Of a stretch of DNA of 64,000 nucleotides, positions 1-64,000 are shown one piece after another (position 1 is the first letter of the stretch; the number at the start of each line of letters is the position of its first letter). Under the pieces are notes generated by a model, which had not been told where the DNA came from, searched no databases, and saw only the letters and a list, made by a program, of their open reading frames with translations. The stretch is from Pseudovibrio sp. Alg231-02 (GTDB lineage Bacteria > Pseudomonadota > Alphaproteobacteria > Rhizobiales > Stappiaceae): NCBI RefSeq assembly GCF_900143565.1, contig NZ_FREX01000007.1:9-64008 (forward strand), written 5' to 3'. A program made the position numbers and the translations under genes.

Positions 1-222
1 CAGTCCAGCTTGTTGCGCTGGCGTCTGAGCTGCCTTGGGATCATGGAAGCTTTGGAAAATGCTGTGATCCAGATGGGGGATCGGGTCTTTGCTAAAGTCC
101 CGTTTTATGTGCCGCATTCCCACAAATCTGGAGAGCAGCGCATCGGTCATTGTGTTGGAGAGCTTTGAGGACTGAGCGTCCTGATCTTGCATGCTTGCGT
201 TGATTTGCAAAAGAGTTTTCAT
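1..222 (-). CDS. azoR: FMN-dependent NADH-azoreductase, N-terminal part (partial)
   Basis: The first 74 codons of a flavodoxin-fold azoreductase run off the left edge of the window. Translation from ATG at 222 gives MKTLLQINASMQ, the usual first beta strand and phosphate-binding loop of AzoR (short Ser-containing loop, then a helix with SSKLSNTMTDALL), and later the family pattern DPIPHLD followed by a Thr/Pro/Gln-rich linker (TPAQQAGL). Family members reduce quinones and azo compounds with NADH in the cytoplasm, using FMN. The gene is divergent from the LysR gene at 353, the classical arrangement in which the LysR protein controls the azoreductase. Only the start is visible, so the active-site half cannot be judged. 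I am confident of the family but not of the physiological substrate. Confidence 0.8.
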   Translation of the reverse strand, partial: MKTLLQINASMQDQDAQSSKLSNTMTDALLSRFVGMRHIKRDFSKDPIPHLDHSIFQSFHDPKAAQTPAQQAGL

Positions 223-352
223 GAGCTAATTCTCTTAGAAATAAAGTTGGGTGCCCCCCTGTTGGATGCCGGAGGAGCCCAAGTTGCATAATCGACTTGA
301 TGAATGGTACAAAACGAATAACTAACGAATTTATCAATAGATTGGATAGACT

Positions 353-1231
353 GTGCCGAGCCTTGAGCAATTGAAGATGTTCATTGCAGCTGCAGAAACC
401 GGCAGCTTTTCTGCTGCTGGCCGGACGATAGGCAAAGGACAGTCAGCCGTCAGCACCGCCATTGTGAACCTTGAGATTGATCTGGGTTTTGAGCTTTTCG
501 ACCGCTCGACCCGCAAGCCTCAACTCACTGAGGATGGTGAGCGTATGCTGACCTACGCCCGTGCCGTGCTGATGCAGCTGGACAACATGACCTGCGCCGC
601 GCACAGCATTTTTGAAGGAGAAGAGGCCAGCGTGAGGCTTATGCTTGACGATGCTCTTATGCTGCCTTCCTTAAGCAAAATCCTGATTGAGTTTGGCAAG
701 AAGTTTCCAGCCACGCGGATTGATTTACTGTCCAGTGTCAGCCCTGAAATTCCGGGAATCATCGTTCAAGGTACAGCTGACATTGGCCTCATGTTTTCCG
801 GCGGGACCGTTCAAAAAGGGGTAGAGCAGATGTTCATCGGCAATCTGCCGTTTGTCTCAGTCAGCCATCCCAGCTATCCGCTTACCCAGCTCGCTACAAT
901 CGGCGCAAACGAGTTGCTCTCTCACAGACAGCTTCTCTTACGCAGCCCTCAAGGAAGTGTGCTGGACCAGTTTCCTGCGCTTTCAACACAGCTCTGGTAC
1001 GCAACAAGCTTTCACACAATTCGCGAGCTCGTTCTCCAGGGTGTTGGTTGGGCCTATCTGCCTGAGCATCTGGTCAGCACATCCATCGCCTCCGGCCAAT
1101 TGGCCCGACTGAACCTGCGCTTCGAGCACAAACTCTGGAGCCCCCCGGTCGAATGCATCAAACCCAAACACACCCGCATGGGCCCCGCCGCCTCATGGCT
1201 GTTTGATAACATCAAGAATGTTTTGTCCTGA
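353..1231 (+). CDS. LysR-family transcriptional regulator
   Basis: A 292-residue protein with the LysR layout: an N-terminal winged helix-turn-helix (residues about 1-60, containing AAAETGSFSAAGR and QSAVSTAIVNLE, then ELFDRSTRKPQLT) and a C-terminal effector-binding domain. The start is GTG at 353; an in-frame TAG at 347 excludes anything further upstream, and starting later would cut into the HTH. It is divergent from the azoreductase gene (start 222), with about 130 bp between them that should hold the shared operator. By analogy with other LysR/azoR pairs it probably activates the azoreductase in response to quinones or electrophiles; that is inference. The family call is firm. Confidence 0.9.
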   Translation: MPSLEQLKMFIAAAETGSFSAAGRTIGKGQSAVSTAIVNLEIDLGFELFDRSTRKPQLTEDGERMLTYARAVLMQLDNMTCAAHSIFEGEEASVRLMLDDALMLPSLSKILIEFGKKFPATRIDLLSSVSPEIPGIIVQGTADIGLMFSGGTVQKGVEQMFIGNLPFVSVSHPSYPLTQLATIGANELLSHRQLLLRSPQGSVLDQFPALSTQLWYATSFHTIRELVLQGVGWAYLPEHLVSTSIASGQLARLNLRFEHKLWSPPVECIKPKHTRMGPAASWLFDNIKNVLS

Positions 1232-1291
1232 GGACTGGGAGTTGGGCTGCTGATGGCATTCACGATAAGAGAACGTTCATATCCACCCCGT

Positions 1292-1588
1292 CTATAAATG
1301 GCCATTAACATAAAGCTCTAAAAGCGCAAGCAATGTTGCATAGAACCAAATCAAAAATAGGATGCCAAGCGTATATAAAATGCCAATTGTTATAAGTTTC
1401 GCATAAACGCGCCTATAGGTGAAATCATGCCTGCCCCAGAAAACAAGAGTGAGGGCAGCGAGCTTATGGTCCTTGACGAAAGAGTGCCTTCGCAGCAGGT
1501 CATATTCGGGCTCCCGGGTGATCTTGTAAAAGGTGTAGAGGCTACCGATACAGATCAGGAAGATGCCGATATAGAGAGCAGCGTCCAT
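1292..1588 (-). CDS. Small membrane protein, paralogue of the gene at 1707-2009
   Basis: A 98-residue protein of unknown function with two predicted membrane segments: residues about 4-22 (ALYIGIFLICIGSLYTF) and 65-92 (LITIGILYTLGILFLIWF). Between them lies a basic cytoplasmic-type segment beginning TREPEYDLLRRH. It aligns along its whole length with the adjacent 100-residue product (MDAALYIG against MDALRYIG; REPEYDLLRR against RPEYEELRKR; a shared FW near the middle), so the two arose by tandem duplication. A purine-rich site (AAGGGGAA) precedes the ATG at 1588. It follows its paralogue on the same strand with about 118 bp between them. I recognise no named family. Confidence 0.7.
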   Translation of the reverse strand: MDAALYIGIFLICIGSLYTFYKITREPEYDLLRRHSFVKDHKLAALTLVFWGRHDFTYRRVYAKLITIGILYTLGILFLIWFYATLLALLELYVNGHL

Positions 1589-1706
1589 TTCTTGGTTTTC
1601 CCCTTGCAGCCGATTGTCTCCGAGAGACTATTCGTCGAACACATTCCGTTCAAACAGAATGCCACGTGCTTGGAGGAGGGGGATTAGTTCTTTCTCAGAT
1701 CAGAGA

Positions 1707-2009
1707 TTATAAGGGTAATCGGCCAGTCATATAGAAGTAAATGAAATCCAGAAGATAAAAATAGCCCAATATCCCGAACAGGGCGCCAAACGCATGAACA
1801 AGACCAATCTTAGCCAGTTTCACATAGGCTGGCTTCAGTGCAGGCTCCTTCTTGTACCAAAATGCGGGCAGCAGGAAGATGAAATTCAGATTGCGCGCGA
1901 GGTTGCGCTTTCTCAGCTCTTCGTATTCTGGCCTCTGCCGGATCTTGTGAAACGAGTAGATAGTTCCAGCGAAAATCACGATTAATCCGATGTACCGTAA
2001 AGCATCCAT
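1707..2009 (-). CDS. Small membrane protein, paralogue of the gene at 1292-1588
   Basis: A 100-residue protein with two predicted membrane segments: ALRYIGLIVIFAGTIYSF near the N terminus and IGLVHAFGALFGILGYFYLL near the C terminus. They flank a charged stretch with RPEYEELRKR. I place the start at ATG 2009, where the sequence lines up with the first residue of its paralogue. An ATG directly before it (2012) and a longer in-frame start at 2054 exist, but 2054 has no ribosome-binding site, and the extra 15 residues are hydrophilic and absent from the paralogue. Function unknown. The conserved Pro-Glu-Tyr plus Arg motif right after the first membrane helix is the best search handle. Confidence 0.65.
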   Translation of the reverse strand: MDALRYIGLIVIFAGTIYSFHKIRQRPEYEELRKRNLARNLNFIFLLPAFWYKKEPALKPAYVKLAKIGLVHAFGALFGILGYFYLLDFIYFYMTGRLPL

Positions 2010-2230
2010 CATCTGATTTGTCTTATGCCCCTCAGCAAGCCAACTTATGCCCATGCGGTGAAGCGCCGTAGCGTTGGTCTTTTAATTTGGTGAAGGGCGC
2101 CCTTAGCACGTATGCAAAGAACAATCATCAGCAAAGTGTGGCCTGTCAGGGTACAGCGGTGAGAACCTACCGTGATGGAGTGGTACGCCACCTTCCTGAA
2201 GACCCATTCCAGCTGGATTTCACATAGCAA

Positions 2231-2277
2231 CGCATAAAAACGCAAAATCGCGCAAAGAAACGCACAGAATAACGCAA
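2231..2277. repeat. Short phased repeat, CGCA plus A-tract every 10 bp
   Basis: CGCA followed by an A-rich run recurs at 2231, 2241, 2251, 2261 and 2273, so the first four copies are spaced exactly 10 bp apart, close to one helical turn. A-tracts in phase with the helix are known to bend DNA. The array is too short and degenerate for a CRISPR or a protein repeat. It could be a bent-DNA element, an array of half-sites for a recombinase or regulator, or chance. Confidence 0.4.
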
Positions 2278-2441
2278 AGGCGGAAAGTGGCTTTCGTGAA
2301 TGGGTGAAGGGGCAGCTTCTATGTCAGGTTGTCACATGCGCCAAAGTGATAAGCTGGTATATCTACCTGTAACTTCAGACTGAGACATAAATATATTTCA
2401 GTTAATCTTCCACTTTAGGCATAGTTTTCCTCTGCGCGGCC

Positions 2442-2510
2442 TAAGAGCAAATGCAAGTATAAACCCCGATAATCTGCATGAAATGCGGTTTATACTCACC
2501 TTCGCTCTTA
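2442..2510. repeat. 24-bp imperfect inverted repeat (long hairpin)
   Basis: The arm at 2442-2465 pairs with 2487-2510 at 20 of 24 positions, around a 21-base loop. The outer 7 bp (TAAGAGC/GCTCTTA) and inner 10 bp (AGTATAAACC/GGTTTATACT minus its ends) are perfect. No U-run follows that would suit a terminator of the plus strand, and no gene ends near it on either strand. A small mobile repeat, a structured small RNA or a paired operator are all possible. Confidence 0.55.
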
Positions 2511-2565
2511 TATATGTGAACTATATTGAGATTCATTCAATTTCACTTATCCACCTCGTTCTTTA

Positions 2566-2579
2566 GTTTGAGCTCAAAC
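2566..2579. promoter_or_regulatory. Perfect 14-bp palindrome, candidate operator
   Basis: GTTTGAGCTCAAAC is its own reverse complement over all 14 bases. It lies 320 bp before pntA in noncoding DNA, which suits a binding site for a dimeric regulator, but no regulator gene is adjacent to suggest which. It may belong to a transcript starting in this interval. Confidence 0.3.
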
Positions 2580-2898
2580 ACTTGGGTAAAGGTGATCAAC
2601 TGTCGTTCAGATAGGGCTTTACCCTACTGGGATTTGAACGAGGTCCATTTTAAAGATGAAGGGATTTTCGAAGTTTTTAGGAGAGACTTGCAGTTTACGC
2701 AAAGGAGCTTAACCTGCCTTTCGAGCAAGATTGGTCAAAGAGATTCCTTTGGTCGGTTCGGTAAAGTTTAGGGCCTTTGGTGCATTGCACAAAAACGATA
2801 CCAGCGCCTACGCTGGGAAAGAGAATAAAAAACGATTGGAACAGTTGGTAACGAGCGATTTCTGCTGGAAACCTATTTAACAGGCAAGAGGTTAGAAC

Positions 2899-4467
2899 AT
2901 GATCATAGGGGCTGCCAAGGAAGTCCTTGACGGGGAACGTCGGGTCGCGTTGACGCCGGACAGCGCCCAACAGCTGCAAAAGCTGGGATATGAGTGCGCT
3001 ATTGAATCCGGCGCCGGTGAAGCTGCAAACTTCTCTGACACAGATTATAAAGATGCTGGCGTAAAGGTTATCGCAGATGCAAAAACGCTCTGGGAAACCG
3101 CTGATATTGTCATCAAGGTCCGCCCGCCCGAAGCGTCTGAACTGGAACTGACACACGAGGGACAAACCCTCATCAGCTTCTTCTGGCCAGCGCAAAATGG
3201 TGAGCTTCTTCAGCAGTTTGCCGATAAAAAGGTCAACGTGCTGGCGATGGATATGGTGCCGCGTATCTCGCGCGCACAGAAGATGGATGCTCTGTCATCC
3301 ATGGCCAACATCGCTGGTTACCGCGCTGTTATGGAAGCTGGCAACAACTTCCCGCGCTTCTTCACCGGCCAGATCACCGCTGCCGGTAAAGTGCCACCAG
3401 CCAAAGTGCTCGTCATCGGCGCTGGCGTTGCAGGTCTTGCCGCAATTGGCGCCTCAACCTCTCTTGGCGCGATCACCCTTGCGTTCGACGTTCGCCCGGA
3501 AGTGGCTGAGCAGGTCGAATCCATGGGTGCTGAGTTCGTTTATCTGGACTTTGAGGAAGAGCAGCAGGACGGCGCCTCCACTGGCGGCTATGCCTCTGTT
3601 TCTTCTCCAGAATTCCGCGAAGCGCAGCTGGCGAAATTCCGCGAATTGGCACCAGATGTTGACATCGTCATCACCACAGCGCTGATCCCAGGCCGCGATG
3701 CGCCTGAGCTCTGGACCGAAGACATGGTCCAGTCCATGAAGCCGGGTTCTGTGATTGTTGACCTTGCTGCTGAAAAAGGCGGCAACTGTAAACTGACCAA
3801 GATGGACGAGAAGATTGTTACCGAAAACGGCGTCACCGTGATCGGTTATACTGACTTCCCATCCCGCATGGCAACGCAGTCCTCCACGCTGTACGCGACC
3901 AACATCCGTCACATGATGTTTGATCTGACCCCTGAGAAGGACGGTCAGGCCAATATCAACATGGAAGACGATGTTATCCGCGGTGCAACGGCAACCAAAG
4001 ACGGGGAAATCACCTTCCCACCGCCTAAGCCGAAGATCGCTGCAATTGCTGCTCAAAAGCCAAAGGCACCTGAGAAAACCCCAGAGGAACTCGCGCTTGA
4101 AGAGGCTGCTGCTGCCAAAGCTGCCGGTCGCAAACAGCTCGGTCTTCTGATTGGCGGTGGTGCTGTTATGGCGTTGATAGGTGCCTATGCGCCTGAAAGC
4201 TTTATGCAACACTTCATCGTGTTTGTCCTCGCAGTGTTTGTTGGCTTCCAGGTGATCTGGGGTGTGGCTCACTCCCTGCATACACCGCTTATGGCTGTAA
4301 CCAACGCAATCTCCGGCATCATCATTTTGGGCGCCGTGTTGCAGCTTGGCTCTGGCAGCTGGATCGTCTGGTTCCTCGCTGGCATCTCGGTGCTGATTGC
4401 ATCGGTCAACATCGTCGGCGGGTTTATGGTCACGCGCCGTATGCTCCAGATGTTCAACAAGTCTTAA
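2899..4467 (+). CDS. pntA: NAD(P) transhydrogenase, alpha subunit
   Basis: A 522-residue protein of the same plan and nearly the same length as E. coli PntA (about 510). With PntB it transfers hydride between NADH and NADP+ in the inner membrane, driven by the proton gradient. The N-terminal half is the NAD(H)-binding domain I, with the alanine-dehydrogenase-like start ([18 protein letters not shown]) and the nucleotide-binding loop GAGVAG at residues 174-179. An Ala/Lys/Pro-rich linker follows (about 375-410), then four membrane helices (about 412-515). Here alpha is one polypeptide, not split into the two genes common in many alphaproteobacteria. The ATG at 2899 begins right at the domain. 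pntB follows after 18 bp in the same operon. Confidence 0.97.
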
Positions 4468-4485
4468 GCGGGGGAGGGAAGCATT

Positions 4486-5874
4486 ATGTCTATTGGACTT
4501 CAAACCGCCGCTTATATTGCGGCAACCGTACTCTTCATCCTGTCTCTGGGCGGTCTGTCCAATCAGGAAAGCGCAAAACGCGCTGTTTGGTTTGGCATCG
4601 TCGGTATGGCACTGGCTGTTCTTGCAACAGTATTTGGCCCTGGTGTTGATCTTACAAGCCCAGCCGTTTTGATCATGTTGCTTGTGACTGTAACCGTTGG
4701 CTCCACTGCTGGCGTGATTGTGGCTCAACGCGTTGAAATGACTGGCATGCCGCAGCTTGTGGCAGCTCTGCACTCCTTCGTGGGTCTGGCTGCTGTGTTC
4801 ATCGGCATCAACTCAGATATCGCTCCACCAGCAGGTTTGGCAGGCGCGGAGCTGGTTATCCATGAAGCTGAAATCTTCATCGGCGTCTTCATCGGTGCTA
4901 TCACCTTCACCGGCTCCATTGTCGCTTATGGCAAACTTGCAGGAAAGATCGGCGGTAAGGCACTTCTGCTGCCGGGTCGTCATGCTCTCAACGCAGGCTT
5001 GCTCATTCTCGCAGTGATCCTGATGTTCATGTACATGAACCACGCAGGTTCCTGGACGCTCTACCTGATGACCCTGATCGCCTTCTTCATCGGTTGGCAC
5101 ATGGTTATGGCCATCGGCGGCGCTGACATGCCCGTTGTTGTTTCCATGCTGAACTCCTACTCCGGTTGGGCAGCAGCGGCGACAGGTTTCTTACTTGGCA
5201 ACGACCTGCTGATCGTAACAGGTGCTCTGGTTGGTTCTTCCGGTGCAATCCTCTCTTACATCATGTGTAAGGCGATGAACCGTCACTTCGTCTCCGTTAT
5301 TCTTGGCGGCTTTGGTACCACGACGGGTCCAGCGCAGGAAATCGAAGGCGAGATGGTTGCAACTGATACGGACTTCGTAGCCGAGACACTCAATGATGCA
5401 GATAGTGTCGTTATTGTACCAGGTTACGGCATGGCCGTTGCACAGGCGCAGCAGTCTGTTTCTGAGTTGACCAAGCGTCTGCGTGCCAAAGGCAAAAACG
5501 TCCGCTTCGCAATCCACCCGGTTGCCGGCCGTCTGCCAGGCCACATGAACGTGCTGCTCGCTGAAGCGAAAGTGCCTTACGATATCGTTCTGGAAATGGA
5601 TGAGATCAACGATGACTTCCCTGATACGGATGTTGTCATCATCATTGGCGCCAATGACATCGTGAACCCGGCTGCTCAGGAAGATCCAAACTCACCAATC
5701 GCTGGCATGCCAGTTCTGGAAGTTTGGAAAGCCAAGCACGTGTTCATCTCCAAACGTGGTCAGGGTACCGGTTACTCCGGCATCGAGAACCCACTGTTCT
5801 ACAAAGAGAACTCCCGCATGTACTACGGCGATGCGAAGAGTTCCATGAACAACCTACTGAGCAAAATCAGCTAG
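4486..5874 (+). CDS. pntB: NAD(P) transhydrogenase, beta subunit
   Basis: A 462-residue protein, the same length as E. coli PntB. The first roughly 270 residues form the beta part of the proton-conducting membrane domain, with about nine hydrophobic helices. The C-terminal domain III binds NADP(H); it starts at about residue 300, with the glycine-rich loop [12 protein letters not shown] (about 309-320), then [35 protein letters not shown] and the final [18 protein letters not shown]. It works with PntA to supply NADPH. A strong hairpin terminator begins 24 bp after the stop, so pntAB is a closed two-gene operon. A purine-rich GGGGGAGGGAAG site lies before the ATG. Confidence 0.97.
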
Positions 5875-5898
5875 TTTGATTTCTTGATAAAAACGATA

Positions 5899-5936
5899 AA
5901 CCCCGGAACGTGAGGAACGTTCCGGGGTTTTCTTTT
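5899..5936 (+). terminator. Rho-independent terminator of pntAB
   Basis: A perfect 13-bp stem (5899-5911 with 5917-5929) around a 5-base loop is followed by a T-rich run (TTTTCTTTT). It lies just after the pntB stop. Its partner strand is A-rich, so it may also serve the minus-strand gene ending at 5965. Confidence 0.9.
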
Positions 5937-5964
5937 CTTGCAATGCCTCTGCAAATGGCACTAC

Positions 5965-6360
5965 CTATTTTACGTTTATCTTATAGGTATCGGTAAAGTA
6001 ATTCATCTGGCTACCCTGAACATACTTAGGCATTGAATACCTAGTCTTAAATGTATCCTTGCCGTGATAGCCTTTCTTCGGGGTGTATACAACAACGACA
6101 GCGTTAAACTTCTTTCCGTAGCAACGTTGCCCTTTAGGAGGGTTGTACGTTGTTCTGCGGATTTCAACGCTTCCATGCTTGGGCGCAACTTTGACCTTTA
6201 CTTGAGCAATTGGACCTGAGGTACATTGGTTTTGGTTATAATAGACATGTCCGTTGACAACGGACGCTTTGCGCGCGGCGACATCGCGCGAATGTGTCTC
6301 CGCAGCCGCTGTGCTTAGACCAGTAATCAAAAAAACTGCTCCAACAAAATACTTGATCAT
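5965..6360 (-). CDS. Small secreted protein of unknown function
   Basis: A 131-residue product with a clear signal peptide (MIKYFVGAVFLITGLSTAAA, cut probably just after AAA). The mature part is rich in Lys, Tyr and Val and is predicted to be all beta. Two cysteines (in NQNQCTSG and GQRCYGK) could form a disulfide. The segment VYTPKKGYHGKDTFK resembles the YxPxxGxxGxDxF signature of bacterial Ig/cadherin-like beta-sandwich domains; that similarity is only motif-level. The ATG at 6360 has a good AGGTGGG site 7 bases ahead; a GTG 12 bases earlier overlaps that site and is less likely. It sits alone between two hairpins. The protein is probably periplasmic or surface-exposed. Confidence 0.65.
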   Translation of the reverse strand: MIKYFVGAVFLITGLSTAAAETHSRDVAARKASVVNGHVYYNQNQCTSGPIAQVKVKVAPKHGSVEIRRTTYNPPKGQRCYGKKFNAVVVVYTPKKGYHGKDTFKTRYSMPKYVQGSQMNYFTDTYKINVK

Positions 6361-6506
6361 CTCAGTTCCCACCTAATTCAGTTGTCAATGCTCCAGTTTT
6401 CAAGCCTTGTAGGCAGAAGGAACAAAAGAAGCAAAGAGTCTGTAGCTACTTATTAATCAGCTAGAACAGTATGTGGTAGATATACGCAAGTATATAATAT
6501 TTGTCA

Positions 6507-6536
6507 GGAACGCGTAGCCGTTTAGCCACGCGTTCC
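6507..6536 (-). terminator. Hairpin after the DUF5666-like gene
   Basis: Nine perfectly paired bases (GGAACGCGT at 6507-6515 with ACGCGTTCC at 6528-6536) surround a 12-base loop and lie 8 bp beyond the stop of the gene ending at 6545. No strong U-run follows on the minus strand, so it may act as an mRNA-stabilising hairpin or a weak terminator. Confidence 0.5.
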
Positions 6537-6544
6537 CGAGACGG

Positions 6545-7435
6545 CTACTGACAGCCAAGCTTCTCCAGTAATTCAGGATCTGCTGCTTTGGTCGGGTCAC
6601 TTCCAAGCTCGCCATCATACCCACACACAACCACTTTGGCTGTTTCGTCGATCATGTCTGGTTGGTCTGTGAAGGCCACCATGCCGGAGCCGAGCAAGGT
6701 GTAAAGACCGGTCGAGTTTGGCGGAGACAAGTAGCCTTCGGCCTGAACCAACCCGACTTTTCCATCAAAGATCCCAGCCTCTAATGACGTCGCGCGGATG
6801 CTGCCAGCTTCAGGTATCCCTATGACACGGATAACATCACCGGACTGAACGTGTTGCGGAATAATGCCTGCAATCAACGTGTTACCGATCTGTGGAACAT
6901 TGCTTGCGCCAACAGAAAGGTTGCTGCCGATGATGACTGCGGACTGGCGGGGTGGAACCACCTCAACGCGTGTTGCAACCACATCTTCATCTTGCCACAG
7001 ACCGCTGATCGCTACCCAGTCCCCTTGTTTCACCGTGGTCGCGATGGCCACTGGTACGTGAACGAACGTTCCCATAATCTCAAAGGTTCTGCCTGTCTCA
7101 TCTGACTTCACTTCAGAAACAGGCCCGATGATCGGCACAATTCTGCGGATACTCTTAGCTTCCCAATTTGAGCCAGTCAGAGCAGCAACAACGGCAACCG
7201 TATCTCCCGGTACCAATTGCGAGGCCGTCAGAGGGCCAAGTTCATTCTTGACTGGCAGATCCGGAGGGAAGGTGACGCGTTGATCATTTACGATAATGCT
7301 GCCGAGACGCGTAATCGTGCCGACAATGCCAGTCCCCAAAATACCGCCTTCACGCTCTTCTTCTGCGTGGCCTGCTGCTGGAGCGATCAGAAAAGTGGAT
7401 GCTATTAAAGCGGAAAGTGTGTGCCTCCAAACCAT
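6545..7435 (-). CDS. Secreted DUF5666-like beta-domain protein
   Basis: A 296-residue exported protein: signal peptide at residues 1-24 (HTLSALIASTFLIAPAAGHA), then repeated modules of about 60-70 residues that each read as short beta barrels. Each contains phrases of the type GxVxxI...GDxVxVxG (GTGIVGTITRLGSIIV; QLVPGDTVAVVAAL; VKQGDWVAISGLW; VQSGDVIRVIGIP), which is the DUF5666 style. A final Cys-containing tail (VVVCGYDG, KLGCQ) may form a disulfide. No catalytic motif is evident. Its start overlaps the stop of the upstream DUF6502-like gene by one base, so the two are translated from one transcript. Family assignment is from memory of the repeat pattern; function is unknown. Confidence 0.7.
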   Translation of the reverse strand: MVWRHTLSALIASTFLIAPAAGHAEEEREGGILGTGIVGTITRLGSIIVNDQRVTFPPDLPVKNELGPLTASQLVPGDTVAVVAALTGSNWEAKSIRRIVPIIGPVSEVKSDETGRTFEIMGTFVHVPVAIATTVKQGDWVAISGLWQDEDVVATRVEVVPPRQSAVIIGSNLSVGASNVPQIGNTLIAGIIPQHVQSGDVIRVIGIPEAGSIRATSLEAGIFDGKVGLVQAEGYLSPPNSTGLYTLLGSGMVAFTDQPDMIDETAKVVVCGYDGELGSDPTKAADPELLEKLGCQ

Positions 7436-8256
7436 TACGCAGCAGCCTCATCTGATTTTGGCTTTTTTTTTGGAAGGACGTAGGCCCCAAAGGCAAAACG
7501 GCCATTGGCGGTCTGTTCCGCATCATTCATTTGCATCTCCCGTGCCAGAGCGTTGACTTCTTCCAAAAGCATCTGGGCCTTCTCTTGCGTCAACCTGTTC
7601 AGAGTCTCCACTGACTCCTCTGACAAATGCGAATAACGCAGGATTCGATCAAAATTGAGAGCTTCTCCCTGAGGGGCAATTAAGTTGTGGGTAGCGGCCG
7701 AAAGGTGCGTCGAAAGTGTCGCCTGATAGGCAGCAACTTGTTCGGCACTTCCAGGTGCGGGCAAAAGGGCGTGAGTCAATAAACGATAAAATCCGTCATC
7801 TAATTCCGTAACGACACCTTGCTCAATGAGAGCCTCAAGAACGGTTCCCGGCGCCATATCAGCGCGTGTGAGGCGAACCAGCTCGTCAAAACCAGGCTCC
7901 TTTTCGCTGCCTTGCCGCGGCAAATTCCGGGGCGTTCCTTCTGCACTTTGAAACTCTGGAGCCGTTGCCCAATAACTGATTGCAAGGGCCGTCGCATTGA
8001 CGGATTTCTTGAGAGAACTGCCGTTTTCATCAGATCGTAACCGTTTGACATCCTTACGGTGAATGCCGGTCTTAAGGCTGACGCGGCTATCGGTCGTCTT
8101 ACCGGGATTTTCCTCAATAGCGGCCTGGAGCAGGGCCCGTTTCAGTGCCTCGGTCGCTGGCCCGATTGTGACGCCACGCGCCACCATCGCTTTTGCCAAT
8201 GGGGCAAGAAGCGCTGTGAGGGCGGTCTCAAAAGGGTCTGTTTGCTCGGGACTCAT
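7435..8256 (-). CDS. DUF6502-family protein
   Basis: A 273-residue soluble protein, no signal peptide, mainly helical. The N-terminal part (PFETALTALLAPLAKAMVARG, then ATEALKRALLQAA, then VSLKTGIHRKDVKRLR) looks like a helix-turn-helix DNA-binding region, as in DUF6502 proteins. A middle region (FDELVRLTRADMAPGTVLEAL) and a coiled-coil-like C-terminal helix (ESVETLNRLTQEKAQMLLEEVNAL broken at about residue 230) follow. It could be a transcriptional regulator of its own operon, but no target is known to me. It is the first gene of a two-gene operon with the secreted DUF5666-like protein and is divergent from the adenylation gene at 8409. The last residues are Lys-rich (PKKKPKSDE). Confidence 0.7.
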   Translation of the reverse strand: MSPEQTDPFETALTALLAPLAKAMVARGVTIGPATEALKRALLQAAIEENPGKTTDSRVSLKTGIHRKDVKRLRSDENGSSLKKSVNATALAISYWATAPEFQSAEGTPRNLPRQGSEKEPGFDELVRLTRADMAPGTVLEALIEQGVVTELDDGFYRLLTHALLPAPGSAEQVAAYQATLSTHLSAATHNLIAPQGEALNFDRILRYSHLSEESVETLNRLTQEKAQMLLEEVNALAREMQMNDAEQTANGRFAFGAYVLPKKKPKSDEAAA

Positions 8257-8320
8257 TTCCGTTTCCTGTGCTGTCCAGTTCTCTAATCATTACACCAGAA
8301 TTTTTCATCCTACGAATTCG

Positions 8321-8348
8321 TTACTGCTTGTTGAACACTTGTTATACT
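8321..8348 (+). promoter_or_regulatory. Candidate sigma-70 promoter for the adenylation operon
   Basis: TTACTG (8321-8326), a 16-base spacer and TATACT (8343-8348) form a fair -35/-10 pair, about 60 bp before the ATG at 8409. It is the best match in the 150-bp gap between the divergent genes. The -10 element is followed at once by an inverted repeat. Confidence 0.4.
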
Positions 8349-8350
8349 CA

Positions 8351-8369
8351 AATGGGAATTTTTCCCATT
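8351..8369 (+). promoter_or_regulatory. Perfect inverted repeat just downstream of the promoter, candidate operator
   Basis: AATGGGAA, TTT, TTCCCATT: eight perfectly paired bases with a 3-base centre, starting 3 bp after the proposed -10 element. Position and symmetry suit a repressor site that would block transcription of the 8.4-12.2 kb operon. As RNA it would be a small hairpin in the leader. Confidence 0.45.
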
Positions 8370-8408
8370 ATCTAGAATGAGTGATTATCACCATAAGAGG
8401 GACTCGCC

Positions 8409-10046
8409 ATGCGGGATATTGCTGCAGATTATCTAAATGACATTCGGCCAGTGTTTCCGGCCATGCCAAAACTGACAGGAGTTGCGCCACGCAATCCACT
8501 TCTGTCGGCATTGAGCGATTTTGATCAGGAACGTTTTCTGGATTTTGGATGGGGACCAGAAAACGCTCCACGCTTTCCAACTATCATTTCCGCAATGAAC
8601 CACTTTATGGCTGCGCAGCCAAATGCCGTCGCAGCTGAGTATCAAGATCAGGAGATCAGCTACGGTGAGTTGAATGACGCCGCGAACCGGCTCGCTCACA
8701 CCTTGGCACAGCACGGCGTAAAGAGAGGGGACGCCGTTTGCCTGTACCTGCATCGTTCCATTCCAATGCTGGTCGGCATCGTCGCAGCTCTTCGTGTAGG
8801 TGCTGCATATATTCCACAGCATGTGGGCGTCGCTCCTGAAAAGGCATTGAACCACATCGCAGCAGTGACCGGTGCGCAAGTCATTCTAACGCTGCGCAGC
8901 CTTAAAGATCAGGTGCCGGTTGCAGAGGGCCAAACTCTTATCGCGATTGAAGATGTAATCGAGGATGAAACTCTGCCGGCCACGCCACTAGAGGGCGAAC
9001 AACATAAAGCACAGCCGGACGATCTGTGCATGATCCTGTTCACCTCTGGCACTACAGGCGTCCCGAATGGCGTTCAGGTCACCCACAAGAACCTATGCAA
9101 CATTTTGCAAACCAGCCCTGGTGATCTTGGCATGCGTCCGGGGTTGCGGGTGGGTCAAATTCTTTCGATCGCATTTGATATGGCGGCTTGGGAAACTCTT
9201 GGTGCTGTTTCAAACGGCGCTACGCTGGTTATTCGCGGCAAAAGCATTCAGGAAACAGCCGAAAAGGTGGACGTGCTGATTGCAACACCGTCAATCCTGA
9301 ACTCGCTTGATCACAGCCGTTGCCAGCAGGTGCAAACTGCTGCTGTTGCGGGAGAACCATGCCCAAGACCTCTTGCAGACACTTGGAGTAGCTTCTGCCG
9401 CTTCTACAATTCTTGCGGACCAACAGAAACCACCATCATCAATACAGCCGAACCGCATTATCCGGGAAAGGAAATCCTATCCATTGGACGTCCGACGCCT
9501 AACAACACGGTTTATGTTCTGGATGAAAACCTGCGCCCCGTTGCCATTGGCGAGAAGGGCGAAATGTGGGCTGGTGGTGATTGTGTAACTGCTGGATACC
9601 TTGCCAATCCCGAGCTTACGCTTGACCGTTATCGACCTGACCCATTCCGTCCCGGTCACATGATGTTCCGTACCAAAGACCTTGGTCGCTGGACCAACAC
9701 AGGTGAGCTGGAGCACTTTGGGCGGGTTGATGATCTGGTGAAAATCCGCGGTTTCCGTGTGGAGCTGGATGGCGTTTCCAACACATTGGAAGCCACGGAA
9801 GGCTGTGATCAGGCGGTCACGCTCAAGTTCGACAGCCGTAATCTGGTCGCCTTCATCAGTCCGGCGAATGTGTGCACCAACACTGCGGCCCAGTCCGTGA
9901 AAGACAAACTTCCTTATTATTGTAGTCCAACACTGATCCTTTCTATGGAGGAGTTGCCTCGCACACCACGCGGGAAGTTGGACAAGCGCCTGCTTTTGAA
10001 GTTGGCACAAGACCATATTGACGCTCAGGGTGTGGAGTTAAATTAA
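8409..10046 (+). CDS. Stand-alone amino-acid-type adenylation enzyme (NRPS-like, no carrier domain)
   Basis: A 545-residue ANL-superfamily adenylating enzyme. NRPS core motifs occur in order: LFTSGTTGVPNG (A3, near 210), FDMAAWE (A4), NSCGPTETT (A5, near 333), FRTKDLGRW (A7), GRVDDLVKIRGFRVEL (A8, near 437) and PRTPRGKLDKR (A10 lysine, near 525). In PheA numbering FDMAAWE gives Asp235 and Trp239; Asp235 usually holds the alpha-amino group, so an amino-acid-like substrate is inferred. The chain ends 20 residues after A10, with no phosphopantetheine carrier, condensation or reductase domain. The acyl-AMP must go to a separate acceptor (amine, CoA or carrier). Good ribosome-binding site (AAGAGGGA). 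The stop shares one base with the next ATG. Confidence 0.85.
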   Translation: MRDIAADYLNDIRPVFPAMPKLTGVAPRNPLLSALSDFDQERFLDFGWGPENAPRFPTIISAMNHFMAAQPNAVAAEYQDQEISYGELNDAANRLAHTLAQHGVKRGDAVCLYLHRSIPMLVGIVAALRVGAAYIPQHVGVAPEKALNHIAAVTGAQVILTLRSLKDQVPVAEGQTLIAIEDVIEDETLPATPLEGEQHKAQPDDLCMILFTSGTTGVPNGVQVTHKNLCNILQTSPGDLGMRPGLRVGQILSIAFDMAAWETLGAVSNGATLVIRGKSIQETAEKVDVLIATPSILNSLDHSRCQQVQTAAVAGEPCPRPLADTWSSFCRFYNSCGPTETTIINTAEPHYPGKEILSIGRPTPNNTVYVLDENLRPVAIGEKGEMWAGGDCVTAGYLANPELTLDRYRPDPFRPGHMMFRTKDLGRWTNTGELEHFGRVDDLVKIRGFRVELDGVSNTLEATEGCDQAVTLKFDSRNLVAFISPANVCTNTAAQSVKDKLPYYCSPTLILSMEELPRTPRGKLDKRLLLKLAQDHIDAQGVELN

Positions 10047-11359
10047 TGACTATTGAAGCAACAACTGCCGAAACACGCAGTTACAACTGGCGACGTATTA
10101 CGCGCCATCCATCCTTGATGGAATACAACCGACTGGTGATGCTGGTCGCCGTGGTTAACATCGCAGTCTTCATCGCTGGTTTACAGGACGGACGCTGGTT
10201 TGCTGAAACCGGCTTTGCTCTTGGTGCTATTGCAGACATGGCGTTGATCAACCTGTCACTTGGCATCCTGATCCGTCAGCAAAGGGTGGTCAACGCCTTG
10301 TTCTGGATGGCAACCCGCATTCCAACCAGCTGGCCGCTCTGGCTTCGTTGGGGCGCTGGCAAGGTGTTCCACTTTGGAGGGCTTCATTCCAGCAGCACTG
10401 TGTCCGGCACAATCTGGTTTGGCTTCCTGCTTTACGCCATGGTGGCGAACCGTATTGAAGGGGCTGCGTTGCCGTCAGACCAAACGCTAGCTCTCAGCGG
10501 GGCGATGGTCTCGTTGATGGTCTTGCTGATCGTCACGGCACAAGGAGGTTTCCGCGCGCGCCATCATAACACCTTTGAGAAGGTGCACCGTTTTGTTGGT
10601 TGGACAGTGCTTGGCCTGTTTTGGGCACAGACTGTTTCTATCACGCAGGATACTGGTGGCATTCTAATGGAAACTCCAGCGTTCTGGATGCTCTGCCTCA
10701 TCACACTGTCCATCGTCTCACCATGGCTGTCGTTGAAGCGTGTCAAAGTGGACGTGGTGAAGCCCTCTAACCATGCTGTTTTGGCAAAGTTCGATTATGG
10801 CGACACGCCATTCCCGGGCAGCTCAAACGCAATCAGTCACACACCATTTGGCGAGTATCACGCGTTTGCGAACATCCCTTCGCCGAAAGAGACTGGGTAT
10901 CGTCTCGCTATCAGTCGGGCAGGAGACTGGACAGGAGACTTCATTGAAAACCCGCCAAGCCATGTCTGGGTGAAGGGCATCACCACCTCTGGTGTTGCGC
11001 GTATCGAGGTGTTGTTCAAGAAGGTGGTTTACGTCGGCACTGGTTCTGGCATTGGTCCTATTGTACCGCATCTGCTCGCAGGTGACGTGCCGAACAAGGT
11101 GATTTGGTCCACACGCAACCCACGTAAAACCTATGGTGATGCTTTCGTTGACGAGATTGAAGCAAGTACCGAGAATCCGGTGATTTGGGATACGGATTCT
11201 CAAGGAAAGCCTGATCTGACCGCATTAACTCTGAAAGCGGTTGAAGAGAGCGGTGCAGAGGCTGTTATCGTGATTTCCAACCAGAAACTGACCCGCAAAC
11301 TCGTTCATGACATGGAAAGCTTCGGCATTCCTGCTTACGGCGCAATTTGGGATAGCTGA
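10046..11359 (+). CDS. Membrane flavoprotein with ferric-reductase-like helices and a ferredoxin-reductase-like C terminus
   Basis: A 437-residue protein. Residues about 25-235 form five to six membrane helices with paired histidines (FHFGGLH, His 109 and 114; RHHNTFEKVHR, His 172-173 and 181) that could ligate heme as in ferric-reductase-like transmembrane proteins; heme binding is inference. The soluble C-terminal half has beta-barrel features (PFPGSSNAISHTPFGEYHAF), then a nucleotide-binding loop GTGSGIGPIVPHLLAG (near 330-345) and a final ESFGIPAYGAIWDS, in the manner of ferredoxin-NADP reductase domains. It would pass electrons across or within the membrane from NAD(P)H. It lies between the adenylation enzyme (one-base overlap) and the crotonase (2-bp gap), so it is tightly co-translated with both. 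I know no characterised bacterial homologue. Confidence 0.75.
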   Translation: MTIEATTAETRSYNWRRITRHPSLMEYNRLVMLVAVVNIAVFIAGLQDGRWFAETGFALGAIADMALINLSLGILIRQQRVVNALFWMATRIPTSWPLWLRWGAGKVFHFGGLHSSSTVSGTIWFGFLLYAMVANRIEGAALPSDQTLALSGAMVSLMVLLIVTAQGGFRARHHNTFEKVHRFVGWTVLGLFWAQTVSITQDTGGILMETPAFWMLCLITLSIVSPWLSLKRVKVDVVKPSNHAVLAKFDYGDTPFPGSSNAISHTPFGEYHAFANIPSPKETGYRLAISRAGDWTGDFIENPPSHVWVKGITTSGVARIEVLFKKVVYVGTGSGIGPIVPHLLAGDVPNKVIWSTRNPRKTYGDAFVDEIEASTENPVIWDTDSQGKPDLTALTLKAVEESGAEAVIVISNQKLTRKLVHDMESFGIPAYGAIWDS

Positions 11360-11361
11360 TC

Positions 11362-12150
11362 ATGTATGAAACCATTGAAACATCTGTCGAAGGTCGCGTT
11401 GCAACCATTCGCTTCAATCGGCCAAAAGCGCTGAATGCACTTAACTCCCAGGTTCTGGAAGAGGTGCTGGATGCGGCAACCAAGTATGATGCAGATCCTG
11501 CCATCGGGTGCCTAATTCTGACTGGTAATGAGCGAGCCTTTGCAGCTGGTGCTGATATCGCAGAGCTCAACGTGCAGGATTATGCCAGCATGTACGCCAG
11601 CAACTTTTTCACCGGATGGGATCGTTTTGCAGCGCTTCGCATCCCGAAGATTGCAGCAGTCTCCGGCTATGCCTTGGGCGGCGGCTGTGAGGTCGCCATG
11701 ATGTGCGATATCATTTTGGCGTCAGACACGGCTAAGTTTGGCCAGCCGGAAGTGAAGATCGGCTGTATTCCAGGCATTGGTGGGTCTCAGCGTCTGACTA
11801 AGTTGGTTGGTAAAGCACGCGCAATGGATCTCATCCTCACGGGCCGCATGATTGATGCGCAAGAGGCTTACGACATGGGTCTCATCAGCAGAAAGATCCC
11901 TGCTGATGAACTGATGACCGTTGCGAATGAGACTGCAAAAACCATAGCGGGATATGCGCGGGACATCACTATGATGGCACGGGCCTGCGTAAATGCGGCG
12001 GATGAAAACTCGTTGGAAAATGGCATCCGCTTTGAGCGGCAGATGTACCATGCCTTGTTTGGCTCATCTGCCCAGAAAGAGGGTATGGCCGCGTTCCTCG
12101 AAAAGCGACCGCCAAACTTCAATGAGCAAGCAGAGCTGGAAGACGCTTAA
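11362..12150 (+). CDS. Enoyl-CoA hydratase/isomerase (crotonase) family protein
   Basis: A 262-residue crotonase: N-terminal VATIRFNRPKALNALNSQ, oxyanion-hole segment RAFAAGADIAEL and ALGGGCEVAMMCD, then the catalytic-region phrase FGQPEVKIGCIPGIGGSQRL. The first catalytic Glu (QPE) is present. The second, which is Glu in mammalian mitochondrial hydratase (AMEMVLTG), is Asp here (AMDLILTG), a substitution seen in many bacterial members. The expected reaction is hydration of a 2-enoyl-CoA, but the operon context (adenylation enzyme, membrane flavoprotein) suggests a specialised acyl substrate. It ends the operon; a terminator hairpin starts 12 bp after the stop. Family is certain, substrate unknown. 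Confidence 0.93.
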   Translation: MYETIETSVEGRVATIRFNRPKALNALNSQVLEEVLDAATKYDADPAIGCLILTGNERAFAAGADIAELNVQDYASMYASNFFTGWDRFAALRIPKIAAVSGYALGGGCEVAMMCDIILASDTAKFGQPEVKIGCIPGIGGSQRLTKLVGKARAMDLILTGRMIDAQEAYDMGLISRKIPADELMTVANETAKTIAGYARDITMMARACVNAADENSLENGIRFERQMYHALFGSSAQKEGMAAFLEKRPPNFNEQAELEDA

Positions 12151-12161
12151 CTAAACGAGAG

Positions 12162-12195
12162 ACGCCCGGATACAACATCAGCTTTCCGGGCGTTT
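12162..12195. terminator. Hairpin between convergent genes (bidirectional terminator)
   Basis: ACGCCCGGA (12162-12170) pairs perfectly with TCCGGGCGT (12185-12193) around a 14-base loop, with a short T-run on each strand. It separates the plus-strand crotonase (stop 12150) from the minus-strand LysR gene (stop 12209) and probably serves both. Confidence 0.8.
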
Positions 12196-12208
12196 CAGCT
12201 CTTAAGCA

Positions 12209-13108
12209 TCAGTCACCGATAAACGGATTGTCTCGCAAGCGCTCAGCAGCGAAGTCCACGAAGGAACGCACTTTTGCGCTGGCACGGCGGCCTTCCATAT
12301 AAACGATGTGGACTGGAAGCGGCTCAGGCTCATAATCCTCCAGCGCCAGCTGAAGCACACCGTTCGAAACGTCTTTCGCCACCTGATAGGACAGCAATCG
12401 GGTAATGCCGGCCCCACCTGTTGCTGCCTGAATAGCTGCGCAATTGTGGTTGCAGCGCAAATGCGGGTTAATCTTCACCACTTCGGCCTTCTCTCCAGCA
12501 AACTTCCAATGGTTGCTCGTTTCAACCGATGTCGGCTGGATGATCTTGTGCTCGGCAAGGTCTGACGGTGTTTGCGGGGTGCCGTGCTCGCTAAAATACG
12601 TTGGTGAAGCACAAATTACGCGGCGGATGCTGCCCACGCGGGTGGCATAAAGCCCGGAATCCTGCAGATGCCCGATACGGAACGCTACGTCCAGATTATC
12701 TTCCACCATATTGACGATACGGTCGTAGAACTCGGCATTGGCAGTCACTTCGGGGTAGAGGTCGAGGTACTCTGTGATCAGAGGGATGATGTACTTCTGC
12801 CCAAACAGTATGGGCGCTGTGATGGAAAGCTCTCCGATCGGCTTGGCATAGCTGCCGCTTACAAACGCTTCTGCCTGTTCGACGCTCTCCAGAATGCCTT
12901 TTACATCGCAAAGATAGTGCCGGCCCGCATCCGTCAGGCGGACGTGGCGCGTGGTTCGGTTGAATAATCTTGTTCCGAGAGATTGCTCCAGCCGGGCAAT
13001 GGAGCGAGTGACGGCAGGAGCTGAAAGGCCAAGCTTTTTGCTGGCTTCCACGAAGCTTTCCCGTTCAGCCACTTCTACAAACACCTGCATTGTTTCAAGC
13101 TTATCCAT
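12209..13108 (-). CDS. LysR-family transcriptional regulator
   Basis: A 299-residue LysR protein. The HTH is near the N terminus (QVFVEVAERESFVEASKKLG, then SAPAVTRSIARLEQSLG, then LFNRTTRHVRLT), and the effector domain follows with the TVWRxVG-type region replaced by a cysteine-bearing ICASPTYF segment. The start is ATG 13108, with GGGATTGA just ahead; earlier in-frame starts would add 26 residues without family resemblance. The protein belongs to the large DsdA/CrgA-like group whose members often respond to electrophiles or phenolics. It is divergent from the AhpD-like operon at 13239 (130-bp gap), its most likely target. Confidence 0.92.
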   Translation of the reverse strand: MDKLETMQVFVEVAERESFVEASKKLGLSAPAVTRSIARLEQSLGTRLFNRTTRHVRLTDAGRHYLCDVKGILESVEQAEAFVSGSYAKPIGELSITAPILFGQKYIIPLITEYLDLYPEVTANAEFYDRIVNMVEDNLDVAFRIGHLQDSGLYATRVGSIRRVICASPTYFSEHGTPQTPSDLAEHKIIQPTSVETSNHWKFAGEKAEVVKINPHLRCNHNCAAIQAATGGAGITRLLSYQVAKDVSNGVLQLALEDYEPEPLPVHIVYMEGRRASAKVRSFVDFAAERLRDNPFIGD

Positions 13109-13238
13109 TTCAATCCCACAATCACGCTCATTTATTGCGCTGAGTGTAATAGTGAATTGCACAGAAGCCCAATTATTTCCTTTCAAACATTGGTTACATG
13201 AAGACCATCATCCGATTTCAAAAAATGGAGATAAAATA

Positions 13239-13784
13239 ATGTCACGCATTCCTACCCCATCTTCCATCGAAGCCGCTCCTCAGGACTCCCAGGCTTCCCT
13301 TCAGGCCGTCAACTCTCAGCTCGGCTCCGTGCCAAACCTGTTCCGAATTGTTGCTAATAGCCCGCAGGCGCTGGAAGGTTACCTCGGTTTGAACGGCGCG
13401 CTCGGCAAAGGAACACTGCCAGCCGCTACGCGTGAGCGTCTCGCATTGGCCGTTGGCGAGCAGAATGGCTGTAACTACTGCCTCTCCGCGCATACTTACC
13501 TTGCATCCAACCTTGCCAAGCTCTCTGCTGATGAAATTGCCAAGAACCGCCGCGGCAGTTCTGAAGATGCGAAAGCAGCGGTTGCTGTCGAGTTTGCTGT
13601 CGCAATCGTCAAAAACCGCGGAAAGGTTTCTGATGCGCAGGTGCAGGCTGTACGCGACGCTGGTTATTCTGATGCGGAACTCGTTGAGATTGTTGGACAT
13701 GTCGCTCTGAACACGCTGACCAACTACATGAACGAAGTATTGGGAACCGAAGTTGACTTCCCTGCTGTTAAAGAACTTGCCTGA
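13239..13784 (+). CDS. Carboxymuconolactone decarboxylase/AhpD-like protein
   Basis: A 181-residue, all-helical protein of the carboxymuconolactone-decarboxylase/AhpD superfamily. It carries the peroxidase-type motif E-x3-C-x2-C-x3-H (EQNGCNYCLSAH, near residues 70-81), where the two cysteines form the redox pair in AhpD-like proteins. It would reduce peroxides or disulfides in the cytoplasm, probably as a trimer or hexamer. The start is ATG 13239, 8 bases after GGAG. It begins a three-gene run with the SnoaL-like and flavin-binding proteins and is divergent from a LysR gene, which suggests an inducible oxidative or electrophile stress operon. Family call firm; physiological reductant unknown. 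Confidence 0.9.
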   Translation: MSRIPTPSSIEAAPQDSQASLQAVNSQLGSVPNLFRIVANSPQALEGYLGLNGALGKGTLPAATRERLALAVGEQNGCNYCLSAHTYLASNLAKLSADEIAKNRRGSSEDAKAAVAVEFAVAIVKNRGKVSDAQVQAVRDAGYSDAELVEIVGHVALNTLTNYMNEVLGTEVDFPAVKELA

Positions 13785-13835
13785 CACCACGGGCGGGTGG
13801 AGCCCAATCCACCTGCCACCCTTCCGGAGATCGTC

Positions 13836-14300
13836 ATGACCAGACCACCACTCCCTCCATTCACACGGGAAACAGCCAGCATCAAAATCCGTGCGGCGGA
13901 AGATGGCTGGAACTCTAGAGATCCGCAAAAGGTAGCTCTGGCCTACACGCCAGACTGCCAATGGCGGAACAGAGCAGAATTTGTAACTGGACGCCCTGAG
14001 ATTGAGCAGTTGCTCACTCGCAAATGGACCCGAGAGCTCGATTACCGCCTTATTAAAGAGCTATGGGCCTTTGAGGGAGACCGGATCGCGGTTCGCTTTG
14101 CCTACGAGTATCATGACGACTCCGGACAGTGGTTCAGAGCCTACGGCAATGAAAACTGGGAGTTTGCAGAGGACGGCCTCATGAAGCGCCGGATTGCAAG
14201 CATCAACGAGCATCCGATCACACCAGAGGACCGCAAGTTCCATTGGCCGCTGGGTCGCCGCCCTGATGATCATGCAAGCCTGAGTGATCTGGGTCTGTAA
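13836..14300 (+). CDS. SnoaL-like/NTF2-fold protein (DUF1348)
   Basis: A 154-residue protein of the DUF1348 group of NTF2-fold, SnoaL-like proteins: [20 protein letters not shown], then [20 protein letters not shown], then [20 protein letters not shown] and a C-terminal [19 protein letters not shown]. The fold makes a cone-shaped cavity that binds small hydrophobic or polar molecules; no DUF1348 substrate is known to me. The start ATG 13836 has CGGAGA seven bases ahead. It lies 51 bp after the AhpD-like gene and 14 bp before the PNPOx-like gene, all on one strand. DUF1348 genes often sit in LysR-controlled stress operons, in keeping with this place. Confidence 0.88.
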
Positions 14301-14314
14301 CTGGAGGAAACCCC

Positions 14315-14932
14315 ATGTATTCCAGTGATATTGCCTTCACTCCCACAGTGAAAGCGATCCAGAGCCGCAAAGGCTCCCGACGCGGCTATGCCAGCATGGA
14401 AGAGGGCGGTGGTTGGAAAAACGAAGTAACAGAAGAGTTGGCGCGGTACATCGCCGATCAGCGCAGCATCTTTCTGGCAACGTCCAATGCTGATGGCCAA
14501 CCCTATATTCAGCATCGCGGAGGACCAACCGGGTTCCTTAAAGTGCTGGACAATCGCCACCTAGGATTTGCGGATTTTCGCGGCAACCGTCAGTACATCA
14601 GCCAGGGAAATCTGGAGGATAATTCCAAGGCCTTCATATTTCTAATCGATTACGTGCAGAAGACGCGGATCAAGATCTGGGGCACAGCTAAGGTCATTGA
14701 GGATGACCCGGACTTGATTGAACAGCTAATGGACTACGATCAACCCTATCCTGCAGCGCCAGAGCAGGCAATTATCTTCAGTGTTGATGCATGGGATGCC
14801 AACTGCCCGCAGCACATTCCAGTGCGCATCGACGCAGATTGGGTCAAATCCGCTCTGGAAGAAAAAGAACAGAAGATCGCTGAACTGCAAGAGCAGATCC
14901 AGAAGCTGCAAAGCGCCGTACAAGCGAACTGA
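14315..14932 (+). CDS. Pyridoxamine-5'-phosphate-oxidase-family FMN-binding protein
   Basis: A 205-residue split-barrel flavoprotein: IADQRSIFLATSNADGQPYIQ, then RGGPTGFLKVLDNRHLGFADFRGNRQ and QKTRIKIWGTAKVIEDDPDL, the usual order of strands that hold FMN in the PNPOx superfamily. The last 30 residues (ALEEKEQKIAELQEQIQKL) are a predicted coiled coil, an extra that may mediate dimerisation. It is unlikely to be true PdxH because the PLP-binding signature is absent; it is better seen as a general FMN-dependent reductase/oxidase. AGGAAA precedes the ATG at 14315. It is the last gene of the operon, followed by two hairpins. Confidence 0.88.
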   Translation: MYSSDIAFTPTVKAIQSRKGSRRGYASMEEGGGWKNEVTEELARYIADQRSIFLATSNADGQPYIQHRGGPTGFLKVLDNRHLGFADFRGNRQYISQGNLEDNSKAFIFLIDYVQKTRIKIWGTAKVIEDDPDLIEQLMDYDQPYPAAPEQAIIFSVDAWDANCPQHIPVRIDADWVKSALEEKEQKIAELQEQIQKLQSAVQAN

Positions 14933-14969
14933 TTATATCGAATAGCGGGTGAGCAAACTCTCCCGTTAC

Positions 14970-15014
14970 TGCGTATTCCCGAAACTTATCTGGCCCTAAT
15001 CTCGGGAATACGCA
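14970..15014. terminator. Long perfect hairpin between convergent genes
   Basis: Thirteen bases at 14970-14982 pair perfectly with 15002-15014 around a 19-base loop. A weaker hairpin (14946-14965, one mismatch) precedes it. No strong T-run follows on either strand, so this may be a Rho-aided or processing hairpin. It separates the PNPOx-like gene (+) from the LysR gene (-). Confidence 0.6.
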
Positions 15015-15027
15015 CTACCTCTCGCCA

Positions 15028-15969
15028 CTATTGTGGCCCCCTATAAAAATCTCCCCATTGCTTCCTTTCAATCTCCGTAACTGCGCTCAGCAGCTTTTCG
15101 CTGAACGCATCTGCCAATGCAGACGCCGGACGTTGGGACGGCAGCAAAATTGAGATCGCCAGCACCACCTTGGGTGCAAACGGGCGGAAAACGAGAGAGC
15201 TGTGTTCGCGTGCCGTGTTCAGATAACCGTCCGCCGTCATCGGATCACAAATGCAATAGCACAAGCCATCTTCCACCAGCTTCAGGGCAGGGAGGAAGTT
15301 ACGCAGCTCGAAGCGTTGGTTGAACTCCGCTTTCTGCTCCTCAAACGCCATGCGCGTGGAAACACAATTGGGGTGCATTTCAGGCAATGTCGCCAACGGC
15401 TTGCCCGAAAGGTCCTTTGCTTCAATGACCTCTTTGCGTGCCAACGGATCATCACTCCGTAGAGCACAAATGCAATTGAGCAGGAAATCATGCGTAATCA
15501 ACGCACTGTTGGGAGCGGGGGTTTCTGCCAGTCCCACATCATATTGCTGAGAGGCGACCCACTCCTCAATCACGTTGGAGCCGCGCATCATCAGCGAGAC
15601 CTTTACCTCCGGTTTGTCTTGGACAAACTCTGAGATCAGTTGCGGAATAAGCACCTGAGAGGAGGCCGGCATGAACGCCACGTTGAGCCGACCCTGCTGC
15701 AAGGAGCCAATCTCGCGCATGGTCCGTGTCGAGCGCGCCAGACGATCCAGAATTGCTTCTGCTTCCCCCAAAAAGAACTGCGCTTCCGGTTTTCGGAGGA
15801 GTTTGCCGCGCTGACGTTCAAACAGTTCGATCCCCAGTTCCTGTTCCAGATTGGAAATCAGAGAACTTACCGCAGGTTGCGTCCGACCCAGGATACGTGC
15901 CGCCTCAGAGATTGAGCCCGTTCGCATAACTTCACGAAATGCCTGCAACTGTCGAAAACTCAGGTTCAT
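15028..15969 (-). CDS. LysR-family transcriptional regulator
   Basis: A 313-residue LysR protein: HTH in residues 1-60 (FRQLQAFREVMRTGSISEAAR, broken after the second helix, then TQPAVSSLISNLEQELG, then FERQRGKLL) and a C-terminal effector domain. The N-terminal sequence style (MNLSFRQLQAFREVM, RTQPAVSSLI) resembles regulators of amino-acid and opine catabolism such as OccR/NocR. It is divergent from the TRAP/oxidoreductase operon that begins at 16113; the 143-bp gap contains A/T-rich inverted repeats suited to a LysR operator. It most likely activates that operon when its substrate is present. Confidence 0.92.
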   Translation of the reverse strand: MNLSFRQLQAFREVMRTGSISEAARILGRTQPAVSSLISNLEQELGIELFERQRGKLLRKPEAQFFLGEAEAILDRLARSTRTMREIGSLQQGRLNVAFMPASSQVLIPQLISEFVQDKPEVKVSLMMRGSNVIEEWVASQQYDVGLAETPAPNSALITHDFLLNCICALRSDDPLARKEVIEAKDLSGKPLATLPEMHPNCVSTRMAFEEQKAEFNQRFELRNFLPALKLVEDGLCYCICDPMTADGYLNTAREHSSLVFRPFAPKVVLAISILLPSQRPASALADAFSEKLLSAVTEIERKQWGDFYRGPQ

Positions 15970-16033
15970 GTAACCGCCTGTTATTGTGAGGCAATTACAT
16001 GCCCTATAATTTTTTTCTATACCTTAATAGATT

Positions 16034-16048
16034 AAATCACTTTGATTT
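16034..16048. promoter_or_regulatory. Candidate LysR operator
   Basis: AAATCA, CTT, TGATTT is a perfect 6-bp inverted repeat in the LysR/TRAP intergenic gap, about 65 bp before both starts. LysR proteins bind A/T-rich interrupted dyads, often T-N11-A. Symmetry and place fit, but many A/T-rich dyads exist by chance. Confidence 0.3.
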
Positions 16049-16112
16049 TATAGGTCAAAATCGAAATCTTCCCCGAACAGCGCTGCGGACATCTACTTAG
16101 GGAGGATTGCTG

Positions 16113-16628
16113 ATGGATCGCTTAATGAGCCTGCTGCTGACGGGGCTGATATGCCTTGTTGCACTGGGCCAATTTGTACAGGTGATCACGCGATACCTGC
16201 TTGAAATTCCAGTTCTGGGGCTGGAAGAAAGTCTGCTTTATCCAACAATGTGGCTCTACATGGTGGGTGCGGTCAACGCATCCCGTGAAAACAGCCATAT
16301 CCGCGCCAACGTTCTGGAAATCTTCCTTAAAACACCCAAGCAAGTGGCCGTGCTCGCTCTCATTGGGGAAGCATTGAGCCTCGCGATTGGTTGTTGGCTC
16401 ACCTACTGGGCATGGGATTTCACCAAATATTCTATGCGTGTGTGGCGTGAAAGCCCGACCCTCTACATCCCGACTTTTTACGTGGACATATCGCTGATCA
16501 CCGGCCTTGTCCTGATGATGGTGTTCACCGCAATTCAGCTGGGCCGACACATCCATCAGGTTTTTACAGGGACGTTCGCTGAGCCGCTCCCAACCACCAC
16601 AGAATCCCCAAAAGAGGAGCTGGCCTGA
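16113..16628 (+). CDS. TRAP transporter small permease (DctQ type)
   Basis: A 171-residue integral membrane protein with four predicted helices: LLLTGLICLVALGQFVQVI, YPTMWLYMVGAVNASR, VAVLALIGEALSLAIGCWL and ISLITGLVLMMVFTAIQL. It has the DctQ hallmark between helices 2 and 3, a short conserved HIRANVLEIF. It is the small subunit of a tripartite, sodium-driven uptake system and pairs with the large permease that follows after one base. ATG 16113 is chosen because GGGAGGA lies 7 bases ahead; a TTG at 16107 overlaps that site. The neighbouring enzymes suggest an amino acid or opine as the imported compound. Confidence 0.93.
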   Translation: MDRLMSLLLTGLICLVALGQFVQVITRYLLEIPVLGLEESLLYPTMWLYMVGAVNASRENSHIRANVLEIFLKTPKQVAVLALIGEALSLAIGCWLTYWAWDFTKYSMRVWRESPTLYIPTFYVDISLITGLVLMMVFTAIQLGRHIHQVFTGTFAEPLPTTTESPKEELA

Positions 16629-16629
16629 T

Positions 16630-17928
16630 ATGGTTGAGATCGCACTTCTTTCCGTTGCAGTTCTCGTAATTCTGCTCACTCTTGGCGTACCGCTGCCTTA
16701 CTGCTTTGGCGCGGGCCTGATGACCATGTACTTCGCTGGTGACGTCATCATGAAGGGCAACATGCTCTGGGGCTTCCAGCAACTCGGCAATCCTGTTCTG
16801 CTTGCTATTCCGCTGTTTGTTCTGGCAGGCACGATTATGAGCGTCAGCGGTATCGCTGCCAGTTTGCTCAACTTCGTCAACATCTTCATCGGCCATTTAC
16901 GTGGCGGTCTGGGCGTTGTGGCAACCGTCAGCTGTGCATTGATCGGTGCGATTTCCGGCTCTGGCCTGACTGGCGTGGCCGCTATTGGTCCACTCCTCAT
17001 TCCTGAGATGGAAAAGCAGGGCTACCCGCGTGCCTATGCAACTGCGCTCATCGCCAACGCATCCTTGCTTGGCCTGCTGATCCCACCAAGCGTGACCATG
17101 ATCGTCTACGGCTGGGTGACTGACACGTCCATCCTCGCCTGCTTCCTCGCAACGCTTGGCCCAGGCCTCCTGATCATGTCCAGCTTCTCCGTTGTAAACC
17201 TGCGTCTGGCCCGCAAGTTTGACCTGAAGTTGGAAGACCGCCCACGCGGCAAAGCATTTGTGCAGGAAGCCAGCCACCGCGGGTTCAAGGCAACTCCAGC
17301 ACTTCTCATGCCAGTTATCATCCTCGGCGGCATCTACGGCGGCATCATGACCCCGACAGAAGCTGCGGCTGTTGCAGTGATTTACGCGATACCTGTCGGT
17401 TTCCTTATCTACCGCGGACTGGATGCCAAAACATTCCTCGGGGCAGGTAAAGAGGCAGCAACCTCCGTTGGCGCGATCATGCTGATGATCCTGTTCTCCA
17501 TGATCCTCTCCCAGATGTTTGTGCTGGAAAGTGTGCCGCAGGAACTGGTGGAAGCAATCTTCTCCATTACAGAGAACAAGGTCCTGCTGCTAATCCTCAT
17601 CAACATCCTGCTCTTCCTTGTGGGCATGGTGGTGAATGACGTGACCGCGATCATCCTGATTGCGCCGCTGCTGCTGCCGCTCATGGAAGCCATCGGCATC
17701 AGCCCGATCCAGTTTGCAGCGATCATGGGCGTCAACACAGCTATGGGCGGTGTAACCCCACCATACGCTTCGATCCTTTATCTGGGCGCACGCATCGGCA
17801 AGGTGCCAGTCACACAAGTGATCCGCCCAGCCATGATCCTCATCCTGTTTGGCTATCTGCCAGTGGTGTTCCTGACCTCCTTCTGGGCAGACCTGTCTCT
17901 CTTCATCCCCCGGCTCTTTGGTTACTGA
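16630..17928 (+). CDS. TRAP transporter large permease (DctM type)
   Basis: A 432-residue protein of about 12 membrane helices with the DctM landmarks: GNPVLLAIPLFVLAGTIMS, ISGSGLTGVAAIGPLLIPEM, GLLIPPSVTMIVYGW, GGIMTPTEAAAVAVIYA, LLIVGMVVND-like ILLFLVGMVVNDVTAI and GVTPPYASILYLG. This subunit carries the substrate across the inner membrane, coupled to Na+. It lies between the small permease (1-bp gap) and the binding protein, an order of Q-M-P. Family is certain. Confidence 0.96.
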   Translation: MVEIALLSVAVLVILLTLGVPLPYCFGAGLMTMYFAGDVIMKGNMLWGFQQLGNPVLLAIPLFVLAGTIMSVSGIAASLLNFVNIFIGHLRGGLGVVATVSCALIGAISGSGLTGVAAIGPLLIPEMEKQGYPRAYATALIANASLLGLLIPPSVTMIVYGWVTDTSILACFLATLGPGLLIMSSFSVVNLRLARKFDLKLEDRPRGKAFVQEASHRGFKATPALLMPVIILGGIYGGIMTPTEAAAVAVIYAIPVGFLIYRGLDAKTFLGAGKEAATSVGAIMLMILFSMILSQMFVLESVPQELVEAIFSITENKVLLLILINILLFLVGMVVNDVTAIILIAPLLLPLMEAIGISPIQFAAIMGVNTAMGGVTPPYASILYLGARIGKVPVTQVIRPAMILILFGYLPVVFLTSFWADLSLFIPRLFGY

Positions 17929-18023
17929 CCCCATCACCAGACAAGAGCCCAAAGCGAGCTGTGGGAGCAGCTCCGATAACAGCAACCTCAGTTGCGATTG
18001 AAAACAAAACACAGAGGTGAACT

Positions 18024-19028
18024 ATGATTTTGAAGGCATTGAAAACGTCCCTTGCGCTGGCAACCATCATTGGTGGTGTAAGTGCAGCATCCATCGCACA
18101 CGCCAAAACGCTGAAGATCAGCCACATCCGTCCGCAAGGCGCAACTGTTGATCTGGAAGTGAAAGACCTTGCTGAAGAGTTGAAGAAAGCAACCAATGGC
18201 GACCTGAAGATGAAGATCTTCGCAGCAAGCGCACTGGGTGACTACACCACTGTGCAAGAGCGTATTTCCGTTGGTGCGATCGACATGGCCGTACAGCCAG
18301 CAGCAACCGCTGTTGAGCGTAAAATGCAGATCAGTGCCTTCCCATATGTTGCTGAAAACTGGGAGCAAGCGCAGAAGATCTACGGTCCGGGCGGCGCAAT
18401 CCATGACGCGATGAAAGAGCTTTACGCCAAGCAGGACATCACCATGCTGGCAGCGTATCCGGTGTACTTCGGCGGTATTGCGCTGAACCGTGATGCCGTT
18501 GCTCCAGGTGATCCAAATGCAGACAAAGGCATCAAGGTTCGTGTGCCTGGCATCAAGAGCTTCCAGCTGACAGCAGATGCTCTGGGTTACATCAGCTCCC
18601 CAATCCCATTCTCCGAAGCCTTCACCGCTGTTCAGACCGGTGTTGTTGATGGCGTCGTGGGCTCCGGTGCTGAAGGTTATTACGCTTCTTTCCGCGATGT
18701 TGCGAAAACCTACATCCCGGTAAACACACACTTTGAAGTCTGGTACCTGATCATTAACTCCGAGCGTTTTGAAGGTCTTGACGAAAGCTCCCGCAAAGCT
18801 CTCGTAAAAGCAGCAAAAGAGTTTGAAGCAAAGCGTTGGGCTAAAGCAGAGTCCGATCAGGGTGCGTTTGAACAGAAACTGGCAGACTACGGTGCAACCA
18901 TCGTCAATCTCTCTGATGATGAGTTGGCAGCAGCGGCCAAGAAAGTACGCGCAGACGTATGGCCACAGATCCTGAACGATGTTGGTGCTGACTGGGGTCA
19001 GTCTATTCTTGAAAAAATCAAGAACTAA
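18024..19028 (+). CDS. TRAP transporter substrate-binding protein (DctP type)
   Basis: A 334-residue periplasmic protein with a Sec signal peptide (LKTSLALATIIGGVSAASIAHA, residues about 5-27; written here in parts) and the DctP fold. The segment KGIKVRVPGIKSFQ contains the arginine that binds the substrate carboxylate in most TRAP binding proteins, so a carboxylate ligand is expected. LGDYTTVQERISVGAIDMAV and GVVDGVVGSGAEGYY are family phrases. The gene follows dctM after 95 bp, with GAGGTGA ahead of the ATG. It is followed by a strong branched hairpin (19053-19117) before the oxidoreductase genes, which could let this protein be made in excess over the rest. Confidence 0.95.
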   Translation: MILKALKTSLALATIIGGVSAASIAHAKTLKISHIRPQGATVDLEVKDLAEELKKATNGDLKMKIFAASALGDYTTVQERISVGAIDMAVQPAATAVERKMQISAFPYVAENWEQAQKIYGPGGAIHDAMKELYAKQDITMLAAYPVYFGGIALNRDAVAPGDPNADKGIKVRVPGIKSFQLTADALGYISSPIPFSEAFTAVQTGVVDGVVGSGAEGYYASFRDVAKTYIPVNTHFEVWYLIINSERFEGLDESSRKALVKAAKEFEAKRWAKAESDQGAFEQKLADYGATIVNLSDDELAAAAKKVRADVWPQILNDVGADWGQSILEKIKN

Positions 19029-19052
19029 CAGTCCAGACCGATAGGTCTCCAA

Positions 19053-19137
19053 AGGATCAGGCAGCTTTGTTCCCTAACCGGATCCCAATCCCGGTTTCAC
19101 CTGAGCTGCCTGATCCTCCCGGTTTCATTGGGAAACC
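19053..19137 (+). repeat. Branched hairpin structure after the TRAP binding-protein gene
   Basis: A perfect 14-bp stem (19053-19066 with 19104-19117) encloses a 37-base loop. The loop itself has an inner hairpin (AACCGG with CCGGTT). A further small stem follows (GGTTTC at 19121-19126 with GAAACC at 19132-19137). No T-run follows, so full termination is unlikely. Such structures 3' of binding-protein genes are known to protect the upstream mRNA and reduce read-through (for example in maltose operons). Confidence 0.65.
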
Positions 19138-19175
19138 CACTTGTTTTTAAAGCTTGCCACTAAAGGTCAGGTCCA

Positions 19176-19505
19176 ATGTTCCGCTCACTGCGCAAACCCG
19201 AGACCCAAAGCGTCTCCATCAACATCAACGGGCAGATGGTTCAGGTTGCTGAAGGCTCCAGCCTTTGGGCAGCCATGGCGTTGCACGGTGAAACACAAAC
19301 CCGCCTTGCTTCAGTCTCGGGCCAACAACGCTCCGCCTATTGCGCCATGGGCGTGTGCTTCGAGTGTCTCGTTGAGGTCAATGGCGTGCCAAACCAGCAG
19401 GCCTGCCTAACGACGGTAGAAGAGGGCATGCACGTCTGTAGCCAAGACCTGACCGAACAATCCATTGCTGCACTTCATCAAAAAGAGAGTGCTGATCATG
19501 AGTGA
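19176..19505 (+). CDS. [2Fe-2S] subunit of an HcnABC-like amine/amino-acid dehydrogenase
   Basis: A 109-residue plant-ferredoxin-fold protein with one [2Fe-2S] cluster motif: Cys at YCAMGVCFECLVEVNG, plus a fourth Cys in NQQACLTT. It corresponds in size and gene order to HcnA and to the small subunit of opine and D-hydroxyproline dehydrogenases. It would relay electrons from the flavin subunits to an acceptor. The N-terminal beta sheet (VSININGQMVQVAEGSSLWAAM) fits the family. It overlaps the start of the next gene by 8 bases, as expected for subunits made in fixed ratio. The assignment as part of a three-subunit dehydrogenase is well supported; the substrate is not. Confidence 0.88.
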   Translation: MFRSLRKPETQSVSININGQMVQVAEGSSLWAAMALHGETQTRLASVSGQQRSAYCAMGVCFECLVEVNGVPNQQACLTTVEEGMHVCSQDLTEQSIAALHQKESADHE

Positions 19506-20913
19506 CATTTTCGATATCGCAATCATCGGTGCAGGCCCGGCTGGCATGTCCGCCGCACTAGAGGCAGCACAGCAGGGAGCCTCGGTCGCGGTGCTTGATC
19601 GCAAGGCAACTCCCGGCGGGCAGATCTACCGGGATGTGACGCAGAGCCCTTTGTTGGAACCGTCCGTGCTCGGGAGTGAATACACCGAGGGCGCGGAGCT
19701 GGTTGAAGCCTTTATGGAGGCAGACATTGACCGTCACCAGAATGCGGATGTCTGGCATATCGGAGAAAACGGCGAGGCCTTGTACTCCCAAGACAATCAG
19801 ACCCGCCGTCTTGTTGCACGTGAACTCATCATCAGTCCGGGCGCGATGGAACGCCCGTTCCCTATTGAAGGCTGGCATTTGCCAGGTGTTATGACAGCAG
19901 GCAGCGCACAGGTGATGCTCAAGTCTGACGGCATGGTCAAAGACGGTGCTATCTTTGCTGGCACCGGACCCTTGCTTTACCTGATCGTAGCTCAGTATCT
20001 GCGGCTTGGTGTAACCGTCAACGCTGTAGTGGACACAACGCCAGCAGGCGGTGTTGGCCGCGCGATGCAGTACATTGGTGGTGCGCTCCGCAAACCAGCC
20101 TACCTCATCAAAGGTCTGATGCTCCTCAATGAAATTCGCCGTGCTGGGGTTCCCGTCTTCCGCCATGCGTCAAACCTAAGCGTGCTTGGAGAAACCAAGG
20201 CCGTTGGCCTTCAGTTTGAACAGGATGGACGAACCCACTCCGTCAACGCAGATCATATCTTCCTGCATCAGGGCGTCATACCCAACCTCAACATGACCCG
20301 CGCGCTTGGGATGGAACATCATTGGGCAGAGCAACAACTGTGTTGGACACCGACACTGGACGACTGGGGCCAAAGCTCGATCCCACACATTGCAGTGGTT
20401 GGTGATGCAGCTGGTATTCAAGGTGCGGAAGCAGCGCGACATGCCGGACGCCTTGCAGCACTTAAGGCCATGAACAAACTTGGCAAACTCAGCGAGGCAA
20501 GTCTGCAGCAACAAAGTTCTGATCATCTGAGAGCCATGAAGTCCTTCAAAGCCTTCCGCAGTTTTCTTGATGCGTATTATGCACCAACACCAGAGCATCG
20601 CATCCCTGCGGCGTCCAATACGCTGGTATGCCGCTGTGAAGAGCAAACAATGGGGCAGCTGCGTGCTGGTTTTGAGCAAGGTGCGAAAAACCCGAATGCG
20701 CTTAAAGCATTGACCCGCTGTGGAATGGGCCCGTGTCAGGGCCGCCAATGCGGGCATACCGTCAGTGAGTTACTTGCTGTCTGGCAGAACAAGCCTGTTT
20801 CCGACATCGGCTATTATCGCCTGCGTTCTCCGCAAAGGTTGCTCAGTGTTGATGAGTTAAGCCAGTTTCAGAACATCAAACCAGCAAAAAAACCTGCTGA
20901 GGTGTCCGCATGA
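19498..20913 (+). CDS. FAD/NAD-binding subunit with BFD-type iron-sulfur domain (HcnB-like)
   Basis: A 471-residue flavoprotein. It begins with an FAD-binding Rossmann motif (IAIIGAGPAGMSAALEA) and has a second nucleotide-binding motif (IFAGTGPLLYLIVAQYL) near residue 145. At the C terminus (from about residue 378) it has a BFD-like [2Fe-2S] domain with cysteines in LVCRCEEQT and CGMGPCQGRQCG. This layout is that of HcnB, OoxA/NoxA (opine oxidase) and the alpha subunit of D-hydroxyproline dehydrogenase. The start is ATG 19498, which overlaps the [2Fe-2S] gene; starting at 19465 would add residues with no family match. It would carry electrons between the substrate-oxidising subunit and the iron-sulfur protein. 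Confidence 0.9.
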   Translation: MSDIFDIAIIGAGPAGMSAALEAAQQGASVAVLDRKATPGGQIYRDVTQSPLLEPSVLGSEYTEGAELVEAFMEADIDRHQNADVWHIGENGEALYSQDNQTRRLVARELIISPGAMERPFPIEGWHLPGVMTAGSAQVMLKSDGMVKDGAIFAGTGPLLYLIVAQYLRLGVTVNAVVDTTPAGGVGRAMQYIGGALRKPAYLIKGLMLLNEIRRAGVPVFRHASNLSVLGETKAVGLQFEQDGRTHSVNADHIFLHQGVIPNLNMTRALGMEHHWAEQQLCWTPTLDDWGQSSIPHIAVVGDAAGIQGAEAARHAGRLAALKAMNKLGKLSEASLQQQSSDHLRAMKSFKAFRSFLDAYYAPTPEHRIPAASNTLVCRCEEQTMGQLRAGFEQGAKNPNALKALTRCGMGPCQGRQCGHTVSELLAVWQNKPVSDIGYYRLRSPQRLLSVDELSQFQNIKPAKKPAEVSA

Positions 20914-22025
20914 ATTTTGATGCAATCATCATTGGCGGCGGCATTCACGGCAGCGCAACGGCTTACTATCTGTCCAAGGCTGGTATGAAGACGCTGGTGC
21001 TGGAAAAGGGCTATGTTGGCCGTCATGCCTCCGGTGTCAACGCAGGTGGTGTGCGGTTGTTAGGCCGAGATTTTGCTGAGGTGCCACTCTCCAAAGAAGC
21101 CATGTCCCGCTGGCAAACACTGGATGATGAGCTTGAGGGCGATACTGGTTTTCGCAGGCGTAGCCTGATCAACATTGCCATTGATGACGCAGACATGAGC
21201 ACGATCAAGACCCGGATCACTAAGCTCACCGGATTGGGTTACGATCACGAAATACAGATCGACCAGCAGGAACTGCGCGAGCGATTGCCTCATGCGGCGC
21301 ATAACTGCGTGGGCGGCGTGGTGTCTGAACAAGACGGCTATGCTATCCCTTACAAGGCAACCAGTGCCTTTCGCCGGGCAGCTGAACGATTTGGTGCAAC
21401 ATTTCACGAAGGTGAAGCACTCGTAAACCTGCGCCAGATTGGCGATGCCTGGCAGGTGCGAACCGACAAAGCCAGTTATGACACGGGCACTGTGATCAAC
21501 TGCTCTGGAGCATGGGCGGACAAAACTGCCATGATGATGGGCGACAACACCCCGCTCTCTTACAGCGCGCCTATGTTGATGATCACCGCCCGAATGCCGC
21601 ATTTTGCTGGTCCGGTCGTAGGCGCCATCTCTCGTCAGCTGTCGTTCAAGCAGTTCGAAAATGGCACTGTGCTCATCGGTGGTGGCGCCAAAGGTTTTGC
21701 GGATCGTGATAATAATCGGACAACGCTGGACTACAAAAAGCTGGCCCTTGCTGCGGAGACAACCAAGACCTTTTTCCCAATCATGAAGACAGCCGTCATC
21801 AACCGGATGTGGGCTGGACTGGAAGCCTACATGCCCGACAACCTGCCGGTGATTGGGGCAGGGGTGAATGCGCGCAATGCCTACCATGCCTTCGGCTTTT
21901 CGGCCCATGGGTTCCAGCTCGGACCAGTCGTTGGTGATGTACTCGCGCAGCTGATCACCACAGGAAAAACCAGTTTTGACCTGAACCCGTTCCGCATCGA
22001 CCGCTTTGAACGCAAGGTTCTTTAG
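20910..22025 (+). CDS. D-amino-acid-oxidase-like FAD subunit (HcnC/OoxB-like)
   Basis: A 371-residue protein of the DAO family. The FAD motif is at the start (AIIIGGGIHGSATAYYLSKAG), then VLEKGYVGRHASGVNAGGVR, where the flavin is bound. The C-terminal sequence is typical of the family (MWAGLEAYMPDNLPVIGAG and FGFSAHGFQLGPVVGDVLA). This is the subunit that should oxidise the amine or amino acid to an imine. The start overlaps the stop of the HcnB-like gene (ATGA). RidA follows after 35 bp, in line with an imine product that needs hydrolysis. Candidate substrates by family are D-amino acids, opines, D-hydroxyproline or glycine; the uptake protein ahead suggests a carboxylate. Confidence 0.9.
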   Translation: MNFDAIIIGGGIHGSATAYYLSKAGMKTLVLEKGYVGRHASGVNAGGVRLLGRDFAEVPLSKEAMSRWQTLDDELEGDTGFRRRSLINIAIDDADMSTIKTRITKLTGLGYDHEIQIDQQELRERLPHAAHNCVGGVVSEQDGYAIPYKATSAFRRAAERFGATFHEGEALVNLRQIGDAWQVRTDKASYDTGTVINCSGAWADKTAMMMGDNTPLSYSAPMLMITARMPHFAGPVVGAISRQLSFKQFENGTVLIGGGAKGFADRDNNRTTLDYKKLALAAETTKTFFPIMKTAVINRMWAGLEAYMPDNLPVIGAGVNARNAYHAFGFSAHGFQLGPVVGDVLAQLITTGKTSFDLNPFRIDRFERKVL

Positions 22026-22060
22026 CTCCCAAGATTTCCAAGACAACAGGAAAGTAAACC

Positions 22061-22411
22061 ATGACAATTGAACGCGTGGATTCCAACCACCGCATGAGTA
22101 AGATCGTGAAGCACAACGGTACAATTTATCTGTGCGGACAGACGGCTGCTGATGATCCAAGCTGGGACATCACCGAACAGACAAAACGCTGTCTGGCCAA
22201 AGTTGATGCCCTGCTGGAACAAGCTGGCAGCGACCGCAACAAGATCCTGTCCACCACCATCTATGTGCGCGATATGAAAGATTTCGCTGCGATGAACGCC
22301 GTGTGGGATGCTTGGGTTGCAGAGGGTGAAAAGCCAGCACGTGCCTGCGTTGAAGCACGCATGGCCCGTCCGGATATTCTGGTTGAGTTTACTGTGGTTG
22401 CAGCTCAGTAA
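22061..22411 (+). CDS. RidA-family enamine/imine deaminase
   Basis: A 116-residue RidA/YjgF/UK114 protein: [19 protein letters not shown], then [43 protein letters not shown] and [20 protein letters not shown]. The Arg in ARACVEA is the residue that binds the carboxylate in RidA. These trimeric proteins hydrolyse reactive imines and enamines that flavin amine oxidases release. Being the last gene of the TRAP/HcnABC-like operon, it probably handles the product of that dehydrogenase and is not the general housekeeping RidA. A terminator follows immediately. Confidence 0.92.
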
Positions 22412-22418
22412 AACATAG

Positions 22419-22446
22419 AGAGCCCGTGGTTTTTGCGGGCTCTTTC
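22419..22446. terminator. Terminator between ridA-like and tetR genes
   Basis: AGAGCCCG (22419-22426) pairs with CGGGCTCT (22436-22443), loop of 9, followed by TTT. It closes the operon that begins at 16113 and lies ahead of the convergent TetR gene (stop 22456), which it can also serve. Confidence 0.8.
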
Positions 22447-22455
22447 CAACCCCTG

Positions 22456-23064
22456 TTACTTCTGAATGAGCCCTTCCACCATCACCTCCCAGGAAGCAAG
22501 GAAGCGCCGTTCTACTTCGTTGTTGGTGCCTTCCAAACGGCTGAGGATCAAGGTGCCCTCAAACAGCTCGACAATTGCTTCAACGATATGCGTTGCATTT
22601 GCTTGCCGGATAACGCCATTTTCCATTCCCTCAATAATCTGCTCACTAATACGCGTGCGAAGCAGACCGAAGAACTTCTTTAAAACCACACGCGCCACAT
22701 GGTGCTTGTAAAACTCCACCCAAATCGCGGTCAGCTCAGAATGTGTACCAAGATAGATGAGGGTGGTGACACAAATGGACTGAATCCGTTCCAGAACATC
22801 CGTATCTGATGCAGTTTCTTCTTTAATTTGCTGTACGATCTCGTCGTCACACATTTGCAGATATTCCGCCAGAATCTCATCCTTACTGGCGAAAATGGAT
22901 CCGATAGTCTGCTGTGAAAGCCCGGTTTCCTTTGCGATCTCTTTGAATGTGGTGTTGAAATAACCGTTGCGTGCGAAACAACACAACGCCCCATTGAGAA
23001 TGATCAAACGATCATCCTGCAGAGCAGGAGCGGCATCCTCTCTCCGTTGCTGGGGGTCGTCCAT
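22456..23064 (-). CDS. TetR-family transcriptional regulator
   Basis: A 202-residue TetR-type protein. The HTH is at residues about 20-60: ILNGALCCFARNGYFNTTFK, then EIAKETGLSQQTIGSIFASKDEIL. The C-terminal domain is helical and ligand-binding. The start is ATG 23064, 8 bases after GTGGAG; a TTG at 23091 would add nine residues but has no ribosome-binding site. It is convergent with the RidA gene and divergent from the Asp/His-rich secreted protein at 23349, with 284 bp between. Its target is not evident: self-regulation or the divergent gene are the simplest guesses. Confidence 0.9.
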   Translation of the reverse strand: MDDPQQRREDAAPALQDDRLIILNGALCCFARNGYFNTTFKEIAKETGLSQQTIGSIFASKDEILAEYLQMCDDEIVQQIKEETASDTDVLERIQSICVTTLIYLGTHSELTAIWVEFYKHHVARVVLKKFFGLLRTRISEQIIEGMENGVIRQANATHIVEAIVELFEGTLILSRLEGTNNEVERRFLASWEVMVEGLIQK

Positions 23065-23250
23065 AAACGCTCTCCACACGCTGGTTTGCAAACTCTTTTA
23101 GAGCTGAAAGTCAGCTTCCTTCAGGAACTCAGCGGAAAAGCTAGCATGCAATCACGGAGTTGAGGCCGCACGATGTTGAGCAAGGTTGATACGCTTTTCT
23201 CCCGTTCACTAAGCTCAAAGCTTCTATTGATTTGAGTTTGACGAATTCGC

Positions 23251-23274
23251 GTAAGTTTACAAACTTGTAAAGTT
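23251..23274. promoter_or_regulatory. Direct repeat, possible response-regulator site
   Basis: GTAAGTTT (23251-23258) and GTAAAGTT (23267-23274) are near-identical octamers 16 bp apart, about 75-100 bp before the start of the secreted Asp/His-rich protein. OmpR-type regulators bind direct repeats, and an OmpR-type regulator is encoded 600 bp downstream. The evidence is only positional and sequence-level. Confidence 0.25.
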
Positions 23275-23348
23275 CATGTCCGGCAGCTGAAAAACTGAAT
23301 GGGTACTCCTTGGATGTCCCGGCAATAACGCCCCCAAGGAGATACATT

Positions 23349-23717
23349 ATGAAGACAATTAGTATTTTGATGAGTTCCGTTCTTTTGACCGTTGCTTCAA
23401 CCGGTTTTGTTGCTGCCGCAGGTTCCTCCAATCTGGAAGAAGGTCTCCAGATCAAAACACCATTTGTTGTTGCCGATGCAGGCTCTGTTCGGGAAGAACA
23501 CAATACCGAAAAAGCAGGGGCCTGCAAAGATTACGATGAGAGCTCAGAACACGACAACAACCATGACAAAGACCGTCATGACGATCGTGAAGAACATGAT
23601 GTGCACGACGGAGACAGAGGCTACGACGATGATCGCGATCACAATGACTGTGACGATCACGATGATAAAGTACAGCGCGAACATGAACACGAACGCTCCA
23701 ACCGCTCTCACAGCTGA
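23349..23717 (+). CDS. Secreted Asp/His-rich protein, probable metal or cation binder
   Basis: A 122-residue protein with a Sec signal peptide (MKTISILMSSVLLTVASTGF, then VAAAG). A short neutral part follows, then from about residue 58 to the end a low-complexity stretch dominated by Asp, His, Glu and Arg (for example EHDNNHDKDRHDDREEHD and DDDRDHNDCDDHDDK), with two cysteines in all. Such a composition suits binding of divalent cations in the periplasm; there is no fold signature. AAGGAGA precedes the ATG at 23349. It lies just ahead of a two-component system whose sensor also has an acidic/His loop, so the two probably belong to one cation-responsive unit. Function is inference; no homologue known to me. 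Confidence 0.75.
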   Translation: MKTISILMSSVLLTVASTGFVAAAGSSNLEEGLQIKTPFVVADAGSVREEHNTEKAGACKDYDESSEHDNNHDKDRHDDREEHDVHDGDRGYDDDRDHNDCDDHDDKVQREHEHERSNRSHS

Positions 23718-23848
23718 GACTTCCCGCGGGTAGTCCCCAACATTACCTGAGGAAGGGCGCATCAACGTTCCTGAGCGTTGGTGCGCTTGCTTGACCGAAC
23801 CAAACCGTTGGTGCAAACACATCTCAGAGCTATAGCCCAGAGTATCTT

Positions 23849-24526
23849 ATGCGCATTCTTTTGCTTGAAGACGACGTTGAAATCGGAACATGGGTTGAGG
23901 ATGGTCTTTCCAAAGCCGGCCATGTCATCGACTGGGTCAAAGACGGGCACGATGCCTTCCTGAATGCAACGACACGGGACTACGACGTCATTGTTCTGGA
24001 TCGAATGACACCAGGCCTTGATGGCCTCTCGGTTCTGAAAGCATTGCGCTCTACCAAAAATGCTGTTCCCGTCCTGTTTCTGACAGCACTAGGTTCGGTC
24101 GAAGATCGCGTTGAAGGGCTGGATGCTGGCGGAGATGATTATCTGCCCAAGCCCTTTGCTTTTTCCGAGTTGTTGGCCCGCGTGTCTGCCCTCGGTCGGC
24201 GGCCAAGCACCAACTCATCTGAAACGATTAGTTGTCTGGAGGTCGAAAAATTTCAGCTTAACTTGCTCAAACAACAATGCATGCGGGCTGGTCAACCTGT
24301 TCCGCTCAATGCCAAAGAATTTCGTCTGTTTGAAACCTTCATTCGCAATAAGGGCCGTGTTCTGACCAAGAACATGTTGCTGGAGAAAGTCTGGGACATG
24401 AACTTCGACCCGACCAGCAGTGTTGTGGAGACACACATCAGTCGGCTACGCGCCAAAATCGAAAAGCCGTTTGATATTGAGCTCATTCGAACAATCCGCG
24501 GAGCAGGGTATATTCTTGATGACTAG
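23849..24526 (+). CDS. OmpR-family response regulator
   Basis: A 225-residue two-domain regulator. The receiver domain (1-115) has the acidic pair in LLEDDVEIG, the phospho-accepting Asp 51 in VLDRMTPGLDGL, the Thr/Ser in FLTALGS and the Lys in YLPKPFAFSELLAR. The C-terminal winged helix (about 130-225) has PLNAKEFRLFETFIRN, RVLTKNMLLEKVW and VETHISRLRAKIEKPF. Its stop overlaps the sensor kinase start, so both are translated together. Likely targets are its own operon and the secreted protein upstream at 23349. Only a weak ribosome-binding site (CAGAG) precedes the ATG. Relatives of this QseB/PmrA-like type often govern envelope and cation responses. Confidence 0.94.
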   Translation: MRILLLEDDVEIGTWVEDGLSKAGHVIDWVKDGHDAFLNATTRDYDVIVLDRMTPGLDGLSVLKALRSTKNAVPVLFLTALGSVEDRVEGLDAGGDDYLPKPFAFSELLARVSALGRRPSTNSSETISCLEVEKFQLNLLKQQCMRAGQPVPLNAKEFRLFETFIRNKGRVLTKNMLLEKVWDMNFDPTSSVVETHISRLRAKIEKPFDIELIRTIRGAGYILDD

Positions 24527-25925
24527 CTCTTTGAAATATCTCTGGCAGATGTCCGCACTGCGTCAGGCATTTGCGCTCACACTGGTGTTTTTGGGAGTCT
24601 TGGTTGCAACAGGCTTTCTGGCTGATGTTTCTATTCGCGCCAACCTCAACCAAACCATCGATAACAACCTTCTTACAAAGTTCAATCAGATCAAAGCTGA
24701 TCTCGCTAAAGGTGTTTCCTACCAATCCATTGCGGGATCCTATCAATCTGAGAGTGAGCACTTCAGCCTTGATGAGTTTGTCAGCTTCAAATCAGATTCT
24801 GGCAAGATATATGGATACCCAATCCCAGACGTTTATGGAAAGACAGGCTTTATAAACCTCGCTCCCTATTACTTTCACGAGGAGGACGAGGAGGAAACGG
24901 AAGAGCACGCAGAAACTGAGACCAGTTGGCGTGTATATATTGGCACTATTCCGGGAGGCAGGTTAGCTATCGGTTCCAGTCTTCGCGCCCGTAACCAGCT
25001 TCTGAATACATTGCCCTATGCATTCCTGTTCAGTGGTGGTGTCATGATGTTCATTACGCTGAGCGGTGGTCTCTGGTTTGGCTGGCGCTCGCAGCGGAGG
25101 CTCTCCAAAATAACGCGTGCTTTGGATCAGATCGCAGCGGGCGATTTGACGACCCGCATTGCACCTTCAAGCTGCAGAGACGATCTGGATATTCTTTCCG
25201 TTAAACTGGATGAAACCACACAGCGACTTTCAACCACACTTCAGCAAGTTCGCGACTTGTCAGTCAATATCGCACACGATTTGAAGACACCTCTCACTCG
25301 TCTCAGAGCGCAACTGGAACAGACACAGGAGCAAAACCAAAAAGGTGTCAGCGATGCAGAAGGCGTTGCCGGAGCACTTAAGAAAACCGATGATCTGCTT
25401 GAGGTATTTGACGCCCTGCTGCGAATTTCGCGTGTTCAGTCTGGCGAAAGAAAAAAACAGTTCCAACACATCCAACTGGCTGACCTGATCCATAATGTTG
25501 CCGAAATCTATCAAGCTGTGGTTGAAGAAACTGGCCGTTCTTTTTCCGTTGAAATTGAAGAAGCTGGAAGCATATCCGGCGATCAGGTGCTTCTTGTTCA
25601 GGCACTTGCTAATCTCATTGAAAATGCCTTACGCCACACACCCAAGGAAGCGGAAGTTACGCTGTTCGTTTCAGGAAACACGATTGGTCTGCGGGACAAT
25701 GGGCCGGGTATACCCGAGGCGTACTATCCACGCGTTGTCGAACCTATGTATCGAATGGAGCAGAGCAGGAGTACACCAGGTGCCGGGTTAGGGCTTGCTT
25801 TGGTGAAAGCCATTGCCAACCTGCATCAAGCCGAACTCGTTTTATCCTCTCCAACTTTGGGTAAAGGCCTCAGTATTCAATTTGTCTTCCATCCACCAAT
25901 CAGCGAGCAACTCAGCACAAACTAA
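24519..25925 (+). CDS. Sensor histidine kinase with acidic periplasmic loop
   Basis: A 468-residue membrane kinase. It has a first membrane helix at about 17-36 (LTLVFLGVLVATGFLADVSI), a periplasmic sensor domain of about 125 residues, a second helix near 162-188, HAMP, then the dimerisation/phosphorylation helix with His 253 (NIAHDLKTPLTRLR). The ATP-binding domain follows: N box NLIENALRHTP, G1 DNGPGIP, G2 GAGLGLALVKA. The sensor contains an acidic, His-bearing patch at about 118-133 (FHEEDEEETEEHAETE), which matches the chemistry of the neighbouring Asp/His-rich protein and may bind cations. The start is ATG 24519, overlapping the response-regulator stop. It phosphorylates the regulator at 23849. 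Confidence 0.94.
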   Translation: MTSSLKYLWQMSALRQAFALTLVFLGVLVATGFLADVSIRANLNQTIDNNLLTKFNQIKADLAKGVSYQSIAGSYQSESEHFSLDEFVSFKSDSGKIYGYPIPDVYGKTGFINLAPYYFHEEDEEETEEHAETETSWRVYIGTIPGGRLAIGSSLRARNQLLNTLPYAFLFSGGVMMFITLSGGLWFGWRSQRRLSKITRALDQIAAGDLTTRIAPSSCRDDLDILSVKLDETTQRLSTTLQQVRDLSVNIAHDLKTPLTRLRAQLEQTQEQNQKGVSDAEGVAGALKKTDDLLEVFDALLRISRVQSGERKKQFQHIQLADLIHNVAEIYQAVVEETGRSFSVEIEEAGSISGDQVLLVQALANLIENALRHTPKEAEVTLFVSGNTIGLRDNGPGIPEAYYPRVVEPMYRMEQSRSTPGAGLGLALVKAIANLHQAELVLSSPTLGKGLSIQFVFHPPISEQLSTN

Positions 25926-26018
25926 ACTAATCACGGCTCAAAACTGAGTTGATCATCCAACAGTTTGCTCAGCGCACCATGGCATCTTTCACACCAATTA
26001 TTTTGGAGGGATGTCCTT

Positions 26019-26663
26019 ATGAAGCTCAAGATTCTGCTGATTACCGGTGACTTTGGTGAGGACTATGAAGTCATTGTTCCGTTCATGCTGCTGAAAGCCA
26101 TCGGTTATGAAGTTCATGTTGCCTGTCCTAAAAAGCGCGAGGGCGAAACGGTTGCCTCGTCCATTCACGATATCAATAAGGACTATCAAACAGTCACTGA
26201 ATGGGAAGGGCATCGGATCAACATCAACGTGTCTCTTGAGCATCTGAATCCTGCCGATTACATCGCCCTTGTGCTTCCCGGAGGTCGCTCTTGCGAATAC
26301 TTACGCACGTATCCGATTGTCCGTGATGTAACATCTCATTTCATCAAGGAAAACAAACCGATCGCTTCCATTTGCCGAGGGGTGCAGATCCTGCTTGCCA
26401 CGGGCCTATTGAAGGGCAAAACCATGACGGGAAACTTTGTGTGCCAGACAGAGGTTCAGATGGCTGGCAACACCTATGAGAAGCTGGGGTATGAAGGCGT
26501 CGTGGTTGATGGAAACATCGTTTACGGCGTGGAGTGGCATGGCCTTTGGACGTGGATGCAGGCCTTCATGGAAAAACTCGGAGTGACAATAGATTTACCC
26601 CCCAAGGCTGGGCGCGTTAAACCCGTACCCGGTGAGGGGTATACTTACAAAAGCCTCGGTTAG
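26019..26663 (+). CDS. DJ-1/PfpI-family protein
   Basis: A 214-residue class-I glutamine-amidotransferase-like protein: LITGDFGEDYEVIVPFMLLK, VHVACPKKREGE, then YIALVLPGGRSCEYLR and the nucleophile elbow IASICRGVQILLATGLL, where Cys (near residue 126) sits in the usual strained turn. The residue after Cys is Arg where many family members have His or Gly, so typical protease or glyoxalase activity is uncertain. Homologues are often annotated as general stress or ThiJ/PfpI proteins. The start is ATG 26019, 9 bases after GGAGG. It lies 93 bp after the kinase on the same strand and might be co-transcribed with it. Confidence 0.88.
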   Translation: MKLKILLITGDFGEDYEVIVPFMLLKAIGYEVHVACPKKREGETVASSIHDINKDYQTVTEWEGHRININVSLEHLNPADYIALVLPGGRSCEYLRTYPIVRDVTSHFIKENKPIASICRGVQILLATGLLKGKTMTGNFVCQTEVQMAGNTYEKLGYEGVVVDGNIVYGVEWHGLWTWMQAFMEKLGVTIDLPPKAGRVKPVPGEGYTYKSLG

Positions 26664-26705
26664 AGCATCATCCGTTTGAAGGCAATCATAGAAGATACTC
26701 TAACC
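26658..26705. terminator. Weak inverted repeat between convergent genes
   Basis: GGTTAGAG (26658-26665) pairs with CTCTAACC (26698-26705) around a 32-base loop, in the gap between the DJ-1-like gene (+) and the amine oxidase gene (-). The arm overlaps the DJ-1-like stop codon. It is a plausible but weak terminator. Confidence 0.35.
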
Positions 26706-26717
26706 AAGGGCTCAGCC

Positions 26718-28709
26718 TTAGCTGGACTCGTCAGGCAACCGGATTGTGAGAGCCGGGTTGCGGGGGAAGAAGTTCATTGGCTGAATATGGATGGTCTTCC
26801 ATTCTGTTGACATGACCGGCCAATCTTCCAACCGTGGTACATGGTGGAAGCCAGCAGTGAACCATGTGACCACATCCTTGTTCATGAGTTCGCGGTCCTG
26901 TTTGACCCATTCTGCCAGACCATCAGACCCATCAGACCCCATGGCAAGCGCGCCACCTGCATAACGCTCATTTGGATCATAAGCAGTGTTCCAGACGCTG
27001 TACTCGATATAGCGGTTACGCACGAATGGAGCATCGTTTTCAAAGTCAAATGGGGCATAGGACACGCTACCGTGGTGGAGCATGTATGCTGGTTTGTGGC
27101 CGAGGTAGCCGTCCACATTTCCGTTCATCACCATAAAGGCTTTCGGCTTCATGGAGCTGAGGCGGAAGCGACCTTCCATCTCGCTTTTGACCGGTGTGTT
27201 CTTAACCGTCCAGAGTGAGCGGCGTGGCACATTGACCGGAGGTTCACCACCAACGATTTCCTGCACCATCATGGTGTTGTCCGGCCCATCTACGTCAAAG
27301 TCCAAGCGGAAGTTGAAGTAGTGGTCGTGGAATGGAGCAACCAGATACGGCGCAATGAGCGAGCCATACTTCGTGTCTTCAGCAGCGGTTGGATCCTGTA
27401 AGGTTTTGGACGCAACGCCCTTCACGGCATCCAGACCGGATGCACCGACTTTCAGGTAAATCGTGCCATCCTGCTTGAATCGATAGTCGATAAGGTAGTC
27501 GTAGTTGCCAACCTCAGAGGCGGTCCTAATGACCAGTTCTGTTTCTGGCCGCCCTTCAGCAGGCACAAACTCCGTTTCTGACTGGGCAAAGACTTCAAAG
27601 TGGCGCCATGCAGGGTTTCCAATATCACGCTCGAAGATGCAAATCGCGTCGGGAATCTCCAGCGGCTGGCCCATATCATCATGGATCAATGCCGGAAGGA
27701 AAGTTGCGTAATCCGGACAGTCCACATTCTTGCGCAGAGGTGTCAGGAAGAGGCCAAACCCGTATTCTCCGCTGTCCATATAGGTCCGCCAATACCAGCC
27801 AGCGGAGGGGTCCATATACGGCACGAACACTTCAGAAAGAGAGGCTTGATAAAGCACTGAACGCCAATTCGCACCATCATTGGCTTTGACCTGCGACAGA
27901 ACAAGACCGGGACGCTTGTCGACGCGATACCGCATCTTCCAGATGTCCCAGGTGATCTCACTACCATCAATGGTAAAGTTTGGACCGCCCTCCTGACGCA
28001 GGCGTGCCGGATTGGTTTTGGCTCTCAATGCCGTACGTTTGGCGACTTCATCCTCGTTGTAGCCCCAGTCATCTTCTGGAAGAGGGACAGCGCCTTCATC
28101 GATAACTTCCAATACTTTACGCTCTGAAAGCTCCACCACAGCCACCAGCCCCTCAACCGGCTTGGCATAGAAGTTGGAGCTTGTCGGGTTCACATAACAA
28201 GGCACCTTCATCAGGCGTTTGCCTTTTTCTGCATCTGTAAAGAAGTTACCGGCAGTCAGCGGAAGGCAATAAACATCATCTGGTGTCAGGCCACGCTTGG
28301 CGAGCCCGGCAACCATGCGCTCATCTCCCAGCGCGATCTCCATGGCCGACAAAAAGTCCGCCAGCATGATCATGGGCTGGCCTTCAAGGTCTGATCTGCT
28401 TTCGACAGTGCCTTTAGTGATGTTCACCACCGCTTGGTGAAATTTGCCATCTTCCTGAAAATGAACAGTCGCTCTGCGATCAAGGCTCCCATCTGTCGCA
28501 TTGCTCATGACCGCTTTCTTGTGCGGCTCCAAGAGCTCAATCAGCGGATAAAGGGTTTTATCACTGGCAGCATTGGCTTCAATCAAGGTTGCTCGAACCG
28601 CATTGAGTTCGTCTCCCGTCAGCCCATCGAGTGGATGAGGGTCTGCAGCATACGCGGCAGACGTGAGCATTGAGGCGGCCACAAGCCCCCCCAGCATCTT
28701 TAAAGTCAT
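26718..28709 (-). CDS. Periplasmic copper-containing primary-amine oxidase
   Basis: A 663-residue copper amine oxidase, which oxidises primary amines to aldehydes with release of H2O2 and ammonia. It has a signal peptide (LGGLVAASMLTSAAYA), so it acts in the periplasm. The topaquinone precursor is the Tyr in VGNYDY near residue 402. Copper ligands are the His pair in APFHDHYF (near 458-460) and a third His about 163 residues later in FTAGFHHVPRLEDW. The catalytic base is the Asp in YMDSGEYGFG near 312. All spacings match E. coli TynA. GGGAGGGA precedes the ATG at 28709. An AraC-type gene resembling feaR, the activator of tynA, lies directly upstream on the same strand. Confidence 0.95.
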   Translation of the reverse strand: MTLKMLGGLVAASMLTSAAYAADPHPLDGLTGDELNAVRATLIEANAASDKTLYPLIELLEPHKKAVMSNATDGSLDRRATVHFQEDGKFHQAVVNITKGTVESRSDLEGQPMIMLADFLSAMEIALGDERMVAGLAKRGLTPDDVYCLPLTAGNFFTDAEKGKRLMKVPCYVNPTSSNFYAKPVEGLVAVVELSERKVLEVIDEGAVPLPEDDWGYNEDEVAKRTALRAKTNPARLRQEGGPNFTIDGSEITWDIWKMRYRVDKRPGLVLSQVKANDGANWRSVLYQASLSEVFVPYMDPSAGWYWRTYMDSGEYGFGLFLTPLRKNVDCPDYATFLPALIHDDMGQPLEIPDAICIFERDIGNPAWRHFEVFAQSETEFVPAEGRPETELVIRTASEVGNYDYLIDYRFKQDGTIYLKVGASGLDAVKGVASKTLQDPTAAEDTKYGSLIAPYLVAPFHDHYFNFRLDFDVDGPDNTMMVQEIVGGEPPVNVPRRSLWTVKNTPVKSEMEGRFRLSSMKPKAFMVMNGNVDGYLGHKPAYMLHHGSVSYAPFDFENDAPFVRNRYIEYSVWNTAYDPNERYAGGALAMGSDGSDGLAEWVKQDRELMNKDVVTWFTAGFHHVPRLEDWPVMSTEWKTIHIQPMNFFPRNPALTIRLPDESS

Positions 28710-28825
28710 TGGTTCCCTCCCATCGGAAGGGGAGATGAACCCACCTGTGTCTTCTCCCCCTAAATCCGTCCAATCAAAGCTTAGGCGAGCCCGGATCGCT
28801 GTGTCTGCGCATCCTGTGCAATTTA

Positions 28826-29794
28826 CTAGGCATATCGGTTCACAGCTGGCTCGTTCTGCCGTATCTGCTCTGCAAAGGTTCGCGGAGACATACCAACCTG
28901 CGCCCGAAACGCCCGGTTGAAGGTCGACAGGTCACGAAAGCCAAACTCAAACGCCAGCTGAGAGATTCTGAAGGCCTGCCGGGAGTGCAGACGGCGCGAT
29001 AACTCGCGTTTGAACCGCCCGACACGCACCTTGGCGATCTGCTCGTTACAGCTCAATCCGTGCTCTCTGAAAAGACGATAAATGCTACTGCGCGACATGC
29101 TGGAAAGCTTTGAAAGCTCATCGATATTGAAGCTCTCTTCCAACGCATTGTCGTGAATAAGAGATAACAGGAACTGCAGCTTGTCATATCCCTCCTGCAA
29201 AGCACTGGTGTCTTCCTCAAGAAAGGTCGCACTCACCACATCATTGAAGGCGCCTGAGAGCAAATGTTGTTTCTGGCTTCCCGGCTGCGCTTCAAGCAGC
29301 AAATTCAAATGGGCGTTGATCAGCTGGCCAGACCCGGAAAACGCGGAGACCTTGCGACCACAGGCATAAGCAGAATTGAAATGCCGATGCAGCAGATGGC
29401 GCGGGATATGAATGGATATCTGGTCAGACCCCAAAGTGCGGTTAGCCCGGAAAATGGAGGATTTGACGGAATCGATCAACGTCATGTCTCCGGGCTTGGA
29501 AAGCAGCGCGGTTTGTCCATTCTGTTCCAGCTCCGCTTCTCCCCGAAGCTGCAGAATCAGAAAATAATAGGCCTCGCCGTCCTTGCTGATATCAGCAGGT
29601 CCACGGGTGATCTCTCTTGCATTGTGAGTGACGCGGGCGCAATCAACATCGCCAAGCTGGAGTATGGAGGCATTTCCCATGACACTTCCGGCTTCTGTGT
29701 TTGTAACAAAGTGACCACAGATTTCAGTCAGCCGTGTGTTCCATTCATCCAGCTCATATCGGCAGGATTGAGTTGAAGGTATCTGAATACACAC
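28826..29794 (-). CDS. AraC-family activator, FeaR-like
   Basis: A 322-residue AraC/XylS regulator. Residues about 40-190 form an AraC-binding-like sensor domain (ILQLRGEAELEQNGQ, GDMTLIDSVKSSIFR, then RHLLHRHF). From about residue 220 come two HTH motifs (FNIDELSKLSSMSRSSIYRL broken after the second helix, then RISQLAFEFGFRDLSTFNRA and the closing VGMSPRTF). The order of blocks resembles E. coli FeaR, which activates amine oxidase and phenylacetaldehyde dehydrogenase genes. The start is GTG 29794, six bases after GGGGAGG; no ATG fits as well. Being just upstream of the amine oxidase, it almost certainly controls it; the inducer is likely an aromatic or aliphatic amine or its aldehyde. Confidence 0.9.
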   Translation of the reverse strand: MCIQIPSTQSCRYELDEWNTRLTEICGHFVTNTEAGSVMGNASILQLGDVDCARVTHNAREITRGPADISKDGEAYYFLILQLRGEAELEQNGQTALLSKPGDMTLIDSVKSSIFRANRTLGSDQISIHIPRHLLHRHFNSAYACGRKVSAFSGSGQLINAHLNLLLEAQPGSQKQHLLSGAFNDVVSATFLEEDTSALQEGYDKLQFLLSLIHDNALEESFNIDELSKLSSMSRSSIYRLFREHGLSCNEQIAKVRVGRFKRELSRRLHSRQAFRISQLAFEFGFRDLSTFNRAFRAQVGMSPRTFAEQIRQNEPAVNRYA

Positions 29795-30068
29795 TGGCGC
29801 CTCCCCTAACCAAGGGGAATGCTAGAAAGAATCTAAACAGCAATCAAGCCAGATATATGCATTTTCCTATAAATCGCTTACTTCATGCTCAGACCAAGTC
29901 AGTTTCAACTACAAGCTCAACTAAGCACGATTTGGATATATTGTTGTAAAATAATGGTTTTATTTGATAAAATGACCATTAAACCACAGGAGTGAGTGCG
30001 ATATTCGAAATACATTCAAACGCTGATTAATTGCATTTCCATAAAACTAATATTGCGTAAGCTGCCCG

Positions 30069-30962
30069 TTACTCCCGACCCAAAGTCCAGCTGTGGGCGA
30101 ACTCCCGAAAGGATTTGAAGACGGGGCTCTGGTATTTCTCTGTGTTATAGACCAGCGAGAATTGTCGGATCATCTTGTGCTTCAAGGGCACGATCGATAA
30201 GCGGCCGTCTTGAACGGCGGCATTGACAGAGCGGCGAGAAAGCACAGTCAGACCGAGCCCTGCGATGACTGAGTTGACGATAGCCGTGGTGCTGTTGAGC
30301 TCGAACGCTTCTGTCCACTCCTCCAGGTCCGCGGCAACCTCCGTCAGAAAATATTCTCGTGTGCCAGATCCCGGCTCCCGCAAAACCCAGCTCTTTCCTT
30401 CGAGCGCATCTAACTCAAGCGGCTTATCGGAAGCGGGACACTGAGATGGCGCGCAGACGACGACCATTTCGTCCGTCATCCACGGCTCAACCTTGAGACG
30501 TTTGTCACTGACTTTTGCCTCAATAAAACCTAGGTCCAACTCAAAATCCAGTAGCATTCTGCAGGTTTTTGTGGAGTTGGATAGGCTCATGGACTGGTGC
30601 AAATACCCCGTGTTTTCGCGAAAATCCCCAAGCAAAGTCGGCAGCAAATGGTTGCCGATTGTATAGCTGGACCCAATCCGCAAGTTACCGTTGGTTGCAT
30701 CATCGCCTTCAAAAAGCTGCGTGATCGCTTCAGATCTATCCAGCAGTTCATCCGCCAGAGGGAGTAAACGGCGGCCTTGCTCGTTTAAGATGAGTTGCTT
30801 GTTGGCACGATCAAACATCTTCCATCCCAGCTGGCGTTCCAACTCAGCAAGAGCCATGGAAACAGCTGATTTGGTGAGAAACAGTTTTTCTGCCGCAGCT
30901 GTGATCGAGCCTTCCTGCGTAATCGAAACAAACACTTTAAGCTGACGAAACGTTACATTCAT
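30069..30962 (-). CDS. LysR-family transcriptional regulator (YeiE/CysB-like group)
   Basis: A 297-residue LysR regulator: HTH with FRQLKVFVSITQEGSITAAA, then FLTKSAVSMALAELERQLGW and FDRANKQLILNEQGRRLLP; effector domain with RIGSSYTIGNHLLPTLLGDF and REPGSGTRE. The last phrases are typical of the group that includes CbbR and YeiE, whose members often control sulfur or carbon metabolism. It is divergent from the TDT-type exporter gene at 31118 across 155 bp, so that exporter is the probable target. YeiE-type regulators next to sulfite or sulfate exporters are known; applying this here is inference. Confidence 0.92.
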   Translation of the reverse strand: MNVTFRQLKVFVSITQEGSITAAAEKLFLTKSAVSMALAELERQLGWKMFDRANKQLILNEQGRRLLPLADELLDRSEAITQLFEGDDATNGNLRIGSSYTIGNHLLPTLLGDFRENTGYLHQSMSLSNSTKTCRMLLDFELDLGFIEAKVSDKRLKVEPWMTDEMVVVCAPSQCPASDKPLELDALEGKSWVLREPGSGTREYFLTEVAADLEEWTEAFELNSTTAIVNSVIAGLGLTVLSRRSVNAAVQDGRLSIVPLKHKMIRQFSLVYNTEKYQSPVFKSFREFAHSWTLGRE

Positions 30963-31117
30963 TTCTTTTCAAGGCCAATCTGTGGGACAGTATTGTATGA
31001 GGTTCAATTTTACTGAACCACCTATTCAATATATTCAGATTTTCAGGACATATCAAATCAGCTAGGAACTTGAGTTGCATACTTTGTCTTCTCACCCTCA
31101 GGTTATTGGCATTTCCT

Positions 31118-32095
31118 ATGAACACTCTTCGAAACAAACTGGCTCACGTTCCTGCCCCTCTCGGTGGTCTCGCGCTAGGGATAGCAAGTCTCGGCTGGTC
31201 GATGGAAAATGCTGGTAATTTTGGAGGGGCGCTGCAACTCACGGGCGCATTGATTTCGAGCGTTTTGCTCGTGCTACTGCTTGGAAAAATCTTTTTTGCG
31301 CACACCGCAGTTTTTGAAGATCTGAGGCATCCAGTAGTTGGCAGTGTGCTCCCGACAACCGCAATGGCGCTTATGATCGTTTCCTATGCCATCGCGCAAT
31401 ACAATTTCGCCATCGGGCAGGTGCTCTGGCTATTGGGCATTGCCCTGCATCTCACGTTCTTGTCTGTGTTCATTTATCATCGTGCAAAAAGCTTCAATCT
31501 ACAGCACATGGTCCCAAGCTGGTTTGTGCCACCAGTTGGAATCATCGTGGCAGCCGTTGCTTTTCCCGGCGGTGTGTTTGAAGGCTTTGCGAACGCCCTG
31601 CTCTGGTTTGGTCTGGTCGCCTATGCGCTGATGTTACCAATGATGCTGTATCGTTTGATTTTTCACGCCGAAGTGCCCGATGCTGCGAAACCAACCATCG
31701 CGATCCTCGCCGCACCTGCCAGTCTTTCGCTTGCTGGTTATCTCACTCTGACCAGCAATCCATCTCCAATCATGGTCGCCGTACTTGGCGGAATTGCTGT
31801 GGCTATGACGGCGCTGATTTATATCTCATTCCTGCGTTTGTTCCGCCTGCCATTTTCTCCGGGCTTTTCCGCCTTCACATTTCCGCTCGTAATTGGCGCA
31901 ACAGCGCTCTTTAAAACGGTAACATGGATGGAAAGTCTGGGCGCCAATGCCAGTCTTGTCGCGCAGATCAGAGCCTTGGCGCACATTGAACTTTATGTGG
32001 CAACAGCCGTCGTTCTCTATGTCAGCTTCAAATACCTGACATTCTTCGCACCGGCTCTGTTGCCAGCGCGTGCAACGGGACAGCAGACCAACTAA
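31118..32095 (+). CDS. TDT/SLAC1-TehA-family membrane transporter
   Basis: A 325-residue membrane protein with ten predicted helices, of the tellurite-resistance/dicarboxylate transporter (TDT) family that includes TehA, plant SLAC1 and fungal sulfite exporter Ssu1. Landmarks: VPAPLGGLALGIASLGWS at the N terminus (family phrase after the first loop), then MVPSWFVPPVGIIVAAVAFP in the middle and PGFSAFTFPLVIGATALFK in the C-terminal half. It would export an anion such as sulfite, chloride or tellurite. ATG 31118 is chosen because the family sequence begins shortly after; no strong ribosome-binding site precedes it. The gene is divergent from a LysR gene and its end overlaps the RpiR gene by 4 bp, tail to tail. 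Confidence 0.88.
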   Translation: MNTLRNKLAHVPAPLGGLALGIASLGWSMENAGNFGGALQLTGALISSVLLVLLLGKIFFAHTAVFEDLRHPVVGSVLPTTAMALMIVSYAIAQYNFAIGQVLWLLGIALHLTFLSVFIYHRAKSFNLQHMVPSWFVPPVGIIVAAVAFPGGVFEGFANALLWFGLVAYALMLPMMLYRLIFHAEVPDAAKPTIAILAAPASLSLAGYLTLTSNPSPIMVAVLGGIAVAMTALIYISFLRLFRLPFSPGFSAFTFPLVIGATALFKTVTWMESLGANASLVAQIRALAHIELYVATAVVLYVSFKYLTFFAPALLPARATGQQTN

Positions 32096-32976
32096 CTGGA
32101 CTTGCTGAACATCTTGGTCTTGTCAAACAGGTTCTCCAGCGTGTTCATCCGCTCCTTGGTCACCTTCCACGTGGAGGTGGTCATGGCTTCAATCATGGCT
32201 TCCAGAATAAACATGATGACAACGCTGCTATCCCAGGCCGACGGCGCTTCAATACGGGCGTTGAAAACATATTCCGCATTAACAGCTGCGGGCGACGTCC
32301 ACTGATCGGTAAAGACGATCACAACCGCCCCGCGTTCGCGCGCCAGATCGACAAAGCGCAGGATATCATGTTCGTATCGACGGATATCGAACACCACCAC
32401 AACATCACCCGGTTTCATATTCAGGAGATAGTGCGGCCACGTGTTGGAGTTGGAGGCGATGGCAATTACATCGTCACGGATCACCTGCAAATGCGTAAAG
32501 AAATAGTCCGATAAAGCGCGTGTAATGCGGCCACCAACAATGTGGACAGCCCGCTCGCGCTCCGTCAACAAACCCACAGCCTGATCGAAATCCTGCGTAT
32601 CAAGCTGCTGTAAGGTTTGTTTCAGATTGTCGATGACAGCGTCAGCAAATCTGTTCAGAATATGTGCATCGGGTGCATTTCGGGTCCAGCGCTCCTGTTT
32701 AGAAATCGGGTTGGAAATTGTTTCTTCCACTTCCAACTTCAAGGCTGATTGCAACTCGGTAAATCCTGCAAAACCAATCTTTTGCGCCATTCTGACCACC
32801 GTTGGACCAGAGACATTTGCCGACTTTGCGAGCTCTGAAACGCTGCCTAGTCCGCTGACTGGATAATTTGCAAGCAAGGAGACGGCCAGCTGACGCTCTG
32901 CACGAGTTAACCCATTAAAATGTCCGCGTAATTTTTCTGCGACGGTCTGTTCATTTGGGTCTCGCACGTCTCTCAC
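32092..32976 (-). CDS. RpiR-family transcriptional regulator
   Basis: A 294-residue MurR/RpiR protein: an N-terminal HTH (LTRAERQLAVSLLANYP, SVSELAKSANVSGPTVVRMA, QKIGFAGFTELQSAL) and a C-terminal SIS domain (about 125-275; AVHIVGGRITRALSDYFFTH, MKPGDVVVVFDIRRYEHD). SIS domains usually bind phosphosugars, but RpiR regulators also serve other catabolic operons. It is divergent from the operon starting at 33109. The 132-bp gap contains two copies of a GAAACGTTTC-type palindrome, the likely operator. The gene overlaps the TDT transporter gene by 4 bp at its 3' end. Confidence 0.92.
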   Translation of the reverse strand: MRDVRDPNEQTVAEKLRGHFNGLTRAERQLAVSLLANYPVSGLGSVSELAKSANVSGPTVVRMAQKIGFAGFTELQSALKLEVEETISNPISKQERWTRNAPDAHILNRFADAVIDNLKQTLQQLDTQDFDQAVGLLTERERAVHIVGGRITRALSDYFFTHLQVIRDDVIAIASNSNTWPHYLLNMKPGDVVVVFDIRRYEHDILRFVDLARERGAVVIVFTDQWTSPAAVNAEYVFNARIEAPSAWDSSVVIMFILEAMIEAMTTSTWKVTKERMNTLENLFDKTKMFSKSS

Positions 32977-33017
32977 CTACCTGATGTATGTATATTTGCC
33001 TAGTTTTTAGGCTTTGT

Positions 33018-33062
33018 GAAACGTTCCTTTCAGATTAGTCTCCTTGGAAACGTTTCTTTCAG
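33018..33062. promoter_or_regulatory. Two copies of a palindromic motif, candidate RpiR operator
   Basis: GAAACGTTCCTTTCAG (33018-33033) and GAAACGTTTCTTTCAG (33047-33062) differ at one base and start 29 bp apart. In the second copy GAAACGTTTC is a perfect 10-bp palindrome. They lie between the divergent RpiR gene and the amidohydrolase gene, an ideal place for repressor binding. Confidence 0.5.
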
Positions 33063-33108
33063 AAACTCTTTTACGAATAAAAAGACTGAAAGTACAAGGA
33101 AAAACAAG

Positions 33109-33960
33109 ATGCATTCGGGGGGACTGTTCTTGTCTGAAGTCAAAACTGACCAGATAGAATCTGTTGGCAACGACACTGTTGAAACGATCAATACAGGAGG
33201 AACGGCTCCAGTTGTGTTGGTCTGCGAACATGCATCCAAGTTTATTCCTACATACCTAAATGGCCTCGGTCTAAGTGAAGAAGCTGCAAGCAGCCATGCG
33301 GCTTGGGATCCAGGAGCATTGGCGATTGCCAAGCTTCTCTCCGCCAAGCTGAACGCACCTTTGGTCGCTCAACGAATTTCGCGCCTCGTTTATGATTGTA
33401 ACCGCCCACCGGAAGCGCCGAGTGCCATGCCGGAAAAAAGCGAGATCTACGAGGTGCCGGGCAATGTTTCGTTGAATGATGAACAGCGGCAAGACCGGGC
33501 CAACAAATTTTATCGTCCCTTCCAGTCAGAATTAAAACAGGTGATCGACGCCAAACACACCGCGGGTCAACTCCCGGTGATGGTCACGATCCACTCGTTC
33601 ACACCGGTTTACAATGGCAAGAAAAGAGCCGTTGAGGTGGGTGTACTGCATGACAGCGATACCCGCTTTGCTGATGCACTGCTGGAAGCACTGTGCCCGT
33701 CAGATCTCTACGACATCCAAAGAAACGAACCATATGGGCCGGAAGACGGGGTTACGCATACCCTCGTTGATCAGGCACAATCCCGCGGCCTGCTAAACGT
33801 TATGATTGAAGTGCGCAACGACTTAATCGCAAAGCGAGCAGACCAGAAGAAAATTGCAGACTTGTTAGGAGAGGCAATTCTGCAAGTCCTGCCACAGTTT
33901 AGCGCTGAAACAACTGTGAGCGGGCAGGGAGCAACAACAAAAGCAAGGGCAGCAGATTAA
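33109..33960 (+). CDS. N-formylglutamate amidohydrolase family protein
   Basis: A 283-residue zinc hydrolase of the FGase family (HutG type II): VVLVCEHASKFIPTYL, LVYDCNRPPEAPSAMPEKS, TIHSFTPVYNGKKRAV and NVMIEVRNDLI, where His, Glu and Arg residues form the metal and substrate site. The known member cleaves N-formyl-L-glutamate in histidine breakdown, but no other hut gene is near. In this operon, with a GS-like ligase, an alcohol dehydrogenase and an aldehyde dehydrogenase, it more likely cleaves a gamma-glutamyl or N-acyl amide at the last step. ATG 33109 follows AAGGA by nine bases; longer frames begin upstream but run through the proposed operator. Its stop shares one base with the next start. 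Confidence 0.88.
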   Translation: MHSGGLFLSEVKTDQIESVGNDTVETINTGGTAPVVLVCEHASKFIPTYLNGLGLSEEAASSHAAWDPGALAIAKLLSAKLNAPLVAQRISRLVYDCNRPPEAPSAMPEKSEIYEVPGNVSLNDEQRQDRANKFYRPFQSELKQVIDAKHTAGQLPVMVTIHSFTPVYNGKKRAVEVGVLHDSDTRFADALLEALCPSDLYDIQRNEPYGPEDGVTHTLVDQAQSRGLLNVMIEVRNDLIAKRADQKKIADLLGEAILQVLPQFSAETTVSGQGATTKARAAD

Positions 33961-34469
33961 TGCCAAGGGGAATAGTTGTTTTCGTCAGGTATGTGGACTG
34001 GATCAACAAATATGTTGGCCGCTTTGCCATGTACCTCATTTTCGTGATGCTGGGGGTGCTGTTGTACTCCTCAATTGCGAAGACCTTTTTCGCACCGCCG
34101 CTCTGGACGCTGGAAACAGCCCAGTTCACCATGGCAGCCTACTACCTTCTGGGTGGCGCCTATTCCATGCAGACACAGTCTCACGTGCGCATGGACCTGT
34201 TTTACGGAAGCTGGTCTCCAAGGCGTAAAGCCACCATGGATGTCATGACCATCCTGCTTCTGATTTTGTACCTCATCTTCCTCCTTTACGGCGGTCTTTC
34301 CTCATTGGAATACGCAGTCAAATACGGTGAGGAAAGCTACTCGGCTTGGGCACCACCTATGGCGCCGATCAAAGCCATTATGTGTTTTGGAATATTCTTG
34401 ATGCTGCTTCAGGCAATCGCGACGTTCTTTAAAGACTTGGCCGCAGCCCTTGGGAGGCCGGCGCCATGA
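33960..34469 (+). CDS. TRAP transporter small permease (DctQ type)
   Basis: A 169-residue protein with four membrane helices (MYLIFVMLGVLLYSSI; TMAAYYLLGGAYSM; MTILLLILYLIFLLYGGL; KAIMCFGIFLMLLQAI) and the DctQ phrase QTQSHVRMDLFYG. It is the small subunit of a sodium-driven importer, made with the DctM-type protein that overlaps it by 4 bases (ATGA). The gene begins on the last base of the amidohydrolase stop codon, so translation of the two is coupled. The imported solute is probably the amine or amino alcohol used by the enzymes downstream. Confidence 0.93.
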   Translation: MPRGIVVFVRYVDWINKYVGRFAMYLIFVMLGVLLYSSIAKTFFAPPLWTLETAQFTMAAYYLLGGAYSMQTQSHVRMDLFYGSWSPRRKATMDVMTILLLILYLIFLLYGGLSSLEYAVKYGEESYSAWAPPMAPIKAIMCFGIFLMLLQAIATFFKDLAAALGRPAP

Positions 34470-35791
34470 GTTATGAACTGATCGCAATTTTGATGTTCTC
34501 CAGCATGATGCTGATGCTCCTGACCGGGCAACGTGTTTTTGCTGCAATTGGTTCCGTTGCTGTTATCGCTGCCCTTCTTTTGTGGGGTGATGGTGGCTCC
34601 GAAATCGCCTTCTCCGCCAGCATGAAGCTGATGAAGTGGTACCCGCTCCTCACGCTGCCACTGTTCATTTTCATGGGCTATATGCTCTCTGAATCAGGCA
34701 TTGCCGAAGATCTTTATAAGATGTTCCATGTCTGGACAGGTGGCCTTCATGGTGGATTGGCCATCGGCACAGTCGGCCTCATGGTGATGATTTCAGCCAT
34801 GAACGGTCTGTCTGTGGCCGGTATGGCCATCGGCGCAACAATCGCTCTGCCTGAGTTGCTGCGTCGTGGCTATGACAAGGTTATGGTGACTGGCGTTATT
34901 CAGGCCGGTTCCTCACTGGGCATTCTCGTACCGCCAAGCGTTGTTCTGGTTCTTTACGGCATGATTGCCCGTCAACCTGTCGGTAAGCTTTGGCTCGCAG
35001 GTGCTATTCCGGGTCTGCTGCTGGCAGGACTGTTCATTCTTTACATCGTGGTGCGTTGCCGCCTTCAGCCAGAACTGGGTCCAACCCTTTCTGAAGAAGA
35101 GCGCAAAGAGATCACGTGGTCTGAAAAAATCCGCCTTTTACAAGCTGGTGTGATCCCGCTGTTCATCTTCTTTGCGATGACAGGCCTGTTCCTGATGGGT
35201 GTAACCAGTCTCGTGGAAAGTTCCGCCGTTGGTGCAACAGCTGCCACACTGGCCGCTGCATTCAAACGGCGCCTCACTTTCCGCCTGCTGCACATCACCA
35301 CTGAAAAGACGCTGCAGATCAGTTGTATGTTCATGTGGATCATTCTTGCAGCTCTTGCGTTTGGCGCTGTGTTTGACGGATTGGGCGCTGTGCGTGCGAT
35401 TGAAGGTTTCTTCGTGGGTGACCTCGGTCTTGGCCCATGGGAAATCCTTCTACTGATGCAGCTTTCCTACATCGTGATGGGCATGTTCCTGGATGACACC
35501 GCGATGCTCGTGATTGTGGCTCCGCTTTACGTGCCATTGGTCAAAGTGCTTGGGTTTGATCTGGTCTGGTACGGCGTGCTGTACACCATCACTTGCCAGA
35601 TCGCCTATATGACACCACCATTTGGCTACAACCTGTTCCTGATGCGTGCCATGGCGCCGCCGGAGATTTCGCTGACAGACATCTACAAATCCATCATTCC
35701 ATTCGTTGCAATCATGGTGTTTGGATTGGCTCTGGTCACGGTCTTCCCGCAAATCGCGCTCTGGCTGCCCAACCTTTACTACACGAGGTGA
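34466..35791 (+). CDS. TRAP transporter large permease (DctM type)
   Basis: A 441-residue protein with about 12 membrane helices. Family landmarks: YPLLTLPLFIFMGYMLSESG, MISAMNGLSVAGMAIGATIA, GSSLGILVPPSVVLVLYGMI, then LVESSAVGATAATLAAA and YMTPPFGYNLFLMRAM. It moves the solute across the inner membrane with Na+. It overlaps the small permease by 4 bases and precedes the binding protein by 139 bp. It belongs to the FcbT/YiaN-like large-subunit group. Confidence 0.95.
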   Translation: MSYELIAILMFSSMMLMLLTGQRVFAAIGSVAVIAALLLWGDGGSEIAFSASMKLMKWYPLLTLPLFIFMGYMLSESGIAEDLYKMFHVWTGGLHGGLAIGTVGLMVMISAMNGLSVAGMAIGATIALPELLRRGYDKVMVTGVIQAGSSLGILVPPSVVLVLYGMIARQPVGKLWLAGAIPGLLLAGLFILYIVVRCRLQPELGPTLSEEERKEITWSEKIRLLQAGVIPLFIFFAMTGLFLMGVTSLVESSAVGATAATLAAAFKRRLTFRLLHITTEKTLQISCMFMWIILAALAFGAVFDGLGAVRAIEGFFVGDLGLGPWEILLLMQLSYIVMGMFLDDTAMLVIVAPLYVPLVKVLGFDLVWYGVLYTITCQIAYMTPPFGYNLFLMRAMAPPEISLTDIYKSIIPFVAIMVFGLALVTVFPQIALWLPNLYYTR

Positions 35792-35930
35792 CATGACAAG
35801 GCATCACAAACGTACCCATTGAAGTAATTAGCGAATTCCGGATGGAGACAGATAAAAATCACACCCCTCGCTATAAAAAGTCCACCGGTTCTGAGGGATC
35901 CAGAAATTCATATTCCAAGGGGAATTGAGT

Positions 35931-36986
35931 ATGACGAATAGACGTGATTTTCTTAAGAAAGCTGGTTTAACAACCGTCGCCGCTGCTGGTGCATCTACCC
36001 TTGCAGCTCCGGCTGTTCATGCTGCAGGTCGTCCTATCAAATGGCGCCTTCAGACATATGCTGGTGCAGCACTTGCTCAGCACGTGATCAAGCCATCCAT
36101 TGATGCCTTCAACAAGGCGGCAAATGGTGAGATGGAGATCGAGCTGTACTACGCAGACCAGCTGGTGCCAACTGGTGAACTTTTCCGTGCCATGCAGCGC
36201 GGCACCATTGATGCTGTGCAGTCAGATGATGACTCCATTGCAGCACCAGTAGATGTATCTGTTTTCGGTGGCTATTTCCCATTCGCTTCCCGTTACAGCC
36301 TTGATGTTCCAGCCCTGTTTAACCACTGGGGTCTGAAAGAGATCTGGGAAGAAGCTTATGACGAAGTAGAAGGCGTTAAGTGGCTTTCCGCTGGTGCATG
36401 GGACCCTTGTCACTTTGCGACAAAAGACCCGATCCGCAGCCTTGCTGACCTGAAAGGCAAGCGCGTCTTCACCTTCCCAACCGCTGGCAAGTTCCTGACA
36501 CGCTTTGGCGTTGTTCCGGTCACCCTGCCATGGGAAGACATTGAAGTTGCAATGCAGACTGGCGAACTGGACGGTATTGCGTGGTCCGGTATCACTGAGG
36601 ATTACACAGTAGGTTGGGCTGATGTGACCAACTACTTCCTCACCAACAACATCTCCGGTGCATGGGCTGGCTCTTACTTTGCCAACGAAGAGCGCTGGAA
36701 TGAGCTGCCAGATCACCTGAAGACCCTCTTTAACCTGTGCATGGATAGTTCTCACTACTATCGCCAGCACTGGTACTGGGCAGGCGAAGCCAAGCTGCGC
36801 ACGCAAGGCGAGAAGATGGAGCTGACCTCCATTCCTGATGAAGAGTGGGCAACTGTTGAAGACGAAGCTCTCAAGTTCTGGGATGAAATTGCAGCCAAGT
36901 CCGAGCGTAACGCCCGCGTTGTTAAAATCCTGAAGGAATACAACGCAGCAATGGCAAAAGCTGGTCGTCCTTATCGCTACGGCTAA
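35931..36986 (+). CDS. TRAP transporter substrate-binding protein (TakP-like subgroup)
   Basis: A 351-residue periplasmic protein with a twin-arginine signal (NRRDFLKKAGLTTVAAAG), so it is exported folded. The body is rich in Trp and Tyr as in the TakP-like subgroup: SAGAWDPCHFATKDPIRS, LADLKGKRVFTFPTAGKF, ELDGIAWSGITEDYTVGW, YYRQHWYWAGEAKL. In the usual ligand position (LKGLKIRVxG in other DctPs) it reads LKGKRVFTFPTAG, so the common carboxylate-clamping arginine is displaced or missing, which would allow an uncharged or cationic ligand. ATG 35931 has AAGGGGA eight bases ahead; a TTG at 35925 is less likely. A hairpin (37003-37029) follows, before the GS-like gene. Confidence 0.94.
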   Translation: MTNRRDFLKKAGLTTVAAAGASTLAAPAVHAAGRPIKWRLQTYAGAALAQHVIKPSIDAFNKAANGEMEIELYYADQLVPTGELFRAMQRGTIDAVQSDDDSIAAPVDVSVFGGYFPFASRYSLDVPALFNHWGLKEIWEEAYDEVEGVKWLSAGAWDPCHFATKDPIRSLADLKGKRVFTFPTAGKFLTRFGVVPVTLPWEDIEVAMQTGELDGIAWSGITEDYTVGWADVTNYFLTNNISGAWAGSYFANEERWNELPDHLKTLFNLCMDSSHYYRQHWYWAGEAKLRTQGEKMELTSIPDEEWATVEDEALKFWDEIAAKSERNARVVKILKEYNAAMAKAGRPYRYG

Positions 36987-37002
36987 GCTGTTTTTCCAAG
37001 AT

Positions 37003-37029
37003 TGGTCAGCCCGGTTTTCGGGCTGGCCA
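37003..37029 (+). repeat. Strong hairpin after the second TRAP binding-protein gene
   Basis: An 11-bp stem (37003-37013 with 37019-37029, one G-U pair) closes a 5-base loop GTTTT, 16 bp after the dctP stop and within the operon. No T-run follows. Like the structure at 19053, it may stabilise the upstream message. Confidence 0.7.
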
Positions 37030-37117
37030 CACCACACAGTAACGAAGCAGTGTCGGTGATGCCATGCGGGAGAGGCACAGGCATCCGCCGCTTTAACAGG
37101 GTCCTTGGGGAACAGGT

Positions 37118-38515
37118 ATGTTGCGAGAAGAAACCAAAAAGACACGTAGAACCGGAAAACTGACCCTCGACGAGTTACGCGAGCTGGTCGACACCGGTGA
37201 GATAGACACCGTTATTGCCGCACAGGTGGACATGCAGGGCCGCTTGATGGGCAAGCGCTTTCAGGGTGAGTTCTTCGTGAACAGCGCCTGGGAAGAGACC
37301 CACAGCTGTAATTATCTGCTTGCAACCGACATGGAGATGGCCACTCCGGATGGCTACAAAGCAACAAGTTGGGAAGCGGGTTATGGCGACTACGTCATGA
37401 AGCCAGATCTTGCCACCTTGCGCATTATTCCGTGGCTGGAAGGCACCGCACTGGTATTGTGCGATGTGCTGGACCACCACACCCATAAAGAAGTTCCACA
37501 TTCTCCGCGTGCCATATTGAAAAGCCAGGTCGACCGCCTCGAAGGCATGGGCATGACCGCTAACATGGCGACTGAGCTGGAGTTCTTCCTGTTCAAAGAG
37601 AGTTTTGAAGAAGCCCACGCCAAGGGTTACCGCAATATTTCGCCAGTCTCCGCCTATAATGAGGACTATCACATCTTCCAGACCACCAAGGAAGAGAACG
37701 TGATGCGTGCCATTCGTAACGGCCTTAACGGCGCCGATATTCCGGTTGAGTGCTCCAAAGGCGAAGCTGATGCTGGTCAGGAAGAGATCAACGTCCGTTA
37801 TTCTGATGCACTGAATATGGCAGACCGCCATTCCATCATCAAAAACGGCTGTAAAGAGATCGCATGGCAGAACGGCCAGAGCATCAGCTTTATGGCCAAG
37901 TGGCATTATGATGCTTCCGGCAGTTCCTCCCACGTGCACCAGTCTCTTTGGGGCAAGGATGGTGAGTCTCTGTTTTACGATCCATCCGGCGAATACGGCA
38001 TGTCCAAGATGATGCGCCATTACCTCGCTGGTTTGCTGAAGCACGCAAGTGCGATCACCTATTTCCTTGCGCCAAACATCAACTCCTACAAGCGCTTTGC
38101 GGCTGGCACCTTTGCGCCGACCAAAGCAATCTGGAGTATGGACAACCGTACCGCTGGCTATCGCGTATGCGGCGATGGCACCAAGGCTGTGCGTGTTGAG
38201 TGCCGTGTTGGTGGCGCAGACCTGAACCCATATCTGGCAATGGCCGCGCTGCTCGCTGCTGGCATTGATGGCATCGAAAACGAACTTGAGCTGGAGCCAG
38301 AGTTCAGAGGCGATGCTTACGGAGGTGAGGGCGCTCGCGAAATTCCGACAACTTTGCGCGATGCAGCCACCGAGATGAAGTCTTCCGAGATGCTTCGTGC
38401 TGCGTTTGGGGGCGATGTGATTGATCACTACGCACATGCCGCCAAGATCGAGCAGGATGAATATGACCGCCGTGTAACCGACTGGGAAGTTGCGCGCGGG
38501 TTTGAACGGGCCTGA
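37118..38515 (+). CDS. Glutamine-synthetase-family ligase (probable gamma-glutamyl amide synthetase)
   Basis: A 465-residue protein of the glutamine synthetase superfamily, on the GlnA4/PuuA/IpuC side and not the housekeeping GlnA. Active-site blocks: ATELEFFLF (metal Glu), ECSKGEADAGQEEINVRY, SFMAKWHYDASGSSSHVHQS, PNINSYKRFAAGTFAPT and VECRVGGADLNPYLAMAA (Arg and Asp binding glutamate/nucleotide). Members join L-glutamate to an amine with ATP to give a gamma-glutamyl amide. The neighbours (alcohol and aldehyde dehydrogenases, amidohydrolase, TRAP uptake) suggest an amino alcohol such as ethanolamine. The ATG at 37118 has GGGGAACAGG ahead. Family certain; amine identity inferred. Confidence 0.9.
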   Translation: MLREETKKTRRTGKLTLDELRELVDTGEIDTVIAAQVDMQGRLMGKRFQGEFFVNSAWEETHSCNYLLATDMEMATPDGYKATSWEAGYGDYVMKPDLATLRIIPWLEGTALVLCDVLDHHTHKEVPHSPRAILKSQVDRLEGMGMTANMATELEFFLFKESFEEAHAKGYRNISPVSAYNEDYHIFQTTKEENVMRAIRNGLNGADIPVECSKGEADAGQEEINVRYSDALNMADRHSIIKNGCKEIAWQNGQSISFMAKWHYDASGSSSHVHQSLWGKDGESLFYDPSGEYGMSKMMRHYLAGLLKHASAITYFLAPNINSYKRFAAGTFAPTKAIWSMDNRTAGYRVCGDGTKAVRVECRVGGADLNPYLAMAALLAAGIDGIENELELEPEFRGDAYGGEGAREIPTTLRDAATEMKSSEMLRAAFGGDVIDHYAHAAKIEQDEYDRRVTDWEVARGFERA

Positions 38516-38550
38516 TTAAATCAGCCCACGCTGTGAATGATGAGTTGACC

Positions 38551-39933
38551 ATGACAAAAACACTAAAATGTATTTCACCGGTTGATGGTTCTGTATTTGC
38601 AGAACGTCCGGTGGTAAGCCAGAAAGAAGCAGAAGCCGTCATTGCCAGTGCCAAGAGCGCGCAGAAAGAGTGGGCAGCGCGTCCACTTGCAGAGCGCATC
38701 AAACTGGTGATGGCTGGCGTCGCAAAGATTGGTGAACAGAACGACGAAATCGTTCCTGAACTCGCAAAAATGATGGGTCGTCCGGTCCGTTACGGTGGCG
38801 AGTTTGGCGGCTTTAACGAGCGCGCCTCGCACATGGCAAAGATCGCGGAAGAGAGCCTTAAGCCGATCATTGCCGAAGAGAGCGACAACTTCGAACGCCG
38901 CATCGAGAAGGAACCGCACGGCGTCATCCTCGTGATCGCACCATGGAACTATCCATACATGACTGCGATTAACACCGTTGCTCCGGCCTTGATTGCTGGC
39001 AACGCGGTGATCCTGAAGCACGCCACCCAAACGCTTCTGGTTGGTGAGCGTATGGCAAGTGCGTTTGCAGAGGCAGGTGTTCCGGCAGAGGTATTCCTGA
39101 ACCTCTTCCTAGATCATGACACCACCTCCCACCTGATCGCAGGCCGCAATTTCGGCTTCGTCAACTTTACAGGCTCTGTTGGTGGCGGTCGTGCGATGGA
39201 AATCGCGGCGGCGGGCACCTTCACAGGTCTTGGCCTTGAGCTGGGTGGTAAAGATCCAGGTTACGTGATGGACGATGCAGATGTTGAGGCTGCTGCCGAA
39301 ACACTCATTGACGGTGCTATGTTCAACTCCGGCCAGTGCTGTTGTGGTATCGAGCGCATCTATGTCCATTCTTCCAAGTACGATGCCTTTGTAAAGAAGG
39401 CTGTCGAGATCGTTTCCGGTTACAAACTCGGCAACCCGCTGGATGAGACAACCACCATCGGCCCGATGGCGAACGTTCGTTTTGCAGATCTGGTGCGCAA
39501 ACAGGTGGCAGATGCTGTTGAGCAGGGCGCAAAGCCCATGATCGACGCGGGCCTCTTCCCGGAAGATGATGGTGGCGCTTACCTCGCACCTCAAATCCTC
39601 GTGGATGTAAACCACGATATGGAAGTTATGCGCGAAGAGAGCTTCGGTCCTGTGGTCGGCATCATGAAAGTGGAGAGCGACGAAGAAGCAATCCGCTTGA
39701 TGAACGACAGTCACTACGGCCTGACGGCGTCTCTCTGGACACAGGATCCGGCACGAGCAGCAAAGCTCGGCGCTCAGATCGAGACCGGTACCGTGTTCAT
39801 GAACCGCGCTGATTATCTGGACCCCGCCCTATGCTGGACAGGCTGCAAAGACACGGGCCGCGGCGGCGCTCTGTCTGAGATCGGCTACCAGAACCTGACC
39901 CGTCCAAAATCATATCACCTTAAAAAGGCATAA
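38551..39933 (+). CDS. Aldehyde dehydrogenase family protein
   Basis: A 460-residue NAD(P)-dependent aldehyde dehydrogenase: VILVIAPWNYPYMTAINTVA, NAVILKHATQTLLVGE, FTGSVGGGRAME, catalytic Glu in LELGGKDPGYVM, nucleophile Cys in MFNSGQCCCGIERIYV and the late EESFGPVVGI. Full length and all catalytic residues are present. In this operon it probably oxidises the gamma-glutamylated aldehyde made by the alcohol dehydrogenase next door to the acid. ATG 38551 matches the family start (KTLKCISPVDGS); a GTG at 38533 adds six residues and cannot be excluded. It lies 35 bp after the GS-like gene. Confidence 0.93.
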   Translation: MTKTLKCISPVDGSVFAERPVVSQKEAEAVIASAKSAQKEWAARPLAERIKLVMAGVAKIGEQNDEIVPELAKMMGRPVRYGGEFGGFNERASHMAKIAEESLKPIIAEESDNFERRIEKEPHGVILVIAPWNYPYMTAINTVAPALIAGNAVILKHATQTLLVGERMASAFAEAGVPAEVFLNLFLDHDTTSHLIAGRNFGFVNFTGSVGGGRAMEIAAAGTFTGLGLELGGKDPGYVMDDADVEAAAETLIDGAMFNSGQCCCGIERIYVHSSKYDAFVKKAVEIVSGYKLGNPLDETTTIGPMANVRFADLVRKQVADAVEQGAKPMIDAGLFPEDDGGAYLAPQILVDVNHDMEVMREESFGPVVGIMKVESDEEAIRLMNDSHYGLTASLWTQDPARAAKLGAQIETGTVFMNRADYLDPALCWTGCKDTGRGGALSEIGYQNLTRPKSYHLKKA

Positions 39934-39938
39934 GAAAA

Positions 39939-41102
39939 ATGACTCTGACAGCAAACTGGAGCTACCCGACCGCCATCCGCTTTGGTGCCGGGCGCATTAA
40001 GGAACTGGCCGATGCTTGTGCTGCTGCTGGTATAAAAAAGCCACTGCTTGTCACTGACAAAGGCCTTGCAAACCTGCCTGTCACTGCCAGCACTTTGGAT
40101 GTGATGGAAGAGGCTGGCCTTGGCCGCGCTATGTTCTTTAAGGTTGATCCGAACCCAACCGAGATCAATCTGGAAGCGGGCGTTGCAGCCTTCAACGCTG
40201 GTGGTCATGACGGTGTTATCGCTTTTGGTGGAGGCTCAGGCCTCGACCTTGGCAAGCTGATTGCGTTCATGGCAGGTCAAACCCGTCCAGTCTGGGACTT
40301 TGAAGATATCGGCGATTGGTGGACACGGGCTGATGCGGATGCGATTTATCCGAATATCGCAGTTCCAACCACAGCAGGTACCGGATCTGAAGTTGGCCGT
40401 GCAAGCGTTATCACCAACTCTGAGAGCCACGTAAAGAAGATCATCTTCCATCCGAAGATACTTCCAAGCGTGGTAATTTGTGATCCAGAGCTGACTGTTG
40501 GTATGCCGACGATGATCACAGTTGGTACCGGCATCGATGCATTCGTGCACTGTCTCGAAGCCTACAGCTCTCCGCACTACCACCCGATGTCTCAGGGCAT
40601 CGCGCTGGAAGGCATGCGTCTTGTGAAGGAGAACCTGCCGAAAGTCTTTGAAAATCCAAATGATATCGAAGCTCGTGGCCACATGATGAGTGCGGCGGCT
40701 ATGGGGGCAGTGGCTTTCCAGAAAGGCCTTGGCGGTATTCACGCGCTGGCGCATCCGGTTGGGGCGGTTTACAACACCCATCACGGTTTGACCAATGCTG
40801 TGATCATGCCAACTGTGCTGAAGTTCAACCGTGGTGCGATTGAAGAGCGTATTGAGAAGCTCGCCGCTTACCTTGATATTCCCGGTGGTTTCGACGGTTT
40901 CTTCGATTTCGTTATGAAGATGCGCTCGGATATGGGCGTTCCGAATACTCTGGCCGAACTTGGTGTAGGCACTGACAAGATTGACGTGCTGGCAGAAGAA
41001 GCGGTGAAGGATCCAAGTGCTGGCGGCAACCCGGTCGAGTTTACGCTGGAAGTTGCAAAAGCTCTTCTCATTGAGGCGATTGGAGAACAGGTATCTGCCT
41101 GA
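39939..41102 (+). CDS. Iron-containing alcohol dehydrogenase
   Basis: A 387-residue group-III alcohol dehydrogenase: IRFGAGRIKELADAC, FGGGSGLDLGKLIAFMAGQ (nucleotide-binding region), PTTAGTGSEVGRASVI and metal ligands in GTGIDAFVHCLEAY, GGIHALAHPVGAVYNTHHGL. It converts a primary alcohol to an aldehyde with NAD(P)+ and Fe2+ or Zn2+. Placed directly after the aldehyde dehydrogenase (5-bp gap), it would oxidise the hydroxyl group of a gamma-glutamyl amino alcohol. It closes the operon; a terminator starts 24 bp after the stop. Confidence 0.93.
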   Translation: MTLTANWSYPTAIRFGAGRIKELADACAAAGIKKPLLVTDKGLANLPVTASTLDVMEEAGLGRAMFFKVDPNPTEINLEAGVAAFNAGGHDGVIAFGGGSGLDLGKLIAFMAGQTRPVWDFEDIGDWWTRADADAIYPNIAVPTTAGTGSEVGRASVITNSESHVKKIIFHPKILPSVVICDPELTVGMPTMITVGTGIDAFVHCLEAYSSPHYHPMSQGIALEGMRLVKENLPKVFENPNDIEARGHMMSAAAMGAVAFQKGLGGIHALAHPVGAVYNTHHGLTNAVIMPTVLKFNRGAIEERIEKLAAYLDIPGGFDGFFDFVMKMRSDMGVPNTLAELGVGTDKIDVLAEEAVKDPSAGGNPVEFTLEVAKALLIEAIGEQVSA

Positions 41103-41126
41103 TTTCTCGTTAATCTACAAATAATT

Positions 41127-41163
41127 AGCCCCGCAGAACTTCTGGCTTTGCGGGGCTTTTTCT
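41127..41163. terminator. Rho-independent terminator after the alcohol dehydrogenase
   Basis: AGCCCCGCA (41127-41135) pairs perfectly with TGCGGGGCT (41149-41157), followed by TTTTTCTT. It closes the plus-strand operon and stands before the convergent aminopeptidase gene. Confidence 0.9.
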
Positions 41164-41180
41164 TATTGCTTCAGCCGTGA

Positions 41181-42986
41181 TTACTCCGGCAACTCACAGC
41201 AACTTATCAGGTAGTCATAGGCATCAGGGCTCAGCTCCGGGCCAAGAACCCGCTTCAGATCGGCGTTGTAATCACCAAGCCATTTGATTTCCGCACGGGT
41301 CAGATCAACCATGTTGAGCATCTGCGGTTCAATCGGGATGTAAGAAAGGTTCTTGAAAGCGAGGAAACCATCGTCTTCCTCTACAATCTCGAAAAGGTTC
41401 TCAATCCGGATACCGTATTGATCTGCAACGTAATATCCCGGTTCAATGGACATCACCATGCCAGCAACAAGGTCCACCGGATTGTATGGCTTACCGATGC
41501 GTTGTGGTTGTTCATGAACAGAGAGGAAATGCCCTATACCGTGGCCGGTACCGTGATCATAATCGAGCCCTAAATCCCAAAGTGGTCTGCGGGCAAACCC
41601 ATCGATGTGATGGCCTTGCGTTCCCTTTGGAAAACGCAGAGAAGCCAATGCCACAAAGCCTTTGAAAACAGCGGTGTAGGCGGCTTTGAACTCATAAGAT
41701 GTTTCCGAAAATGCAAAGGTACGCGTCGCATCGGTGGTGCCATCCTGATACTGGCCGCCGGAATCCAGCAGATATGTGTGTTCAGGAAGGATCGCAGTAT
41801 TTGAGGTATCCGTGGCTGCATAATGGCACATTGCAGCATTGCCAGCAGCAGCTGAAATGCTTCTAAAGCTTGGATAAACAAAGTCTTTCTGGCGTTTGCG
41901 TTCTGTCAGAATGCGCTCTTCCGCTTCCAGCTCGTACACCGGATCGCCTACCTTGTCTCTTTGCGGAACCTCCCGCTTCAACCACGCAGAAAACTCGGTC
42001 CACGCAATGCCGTCACGCACATGACAGTCGCGTAACCCTTTGAGTTCACTACCGTTCTTCTTAGCTTTGGTGAGCGTGATTGCGCCTTGTTCCATGACTG
42101 GAACGCCACCAGCAGCCTGAACAGCAAGACGGGTTGCGACGGGGGAGAACATCGGGTCGATCAGAACCTGCGTTCCTTTTCCGGTCATTTTTTCCAATGA
42201 GCCGATGAAACTTGCAGGGTCTGCGGTCTCTACATTTTCCAGTTCATACTCACCCAAGCTATTGGAAAGTTTACGAGAATCTACAAACCAACTCGCAGAG
42301 CCATCATCTTTCAGCAGCAGGAAGGAATGTGGGATAGGGTTAAATTCCACGTCATCGCCGCGAACATTTAGAAGCCAGGCGATGTTGTCGGGCTGGGTTT
42401 CAACCAGCGCCTTTGCGCCTTTGTTCTTCAGTTGCGTTGCAATCTCAGCGCGTTTCTCCAGGCTGGTTTTCCCAGCCTTTTCAAGGGAGTACGGTGTAAT
42501 GGGTGAGAGTGGTTTGTCTGGTTGATCAGCCCAGACTGCATCGATGATGTTGCCAGGAGTAGCGATCAGTGTAGCGCCTGCTTCGTCTGCGCCACCAGCG
42601 AAGCGATCCCACAATGCGGAGGGGATAAGCATCGGATCGACGCCGATTTGCTGTCCTGCCTTTATATTGGCAGAAATCCAGTTTTCCAATGGTTCATCAA
42701 AGATATGCTGGTAGGAGAAGAACTCACTGCTACATTGGTTGCGCACCTGAACGGTGTAACGGCCATCAACAAACATAACTGCTTGATCTACCGTGACAAT
42801 TGCCAGACCAGCGGATCCTGTGAAGCCGGTTGCCCATGCCAGACGCTCATCATGCGGGGCACAATACTCCCCCTGATGCTCGTCAAAACGCGGGATGATA
42901 ACTGCATCCAGTCCGTTGCGCTTCAGCTCGTCTCGTATGAGGTTCAAGCGGTCTGTGGTTCTTTCAAATTTCTGATTTTCCAACAT
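41181..42986 (-). CDS. M24-family Xaa-Pro aminopeptidase (aminopeptidase P)
   Basis: A 601-residue metallopeptidase of the long, eukaryote-like aminopeptidase P type: two creatinase-like N-terminal domains, then the pita-bread catalytic domain. Metal ligands are visible as two Asp in LLDSGGQYQDGTTDATR, His in HGTGHGIGHFLSVHE and two Glu in MSIEPGYYV and GIRIENL. It removes the first residue from peptides with Pro in second place. The start ATG 42986 fits the family (FERTTDRLNLIRDEL); a longer in-frame start (43046) would overlap the ABC gene. It lies 26 bp after the last gene of a peptide ABC transporter, so imported proline-rich peptides are its likely food. Confidence 0.92.
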   Translation of the reverse strand: MLENQKFERTTDRLNLIRDELKRNGLDAVIIPRFDEHQGEYCAPHDERLAWATGFTGSAGLAIVTVDQAVMFVDGRYTVQVRNQCSSEFFSYQHIFDEPLENWISANIKAGQQIGVDPMLIPSALWDRFAGGADEAGATLIATPGNIIDAVWADQPDKPLSPITPYSLEKAGKTSLEKRAEIATQLKNKGAKALVETQPDNIAWLLNVRGDDVEFNPIPHSFLLLKDDGSASWFVDSRKLSNSLGEYELENVETADPASFIGSLEKMTGKGTQVLIDPMFSPVATRLAVQAAGGVPVMEQGAITLTKAKKNGSELKGLRDCHVRDGIAWTEFSAWLKREVPQRDKVGDPVYELEAEERILTERKRQKDFVYPSFRSISAAAGNAAMCHYAATDTSNTAILPEHTYLLDSGGQYQDGTTDATRTFAFSETSYEFKAAYTAVFKGFVALASLRFPKGTQGHHIDGFARRPLWDLGLDYDHGTGHGIGHFLSVHEQPQRIGKPYNPVDLVAGMVMSIEPGYYVADQYGIRIENLFEIVEEDDGFLAFKNLSYIPIEPQMLNMVDLTRAEIKWLGDYNADLKRVLGPELSPDAYDYLISCCELPE

Positions 42987-43012
42987 TTTTTGCTCGATCG
43001 TGTGATGGGGTT

Positions 43013-44014
43013 TTATGCTGATAAAAGAGCTTCGGCATGATGACAAGCCACATTACCGAGCTCGTCTAATGCCCTCAATCGGGGAGTTTCACTTTGGCAT
43101 CGCCCTGATGCATGGGGACATCTTGCATGGAACGCGCAGCCCTTTGGCACGTTGAGCGGGCTGGGCAGTTCGCCGGAGATTGACGGGCGAGTATGGCGTT
43201 TGTCTGGATCAAGAGAAGGGGCCGCTGCCAGAAGAGCCTTGGAGTAGGGGTGTTTTGGGGCGTTAAAGAGCTGTTCTGAATCGCCGATCTCAACAATTGT
43301 GCCCAAATAAATCACCGCGACCCTGTGGGAGACATGGCGGACAAGTCTGAGGTCATGCGCTACAAACAGAATGGTCAGATCCAGTTTGTCCTGCAGTTCC
43401 AGCAGCAAGTTCACCACCTGTGCCTGTACCGAAACATCCAGCGCCGACACCAGTTCATCCGCAACCAGCACCTCCGGCTCAACCGACAAAGCCCGTGCAA
43501 TAGCAATGCGTTGGCGTTGCCCGCCAGAAAACTCATGGGGCAACTTATCCGCAGCATCTTGCGGCAGGCGCACCAGATCAAGCAGCTCGGCAATGCGATC
43601 ATTGATCTGTTCGGGAGGCCGCATGTTATGAACACGCAGAGCTTCCGTGAGCACCTGTCGGACTGTCATGCGGGGATTGAGGGAGGAGTAAGGGTCCTGA
43701 AACATCATCTGGACCTTGCGGTTATACTCCCGCAATGCCCCCGCATCTTTGGCGGCAACCTCTTGCCCGTCATAGCGGATGGTGCCTTTGTCAGCCTCAT
43801 AAAGACGGGCCAGACAACGGGCTAAAGTGGACTTTCCGCAGCCGGATTCGCCAACAATGCCAAGGGTTTCACCCCGTTTCACCTCAAGGCTTACCCCGTT
43901 GAGTGCTTTAACGATGCGTTTTTCTTTGCGTTGAATTGCGTCGAAGAGGGTTCTTTTGAGCGGAAAGTGTAAATGAAGGTCTTCAACTTCCAAAACCGGA
44001 GCTTCATAGGTCAT
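43013..44014 (-). CDS. Peptide ABC transporter ATP-binding protein (DppF/OppF type)
   Basis: A 333-residue ATPase: Walker A GIVGESGCGKSTLARC, Q-loop MMFQDPYSSLNPRM, signature FSGGQRQRIAIARAL, Walker B LVADELVSALDVS, H-loop FVAHDL. It ends in the oligopeptide-transporter C-terminal domain with Cys in KGCAFHARCPHASGRCQ and later VACHHAEA, where some members bind an iron-sulfur cluster. It powers import with the DppD-type ATPase, whose stop it overlaps by 4 bases. It lies fifth in the minus-strand operon A-B-C-D-F-aminopeptidase. Confidence 0.94.
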   Translation of the reverse strand: MTYEAPVLEVEDLHLHFPLKRTLFDAIQRKEKRIVKALNGVSLEVKRGETLGIVGESGCGKSTLARCLARLYEADKGTIRYDGQEVAAKDAGALREYNRKVQMMFQDPYSSLNPRMTVRQVLTEALRVHNMRPPEQINDRIAELLDLVRLPQDAADKLPHEFSGGQRQRIAIARALSVEPEVLVADELVSALDVSVQAQVVNLLLELQDKLDLTILFVAHDLRLVRHVSHRVAVIYLGTIVEIGDSEQLFNAPKHPYSKALLAAAPSLDPDKRHTRPSISGELPSPLNVPKGCAFHARCPHASGRCQSETPRLRALDELGNVACHHAEALLSA

Positions 44015-45006
44015 GCCAACACCTCCTCACGAATGTCTACTGTGAAATGGCAGGCAGATGAAATTCCATCCCCCAACACGGAGAGTGGTGGTTTACTACC
44101 AAGGCACACATCCTCCGCTTTGTGGCAGCGCGGCGCAAAGGCGCATCCTTTCGGCAGGGCATCCAGCGCCGGTGGTGTGCCGGGAACAGAGTACAGTGGT
44201 GTGCGGGGTGGAATGTTCTCCGGTACCGACTTCAGCAGCCCAAGTGTGTATGGGTGCCGAGGTCGTTTCAGGACATCACGAACTGAACCGGTTTCTACCA
44301 GGCGACCAGCGTACATCACCGCCACGCGATCACAGGTTTGTGCAACGACCCCCAGATCATGGGTCACCAGCACAATCGCCATATTGAGGTTTTTGGCCAG
44401 CGACAACAGCAGCTGTAGGATCTGATCCTGAATGGTCACGTCCAGCGCCGTGGTTGGTTCATCCGCCAGCAAAAGCTCCGGATTGGATGCCAGTGCGATG
44501 GCGATCATCACGCGTTGGCGCATGCCGCCGGAGAACTGGTGCGGGAAGTCTTTGAGGCGGGACGAGGCGCTGGGAATACCAACAGTATCCAGCAGTTCAA
44601 TAGCGCGGGCTTTGCGGGCACGGCGATCCAGATCGGTGTGGGCTTTCAGGTTCTCCTCAATTTGCAACCCAATAGTGAGCAGCGGGTTGAGCGAGGTCAT
44701 CGGCTCCTGAAAGATCATGGAGATCTGACTTCCACGAACGCACTGCAATTGCTTGTCTGTGCGGGTGAGCAGATCCTCTCCCTTCCAGTAAACATTGCCT
44801 TCTACTGTGCCGTAATCCCGTGCAAGGCCGATGATGGAGCGCAGACTGATGGATTTACCAGAGCCACTTTCGCCCACCAGACCAAGCACTTCGCCAGCGC
44901 GCACGTCAAAGGAGATGCCATCAACAGCGCGCAACGCGCGGCCTTTGCTGTGAAAGGTGGTTGTGAGGTCTCGAACCTGTAACAGGCTCTCGTTTTGGTT
45001 GGTCAT
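44011..45006 (-). CDS. Peptide ABC transporter ATP-binding protein (DppD/OppD type)
   Basis: A 331-residue ATPase: Walker A GLVGESGSGKSISLRS, Q-loop MIFQEPMTSLNPLL, signature FSGGMRQRVMIAIAL, Walker B LLADEPTTALDVT, H-loop LVTHDLGVVAQ. Its C-terminal oligopeptide domain has KGCAFAPRCHKAEDVCLG and SACHF. It pairs with the DppF-type ATPase to drive import of di- or oligopeptides. The start (45006) shares a base with the DppC stop. The family is certain; peptide length preference cannot be read. Confidence 0.94.
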   Translation of the reverse strand: MTNQNESLLQVRDLTTTFHSKGRALRAVDGISFDVRAGEVLGLVGESGSGKSISLRSIIGLARDYGTVEGNVYWKGEDLLTRTDKQLQCVRGSQISMIFQEPMTSLNPLLTIGLQIEENLKAHTDLDRRARKARAIELLDTVGIPSASSRLKDFPHQFSGGMRQRVMIAIALASNPELLLADEPTTALDVTIQDQILQLLLSLAKNLNMAIVLVTHDLGVVAQTCDRVAVMYAGRLVETGSVRDVLKRPRHPYTLGLLKSVPENIPPRTPLYSVPGTPPALDALPKGCAFAPRCHKAEDVCLGSKPPLSVLGDGISSACHFTVDIREEVLA

Positions 45007-45881
45007 TATGATGCCCCCCGTGGTCTGAGAACATCAGCAAGGCTGTCTCCAACAAGAGAGAAACCAAGCCCAGTCACAACAATCGCAATGCCCGGCATCA
45101 GGCTCATCCACCAGGCGGTGGTGATGAAGTTACGCCCTTCTGCGATCAGCACGCCCCATTCTGCCTGCGGTGGCTGTGCGCCAAGGCCGAGATAACCAAG
45201 AGAAGACCCAAGCAGGATGGCGAGCGCCATGTCGGTCATCCAATAGGTGATCAGCGGCGTTGTGGCGTTGGGCAACAAATGGCGGAAGATGATGCGGGTA
45301 GAGGAGTAGCCCATCACCCGTCCGGCAGAGGCATAATCGCTGGTCATTTGCGTCATGATTTCTGCACGGGTGAGGCGGGCATAGTAGACCCACTGTACAA
45401 GCGTCACCGCCACATACATGTTGGTCAGCCCCGGTCCCAAAACTGCAACAACTGCAATGACCAGCACCAGAAACGGGAAGGTGATGGTGACATCCACCAA
45501 GCGGCCAAAGAGCACATCGGCAATGCCGCCGTGATAGGCCACCAGCGATCCGACCACAACGCCAATCACCATGGCGAAGAAGGTGGCAAAAAACGCGATT
45601 TGCATATCAACCTGATACGCCCAGATCACGCGGGAAAGGGTGTCGCGGCCCAAATTGTCCGTGCCAAACGGATGCGCCCAGCTTGGTGACTTCTGGATCG
45701 CATTAAAGTCAAAGGCGTTGGGATCATATGGTGCAAACGCCCATGGGAACACAGCCAGCAGGATGGAAGAGGACAGGATGAAGAAGCCAAGCAGGAAGCC
45801 TGGACGAAGCAGAGCTTTGACCCGTGGATGGAGCTTTTTCTTCTGCGGCGTGCTGGCTTGGAGTGTATCGAGCTGGGTCAT
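45006..45881 (-). CDS. Peptide ABC transporter permease (DppC type)
   Basis: A 291-residue permease with six membrane helices: the first at about residues 29-50 (LLGFFILSSSILLAVFPWAF), then the long periplasmic loop with HPFGTDNLGRDTLSRVIWA typical of DppC/OppC, and the EAA motif region LPNATTPLITYWMTDMALAI. It forms the pore with the DppB-type permease. It overlaps dppB by 4 bases (ATGA) and dppD by one, so the inner-membrane genes are translated as a chain. Confidence 0.93.
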   Translation of the reverse strand: MTQLDTLQASTPQKKKLHPRVKALLRPGFLLGFFILSSSILLAVFPWAFAPYDPNAFDFNAIQKSPSWAHPFGTDNLGRDTLSRVIWAYQVDMQIAFFATFFAMVIGVVVGSLVAYHGGIADVLFGRLVDVTITFPFLVLVIAVVAVLGPGLTNMYVAVTLVQWVYYARLTRAEIMTQMTSDYASAGRVMGYSSTRIIFRHLLPNATTPLITYWMTDMALAILLGSSLGYLGLGAQPPQAEWGVLIAEGRNFITTAWWMSLMPGIAIVVTGLGFSLVGDSLADVLRPRGAS

Positions 45882-46819
45882 GACAGGCGTAACCTCGGAT
45901 CAAGCCATGCCTGCACCATGTCGGTGAACAGAAACACGAGAGAAACCATAACAGCGAAGGTGAGGGTGAGGCCCTGTATCAGCGGGTAGTCACGGGCAAA
46001 TATCGCCTCCAGCATCAACCGGCCAAGACCGGGAACCGCGAACACCGTCTCCGTCACCAGCGTTCCGCTCATCAAATTGCCGATGGAAAGGCCGAGCAAT
46101 GTAACGGTGGAAATGAGCGCATTGCGCAGGACATGGCGACCCAGAATAACGCTTCGGGATAACCCCTTGGAGCGGGCAAACTGCACATAGTCGGCATCCA
46201 GCACCTCAATCACGGCAGATCGCAAATTCCGCATGATGATGGCGGAGGTGTAAAGCGCAACCGTCAACGCGGGCAACATCAAGTGGTGCAAGTGCTGCAA
46301 AAACGTCGTGCCATAACCACCAACCGGAAACAGTCGCAAGGAGGCGGCGAGGAAGGTGAGCAGCAGCAGGCCGATGTAAAACACAGGGGTCGACAAGCCG
46401 ACCTGAAAACCACTGCGAATGGCAATGTCGAGCCCGCGGTTTTTGTTCAGCGCGGCGACAAAGGCCAATGGACCAGCAATGAGAATGGAAAGACAAACGG
46501 CATAAAGGGTGAGGAACGCGGTGACTGGAATGCGTTCTATAATAACGTCCAGAACAGGCGCTTTGAGAAGAATGGATGTGCCCATATCTCCACTCAAAGT
46601 GTTCTTTACAAAATAGAAGAACTGCATGACCAGCGGTTCATTTAACCCGAGTTTTTGGCGGATGAGTTCCAGCTGAGCTTCGGTGGCTTTGGCATCGGCC
46701 ATGGCGATGGCCGGATCCCCTGGCAGCATACGTACCAGCAGAAAGATAACGACCATCACAAGAAGAAAGGTCGGAATAATCTGCAGCAGCCGTGACACCA
46801 GATAGGAAAGTGACGACAT
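45878..46819 (-). CDS. Peptide ABC transporter permease (DppB type)
   Basis: A 313-residue permease with six membrane helices: LLQIIPTFLLVMVVIFLLVR at the start, then LPGDPAIAMADAKATE, LGLNEPLVMQFFYFV, and the EAA-type segment SKGLSRSVILGRHVLRNALI with GTLVTETVFAVPGLGRLM. All are typical of DppB/GsiC. It forms the channel with the DppC-type permease. It is separated from the binding-protein gene upstream by a 186-bp gap with two hairpins, which would lower permease synthesis relative to the binding protein. Confidence 0.93.
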   Translation of the reverse strand: MSSLSYLVSRLLQIIPTFLLVMVVIFLLVRMLPGDPAIAMADAKATEAQLELIRQKLGLNEPLVMQFFYFVKNTLSGDMGTSILLKAPVLDVIIERIPVTAFLTLYAVCLSILIAGPLAFVAALNKNRGLDIAIRSGFQVGLSTPVFYIGLLLLTFLAASLRLFPVGGYGTTFLQHLHHLMLPALTVALYTSAIIMRNLRSAVIEVLDADYVQFARSKGLSRSVILGRHVLRNALISTVTLLGLSIGNLMSGTLVTETVFAVPGLGRLMLEAIFARDYPLIQGLTLTFAVMVSLVFLFTDMVQAWLDPRLRLS

Positions 46820-46850
46820 TCCTGAGTCCTAATAGGGCGTGAGCATTGAG

Positions 46851-46887
46851 AGCCGAAGCGACAGATAATGGGATTGACGCTTCGGCT
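46851..46887 (-). repeat. Hairpin in the gap between binding-protein and permease genes (proximal to dppB)
   Basis: AGCCGAAGCG (46851-46860) pairs perfectly with CGCTTCGGCT (46878-46887) around a 17-base loop. It is the second of two hairpins in this gap. On the minus strand no T-run follows. It could act as partial terminator or stabiliser. Confidence 0.6.
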
Positions 46888-46958
46888 TTCCGGATTGCAT
46901 AGGGCAGACGGTCCGGTCCTGCCGTTTTCTGATCAGACCACCCGCTCCGTTTACTTCA

Positions 46959-46990
46959 CACCCGGCTTACCTGTTGATGCAGGCCGGGTG
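46959..46990 (-). repeat. Hairpin just after the peptide-binding-protein gene
   Basis: CACCCGGC (46959-46966) pairs with GCCGGGTG (46983-46990) around a 16-base loop, 15 bp past the stop of the binding-protein gene (minus strand). With the hairpin at 46851-46887 it forms a double structure between the first and second genes of the operon. Confidence 0.6.
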
Positions 46991-47005
46991 CACTCAGAGG
47001 AGGAG

Positions 47006-48583
47006 TTATTTTGCAATCCACGCCGAGGAGAACTCATTGTTCCCCAACGGTGTCTGGAGATAACCGTTCACGTTGGCAGACAGAGCAACAGCAAATGGCG
47101 TTTCATAGAGGAACAGAAGCGGAGCCGCATCTGCATAGATTTCCTGCATGCGCTTGTACTGCTCACTGCGTTTTTCCGGATCGATCTCGGTGTTGGAGGC
47201 CTCAAAAAGGGAGTTGAACTCCGCGTTGTTCCAACCAGTCCCAACAGCTTTACGGGTTGGGTAATAACCCAGCCAACCTGCAACCTGTGCCGGATCATTC
47301 ACATCATTCACCCAGCCATAGGTGTGAATGTCGAACTCACCGGAGCGGTTCTTCGCGCCGCGGGTCGGGTTATCAACCTGCTCCACTTTCACGTTGACGC
47401 CAATGGCGCCCCACATCTGCTGGATGGCAGCAAACAGAGTTGCGTCATCAGAAGAGCCTGCAAGTGTGGTCAGCGTGATTTCAGCCCCTTCAAGACCTGA
47501 TGCAGCAGCAAGTTCTTTCGCCTTGGCAACATCATATGGGTAAAGCGGACCGCCATCATGTGCCAGCTGGGTTGTCGATGCCATCAGTGGGGATGTCATG
47601 GACTTGCCAGTGCCATGCGTGATCAGCTGAACCAGTGCATCCTTGTTGATGGCATAGTTCAGCGCCTGACGCGCCTCTTTGGTTGCCATCGGGTTTGGAG
47701 ACCCATCGGCGCGGGTTTCACGCGAGTTGATCGGGCTGTAGATGATGCGGGTGGATGGATACAGCTCCATGTTGATCGCAGGGTCTGCCTTCAGCTCAGC
47801 CACGCGAGAGAATGGAACAAACTCAGCACCGTTCACTTCACCTGCCTGCAGTTTCAGGATACGGGTTGCATCATCCGGAATCACGACGAAGCTGACCTCA
47901 TCCAGATACGGCAGTGGTTTACCGTCTTCGCCCTGACGCCAGTAATGCGGGTTGGCGGAAAATGTCATGGTGCTGCCGCGGCTACGATCTTTCAGCGTAA
48001 ACGGGCCGGAAACAGGCGTACCGGGAGCGAAAAGAGCAGTTGCCTTTTCCTGATCGGTTGCCCCTGGCGCAGCGTCAAACGCGGCCTTGGACACGATCGC
48101 GGTGTTGAAAGTTGCCAGAATAGAGATGATGGTCGGGTCAGGGTTCTTCATGGCGAGCGTCACGCCATTGTCGGTCGCAGTGATACTTTCAACAGAGCCA
48201 AGAAGGCCAGACCATGGACCGAAATCAGGGTTGGTGGCGCGCTCCAGCGAAAACTTTACATCAGCTGGTGTAATTGCAGAACCATCGGAAAATTTGATGC
48301 CGTCGCGCAGGGTGATGGAGATGGTTTTACCATCTGCGGAAACCTCATAACCGGATGCGAGGCCCGGTACGATGGTTTTGCCATCTGCCTTGGTGCGGAG
48401 CAGGGTATCATAGAGGTTTGTGACCATCCAGATATCCGGGTTCCGGTCTGCATAGACTGGATCAACCAGATTGGAATCATCATAGCGGGCAAAGGTGAGC
48501 GTGCCACCACGTTCTACGGCCTGAGCCGAATTGATGGCGAGCATCGACACGCCTGCAAGCGCGGCAATCAACAAAGTCTTCAT
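47006..48583 (-). CDS. Peptide ABC transporter substrate-binding protein (DppA-like)
   Basis: A 525-residue periplasmic protein of the SBP_bac_5 family. It has a signal peptide (KTLLIAALAGVSMLAINSAQ, then AVERGG). Family phrases follow: GGTLTFARYDDSNLVDPVYA, ITLRDGIKFSDGSAITPADVKFSLER broken at residue about 105, GPFTLKDRSRGS, LQAGEVNGAEFVPFS and ARQALNYAINKDAL. It captures peptides and passes them to the DppB/C permeases. GAGGGG lies before the ATG at 48583. It is the first gene of the operon; a paired TGATATATCA motif about 100 bp upstream may be the control site. Two hairpins separate it from dppB. Confidence 0.94.
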   Translation of the reverse strand: MKTLLIAALAGVSMLAINSAQAVERGGTLTFARYDDSNLVDPVYADRNPDIWMVTNLYDTLLRTKADGKTIVPGLASGYEVSADGKTISITLRDGIKFSDGSAITPADVKFSLERATNPDFGPWSGLLGSVESITATDNGVTLAMKNPDPTIISILATFNTAIVSKAAFDAAPGATDQEKATALFAPGTPVSGPFTLKDRSRGSTMTFSANPHYWRQGEDGKPLPYLDEVSFVVIPDDATRILKLQAGEVNGAEFVPFSRVAELKADPAINMELYPSTRIIYSPINSRETRADGSPNPMATKEARQALNYAINKDALVQLITHGTGKSMTSPLMASTTQLAHDGGPLYPYDVAKAKELAAASGLEGAEITLTTLAGSSDDATLFAAIQQMWGAIGVNVKVEQVDNPTRGAKNRSGEFDIHTYGWVNDVNDPAQVAGWLGYYPTRKAVGTGWNNAEFNSLFEASNTEIDPEKRSEQYKRMQEIYADAAPLLFLYETPFAVALSANVNGYLQTPLGNNEFSSAWIAK

Positions 48584-48684
48584 GATAGTCCCCTCAATTG
48601 ATACACGCCGGACCTGCTTATTATTTTATGATGCATGGTGGCGTGCAGGTGGTGGCCTCTCCCAAAAATTCCATTAGCCACCGG

Positions 48685-48714
48685 TGATATATCAGTATTA
48701 TCTCTGATATATCT
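48685..48714. promoter_or_regulatory. Duplicated TGATATATC palindrome, candidate operator of the peptide operon
   Basis: TGATATATCA (48685-48694) is a perfect palindrome. TGATATATCT (48705-48714) repeats it with one change exactly 20 bp later, two helical turns. Read together the halves also form a larger inverted repeat (GATATATCAG/CTGATATATC). It is about 100 bp upstream of the binding-protein start. The shape suits a GntR-type or similar dimeric regulator, none of which is encoded nearby. Confidence 0.45.
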
Positions 48715-48916
48715 CTGTTGGCAAGAGGCAAAACTCAGTAAAGAAGAATTTTCATGACAACAAATCTATGCGGGGAGATAGTTTAGAAGTGAAATATTGC
48801 TAAAATTGCAGTTTCACTGAGAGAAACTTGCGCCCATTCTTCCTAGGAAGCTTAGAGGTATTCTAACAATCTCGGAGCCAAACTATTGATGTATTCTGGA
48901 ATGATGCTCTTCAAAC

Positions 48917-48956
48917 GCGAAAACGCGGCGCAGGAATATTTTTCCGACACCGCGTT
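48917..48956 (-). terminator. Probable terminator of the maleylacetoacetate isomerase gene
   Basis: Read on the minus strand, AACGCGG pairs with CCGCGTT (48950-48956 and 48922-48928) around a 21-base loop and runs into TTTTCGCG. A second small hairpin (48981-48999) overlaps the stop codon itself. Confidence 0.55.
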
Positions 48957-48996
48957 AAAAATGAAGCTCATTCATTGAACTGAGGGATATTTTCCC

Positions 48997-49632
48997 TCAC
49001 GCAACCTGTTTTGGGGCAGCCTTTTGAAAGGCTTCAATCTGCTCTGTTTGCTCGAAAATAGCACTGATGCGCGTGAGGTGAGAGCGGTCTACGCCCCAGC
49101 GATCCGCATTGTAAACTTGCGGCACAAGGCAGATATCAGCCAGTCCCACCTGATCCCCATGACAGAACGTGCCGCTCTGCCCATCTGCCAGCATCTGCTC
49201 AAAAGCATCGAGGCCTTTGGCGATGAACTCACGCATCCAGTCAATTTTGACCTGATCATCTCCGCCAGCCAGCTCTACAATGCGCTGAACCACACCCAAG
49301 TTACAAACCGGGTGAATATCCATCGCGATTGCATGAGACAGCGCACGGACGCGGGCCCGTTCGCGGGCGGTGGATGGCAACAGGGCAGGGGATGGGTGCA
49401 GCTCATCCAGATATTCGATGATGGCGAGGGACTGGGTCAGCATATCGCCGTCCAGATCCAGCGACGGCACAAAGCCTTGCGGATTGCGGCTCAGGTTTTC
49501 ATCGGCCTTTTGCTCGCCTTTGAGCAGATTGACCGTGACCATATCGTAGGAGAGCCCTTTCAGGTTCAGTGCGATGCGGACCCGGTAACTCGCGGAAGAA
49601 CGCCAGTAATCATATAATTTTATGTTGCTCAT
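48997..49632 (-). CDS. maiA: Maleylacetoacetate isomerase (zeta-class glutathione transferase)
   Basis: A 211-residue zeta-class GST: LYDYWRSSASYRVRIALNLK near the N terminus contains the family's Ser-Ser-x-Ser-x-Arg motif, which binds glutathione and the substrate; later NPQGFVPSLDLDG and ITQSLAIIEYLDE-type (LTQSLAIIEYLDELHP), then CHGDQVGLADICLVPQVYNA. It isomerises maleylacetoacetate to fumarylacetoacetate with glutathione (tyrosine/homogentisate route), or maleylpyruvate in the gentisate route. The fumarylacetoacetase gene lies 1 kb away on the opposite strand, favouring the homogentisate type. A MarR gene lies upstream on the same strand; a hairpin between them may end the MarR transcript. 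Confidence 0.92.
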   Translation of the reverse strand: MSNIKLYDYWRSSASYRVRIALNLKGLSYDMVTVNLLKGEQKADENLSRNPQGFVPSLDLDGDMLTQSLAIIEYLDELHPSPALLPSTARERARVRALSHAIAMDIHPVCNLGVVQRIVELAGGDDQVKIDWMREFIAKGLDAFEQMLADGQSGTFCHGDQVGLADICLVPQVYNADRWGVDRSHLTRISAIFEQTEQIEAFQKAAPKQVA

Positions 49633-49673
49633 CGTATTGGCGCCCCCTCCCAGAGCTCAATTCATGATCTTAC

Positions 49674-49721
49674 GCGTATCCTTCCCCGAGAGTCGGTTCC
49701 CGACTTTTGAGGGGGATACGC
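49674..49721 (-). terminator. Nested hairpin between the marR and maiA genes
   Basis: GCGTATCC (49674-49681) pairs with GGATACGC (49714-49721), and inside it AGTCGG (49691-49696) pairs with CCGACT (49700-49705). It begins one base past the MarR stop codon. It may end or attenuate MarR transcription before maiA. Confidence 0.6.
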
Positions 49722-49722
49722 T

Positions 49723-50223
49723 TTAGGTCCCGTCGGCAGCCTCGGCACTCATTTCCCCAATAAGTCCCTCTGCGTTTTTCTGCACCTTTTCCATCAATGT
49801 CAGAAGAACCGCCTGTTCTTCCGCTGAAAGGTTCCCAGTCAGTGCTGCTTCCACATCCCGGACCAACGGAATGACATCGTTGAATACGGCAAGGCCTTTT
49901 TCGGTCAGGCGCAGGACGGACTTGCGGCGGTCTTCTCCGTCAATGTCGCGGCGCAGGAACTCTTTCTTACGAAGGGCCTGCACAGCGCGGCTGACATTCA
50001 CCTTGTCCATACTGGAGCGCTCGACGATCTCAGAGGCGGACAGCGCCTGATTGCGACCCAGAATTGCCATGGTGCGCCACTCAGAGACGCTGAGTCCGTA
50101 CCGTTCCCGGTAAACACTTGAGACAGCAGTACTAACGGCAGTGCCAAAAACACGGACCTTATAGGGAAAGAACGACCCAAGCTGGAAGTCTTCCTTGTCC
50201 ATCGTGTTATTCGCAGTCGCCAT
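49723..50223 (-). CDS. MarR-family transcriptional regulator
   Basis: A 166-residue winged-helix protein: FQLGSFFPYKVRVFGTAVST, YGLSVSEWRTMAILGRNQAL, the recognition helix SSMDKVNVSRAVQALRKKEF and the wing RRDIDGEDRRKSVLRLTEKG. It is divergent from the fumarylacetoacetase operon and upstream of maiA, a setting like those of MarR-type repressors of aromatic-acid pathways; ligand unknown. Three consecutive ATG codons (50229, 50226, 50223) are possible starts. I chose 50223 since the purine-rich ACGAGA lies at proper distance from it; a start at 50262 is also open. Confidence 0.9.
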   Translation of the reverse strand: MATANNTMDKEDFQLGSFFPYKVRVFGTAVSTAVSSVYRERYGLSVSEWRTMAILGRNQALSASEIVERSSMDKVNVSRAVQALRKKEFLRRDIDGEDRRKSVLRLTEKGLAVFNDVIPLVRDVEAALTGNLSAEEQAVLLTLMEKVQKNAEGLIGEMSAEAADGT

Positions 50224-50533
50224 CATCATGTCTCGTTGGTTTAAAATGAAACTATTGCACACTCATACTTGCACAATCATCCTGATAGTATCAATTGCAA
50301 CTATATGTCAAGAGCATGATCAACGTCTTTGATATATATCCAAAAGTATAATAATCAGCTATTTTTAGCCATTTTGCAGCATTTTAGCCCGCTTTCTTAC
50401 GCTTAGGGAATTTGTTTTGGCGGAAAATGTTATTGACAAAGTTACAAGTGAAACTATTCTGAGATTAGATAAATTACAGATTGCCTGAGTCTGGGAGGAC
50501 TTTGCTGTGATCTTCAATTGCCAAGGATGTGTT
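50224..50533. other. Divergent promoter region of marR and the fumarylacetoacetase operon
   Basis: About 310 bp of A/T-rich noncoding DNA. Visible elements are a good promoter for the plus strand (50433-50460), GAAACTATT in two copies (50248-50256 and 50450-50458, the second covering the -10 region), and TTGCACA twice (50255-50261 and 50269-50275). The copy over the -10 element would suit binding by the MarR repressor. Confidence 0.5.
50433..50460 (+). promoter_or_regulatory. Candidate sigma-70 promoter of the fumarylacetoacetase operon
   Basis: TTGACA (50433-50438), a 16-base spacer and TATTCT (50455-50460) make a near-consensus -35/-10 pair, about 75 bp before the chosen start. GAAACTATT overlaps the -10 element and recurs 200 bp upstream near the marR start. 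Confidence 0.6.
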
Positions 50534-51802
50534 ATGACGAGTTGGATCGAGAGTGCGAACGCACCGCACTGCCATTTCCCAATCCAGAATCTTCCCTACG
50601 GTGTGTTTGCCAAAAATGGAGAAGAGCCACGATGTGGTGTTGCGATCGGTGACATGGTTGTTGACATGGCTGTGCTGGAATCTGCCGGTCTGCTCAAGGC
50701 GGGCGGCACCACCACCGTTTTCGATAAGCCAACTCTGAATGACTTCATGGGCCTTGGCAAAACATCCTGGGACAGCATTCGCGAACAGCTGACTTCCCTG
50801 TTTGCAAAAGGCGGCAATGACGCGCTTTCCGGCAACGATACGCTGAAAGCAAAAGCGCTGGTGCCTATGAGCGCGGCGCAGATGTTCCTGCCCTTTGCAG
50901 TTTCCGAATACACCGACTTTTACGCCGGCAAGCAGCATGCCATGAACATTGGCACCATCTTGCGCGGCGCTGAGAATGCACTACCACCAAACTGGTTGCA
51001 TATCCCAATCGGATACAATGGCCGCGCCTCAACGGTCATTGTATCCGGTACAGATATCAAGCGCCCATTGGGCCAGACCAAAGCGCCAACCGCTCAGGTC
51101 CCATCTTTCAAAGCCTGTGCGCGCCTCGACATTGAGCTGGAAATGGGCGCTGTTGTTGGGACGCCAAGCACCATGGGTCAGCCGATCACCGTGCAGGAAG
51201 CCGATGACATGATCTTCGGTTACGTGCTGCTCAACGACTGGTCCGCCCGTGACATTCAGGGCTGGGAATACCAGCCGCTTGGTCCGTTTCAGGCAAAAGC
51301 ATTCGCAACCTCCATCAGCCCATGGGTTGTAACGAAGGCAGCGCTGGAATCCTTCCGCACCAGCACACCGGAGCGTGAAAAGGAACTTCTGCCTTACCTC
51401 AATGAGCCGGGTCCGATGATCTACGACATCGAGCTACAGGCCTACATGCAGCCGGAAGGCGCTGATAAAGCGACACTGCTCTGCCACACCAACTACAACC
51501 GCATGTACTACTCTGCGGCACAGCAGCTGACACACCATGCCATTGGCGGCTGTAAAATGAACACGGGCGACTTGCTCGGCTCTGGCACCATTTCCGGTGC
51601 AGAAAGGTGCGAGTTTGGCTCCCTGATGGAACTCACATGGGGTGGCAAAGAGCCAATCACTCTGGACAGCGGTGAAAGCCGCACGTTCATCGAGGACGGT
51701 GACACCCTGACGCTGACAGGCTGGGCGCAGGGCGATGGCTTCCGCATTGGCTTCGGCGAATGCACCGGCAAAATTCTGCCAGCTCCAGATTTCAAAGCTT
51801 AA
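50534..51802 (+). CDS. fahA: Fumarylacetoacetase
   Basis: A 422-residue enzyme that closely follows the human FAH pattern: FPIQNLPYGVFAKNG, EYTDFYAGKQHAMNIGTILR (near residue 120), NALPPNWLHIPIGYNGRAST, RLDIELEMGAVVG (metal Glu pair), LLNDWSARDIQGWEYQPLGP, KAFATSISPWVVT and GDLLGSGTISG. It hydrolyses fumarylacetoacetate to fumarate and acetoacetate, the last step of homogentisate breakdown. ATG 50534 matches the family's start and has AAGGA ahead; a GTG at 50507, which also has a good site, would add nine residues. It begins the plus-strand aromatic operon. Confidence 0.95.
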   Translation: MTSWIESANAPHCHFPIQNLPYGVFAKNGEEPRCGVAIGDMVVDMAVLESAGLLKAGGTTTVFDKPTLNDFMGLGKTSWDSIREQLTSLFAKGGNDALSGNDTLKAKALVPMSAAQMFLPFAVSEYTDFYAGKQHAMNIGTILRGAENALPPNWLHIPIGYNGRASTVIVSGTDIKRPLGQTKAPTAQVPSFKACARLDIELEMGAVVGTPSTMGQPITVQEADDMIFGYVLLNDWSARDIQGWEYQPLGPFQAKAFATSISPWVVTKAALESFRTSTPEREKELLPYLNEPGPMIYDIELQAYMQPEGADKATLLCHTNYNRMYYSAAQQLTHHAIGGCKMNTGDLLGSGTISGAERCEFGSLMELTWGGKEPITLDSGESRTFIEDGDTLTLTGWAQGDGFRIGFGECTGKILPAPDFKA

Positions 51803-51816
51803 TTAGGATAGTGACG

Positions 51817-52767
51817 ATGGCTAAAGCATTTGCATCCAGTGGCGACATGGAAGCCAAAAAGATCTCCTTCACCGAAGTTGGACGCGATCTGTACGCGTTC
51901 ACCGCTGAAGGTGATCCAAACACCGGCGTTATCATTGGTGATGACAGCGTCATGGTGGTTGATGCGCAGGCGACCCCTGTCATGGCTCAGCTCGTGGTTG
52001 ATAAAATCCGCGAAGTGACTGACAAGCCGATCAAATACGTGACCTTGTCGCACTACCACGCTGTGCGCGTGCTGGGAGCATCCGGTTACGGCGCTTCAGA
52101 AATCATTGCCTCTGAAAAGTGTGAGGGCATGATCTATGAGCGCGGTCAGGAAGACTGGGACTCCGAGTTCGGTCGCTTCCCACGCCTGTTTGATGCAGCA
52201 GACTCCATTCCGGGCCTCACATGGCCAACCATGACCTTCAAAGACCGCATGACCATCAACATGGGCAGCCGCAAGGTTGAGCTGATGCATCTGGGCCGTG
52301 CCCACACTGCAGGCGACATTGTTGCATGGGTTCCCGATGAAGGCGTGATGTTCACTGGTGACATTGTTGAGTACTACTCTGCTTGTTACTGCGGCGACGG
52401 TCACTTCAAGGACTGGGGCAACACGCTCGACGCAATCAAAGCCTACACTCCAGACGCAATTGCACCGGGTCGCGGTGATGCGCTTGTGGGTCAGGACATG
52501 GTCAACAAAGCCATTGAAAACACGCGCGACTTTGTTGAGAGCACCTATAAACCAGCCGCCCGCGTGGCAGTACGAGGCGGCACGCTGAAAGAAGCATGGG
52601 ACGCAGTGCGCGCAGAATGCGATCCGAAATTCGCTGACTACGCAATCTACGAGCATTGTCTGCCATTCAATGTCGCACGCGCTTTTGACGAAGCTCGCGG
52701 CATTGACACCCCCCGTATCTGGACAGCCGAACGCGATCAGGAAATGTGGGCAGCATTGCAGGGCTAA
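51817..52767 (+). CDS. Metallo-beta-lactamase-fold protein with altered metal-binding motif
   Basis: A 316-residue MBL-fold protein. In the usual HxHxDH position it has LSHYHAVRVLGASGYG: the first two His are kept but Asp and the last His are replaced by Val and Arg. The later ligands look present (LGRAHTAGDIVAW, MFTGDIVEYY). A Cys pair follows in YSACYCGDGHF. The second metal site is therefore probably lost, so it may bind one metal or have another role. I recall the same HYHAVR variant in homologues in similar aromatic gene clusters, which argues against a mutation, but I could not check. ATG 51817 lies 14 bp after fahA, with AGGATAG ahead. Function unknown; perhaps a lactonase or hydrolase of the ring-cleavage branch. 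Confidence 0.85.
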   Translation: MAKAFASSGDMEAKKISFTEVGRDLYAFTAEGDPNTGVIIGDDSVMVVDAQATPVMAQLVVDKIREVTDKPIKYVTLSHYHAVRVLGASGYGASEIIASEKCEGMIYERGQEDWDSEFGRFPRLFDAADSIPGLTWPTMTFKDRMTINMGSRKVELMHLGRAHTAGDIVAWVPDEGVMFTGDIVEYYSACYCGDGHFKDWGNTLDAIKAYTPDAIAPGRGDALVGQDMVNKAIENTRDFVESTYKPAARVAVRGGTLKEAWDAVRAECDPKFADYAIYEHCLPFNVARAFDEARGIDTPRIWTAERDQEMWAALQG

Positions 52768-52794
52768 CTAAGCGACAGGGATTGGATTTTCGTG

Positions 52795-53289
52795 ATGAAG
52801 GTACTTTGGGCAGGACTAGCGCTTCTAATGAGCATCAGCTCTGCTCAGAGCTGCCAGATTGATAGTAAGTTCGATCCTTTTTACTACGCAAATTCAGCGG
52901 ACACAGTGCTAATTGGTGATATTTCTCAGTACAAGGCGTTCGCGATTGAAAAACACGGCATCAAATTCAAGTTTGCGAAGTTCTTTGTAACACCTAAGCA
53001 GCTCTTTTCAGGCGTTCATGAAGACCCGTTTTGGGCAGTATGGTGGTCAACAGTTCGGTTTAGTCCCCCTTCCCAAAGACCTGGGACTTCGCTCATAGCT
53101 CTCCGCAGCCAAAGTGACCCACACGGATTTAATGTATCTAAAGAAGTCCTTCAAGACACCGTTGGAAATGACTTCTTAGAGGTCCTCCAAGACCTTTGTT
53201 ACCCGGAATCAGCGATATTCCACCCTCATTCGCCTGAAGCACAGGCAATCATTGAAGTACTCGGAAAACAAACCGAAGCGGAACAATAA
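52795..53289 (+). CDS. Secreted protein of unknown function inside the aromatic operon
   Basis: A 164-residue protein with a Sec signal peptide (MKVLWAGLALLMSISSAQS, cut before CQI). The mature part has three Cys (CQIDSKF near the new N terminus, LCYPESAIF, and none between), many aromatics and no motif I recognise. If the Cys right after the cut were lipidated it would be a lipoprotein, but the residues before it (SAQS) do not form a proper lipobox. It is more A/T-rich than its neighbours and has no evident link to aromatic catabolism, so it may be a later insertion. It lies 27 bp after the MBL gene and 42 bp before the flavin hydroxylase. ATG 52795 is preferred to GTG 52792. Confidence 0.6.
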   Translation: MKVLWAGLALLMSISSAQSCQIDSKFDPFYYANSADTVLIGDISQYKAFAIEKHGIKFKFAKFFVTPKQLFSGVHEDPFWAVWWSTVRFSPPSQRPGTSLIALRSQSDPHGFNVSKEVLQDTVGNDFLEVLQDLCYPESAIFHPHSPEAQAIIEVLGKQTEAEQ

Positions 53290-53331
53290 TTTCTGAGCGG
53301 ATACCAAACATCGAAACTGGGAGGTTTTGAC

Positions 53332-54948
53332 TTGAAAAAGATTTTCGAAGTTCCGCTTTATCCATATGTCCGGTCGCCGGATCAGGATGCGGAAAAGGCA
53401 GTGCGCCATAAGGTTGTTGTGGTGGGAGCAGGCCCGATTGGTCTAGCCGCAGCAATTGAACTGGCTATGCAGGACGTTGAAGTTGTTGTTGTCGACGACA
53501 ACGACAAAGTGAGCTGGGGTTCCCGTGCGGTTTGCTATGCAAAGCGTCCGCTGGAAATCCTCGACCGCATTGGCTGTGGTGATCAGTTTGTCGACAAAGG
53601 CGTTCAGTGGAACGTGGGCAAGGTGTTCTTTGACGAGCGTCAGGTTTATCAGTTTGACCTGTTGCCAGAAGACGGCCACAAGCGTCCGGCTTTCATCAAC
53701 CTGCAACAGTATTACTTTGAAGAGTATCTGGTTGACCGGGTCAAAGAGCTGCAAGCACAGGGCAAGCCTATCGAGATCCGGGGCAACAACAAGGTTGTCT
53801 CCGTAGATCAGGGCAGTGACTTTGCAACTGTTGAGCTGGAAACACCGGAAGGCAATTACTCCGTTGAAGCCGACTGGGTGATCGCGTGTGATGGCGCAGC
53901 CTCTCCAATCCGTGCCATGATGGGTATGGATTTTGTAGGCCGCATCTTTGAAGACAACTTCCTGATTGCTGACGTGGTCATGGAAGCGAACTTCCCGACG
54001 GAGCGCTGGTTCTGGTTCGATCCGCCATTCAACCGTGGTCAGTCCGCTCTTCTTCACAAGCAGCCAGACAATGTGTGGCGCATCGATCTCCAGCTTGGCT
54101 GGGATGTCGACAAGGAAGAAGAGAAGAAGCCGGAAAACGTCATTCCACGCCTGAAAGCCATGCTGGGCGAGGATGTGAACTTCGAGCTTGAGTGGGTTTC
54201 CATCTACACCTTCCAGTGCCGCCGTATGGAACAGTTCCGCAAAGGCCGTGTGATCTTTGCGGGTGACAGTGCTCATCAGGTGTCTCCGTTTGGTGCCCGC
54301 GGTGCGAACTCCGGCCTGCAGGACACAGACAACCTGATCTGGAAGCTGAAGCTGGTGATGGACGGTACGGCACCAATGAGCCTGCTGGACACATACGATG
54401 AAGAGCGTGTTTTTGCGGCTGAAGAGAACATTTTGAACTCTTCGCGCTCCACCGACTTCATCACGCCGAAATCTGCGATCAGCCGTGTGTTCCGCAATGC
54501 TGTGCTGGACCTTTCCGAGGCTGCCGAGTTTGCCCGCCCGCTGGTCAACTCCGGTCGTCTGTCCGTTCCGGCCACTTATGACGGGTCTTCTCTGAACAGT
54601 GATGATTGTGCTGGCATGCCAGTGCGCTCCCGTCCGGGCTCTCCGGCAGCAGATGCACCAACGGCGAATGGCTGGTTGCTGGATCAGATGGGCAACAAAT
54701 TTCAGTTGCTGGCAATCAACACAGATGTGCCAGACACTGTCGATGTTGGCGGTGTAACCATCTCTGCCCTGCACGTGAACGCGACCGACGAGATCAAGGA
54801 TCGTTATCTGGGAGACAAGTCTTCCGCTGTTTATCTGATGCGCCCGGACCAGCACGTTGCTGCCCGTTGGGAGACCTATGACGGAGCAAACGTCGCACAG
54901 GCCCTGAACCGCGCTATCGGCATTTTTGAGCAGGAGGCCGCACAATGA
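53332..54948 (+). CDS. FAD-dependent aromatic hydroxylase (group A, MhpA-like)
   Basis: A 538-residue flavin monooxygenase: GxGxxG in VVVVGAGPIGLAAAIELA (near residue 30), the NAD(P)H/FAD DG motif in WVIACDGAASPIRAMMG, and the GD motif in GRVIFAGDSAHQVSPFGARG with NSGLQDTDNLIWKL. A C-terminal thioredoxin-like domain follows, as in MhpA and phenol hydroxylases. It would add a hydroxyl to a phenolic acid with NAD(P)H and O2, giving a hydroquinone or catechol for ring opening. The start is TTG 53332, eight bases after GGGAGG; no ATG exists near the N terminus. It overlaps the DUF2783 gene by 4 bases. Exact substrate unknown. Confidence 0.92.
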   Translation: MKKIFEVPLYPYVRSPDQDAEKAVRHKVVVVGAGPIGLAAAIELAMQDVEVVVVDDNDKVSWGSRAVCYAKRPLEILDRIGCGDQFVDKGVQWNVGKVFFDERQVYQFDLLPEDGHKRPAFINLQQYYFEEYLVDRVKELQAQGKPIEIRGNNKVVSVDQGSDFATVELETPEGNYSVEADWVIACDGAASPIRAMMGMDFVGRIFEDNFLIADVVMEANFPTERWFWFDPPFNRGQSALLHKQPDNVWRIDLQLGWDVDKEEEKKPENVIPRLKAMLGEDVNFELEWVSIYTFQCRRMEQFRKGRVIFAGDSAHQVSPFGARGANSGLQDTDNLIWKLKLVMDGTAPMSLLDTYDEERVFAAEENILNSSRSTDFITPKSAISRVFRNAVLDLSEAAEFARPLVNSGRLSVPATYDGSSLNSDDCAGMPVRSRPGSPAADAPTANGWLLDQMGNKFQLLAINTDVPDTVDVGGVTISALHVNATDEIKDRYLGDKSSAVYLMRPDQHVAARWETYDGANVAQALNRAIGIFEQEAAQ

Positions 54949-55166
54949 GCCATCTGAATACAAAAGCAAACATCGCCAAACCGGACGAGTTTTATCACGA
55001 TCTTCTGGTTCTGCATGAAGGACGTTCTGAAGAGGAAAGCGAAGCGCTCAACGCCAAGCTGGTTCTCATTCTTGCCAACCACATCGGGGATGCAAGTGTT
55101 CTTCGTGAAGCAATGGACCTGGCTTCCAAAACACAGGCCAGAATACAGGGAGGAGGCGAGGCTTAA
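54945..55166 (+). CDS. DUF2783 protein
   Basis: A 73-residue soluble helical protein: MSHLNTKANIAKPDEFYHDL then LLVLHEGRSEEESEALNAKL and LVLILANHIGDASVLREAMD. DUF2783 proteins typically lie beside MhpA-like hydroxylases, as here (4-base overlap), and are probably small partners or subunits. No catalytic residues are evident. It lies 19 bp before the VOC gene. Its role is not known to me. Confidence 0.85.
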   Translation: MSHLNTKANIAKPDEFYHDLLVLHEGRSEEESEALNAKLVLILANHIGDASVLREAMDLASKTQARIQGGGEA

Positions 55167-55185
55167 TCGCCTCGGTTAGAGTCTT

Positions 55186-55728
55186 ATGAAAATTGAGCAA
55201 ATTCACCACGTTGCCTACCGTTGTAAAGACGCAAAAGAGACCGTTGAGTGGTACACCAAAAACCTCAACATGGACTTCGTACTGGCCATTGCAGAGGACA
55301 AGGTTCCTTCCACACACGAGCCTGATCCGTACATGCATCTGTTCCTTGATGCAGGCAACGGCAACGTGCTGGCATTCTTTGAACTGCCAACAAAGCCGGA
55401 AATGGGCCGCGACGAGAACACACCAATCTGGGTGCAGCACATTGCCTTCAAAGTGAAGGACCGTGAAACTCTGATCGAGTTTAAAGAGCACCTTGAAGGC
55501 AACGGCATTGATGTGCTGGGCGTGACAGATCACTCCATCTTCCACTCCATTTACTTCTTCGATCCAAACGGACACCGCGTCGAGCTGGCATGTCCAGATC
55601 CTGCAGAAGAAGAGAAACTCAAGCGTCTCGATGCTGTGAAGTGGGACATGCTGGAAGAGTGGAGCCGCACCAAGAAAGCGCCAAAACACGCTGACTGGCT
55701 GCACGCAAAAGAACTCGGCAAAGCCTAG
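55186..55728 (+). CDS. VOC-family protein, candidate ring-cleavage dioxygenase
   Basis: A 180-residue protein of the vicinal-oxygen-chelate superfamily, with two betaalphabetabetabeta modules. Candidate metal ligands occur at the usual places: His in EQIHHVAYRC, His in WVQHIAFKVKD and Glu in GHRVELACPD. VOC members include extradiol dioxygenases, glyoxalases and epimerases. Between a hydroxylase and fumarylacetoacetase/maleylacetoacetate isomerase, and with no HmgA or gentisate dioxygenase in the window, it is the best local candidate for ring opening; this is inference. The Lys/Glu-rich tail (about 148-180) is unusual for small VOC proteins. The start ATG 55186 has no strong site, only GGTTAGAG. 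Confidence 0.85.
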   Translation: MKIEQIHHVAYRCKDAKETVEWYTKNLNMDFVLAIAEDKVPSTHEPDPYMHLFLDAGNGNVLAFFELPTKPEMGRDENTPIWVQHIAFKVKDRETLIEFKEHLEGNGIDVLGVTDHSIFHSIYFFDPNGHRVELACPDPAEEEKLKRLDAVKWDMLEEWSRTKKAPKHADWLHAKELGKA

Positions 55729-55816
55729 GATCAGGATTGCCTGAAGAATGGGGACTGGGAGGTTCCCGTTCTTCACCCAACAAAATGATTTTATTGGTAT
55801 CTTTAGGGAGGGAGCC

Positions 55817-56866
55817 ATGGAATTCTTGAAGACGAAAGTTGCCCGCCGCACGCTGCTTGGCATGGCAACAGCTGCCATGTTGGCGCCAACTGCATTTGCA
55901 ACCGCTGCTTACGCAGAAACCAAGCTGGTTCTTTCCAGCTGGCTGCCACCACGCCACCCGATTGTGGTCAACGCAATCAAGCCCTGGGCAAAGGAAGTTA
56001 AGAAGGTTACCGATGGCCGCGTTTCTGTGCGCGTTCTGGCGAAATCTGCTGGCGCTCCACCTGCGCACTTTGACATGGCGGCGGATGGTGTTGTCGACAT
56101 CACATACGGTCTGCATTCCTTCACCAAAGACAACCGTTTCCAGCGCTCCCGCATCGGCCAGTTCTCCTTCCTTGGAGATGACGCTGTTTCCGGCTCCAAA
56201 GCATTTTGGGATGTTTACGCAAACGATCTGGATGCACAGGCAGAGCACAAAGGTACCAAGGTTCTTGGCCTCTTTGTTCACGGTCCGGGCGTGTTCCATA
56301 ACAACGTGCGCAAGCTGAACACTCCAGCAGACATCGAAGGCCTGAAGATCCGTGTTCCGGGCGGTTACATTGCTGATCTGGCAAGCGATCTTGGCGCGTC
56401 TCCGCTGTTCATGCCATCCGGCGAAGTCTATGAGACCCTGTCTCGCGGCATCATCGACGGTGTGACTTTCACCTATGAAGCGTTGACCGCGTTCAAACTG
56501 CTGGACCACGTCAAATATTCCATGCGCGTTCCAGGTGGCATCTACAACACCACATGGTTCCTCGTGATGAACGAAGGCAAGTGGGACGGTATTTCTGCTG
56601 AAGATCAGGCTGCCATCATGGCAATCTCCGGCGATGCTTTTGCTGAGCGTGTGGGTAAGGCATGGAACGGTGCGGATGAAAAAGCAATCGAACGCATCAA
56701 CAAAGCTGGCATCGAAATTTATGATGCATCTCCTGAAATGGTTGCGGCCATCAAGGAAAAAGCTGCTGCCTATGAGACCGAATGGGCAAAGGCTGTTGCA
56801 GAAGATGGCTTTGACGGCACTGCTGCTCTCAAAAAATTCCGTAAATCTACAGGCGTAGAAAAGTGA
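55817..56866 (+). CDS. TRAP transporter substrate-binding protein (DctP type)
   Basis: A 349-residue periplasmic protein. The N terminus (KVARRTLLGMATAAMLAPTA) has an RR that may be a twin-arginine signal, though the usual following residues differ, so Sec export is also possible. The fold is DctP: VLSSWLPPRHPIVVNAIKPW, DGVVDITYGLHSF, then ADIEGLKIRVPGGYIADLA, with the arginine that binds a carboxylate, and GIIDGVTFTYEALT. An aromatic carboxylate is the natural guess given the operon. ATG 55817 follows GGGAGGGAG. Its stop overlaps the small permease start (GTGA). Confidence 0.94.
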   Translation: MEFLKTKVARRTLLGMATAAMLAPTAFATAAYAETKLVLSSWLPPRHPIVVNAIKPWAKEVKKVTDGRVSVRVLAKSAGAPPAHFDMAADGVVDITYGLHSFTKDNRFQRSRIGQFSFLGDDAVSGSKAFWDVYANDLDAQAEHKGTKVLGLFVHGPGVFHNNVRKLNTPADIEGLKIRVPGGYIADLASDLGASPLFMPSGEVYETLSRGIIDGVTFTYEALTAFKLLDHVKYSMRVPGGIYNTTWFLVMNEGKWDGISAEDQAAIMAISGDAFAERVGKAWNGADEKAIERINKAGIEIYDASPEMVAAIKEKAAAYETEWAKAVAEDGFDGTAALKKFRKSTGVEK

Positions 56867-57375
56867 TCGGGTCTAACAACTCTTCAGGGGGCGCATCGCG
56901 GGTGCGCTCCCTCGCCAACCTCATTGAGCTTGGCCTTGGAATATGTTGCGCGTTACTCCTCGCGGGTCTGACTGGCCTTACAGTCGTTGATGTTGTTGGC
57001 CGTTACTGGTTCAACGCTCCTGTTCGCGGTGCTTTTGAGATCACCCAGCTGATGCTTGGTGCTCTGGTTTTTACAGCTTTGCCGCTGACAACCTCTCGTA
57101 AAGAACATGTTGAAGTGGACATGATCTACGGCATGGTTCCTCCGGTCATGCAGTCTCTGATGAAGGGCATTGCCTGGTCTGTTTCCACTGTCACGCTCCT
57201 GATCCTCTCCTGGCGGCTGGCTGCACACGCAGAACGCCTTATGGAAGATGGAGCCGTCACCAATGCTTTGGACATCCCATTGGCACCCCTTGCCTGGATC
57301 GCTGCTGTCTCTGCGCTGCTGAGCGCCGGTTACACATTCGTATTCTTCAAAAAAGCATTCCGCAGAGGTTTTTAA
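56863..57375 (+). CDS. TRAP transporter small permease (DctQ type)
   Basis: A 170-residue protein with four membrane helices (GLGICCALLLAGLTGLTVV; TQLMLGALVFTALPLT; GIAWSVSTVTLLILSWRL; LAWIAAVSALLSAGYTFVFF) and the DctQ phrase SRKEHVEVDMIYG. The start is GTG 56863, which overlaps the dctP stop, coupling translation. It works with the DctM-type subunit that follows after 4 bp. Confidence 0.92.
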   Translation: MIGSNNSSGGASRVRSLANLIELGLGICCALLLAGLTGLTVVDVVGRYWFNAPVRGAFEITQLMLGALVFTALPLTTSRKEHVEVDMIYGMVPPVMQSLMKGIAWSVSTVTLLILSWRLAAHAERLMEDGAVTNALDIPLAPLAWIAAVSALLSAGYTFVFFKKAFRRGF

Positions 57376-57379
57376 AGTC

Positions 57380-58696
57380 ATGTTCGAATCCCTTGTCGGC
57401 TTTGCAGCTCTGCTCGTCCTCATTTTCCTGCGCGTGCCAATCGCCTTCGCTATGATCTTTATCGGGGCGGCTGGTTTTGCGTGGCTGCGCGGTTGGTCTG
57501 CCACATGGTCTGTTGTCAGCAGCGTAGGTTTTGAAACCAGCCTGTCTTACTCGCTTTCTGTGGTTCCGCTGTTCATCCTCATGGGCAATCTGCTCACTAT
57601 CTCCGGTGTCAGCCACGGCCTTTATGCTGCTGCAAACCGCCTGCTCGGCGGCGCGCGCGGAGGTCTTGCCATGGCATCAGTTGTGGCGTGCGGCGGGTTC
57701 TCAGCTGTTTGCGGATCATCTCTCGCGACAGCGGCCACCATGTCCAAAGTGGCCATGCCGTCCATGCGCAAGTACGGTTATGCAGACAGTCTGGCCTCTG
57801 GTTCCATCGCCGCTGGCGGTACGCTTGGGATCCTCATTCCGCCATCTGTTGTGATGATCATCTACGGCCTGCTGACGGAGTCCGACATTGGCAAATTGTT
57901 CGTCGCTGGTGTCATTCCGGGTATTCTGGGGCTTCTGCTTTACATCGGCGCCATCTATGTCGCCACTTTGATCAACCCGTCTCTCGCACCCAAAGCTGAA
58001 GGTGTTGAACCCTTCACCCGCAAAGAAAAGCTCGGTGTCTTTGCTGTGCTCGGCCTGTTTGCTGTGATCATGGTTGGCATTTATGGCGGGCTCTTCACGC
58101 CCACTGAGGCTGCTGGTATCGGCGCTGGAACAGCGTTCCTGATCGCGTTGCTGATGGGTGGCATGACCATTCGAAATCTCTACCAAGCCATGCTGGAGAG
58201 TGCCCGCACCACGGCCATGATCTTCATGATCATTATTGGCGCGGAAGTGTTTTCCAACTTCGTGAACTTTGCTGGCCTGCCGGACACACTGGCAGAATGG
58301 GTGCTTGAGCTTGAAGTCAACGCCTACATGGTGATCCTCGGCATCGTGCTCATCTACATCGTACTTGGTTGTGTGCTGGAGAGCCTCTCCATGATCCTGC
58401 TGACCGTGCCTGTGTTCTACCCGCTCATTCTGGAGTTGGACTTTGGCACAGAAGTACTGAACGATCCGGAAGCCGTGCTCATCTGGTTTGCAGTCATTGT
58501 GGTGGTGGTTACCGAGATAAGTCTGATCTCACCACCGGTCGGGCTCAATGTTTTCGTGCTGCGCAACGTCCTGCAGGATGTCAAACTTTCCACGATCTTC
58601 AAGGGCGTGTTCCCATTCTGGGTATCCGACCTTGTACGCCTCGCGCTGCTGATCGCGTTCCCGTGGTTCTCTTTGTGGCTCGTTGGAGCCATGTAA
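57380..58696 (+). CDS. TRAP transporter large permease (DctM type)
   Basis: A 438-residue membrane protein of about 12 helices: LSVVPLFILMGNLLTISG, CGGFSAVCGSSLATAATMSK, GGTLGILIPPSVVMIIYGLL, GGLFTPTEAAGIGAGTAFLI and late VLGCVLESLSMILLTVPVFY and EISLISPPVGLNVFVL. It transports the solute with Na+. It is the last gene of the operon that began with fahA; a terminator follows 25 bp later. Confidence 0.95.
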   Translation: MFESLVGFAALLVLIFLRVPIAFAMIFIGAAGFAWLRGWSATWSVVSSVGFETSLSYSLSVVPLFILMGNLLTISGVSHGLYAAANRLLGGARGGLAMASVVACGGFSAVCGSSLATAATMSKVAMPSMRKYGYADSLASGSIAAGGTLGILIPPSVVMIIYGLLTESDIGKLFVAGVIPGILGLLLYIGAIYVATLINPSLAPKAEGVEPFTRKEKLGVFAVLGLFAVIMVGIYGGLFTPTEAAGIGAGTAFLIALLMGGMTIRNLYQAMLESARTTAMIFMIIIGAEVFSNFVNFAGLPDTLAEWVLELEVNAYMVILGIVLIYIVLGCVLESLSMILLTVPVFYPLILELDFGTEVLNDPEAVLIWFAVIVVVVTEISLISPPVGLNVFVLRNVLQDVKLSTIFKGVFPFWVSDLVRLALLIAFPWFSLWLVGAM

Positions 58697-58721
58697 CCAC
58701 ACCGGATCTGAGATCAACGAA

Positions 58722-58752
58722 AAAAGGGAGGGCACCAGCTCTCCCTTTTGGC
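58722..58752 (+). terminator. Terminator of the aromatic-acid operon
   Basis: AAAAGGGAG (58722-58730) pairs with CTCCCTTTT (58741-58749) around a 10-base loop. The T-run is part of the stem end. It lies 25 bp after the large permease stop and ends the operon that begins at 50534. Confidence 0.8.
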
Positions 58753-58855
58753 ATTTTAGGGCCGCGTACTCATCTCGCATCCTAACAAACGCACGAACCG
58801 GCAATTAACCCGCAAGGCCCATAGTAGCTGCAACCATAATAAGGCTGAGGGTTTC

Positions 58856-60106
58856 ATGGCTCCTAACATCGCCATTATCGGGGCTGGCCCAACCGGGCTC
58901 ACTGCTGCGATTGAGCTCAAGCGTCGCGGCATAATTCCAACTATATTTGAAGCACGCAACTGTCTGGGTGGACAGTGGGCCTATGAGGTTCTCACGGACG
59001 AGCCCGTTGATGTACGCGATCCGCAAAGCCAGAGCGTCTATTCCGCAATGTACCCCAAGCTTTGGGCCAACCTGCCCAAACGCGCCATGCAAATCAGCGA
59101 TTACAAGCTGCCGGAAGACTTACAATTGTTTCCGGGCCGCGTGGATGTGCTGGATTACATTGATGCAACCGCCAGAGAAGCAGGTATCCAGCCGCTCATC
59201 GAGTTCAACACACCGGTCAAGCATGTTGCCAAGGCTGGCGATGGTTGGCGTGTGAGCACTGAAGGCACCGAAAAGATCTTCACGCATGTGATTGTCGCAA
59301 CCGGAAAGGACAGCTACCCCAACATTCCCAAGATCGCAGGACTGGAAAGTTTTGAAGGACCAGTCACTCATTCGCAGTCTTACCGCCTGCCGAACCTTTA
59401 TGAAGGCAAGCGCGTTGTTTTGATTGGAGCCTGCGTTTCCTCAGAGGACATATCGCTGGACCTGAGCCCACATGCCGAGCAGGTGTATATCTGTGGTACG
59501 TTCCCACCAAACGGTCACAAATGCTATGTGCGCGACGGGCTTTACGGGGAGGGGCTCAATATAAGCCAGCATGCACGGCCAGAGCGCATCGAAGGACGTA
59601 AAGTCTACCTGCAAAACGGGGAAGTCCTGCACAACGTGGATGATATCATCCTGTGTACGGGATACATCTACAACTTCCCCTTCCTGAAAGGCTCTCTGGA
59701 TGACATTGAAATAAGCGGGTGCTCCATGGGACCGCTGTATCTGAACATGTTTTACCCACCAGACCCGACCCTTATTTTCCTCGGTCTGCCGCGGTTCACC
59801 GTCCACTTCGCCAACATTCATCTGCAAAGCATTTATTGCGCAAAGATCTTAAGCGGAGAATTGGATCTACCACCTACCAATGAGATCAACAGGGAAATCG
59901 CCAATGGTGGCTGTGTCCTGCAAAAGAACCCTGCCAATTTGGAAGAGTACCACAACAGCGTGTTCGAGAGCTTTACCAGGCTGAGCGACATGACCGGAGA
60001 GCCTGACCTGGATTGGAAGACCTTTTTAAACACGCTCAACGACCATAAACGCCAGTACCAGCAAAACTACCGTCTTCACCCCTTCACCTACGACCTGAAG
60101 GAATAG
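58856..60106 (+). CDS. FMO-type flavin monooxygenase
   Basis: A 416-residue flavin-containing monooxygenase: FAD motif IAIIGAGPTGLTAAIEL, FLGGQW-type phrase NCLGGQWAYEV and the FMO fingerprint FEGPVTHSQSYR (F-x-G-x3-H-x3-Y, near residue 164). The second, NADPH-binding Rossmann motif reads VVLIGACVSSEDISLDL, with Cys in place of the usual second Gly of GxGxS, so NADPH binding may be weaker. It resembles bacterial FMOs such as trimethylamine monooxygenase and would oxygenate a soft nitrogen or sulfur. GAGGG precedes the ATG at 58856. It lies after a terminator as its own transcript. Confidence 0.88.
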   Translation: MAPNIAIIGAGPTGLTAAIELKRRGIIPTIFEARNCLGGQWAYEVLTDEPVDVRDPQSQSVYSAMYPKLWANLPKRAMQISDYKLPEDLQLFPGRVDVLDYIDATAREAGIQPLIEFNTPVKHVAKAGDGWRVSTEGTEKIFTHVIVATGKDSYPNIPKIAGLESFEGPVTHSQSYRLPNLYEGKRVVLIGACVSSEDISLDLSPHAEQVYICGTFPPNGHKCYVRDGLYGEGLNISQHARPERIEGRKVYLQNGEVLHNVDDIILCTGYIYNFPFLKGSLDDIEISGCSMGPLYLNMFYPPDPTLIFLGLPRFTVHFANIHLQSIYCAKILSGELDLPPTNEINREIANGGCVLQKNPANLEEYHNSVFESFTRLSDMTGEPDLDWKTFLNTLNDHKRQYQQNYRLHPFTYDLKE

Positions 60107-60167
60107 AGCAAAACGGCCGTTCTGATCTGCTGCACCCACTGCAACTCGCCTCTTGCCTTTATGCGAT

Positions 60168-60177
60168 TCGTATACGA
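60168..60177. promoter_or_regulatory. Perfect 10-bp palindrome ahead of the ParD-like gene
   Basis: TCGTATACGA is a perfect palindrome 33 bp before the ParD-like start, within an A/T-rich promoter-like stretch (TATGTATATTAATCATATA follows). Ribbon-helix-helix proteins often repress their own promoter through such sites, so self-regulation by the ParD-like protein is possible. Confidence 0.35.
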
Positions 60178-60209
60178 TATGTATATTAATCATATAAAGG
60201 GCCATTTCC

Positions 60210-60416
60210 ATGGGCATTGTAAAAATCTCTGATGACCTGCATGAAGAAATCAGAAAAGCGAGCACAGTCATGTCTCGCTCCATCAACGCGCAAGCAGAAT
60301 TCTGGATCAAAATGGGTATGCTAGCAGAGTTGAACCCAACACTCAGCTACACAGAACTGGTTCAACAACAGCTCAAAGCTTGTAAGGTCGCTCCCCCAGA
60401 GGTGATCGAGACATGA
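60210..60416 (+). CDS. ParD-like protein
   Basis: A 68-residue protein: MGIVKISDDLHEEIRKAST, then VMSRSINAQAEFWIKMGMLA and LSYTELVQQQLKA. The start is a ribbon-helix-helix type strand and helix, as in ParD/CopG DNA-binding antitoxins. No ParE-like toxin gene follows; its stop overlaps the start of a methionine aminopeptidase gene (ATGA). I recall ParD-like genes paired with map in other proteobacteria, so this is probably a regulator of the peptidase gene and not an antitoxin; not verified here. Confidence 0.8.
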   Translation: MGIVKISDDLHEEIRKASTVMSRSINAQAEFWIKMGMLAELNPTLSYTELVQQQLKACKVAPPEVIET

Positions 60417-61192
60417 GCGCGATCATCATCAAAAACGCCGATGAAATCACCCTGATGCGCCAGTCCGGCAAGCTTCTCGCGCAAGTCTTCAAAATGCTGG
60501 AAGACGTTGTGAAGCCCGGTGTTTCTACGCTTGAGATAAATGATCGGGTAGAAGATTACATCGTCAACCAACTGCAAGCCCGCCCAGCCAGCAAAGGCCA
60601 ATACGGCTATAAGTTCGCGCTCAACTCCTCCATCAACGAAGTTGTTTGCCACGGCATACCTGATCAAAACCGCAAGCTGACAGCCTCAGATATCATCAAT
60701 GTAGATATTACATTGGAGAAGGACGGCTTCATCGCAGATTCCAGCACCACCTTTGTGATGCCCGGCGCCTCCCGCAAAACACAAAAGCTGGTCAAGACCA
60801 CTTACAAGGCCATGTGGGCGGGCATCAAAGAAGTCCGCCCCGGCGCAAGATTGGGCGATGTGGGTGCTGCCATCCAACAACTGGCAGAAAAGGCCGGCTA
60901 CTCAATCGTGCGTGATTACTGCGGCCACGGCATTGGCCGCGACATGCACGAAGGCCCTTCCGTGATGCACTTTGGCAAACGAGGCACTGGAGTAGTCCTG
61001 AAGGAAGGTATGACCTTCACCATCGAGCCCATGGTCAATGCAGGTACAGACCTCACCGTTACCAAAGAAGACGGCTGGACAGTAGAAACTCTCGACCGCA
61101 AACCATCAGCCCAATGGGAACACACAGTGCTGGTGACAAACGATGGCTTTGAAGTGCTGACATTGCGAGATGGGGAGAAGGTGCCTGAGTAG
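60413..61192 (+). CDS. map: Methionine aminopeptidase, type I
   Basis: A 259-residue MAP: KNADEITLMRQSGKLLAQVF, then metal ligands Asp in NVDITLEKDGFIADSS (two), His in YCGHGIGRDMHEGPSVMHFG, Glu in FTIEPMVNAG and Glu in QWEHTVLVTNDG. It removes initiator methionine from proteins in the cytoplasm. The gene overlaps a ParD-like gene, an arrangement unlike the usual map next to rpsB or in ribosomal operons, so it may be a second, regulated copy. Whether the genome has another map gene cannot be seen here. All catalytic residues are intact. Confidence 0.95.
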   Translation: MSAIIIKNADEITLMRQSGKLLAQVFKMLEDVVKPGVSTLEINDRVEDYIVNQLQARPASKGQYGYKFALNSSINEVVCHGIPDQNRKLTASDIINVDITLEKDGFIADSSTTFVMPGASRKTQKLVKTTYKAMWAGIKEVRPGARLGDVGAAIQQLAEKAGYSIVRDYCGHGIGRDMHEGPSVMHFGKRGTGVVLKEGMTFTIEPMVNAGTDLTVTKEDGWTVETLDRKPSAQWEHTVLVTNDGFEVLTLRDGEKVPE

Positions 61193-61244
61193 GAGGAGCT
61201 GGGCTCTCGCATTCTCCCCCTATGGCAGTTCTCAAAAGAAATCT

Positions 61245-61283
61245 AAACGTCCCTGCAGGCATTGTTCACCTGTGGGGACGTTT
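61245..61283. terminator. Hairpin between map and the convergent glycosyltransferase gene
   Basis: AAACGTCCC (61245-61253) pairs with GGGACGTTT (61275-61283). After a 2-base bulge on each side, CAGG pairs with CCTG around a 9-base loop. It has a short T-run on the plus strand and AGATTT-like bases on the minus strand, so it can stop transcription from both sides. Confidence 0.75.
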
Positions 61284-61306
61284 TGGAGTGTCAATGAACC
61301 GCCAGC

Positions 61307-62014
61307 CTATGCCAGCTCAGGCTCTGCTTTAGCTCGCTGTGTTGCATGAAGAGTACTGCGTTTGTATTGCTGCCAGTCCTCGGCGTAATCACAGTCCAGA
61401 TACTCTTCGAAATAAGGGCCACCATAGGTGTAGTGAACAAGGGCAGCCTCTGGGTTGTATGGATAATCCTCGACCAGATGGTTCCAGACAAGCGGCAGAG
61501 AACCTATCTGCTTGTCATCTCCAAGCCATTTGAACTGGTGCAGTTCGAGGCCTGACCGAGTGTTTACATATTCTGGCGTTAGCGCTTTGCACTTGGCATT
61601 ATTGAACATCATAACGCTCGACCAGTTCTTCTTCTCATATTTGGACTGGACGTTATTGAGGAACTTCGTATCACTCACTGGCGTGTAATCATGCTTGCAG
61701 CACATCACGGCATAGTCGTCATCACGCATGTTCCAAAGCTCTGCGATATCTTTTCGCACGATCATGTCGCAATCCATAAAGATCGACCAGCCTTCATAAT
61801 TGGACAAATACGGCGCCAGAAAGCGACTGAATGAGAACTCGGTGGATTGAAGAGGATGCTTCTCACGCTTGAAGATACTGCGTACGTTATTCAGAGCAAT
61901 GGGCGTGATGGAAAGTGGGAGGGATGAGTTCTCAATTATGCTTTGAACAAGCACATGATAGGCAATCGTTTCATTGGAATCATAACCGATGAATATTCGA
62001 ACACTCTCTGACAT
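61307..62014 (-). CDS. Glycosyltransferase (GT8-like, stand-alone)
   Basis: A 235-residue protein with a GT-A-type fold: RIFIGYDSNETIAYHVLVQS at the start, FSFSRFLAPYLSNYEGWSIF, then the DxD metal motif in MDCDMIVRKDIAELW (near residue 80) and a late ALVHYTYGGPYFEEY. The DxD binds the metal and nucleotide sugar. It is probably cytoplasmic. The start ATG 62014 fits the family (SESVRIFIGYD); a GTG at 62026 is less likely. No other polysaccharide gene is near, and the flanking DNA is A/T-rich, so it may have been acquired alone. Sugar donor and acceptor unknown. Confidence 0.8.
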   Translation of the reverse strand: MSESVRIFIGYDSNETIAYHVLVQSIIENSSLPLSITPIALNNVRSIFKREKHPLQSTEFSFSRFLAPYLSNYEGWSIFMDCDMIVRKDIAELWNMRDDDYAVMCCKHDYTPVSDTKFLNNVQSKYEKKNWSSVMMFNNAKCKALTPEYVNTRSGLELHQFKWLGDDKQIGSLPLVWNHLVEDYPYNPEAALVHYTYGGPYFEEYLDCDYAEDWQQYKRSTLHATQRAKAEPELA

Positions 62015-62295
62015 TTTGCGAACCACCGTTCAGCTGAGAAAAAAACTTCACAAACGAGATGGCGCAATTTGAATGGAAAATGTCAGACTAATAAATCCGC
62101 AAGTTCATGCTGTGTTTTAATGCCTTGTCATATCCCATAGATCATTGATATATTTTAATAATTCTAAGGTCAGGCATAACTGTAGAGCAATCATTGATCT
62201 TTCTGGCTTTGCCAAATTCTTTAGTTTAGTTAATTGTCCGCAGTGCATTGCAAAGTTAGGTTGCTGTCACTGACGCATATCGTCCAAATAAGGAC

Positions 62296-63150
62296 TCAAT
62301 GCCGATATCGCTCTTCAGCCTCATAATACACATCAAAGCCGACAGCCTTTTGCAGGTCTTCAAAGGTCATGGCAGGGTCAGTGAAGATGCCTCGATTCAT
62401 CTTATCCAAGGCCTCCTGCTGCGCTTTGATCATGCTCATCAGGCCGGTGAACGGGTAGGTTGAGATGGCGAAACCAAGCTCCTGAAGCTCAGCTGGTTGA
62501 AGGAACGGTGTTAGTCCGCCCTCCAGCATGTTTGCCATTTTAGGTCCTTCAACTTCGTCACAGTAGCGTTTCATTTCTTCAATGGTCCGCGGCGCTTCCA
62601 CAAAGGTCATGTCAGCACCGATTTCGCGGAAGGTTTTGGCGCGCTCTATGGCTTCATCCAGGCCATGCTCGGCGCGGGCATCTGTGCGGGCAAGCACCAG
62701 AATATCTGCGCCTTCGTTCTTCGCATCTACAGCCGCCCGAATGCGCATGAAGGCTTCCTCACGATCCACCACGTGTTTGCCTTTCGTGTGACCGCAGCGT
62801 TTGGGCGCCAACTGATCTTCAATCATCACGCAGGCCATACCGGCATTGGCATAGCCCTTGACTGTGCGTTTGACGTTGAGAGCGTTTCCATAACCTGTAT
62901 CACCATCCCCAATCACGGGAATGTCGGTCGCACCGGCAATGTTACGGGCCTGATCAACCATTTCTGCATAGGAGATGAGGCCTGCATCCGGTTGTCCGAG
63001 ACGAGCCGCGGAAACACCAAATCCGCTCATGAAGGCAAGAGGGAAACCGGCTTGCTCGATCAGGCGAGCGGAGAGGGCATCCCAGCAACAAGGCGTTACA
63101 TTCAGTTTGCCGCTTTCGAACAGATCTTTAAGCACCTGAGCTTTTGACAT
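62296..63150 (-). CDS. Isocitrate lyase/PEP mutase family enzyme
   Basis: A 284-residue TIM-barrel enzyme of the isocitrate lyase/PEP mutase superfamily: LNVTPCCWDALSARLIEQAG, FMSGFGVSAARLGQPDAG, PVIGDGDTGYGNALNVKRTV, CVMIEDQLAPKRCGHTKGKH (with the KRCGH catalytic Cys, near residue 118) and DILVLARTDARAEHG. Members cleave or form C-C or P-C bonds of malate-like acids (2,3-dimethylmalate lyase, methylisocitrate lyase, oxaloacetate decarboxylase); which one is unclear. ATG 63150 fits the family. It lies 17 bp after the TRAP large permease gene upstream on the same strand, so the imported compound is probably a hydroxy-acid substrate or its precursor. Confidence 0.9.
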   Translation of the reverse strand: MSKAQVLKDLFESGKLNVTPCCWDALSARLIEQAGFPLAFMSGFGVSAARLGQPDAGLISYAEMVDQARNIAGATDIPVIGDGDTGYGNALNVKRTVKGYANAGMACVMIEDQLAPKRCGHTKGKHVVDREEAFMRIRAAVDAKNEGADILVLARTDARAEHGLDEAIERAKTFREIGADMTFVEAPRTIEEMKRYCDEVEGPKMANMLEGGLTPFLQPAELQELGFAISTYPFTGLMSMIKAQQEALDKMNRGIFTDPAMTFEDLQKAVGFDVYYEAEERYRH

Positions 63151-63167
63151 TTTTATGAGCCCATTTT

Positions 63168-64000
63168 CTATGTGTTGTAAGGGATATACAGGGCAAGCCC
63201 TTGCCAAAAGTAAAGCAGGGCGGCAGTTGCCAGCATCATGAGTGCAAACGGCCACGCACCTTTGGCGACCTCTGACAATTTCGCCCCGCCAACAGCTTGA
63301 ATAATAAAGAGGTTCATTCCCACGGGTGGTGTAATCAGCGCAGTCTCGATGAGCACCACGAAAAAGATGCCAAACCAGATCGGATCAATGGACATTCCCA
63401 CTAGCGCAGGAAACAGGACTGGCACCATGATCAGCAACATGCTGAGAGATTCCAGAAAGAAGCCAACGATCAGCAACACCAGACCAACGGCGAGTATAAA
63501 CAGGCCCGGCTCGGAGATGTTGGTGGTGAGTAGTGTGGAGATATCCTGCGGCAACCGATAAAGAGTGATGGCGTAGGAGAAGACCTTTGCCCCCGCAATG
63601 ATGAGGAACACCATGGTGGTGGTCTTCATGGATTTATAGGTGGCTTCCTTCATCTTCTCCCAGTTCATCCGCCCCATGACGAATGTGATGAGAAGCGCCA
63701 TGACAAAGCCAATGCCAGCACTCTCCGAAGGTGTGGCGATACCCATGTAGATGGACCCGATGATAGATCCAGCCAGCAACACGGTCGGCAGAGCCATGAA
63801 GGTCGCGCGTTTGCGTTCCACCCAGCTCGCTTTCTCAATGCGCTCATAATTGCTGTTAAAGCGCGAGTAGAGCATGCCATAGACGATGAACACACTGGCA
63901 AGAAACAGGCCGGGCCCAATACCCGCAAGGAACAGCTTCGGGATCGAGCTTTCCGTTACAATGCCGTAAAGGATCAGTGGGATAGACGGCGGAATGAGGA
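63168..64000 (-). CDS. TRAP transporter large permease (DctM type), C-terminal part (partial)
   Basis: The gene runs off the right edge; its start lies beyond the window. The visible 277 residues begin inside the conserved LIPPSIPLILYGI segment, then have LFLAGIGPGLFLAS, IYMGIATPSESAGIGFVMAL, VLLIVGFFLESLSMLLIMVP and ALITPPVGMNLFIIQAV, the C-terminal half of a DctM protein with about eight helices. An internal GTG at 63893 is not the true start, since the frame stays open and family-like to the edge. It is the upstream neighbour of the isocitrate-lyase-family gene (17 bp). The small permease and binding protein should lie to the right. Confidence 0.93.
   Translation of the reverse strand, partial: LIPPSIPLILYGIVTESSIPKLFLAGIGPGLFLASVFIVYGMLYSRFNSNYERIEKASWVERKRATFMALPTVLLAGSIIGSIYMGIATPSESAGIGFVMALLITFVMGRMNWEKMKEATYKSMKTTTMVFLIIAGAKVFSYAITLYRLPQDISTLLTTNISEPGLFILAVGLVLLIVGFFLESLSMLLIMVPVLFPALVGMSIDPIWFGIFFVVLIETALITPPVGMNLFIIQAVGGAKLSEVAKGAWPFALMMLATAALLYFWQGLALYIPYNT

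Follow-up and report, generated by a model that had tools for sequence, protein, structure and literature searches.

The window analysed here, a 64,000-nucleotide stretch of DNA from the marine bacterium Pseudovibrio sp. Alg231-02, contains a block of three genes, designated A, TM and ECH, together with two upstream genes on the opposite strand and probable regulatory elements. The features are as follows:

6545–7435, minus strand: DUF5666 protein (296 aa); its first base is shared with the DUF6502 stop codon
7435–8256, minus strand: DUF6502 protein (273 aa), encoded divergently from A; probably a DNA-binding regulator of the three genes
8351–8369, no strand: conserved palindrome, probable operator, just downstream of the -10-like TATACT
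8409–10046, plus strand: A, stand-alone NRPS-type adenylation enzyme (545 aa; PF00501, TIGR01733)
10046–11359, plus strand: TM, six-helix membrane flavoprotein with a predicted NOX fold (437 aa; family profile, model)
11362–12150, plus strand: ECH, enoyl-CoA hydratase (crotonase; 262 aa; family matches, Glu pair)
12159–12196, no strand: terminator-like hairpin between ECH and a convergent LysR-type gene

The stop codon of A (TAA) and the start codon of TM (ATG) have base 10046 in common, and a 2-bp gap separates ECH from the stop codon of TM. These ORF coordinates bear out the one-base overlap and the 2-bp gap of the original prediction, in which the three-gene block had been correctly observed.

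A matched PF00501 (232 bits) and TIGR01733 (320, above the cut-off of 317.4), and no PP-binding or condensation domain was detected in it (Pfam, E 0.001), in agreement with its earlier description as a stand-alone NRPS-type adenylation enzyme lacking a carrier domain. Its pocket, assigned by hand from motif anchors, consists of D257, M258, W261, S295 (or I296), A312, A314, S335, I343, I344 and K523. The α-amino Asp (D257) was present in 17 of the 18 aligned A enzymes, L027 having Gly, and the A10 Lys (K523) in all 18; A carries both residues expected of an NRPS A domain. The Asp235/Trp239 positions first pointed out are D257/W261 of A, equated by motif with PheA 235/239 in the numbering quoted in the literature. 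Besides A's own, there was no TIGR01733 or carrier match in the window, and a single ACP-sized 81-aa frame was the only free-standing carrier candidate in the genome. Contig C4 of the genome has large frames combining several domains, adenylation and carrier domains among them; the trio is on contig C7.

When TM was used as a single query, no match was obtained in Pfam or NCBIfam (E 0.001), among PDB sequences (E 1) or with PADLOC (at the limits used). Some relatives of TM matched PF01794 (Ferric_reduct) weakly, below its cut-off, and the TM family profile reached DUOX1 and NOX2, which single-sequence searches had not. Since the predicted structure also showed the full NOX fold, the proposal of a ferredoxin-reductase-like C terminus was right. 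Six long helices precede the reductase domain in the model; a plain hydropathy scan gave five. The FAD/NAD(P)H motifs are intact (H272-x-F274, GSGIGP at 333–338 and the invariant W435). Transmembrane NADPH oxidases bind two haems through four histidines. The paired histidines of the original prediction hold in so far as H114, H174 and H181 were invariant in all 22 rows of the family alignment; the outer-haem positions are not His, none being found at 127, 128 or 194 in any of the 22 rows, and at position 195 His occurred in three cyanobacterial rows only. TM thus has the fold and the FAD/NADPH module of a NOX, but not the four-histidine, two-haem arrangement, the haem count being derived from positions in the sequence and a cofactor-free model, in which H114 was placed by its helix, not by alignment to a NOX. 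The bacterial NADPH oxidase SpNOX and the eukaryotic NOX2/NOX5 and DUOX share with TM the whole fold, the FAD and NADPH motifs and the first His of the fifth transmembrane helix (TM5), but differ in the outer-haem histidines, which TM lacks, and the structure matches had 12–17% identity. A NOX fold without outer-haem histidines, as predicted for TM, appears to be novel.

ECH scored 312 bits against EchA8, 252 bits against the mitochondrial short-chain enoyl-CoA hydratase and 368 against NF004517, below the cut-off of 396. The candidate catalytic residues E110 and E130, which we take to be the catalytic Glu pair of crotonases, were invariant in the 14 sequences aligned, and the assignment of the third gene as a crotonase agrees with these data. 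EchA8 and the mitochondrial enzymes have the Glu pair in common with ECH; unlike them, ECH sits in an A–TM gene block and scores under the NF004517 cut-off.

The perfect inverted repeat that had been proposed was located at 8351–8369, where the palindrome reads AATGGGAA-TTT-TTCCCATT; one match was found allowing up to two mismatches, versus 0.03 expected by chance. Reading by hand revealed a promoter-like pair, TTACTG-16-TATACT, the -10-like hexamer of which lies at 8343–8348. The predicted terminator corresponds to a 12-bp hairpin after ECH (−22.8 kcal/mol, z −5.67; none of 200 shuffles was as good). An automatic scan, whose totals were near those of shuffled sequences, missed both the promoter-like pair and this hairpin, the latter because its loop exceeds the length allowed. 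The palindrome and the divergent DUF6502 gene were seen as a pair with the block in Alphaproteobacteria only, and a DUF5666 gene was in the matching place in all five relatives scanned. In a Foldseek search with DUF6502 nothing reached E 0.001 (the top hit, HetR, had E 0.0088), so DNA binding by this protein rests on the helix-turn-helix-like pieces of its moderate-quality model and on the palindrome. From these, DUF6502 is likely to be the regulator of the operon and the palindrome its probable, putative operator. No paper on the DUF6502 family was found in the open-licence PubMed Central literature.

A adjoined TM in 25 of 27 proteobacterial TM loci, an adjacency that spans different classes and extends down to about 50% identity, and the 9 genomes with A, out of 101 related ones, were also the 9 with TM. 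ECH adjoined TM in 21 of the 27 loci, with one further remnant, and its distances track those of A and TM less closely within the alphas (r 0.41–0.51). ECH was absent beside TM in G938, G584, G847, a Pantoea plasmid and G058, the contig of which stops 757 bases on; three cyanobacterial plasmids carried TM with neither A nor ECH. A profile search of 321 genomes of G584's class found only G584, the genome at its centre, indicating that the TM family is rare there. One candidate member, L043 (G479), was rejected: with 25% identity over 170 residues, it has the look of a general protein of the ferric-reductase type. A1 included it, whereas A2, A5 and the adjacency counts did not. The single-system idea withstood this comparison, and we consider it very probable that A, TM and ECH form one conserved, TmpB/TmpL-like unit.

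TmpB/TmpL (A. nidulans AN9129; tmpL of A. fumigatus and A. brassicicola) consists of an A domain fused to a six-TM FAD/NAD(P) module; the ChNPS12-type "A plus ferric reductase" proteins belong with it. In fungi it influences sporulation, redox balance and virulence and is required for normal spore formation; TmpL was described by Kim et al. as confined to filamentous fungi. The order of a PheA-type A domain followed by the six-TM FAD/NAD(P) module is common to both systems, as is the GSGIGP motif; no thiolation or condensation domains are reported in TmpB/TmpL or were detected in bacterial A. The combined length of A and TM is 982 aa, versus 989, 994 and 1025 for TmpB/TmpL, and the G-to-K spacing of the A domain is 186 in both bacterial A and TmpB (PheA, 193). 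An enoyl-CoA hydratase/isomerase gene adjoins fungal tmpB, as ECH does here. The differences are a D-to-G spacing of 80 in bacterial A versus 71 in TmpB, Ser instead of Cys at pocket position 322, the bacterial palindrome and DUF6502 gene, and the fungal FAD motif, quoted as RLHFD, which has no letter-for-letter match in TM. Moreover, TmpB/TmpL is one fused gene, whereas bacterial A and TM are separate genes with one base in common, and the trio is therefore an operon counterpart, not a TmpB. It looks like an unfused bacterial counterpart of TmpB/TmpL plus the neighbouring hydratase, a link for which we infer orthology from architecture and published work.

Sare0718 (1671 bp), a stand-alone A enzyme of Salinispora arenicola CNS-205, activates L-Ala in vitro; its authors cautioned that the in vivo substrate may differ. 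Its pocket code, DMWIAAAIVK, resembles those of Pseudomonas L028 (DMW[S/I]AAAIVK) and of A in the window (DMW[S/I]AASIIK), and its surroundings are similar to those of the trio: the locus tags of an enoyl-CoA hydratase/isomerase, a hypothetical protein and the A enzyme follow one another. Unlike A, Sare0718 adjoins a phosphopantetheinyl transferase, a point in favour of there being a carrier somewhere, and the middle gene, sare0717, is annotated as hypothetical. The statement in the original prediction that no characterised bacterial pathway has this trio stands for the pathway, no paper describing the trio as a system having been found in the open-licence PubMed Central literature, but not for its parts, given the TmpB/TmpL fusion and the assayed Sare0718.

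As a whole, the locus is best explained, with reasonable probability, as a conserved TmpB/TmpL-like unit, for which the following pathway is proposed. The sequence shows the key residues of A, an NADPH–FAD module on a NOX-type six-helix membrane domain, the Glu pair of ECH, inheritance of the genes together, and a divergent DUF6502 gene accompanied by a conserved palindrome. A would form an aminoacyl-AMP from an aliphatic L-amino acid of small or medium size; the likeliest candidate is L-Ala, as it is activated by Sare0718, whose pocket is nearly identical. The aminoacyl group would then pass to CoA or another small acceptor, proposed because the locus lacks a carrier and the genome offers only the 81-aa frame. 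TM would move electrons from NADPH via FAD to a single inner-leaflet haem and act redox-wise on the membrane-near acyl product; since the outer haem is missing, it would not be expected to carry electrons to the far side of the membrane in the manner of a superoxide-making NOX. Finally, ECH would hydrate an α,β-unsaturated CoA ester, and the product may be a small metabolite for redox or stress signalling, switched by DUF6502. The steps after adenylation, taken together as written, are rather unlikely to be right in full, and the earlier version, transfer to CoA or an amine followed by reduction or hydration, is a guess. How L-Ala could be turned into a CoA ester usable by a hydratase is not obvious.

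Alternatively, the trio may be a redox-defence module in which TM, as an NADPH-dependent reductase, detoxifies or senses reactive oxygen at the membrane, and A and ECH make or recycle an organic substrate. Catalase-family and cytochrome b561 genes come next on the same strand in Pseudomonas L027 and L028, a divergent ECF sigma gene lies at L028, ORFs 2899–5874 of the window look by hand reading like NADP transhydrogenase PntAB, a possible NADPH source, and in fungi, according to the literature, mutation of tmpL causes hypersensitivity to oxidative stress; however, A. nidulans tmpB mutants are reported not to be sensitive to H2O2 or menadione, and we regard this explanation as doubtful. Still less probable is that A loads the carrier of another NRPS in trans, with TM and ECH tailoring the peptide and the trio accessory to an ordinary NRPS: the C4 frames and the phosphopantetheinyl transferase beside Sare0718 would suit it, but the trio lies on a different contig, in a window with no other adenylation or carrier match, and the genome has no free-standing carrier beyond the 81-aa frame. 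That TM simply reduces ferric iron or quinones, with neighbours there by chance or convenience, as its stand-alone occurrence in G847 and the Pantoea and cyanobacterial plasmids might suggest, is extremely improbable and largely refuted already by the A–TM adjacency, and the shared genomes and the fungal fusion likewise speak against it; TM has ferric reductases and NADPH oxidases as relatives, yet its neighbours are not random.

Returning to the TmpB/TmpL-like unit, bacteria and fungi may possibly share a pathway, which we put forward tentatively, from an L-Ala-like amino acid to a redox or developmental signal through a carrier-free A, a one-haem TM and finishing by ECH, switched in bacteria by DUF6502. 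The bacterial operon and its likely regulation are new. The fungal TmpB/TmpL pathway may thereby become open to study in bacteria, where the parts are separate proteins and every step could be purified and assayed on its own. The operon would also bring together the genetics done in fungi, the Salinispora A enzyme already assayed and work on the NOX fold, three lines that were unjoined in the literature found. The main text of the work on Vfm quorum sensing of Dickeya, which also involves stand-alone A enzymes, is without the words "ferric", "enoyl-CoA" or "crotonase", and this system was set aside. In a published tree, stand-alone A domains of Salinispora group inside the fungal NPS12 clade, as do A domains of Hahella. 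Enoyl-CoA hydratase is mentioned a single time in the paper on Pseudovibrio gene clusters, where it is a domain within NRPS clusters.

Homologues of the membrane flavoprotein (TM) and their surroundings were examined, with each genome or record counted once and L043, a distant ferric-reductase-type match, left out as an outgroup. The 27 proteobacterial homologues comprised 19 in alphaproteobacteria (8 of these in Pseudovibrio) and 8 elsewhere: two in Pseudomonas, one on a Pantoea plasmid and five in genomes that all belong to a single family of a different class (probably Gammaproteobacteria). Two Pantoea plasmid records gave the same match, and one of them is counted among the 27. The gene for the stand-alone adenylation enzyme (A) adjoined TM in all 19 alphaproteobacterial loci and in 6 of the 8 others, and the enoyl-CoA hydratase gene (ECH) was in the block at 18 of 19 and 3 of 8 loci, respectively. 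The sole alphaproteobacterial locus without ECH (G058) lies on a sequence that stops 757 bases past TM. These counts take in broken-frame copies of A and ECH in G005 and of ECH in G008. In these two draft Pseudovibrio genomes (loci L016 and L017) the trio is present in broken frames, for which sequencing error and decay could not be distinguished. A fourth non-alphaproteobacterial locus, L027 of Pseudomonas anatoliensis, carries a shortened ECH remnant, and its A has Gly at the position of the key Asp, D257; judged from these two changes, L027 shows a trio in decay.

TM also occurred without its partners. On the Pantoea piersonii plasmid (L034, 8953-10308), a lone homologue (45%) was located between MFS transporter and ATPase genes, and siderophore-related genes were observed 5-8 kb away. 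Three cyanobacterial plasmids (L035, L036 and L037; Calothrix, Fischerella) carry TM at 25-27% identity with neither A nor ECH nearby, and in each TM is followed by an HlyD-type gene of ~415 aa. At L040 (G876), a 2-isopropylmalate-synthase-like (HMGL/LeuA) gene (5525-7255) follows A-TM-ECH on the same strand.

Among 101 related genomes, TM (E 0.001) and A (E 1e-100) were each detected in nine, and the two sets were identical. TM is rare in wider samples: 3 of 385 genomes in the class sample (including the window's own genome and L043), and 4 of 398 in the phylum sample (one being the window's own). Around G584, TM was detected in 5 of 144 genomes of its family, G584 among them, and in 1 of 321 of its class, namely G584. 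Distances were correlated between A and TM (r 0.959 for 17 loci; 0.782 for 12 alphaproteobacteria), A and ECH (0.896; 0.509) and TM and ECH (0.897; 0.413), and the observed r was reached by 0 of 500 permutations throughout, save 1 of 500 for A-ECH in the alphaproteobacteria. Since shared descent by itself can produce such correlations, they support joint inheritance of the three proteins, not interaction.

The trio, which the original prediction had put forward as a possibly undescribed system, is real and conserved, and is probably the operon counterpart of a known, poorly understood fungal fusion enzyme. TmpB is described (PMC4804170) as a 989-aa protein with the PheA-like residues D238, W242, C307, G309, I315 and K495, and an enoyl-CoA hydratase/isomerase gene is among the neighbours of tmpB. 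The window's A and TM together comprise 982 aa. The G-to-K spacing of A is 186 in both the window and TmpB, whereas the D-to-G spacing is 80 in the window, 71 in TmpB and 89 in PheA. In the tree of Bushley and Turgeon (PMC2823734), A domains that stand alone in Hahella and Salinispora nest inside the fungal NPS12 clade, and the authors took them for single A domains. The operon form would allow the chemistry of the fusion enzyme to be tested part by part.

Sare0718 is a stand-alone A enzyme from Salinispora arenicola whose code reads DMWIAAAIVK; Val was predicted, yet L-Ala was activated among the 20 amino acids tested (Km 0.12 mM). We infer from the genus name that Sare0718 is one of the Salinispora sequences in the Bushley tree. 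Hand alignment gave DMW-S295-AASIIK for the window and DMW-S-AAAIVK for Pseudomonas L028. When the fourth position is instead assigned to the next residue, I296, which like S295 was invariant in 18 of 18, the L028 code equals that of Sare0718 and the window code is two places off.

In the genome-wide carrier search, the only free-standing carrier was an 81-aa frame that probably encodes the fatty-acid ACP. The remaining 11 matches lay in frames of at least 1374 aa, ten on contig C4 and the last on the trio's own contig, C7, ~260 kb away. Among the nine NRPS adenylation matches over the cut-off, A alone lay outside the large C4 frames. This distribution of carriers and adenylation frames favours CoA or another small molecule as acceptor of the A product, and the use of CoA esters by ECH-type enzymes agrees with CoA. 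The phosphopantetheinyl transferase gene beside Sare0718 in Salinispora argues the other way, for a carrier.

In NOX2, TM3 and TM5 each contribute two His, of which the first binds the inner haem and the second the outer one. In a profile alignment, H181 of the membrane flavoprotein aligned with the first TM5 His of NOX2 and A194 with the second. H114, H174 and H181 were invariant in 22 of 22 aligned rows, and none of the 22 had His at the outer positions 127, 128 and 194; at position 195, in TM5, His occurred in the three cyanobacterial rows only. H114, outside the NOX2 alignment, lies near the start of a predicted helix (111-137), which was taken as TM3 from the model. From this His pattern, one haem on the NADPH side could be bound and the outer haem is probably absent, so that electrons should remain at the inner face of the membrane.

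In L027 and L028 (P. anatoliensis and P. iridis, about 2860-9885), A-TM-ECH is followed on the same strand by catalase-family and cytochrome b561 genes, neighbours that fit the oxidant link of the fungal TmpL; A. nidulans tmpB mutants, however, are reported not to be oxidant-sensitive (PMC4804170). On the divergent side, where the frames of L028 were scanned, an ECF sigma gene and an unclassified 250-aa gene, a possible anti-sigma, were detected.

Upstream regions were read for 18 alphaproteobacterial loci (the 19 minus G002) and the 6 other loci with A. A palindrome built on a TGGGA/TCCCA core, its arms at least 7 bases long, was found in 14 of the 18, was degraded in two (L019 and L045) and was missing from two (L017 and L024) and from all 6 non-alphaproteobacterial regions; in G002 it was found with one mismatch. 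A DUF6502 gene was divergent from A in 15 of the 18 loci, that is, in all with a perfect or degraded palindrome and a visible neighbour; the neighbour of L045 was not assessable. The DUF6502 gene of G005 has an in-frame stop, none was found in genome G008 (L017), and L024 had none within 1.3 kb before A. When 16 Pseudovibrio genomes were searched allowing one mismatch, the palindrome occurred once per genome in all 7 with DUF6502 and the trio, and was absent from G008, where the trio is present but DUF6502 is not. Such a one-site pattern is consistent with a regulator that acts locally. A sole copy, one mismatch off, was also observed in G014 (C9, 101545-101563), a Pseudovibrio genome without TM, the trio or DUF6502. 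The DUF6502 model (pLDDT 70.9, pTM 0.40) contained two helix-turn-helix-like pieces, and the structure search with it gave no significant match. A DUF5666 gene was next after DUF6502 in the window and in 5 of 5 relatives scanned (L021, L022, L023, L044 and L047).
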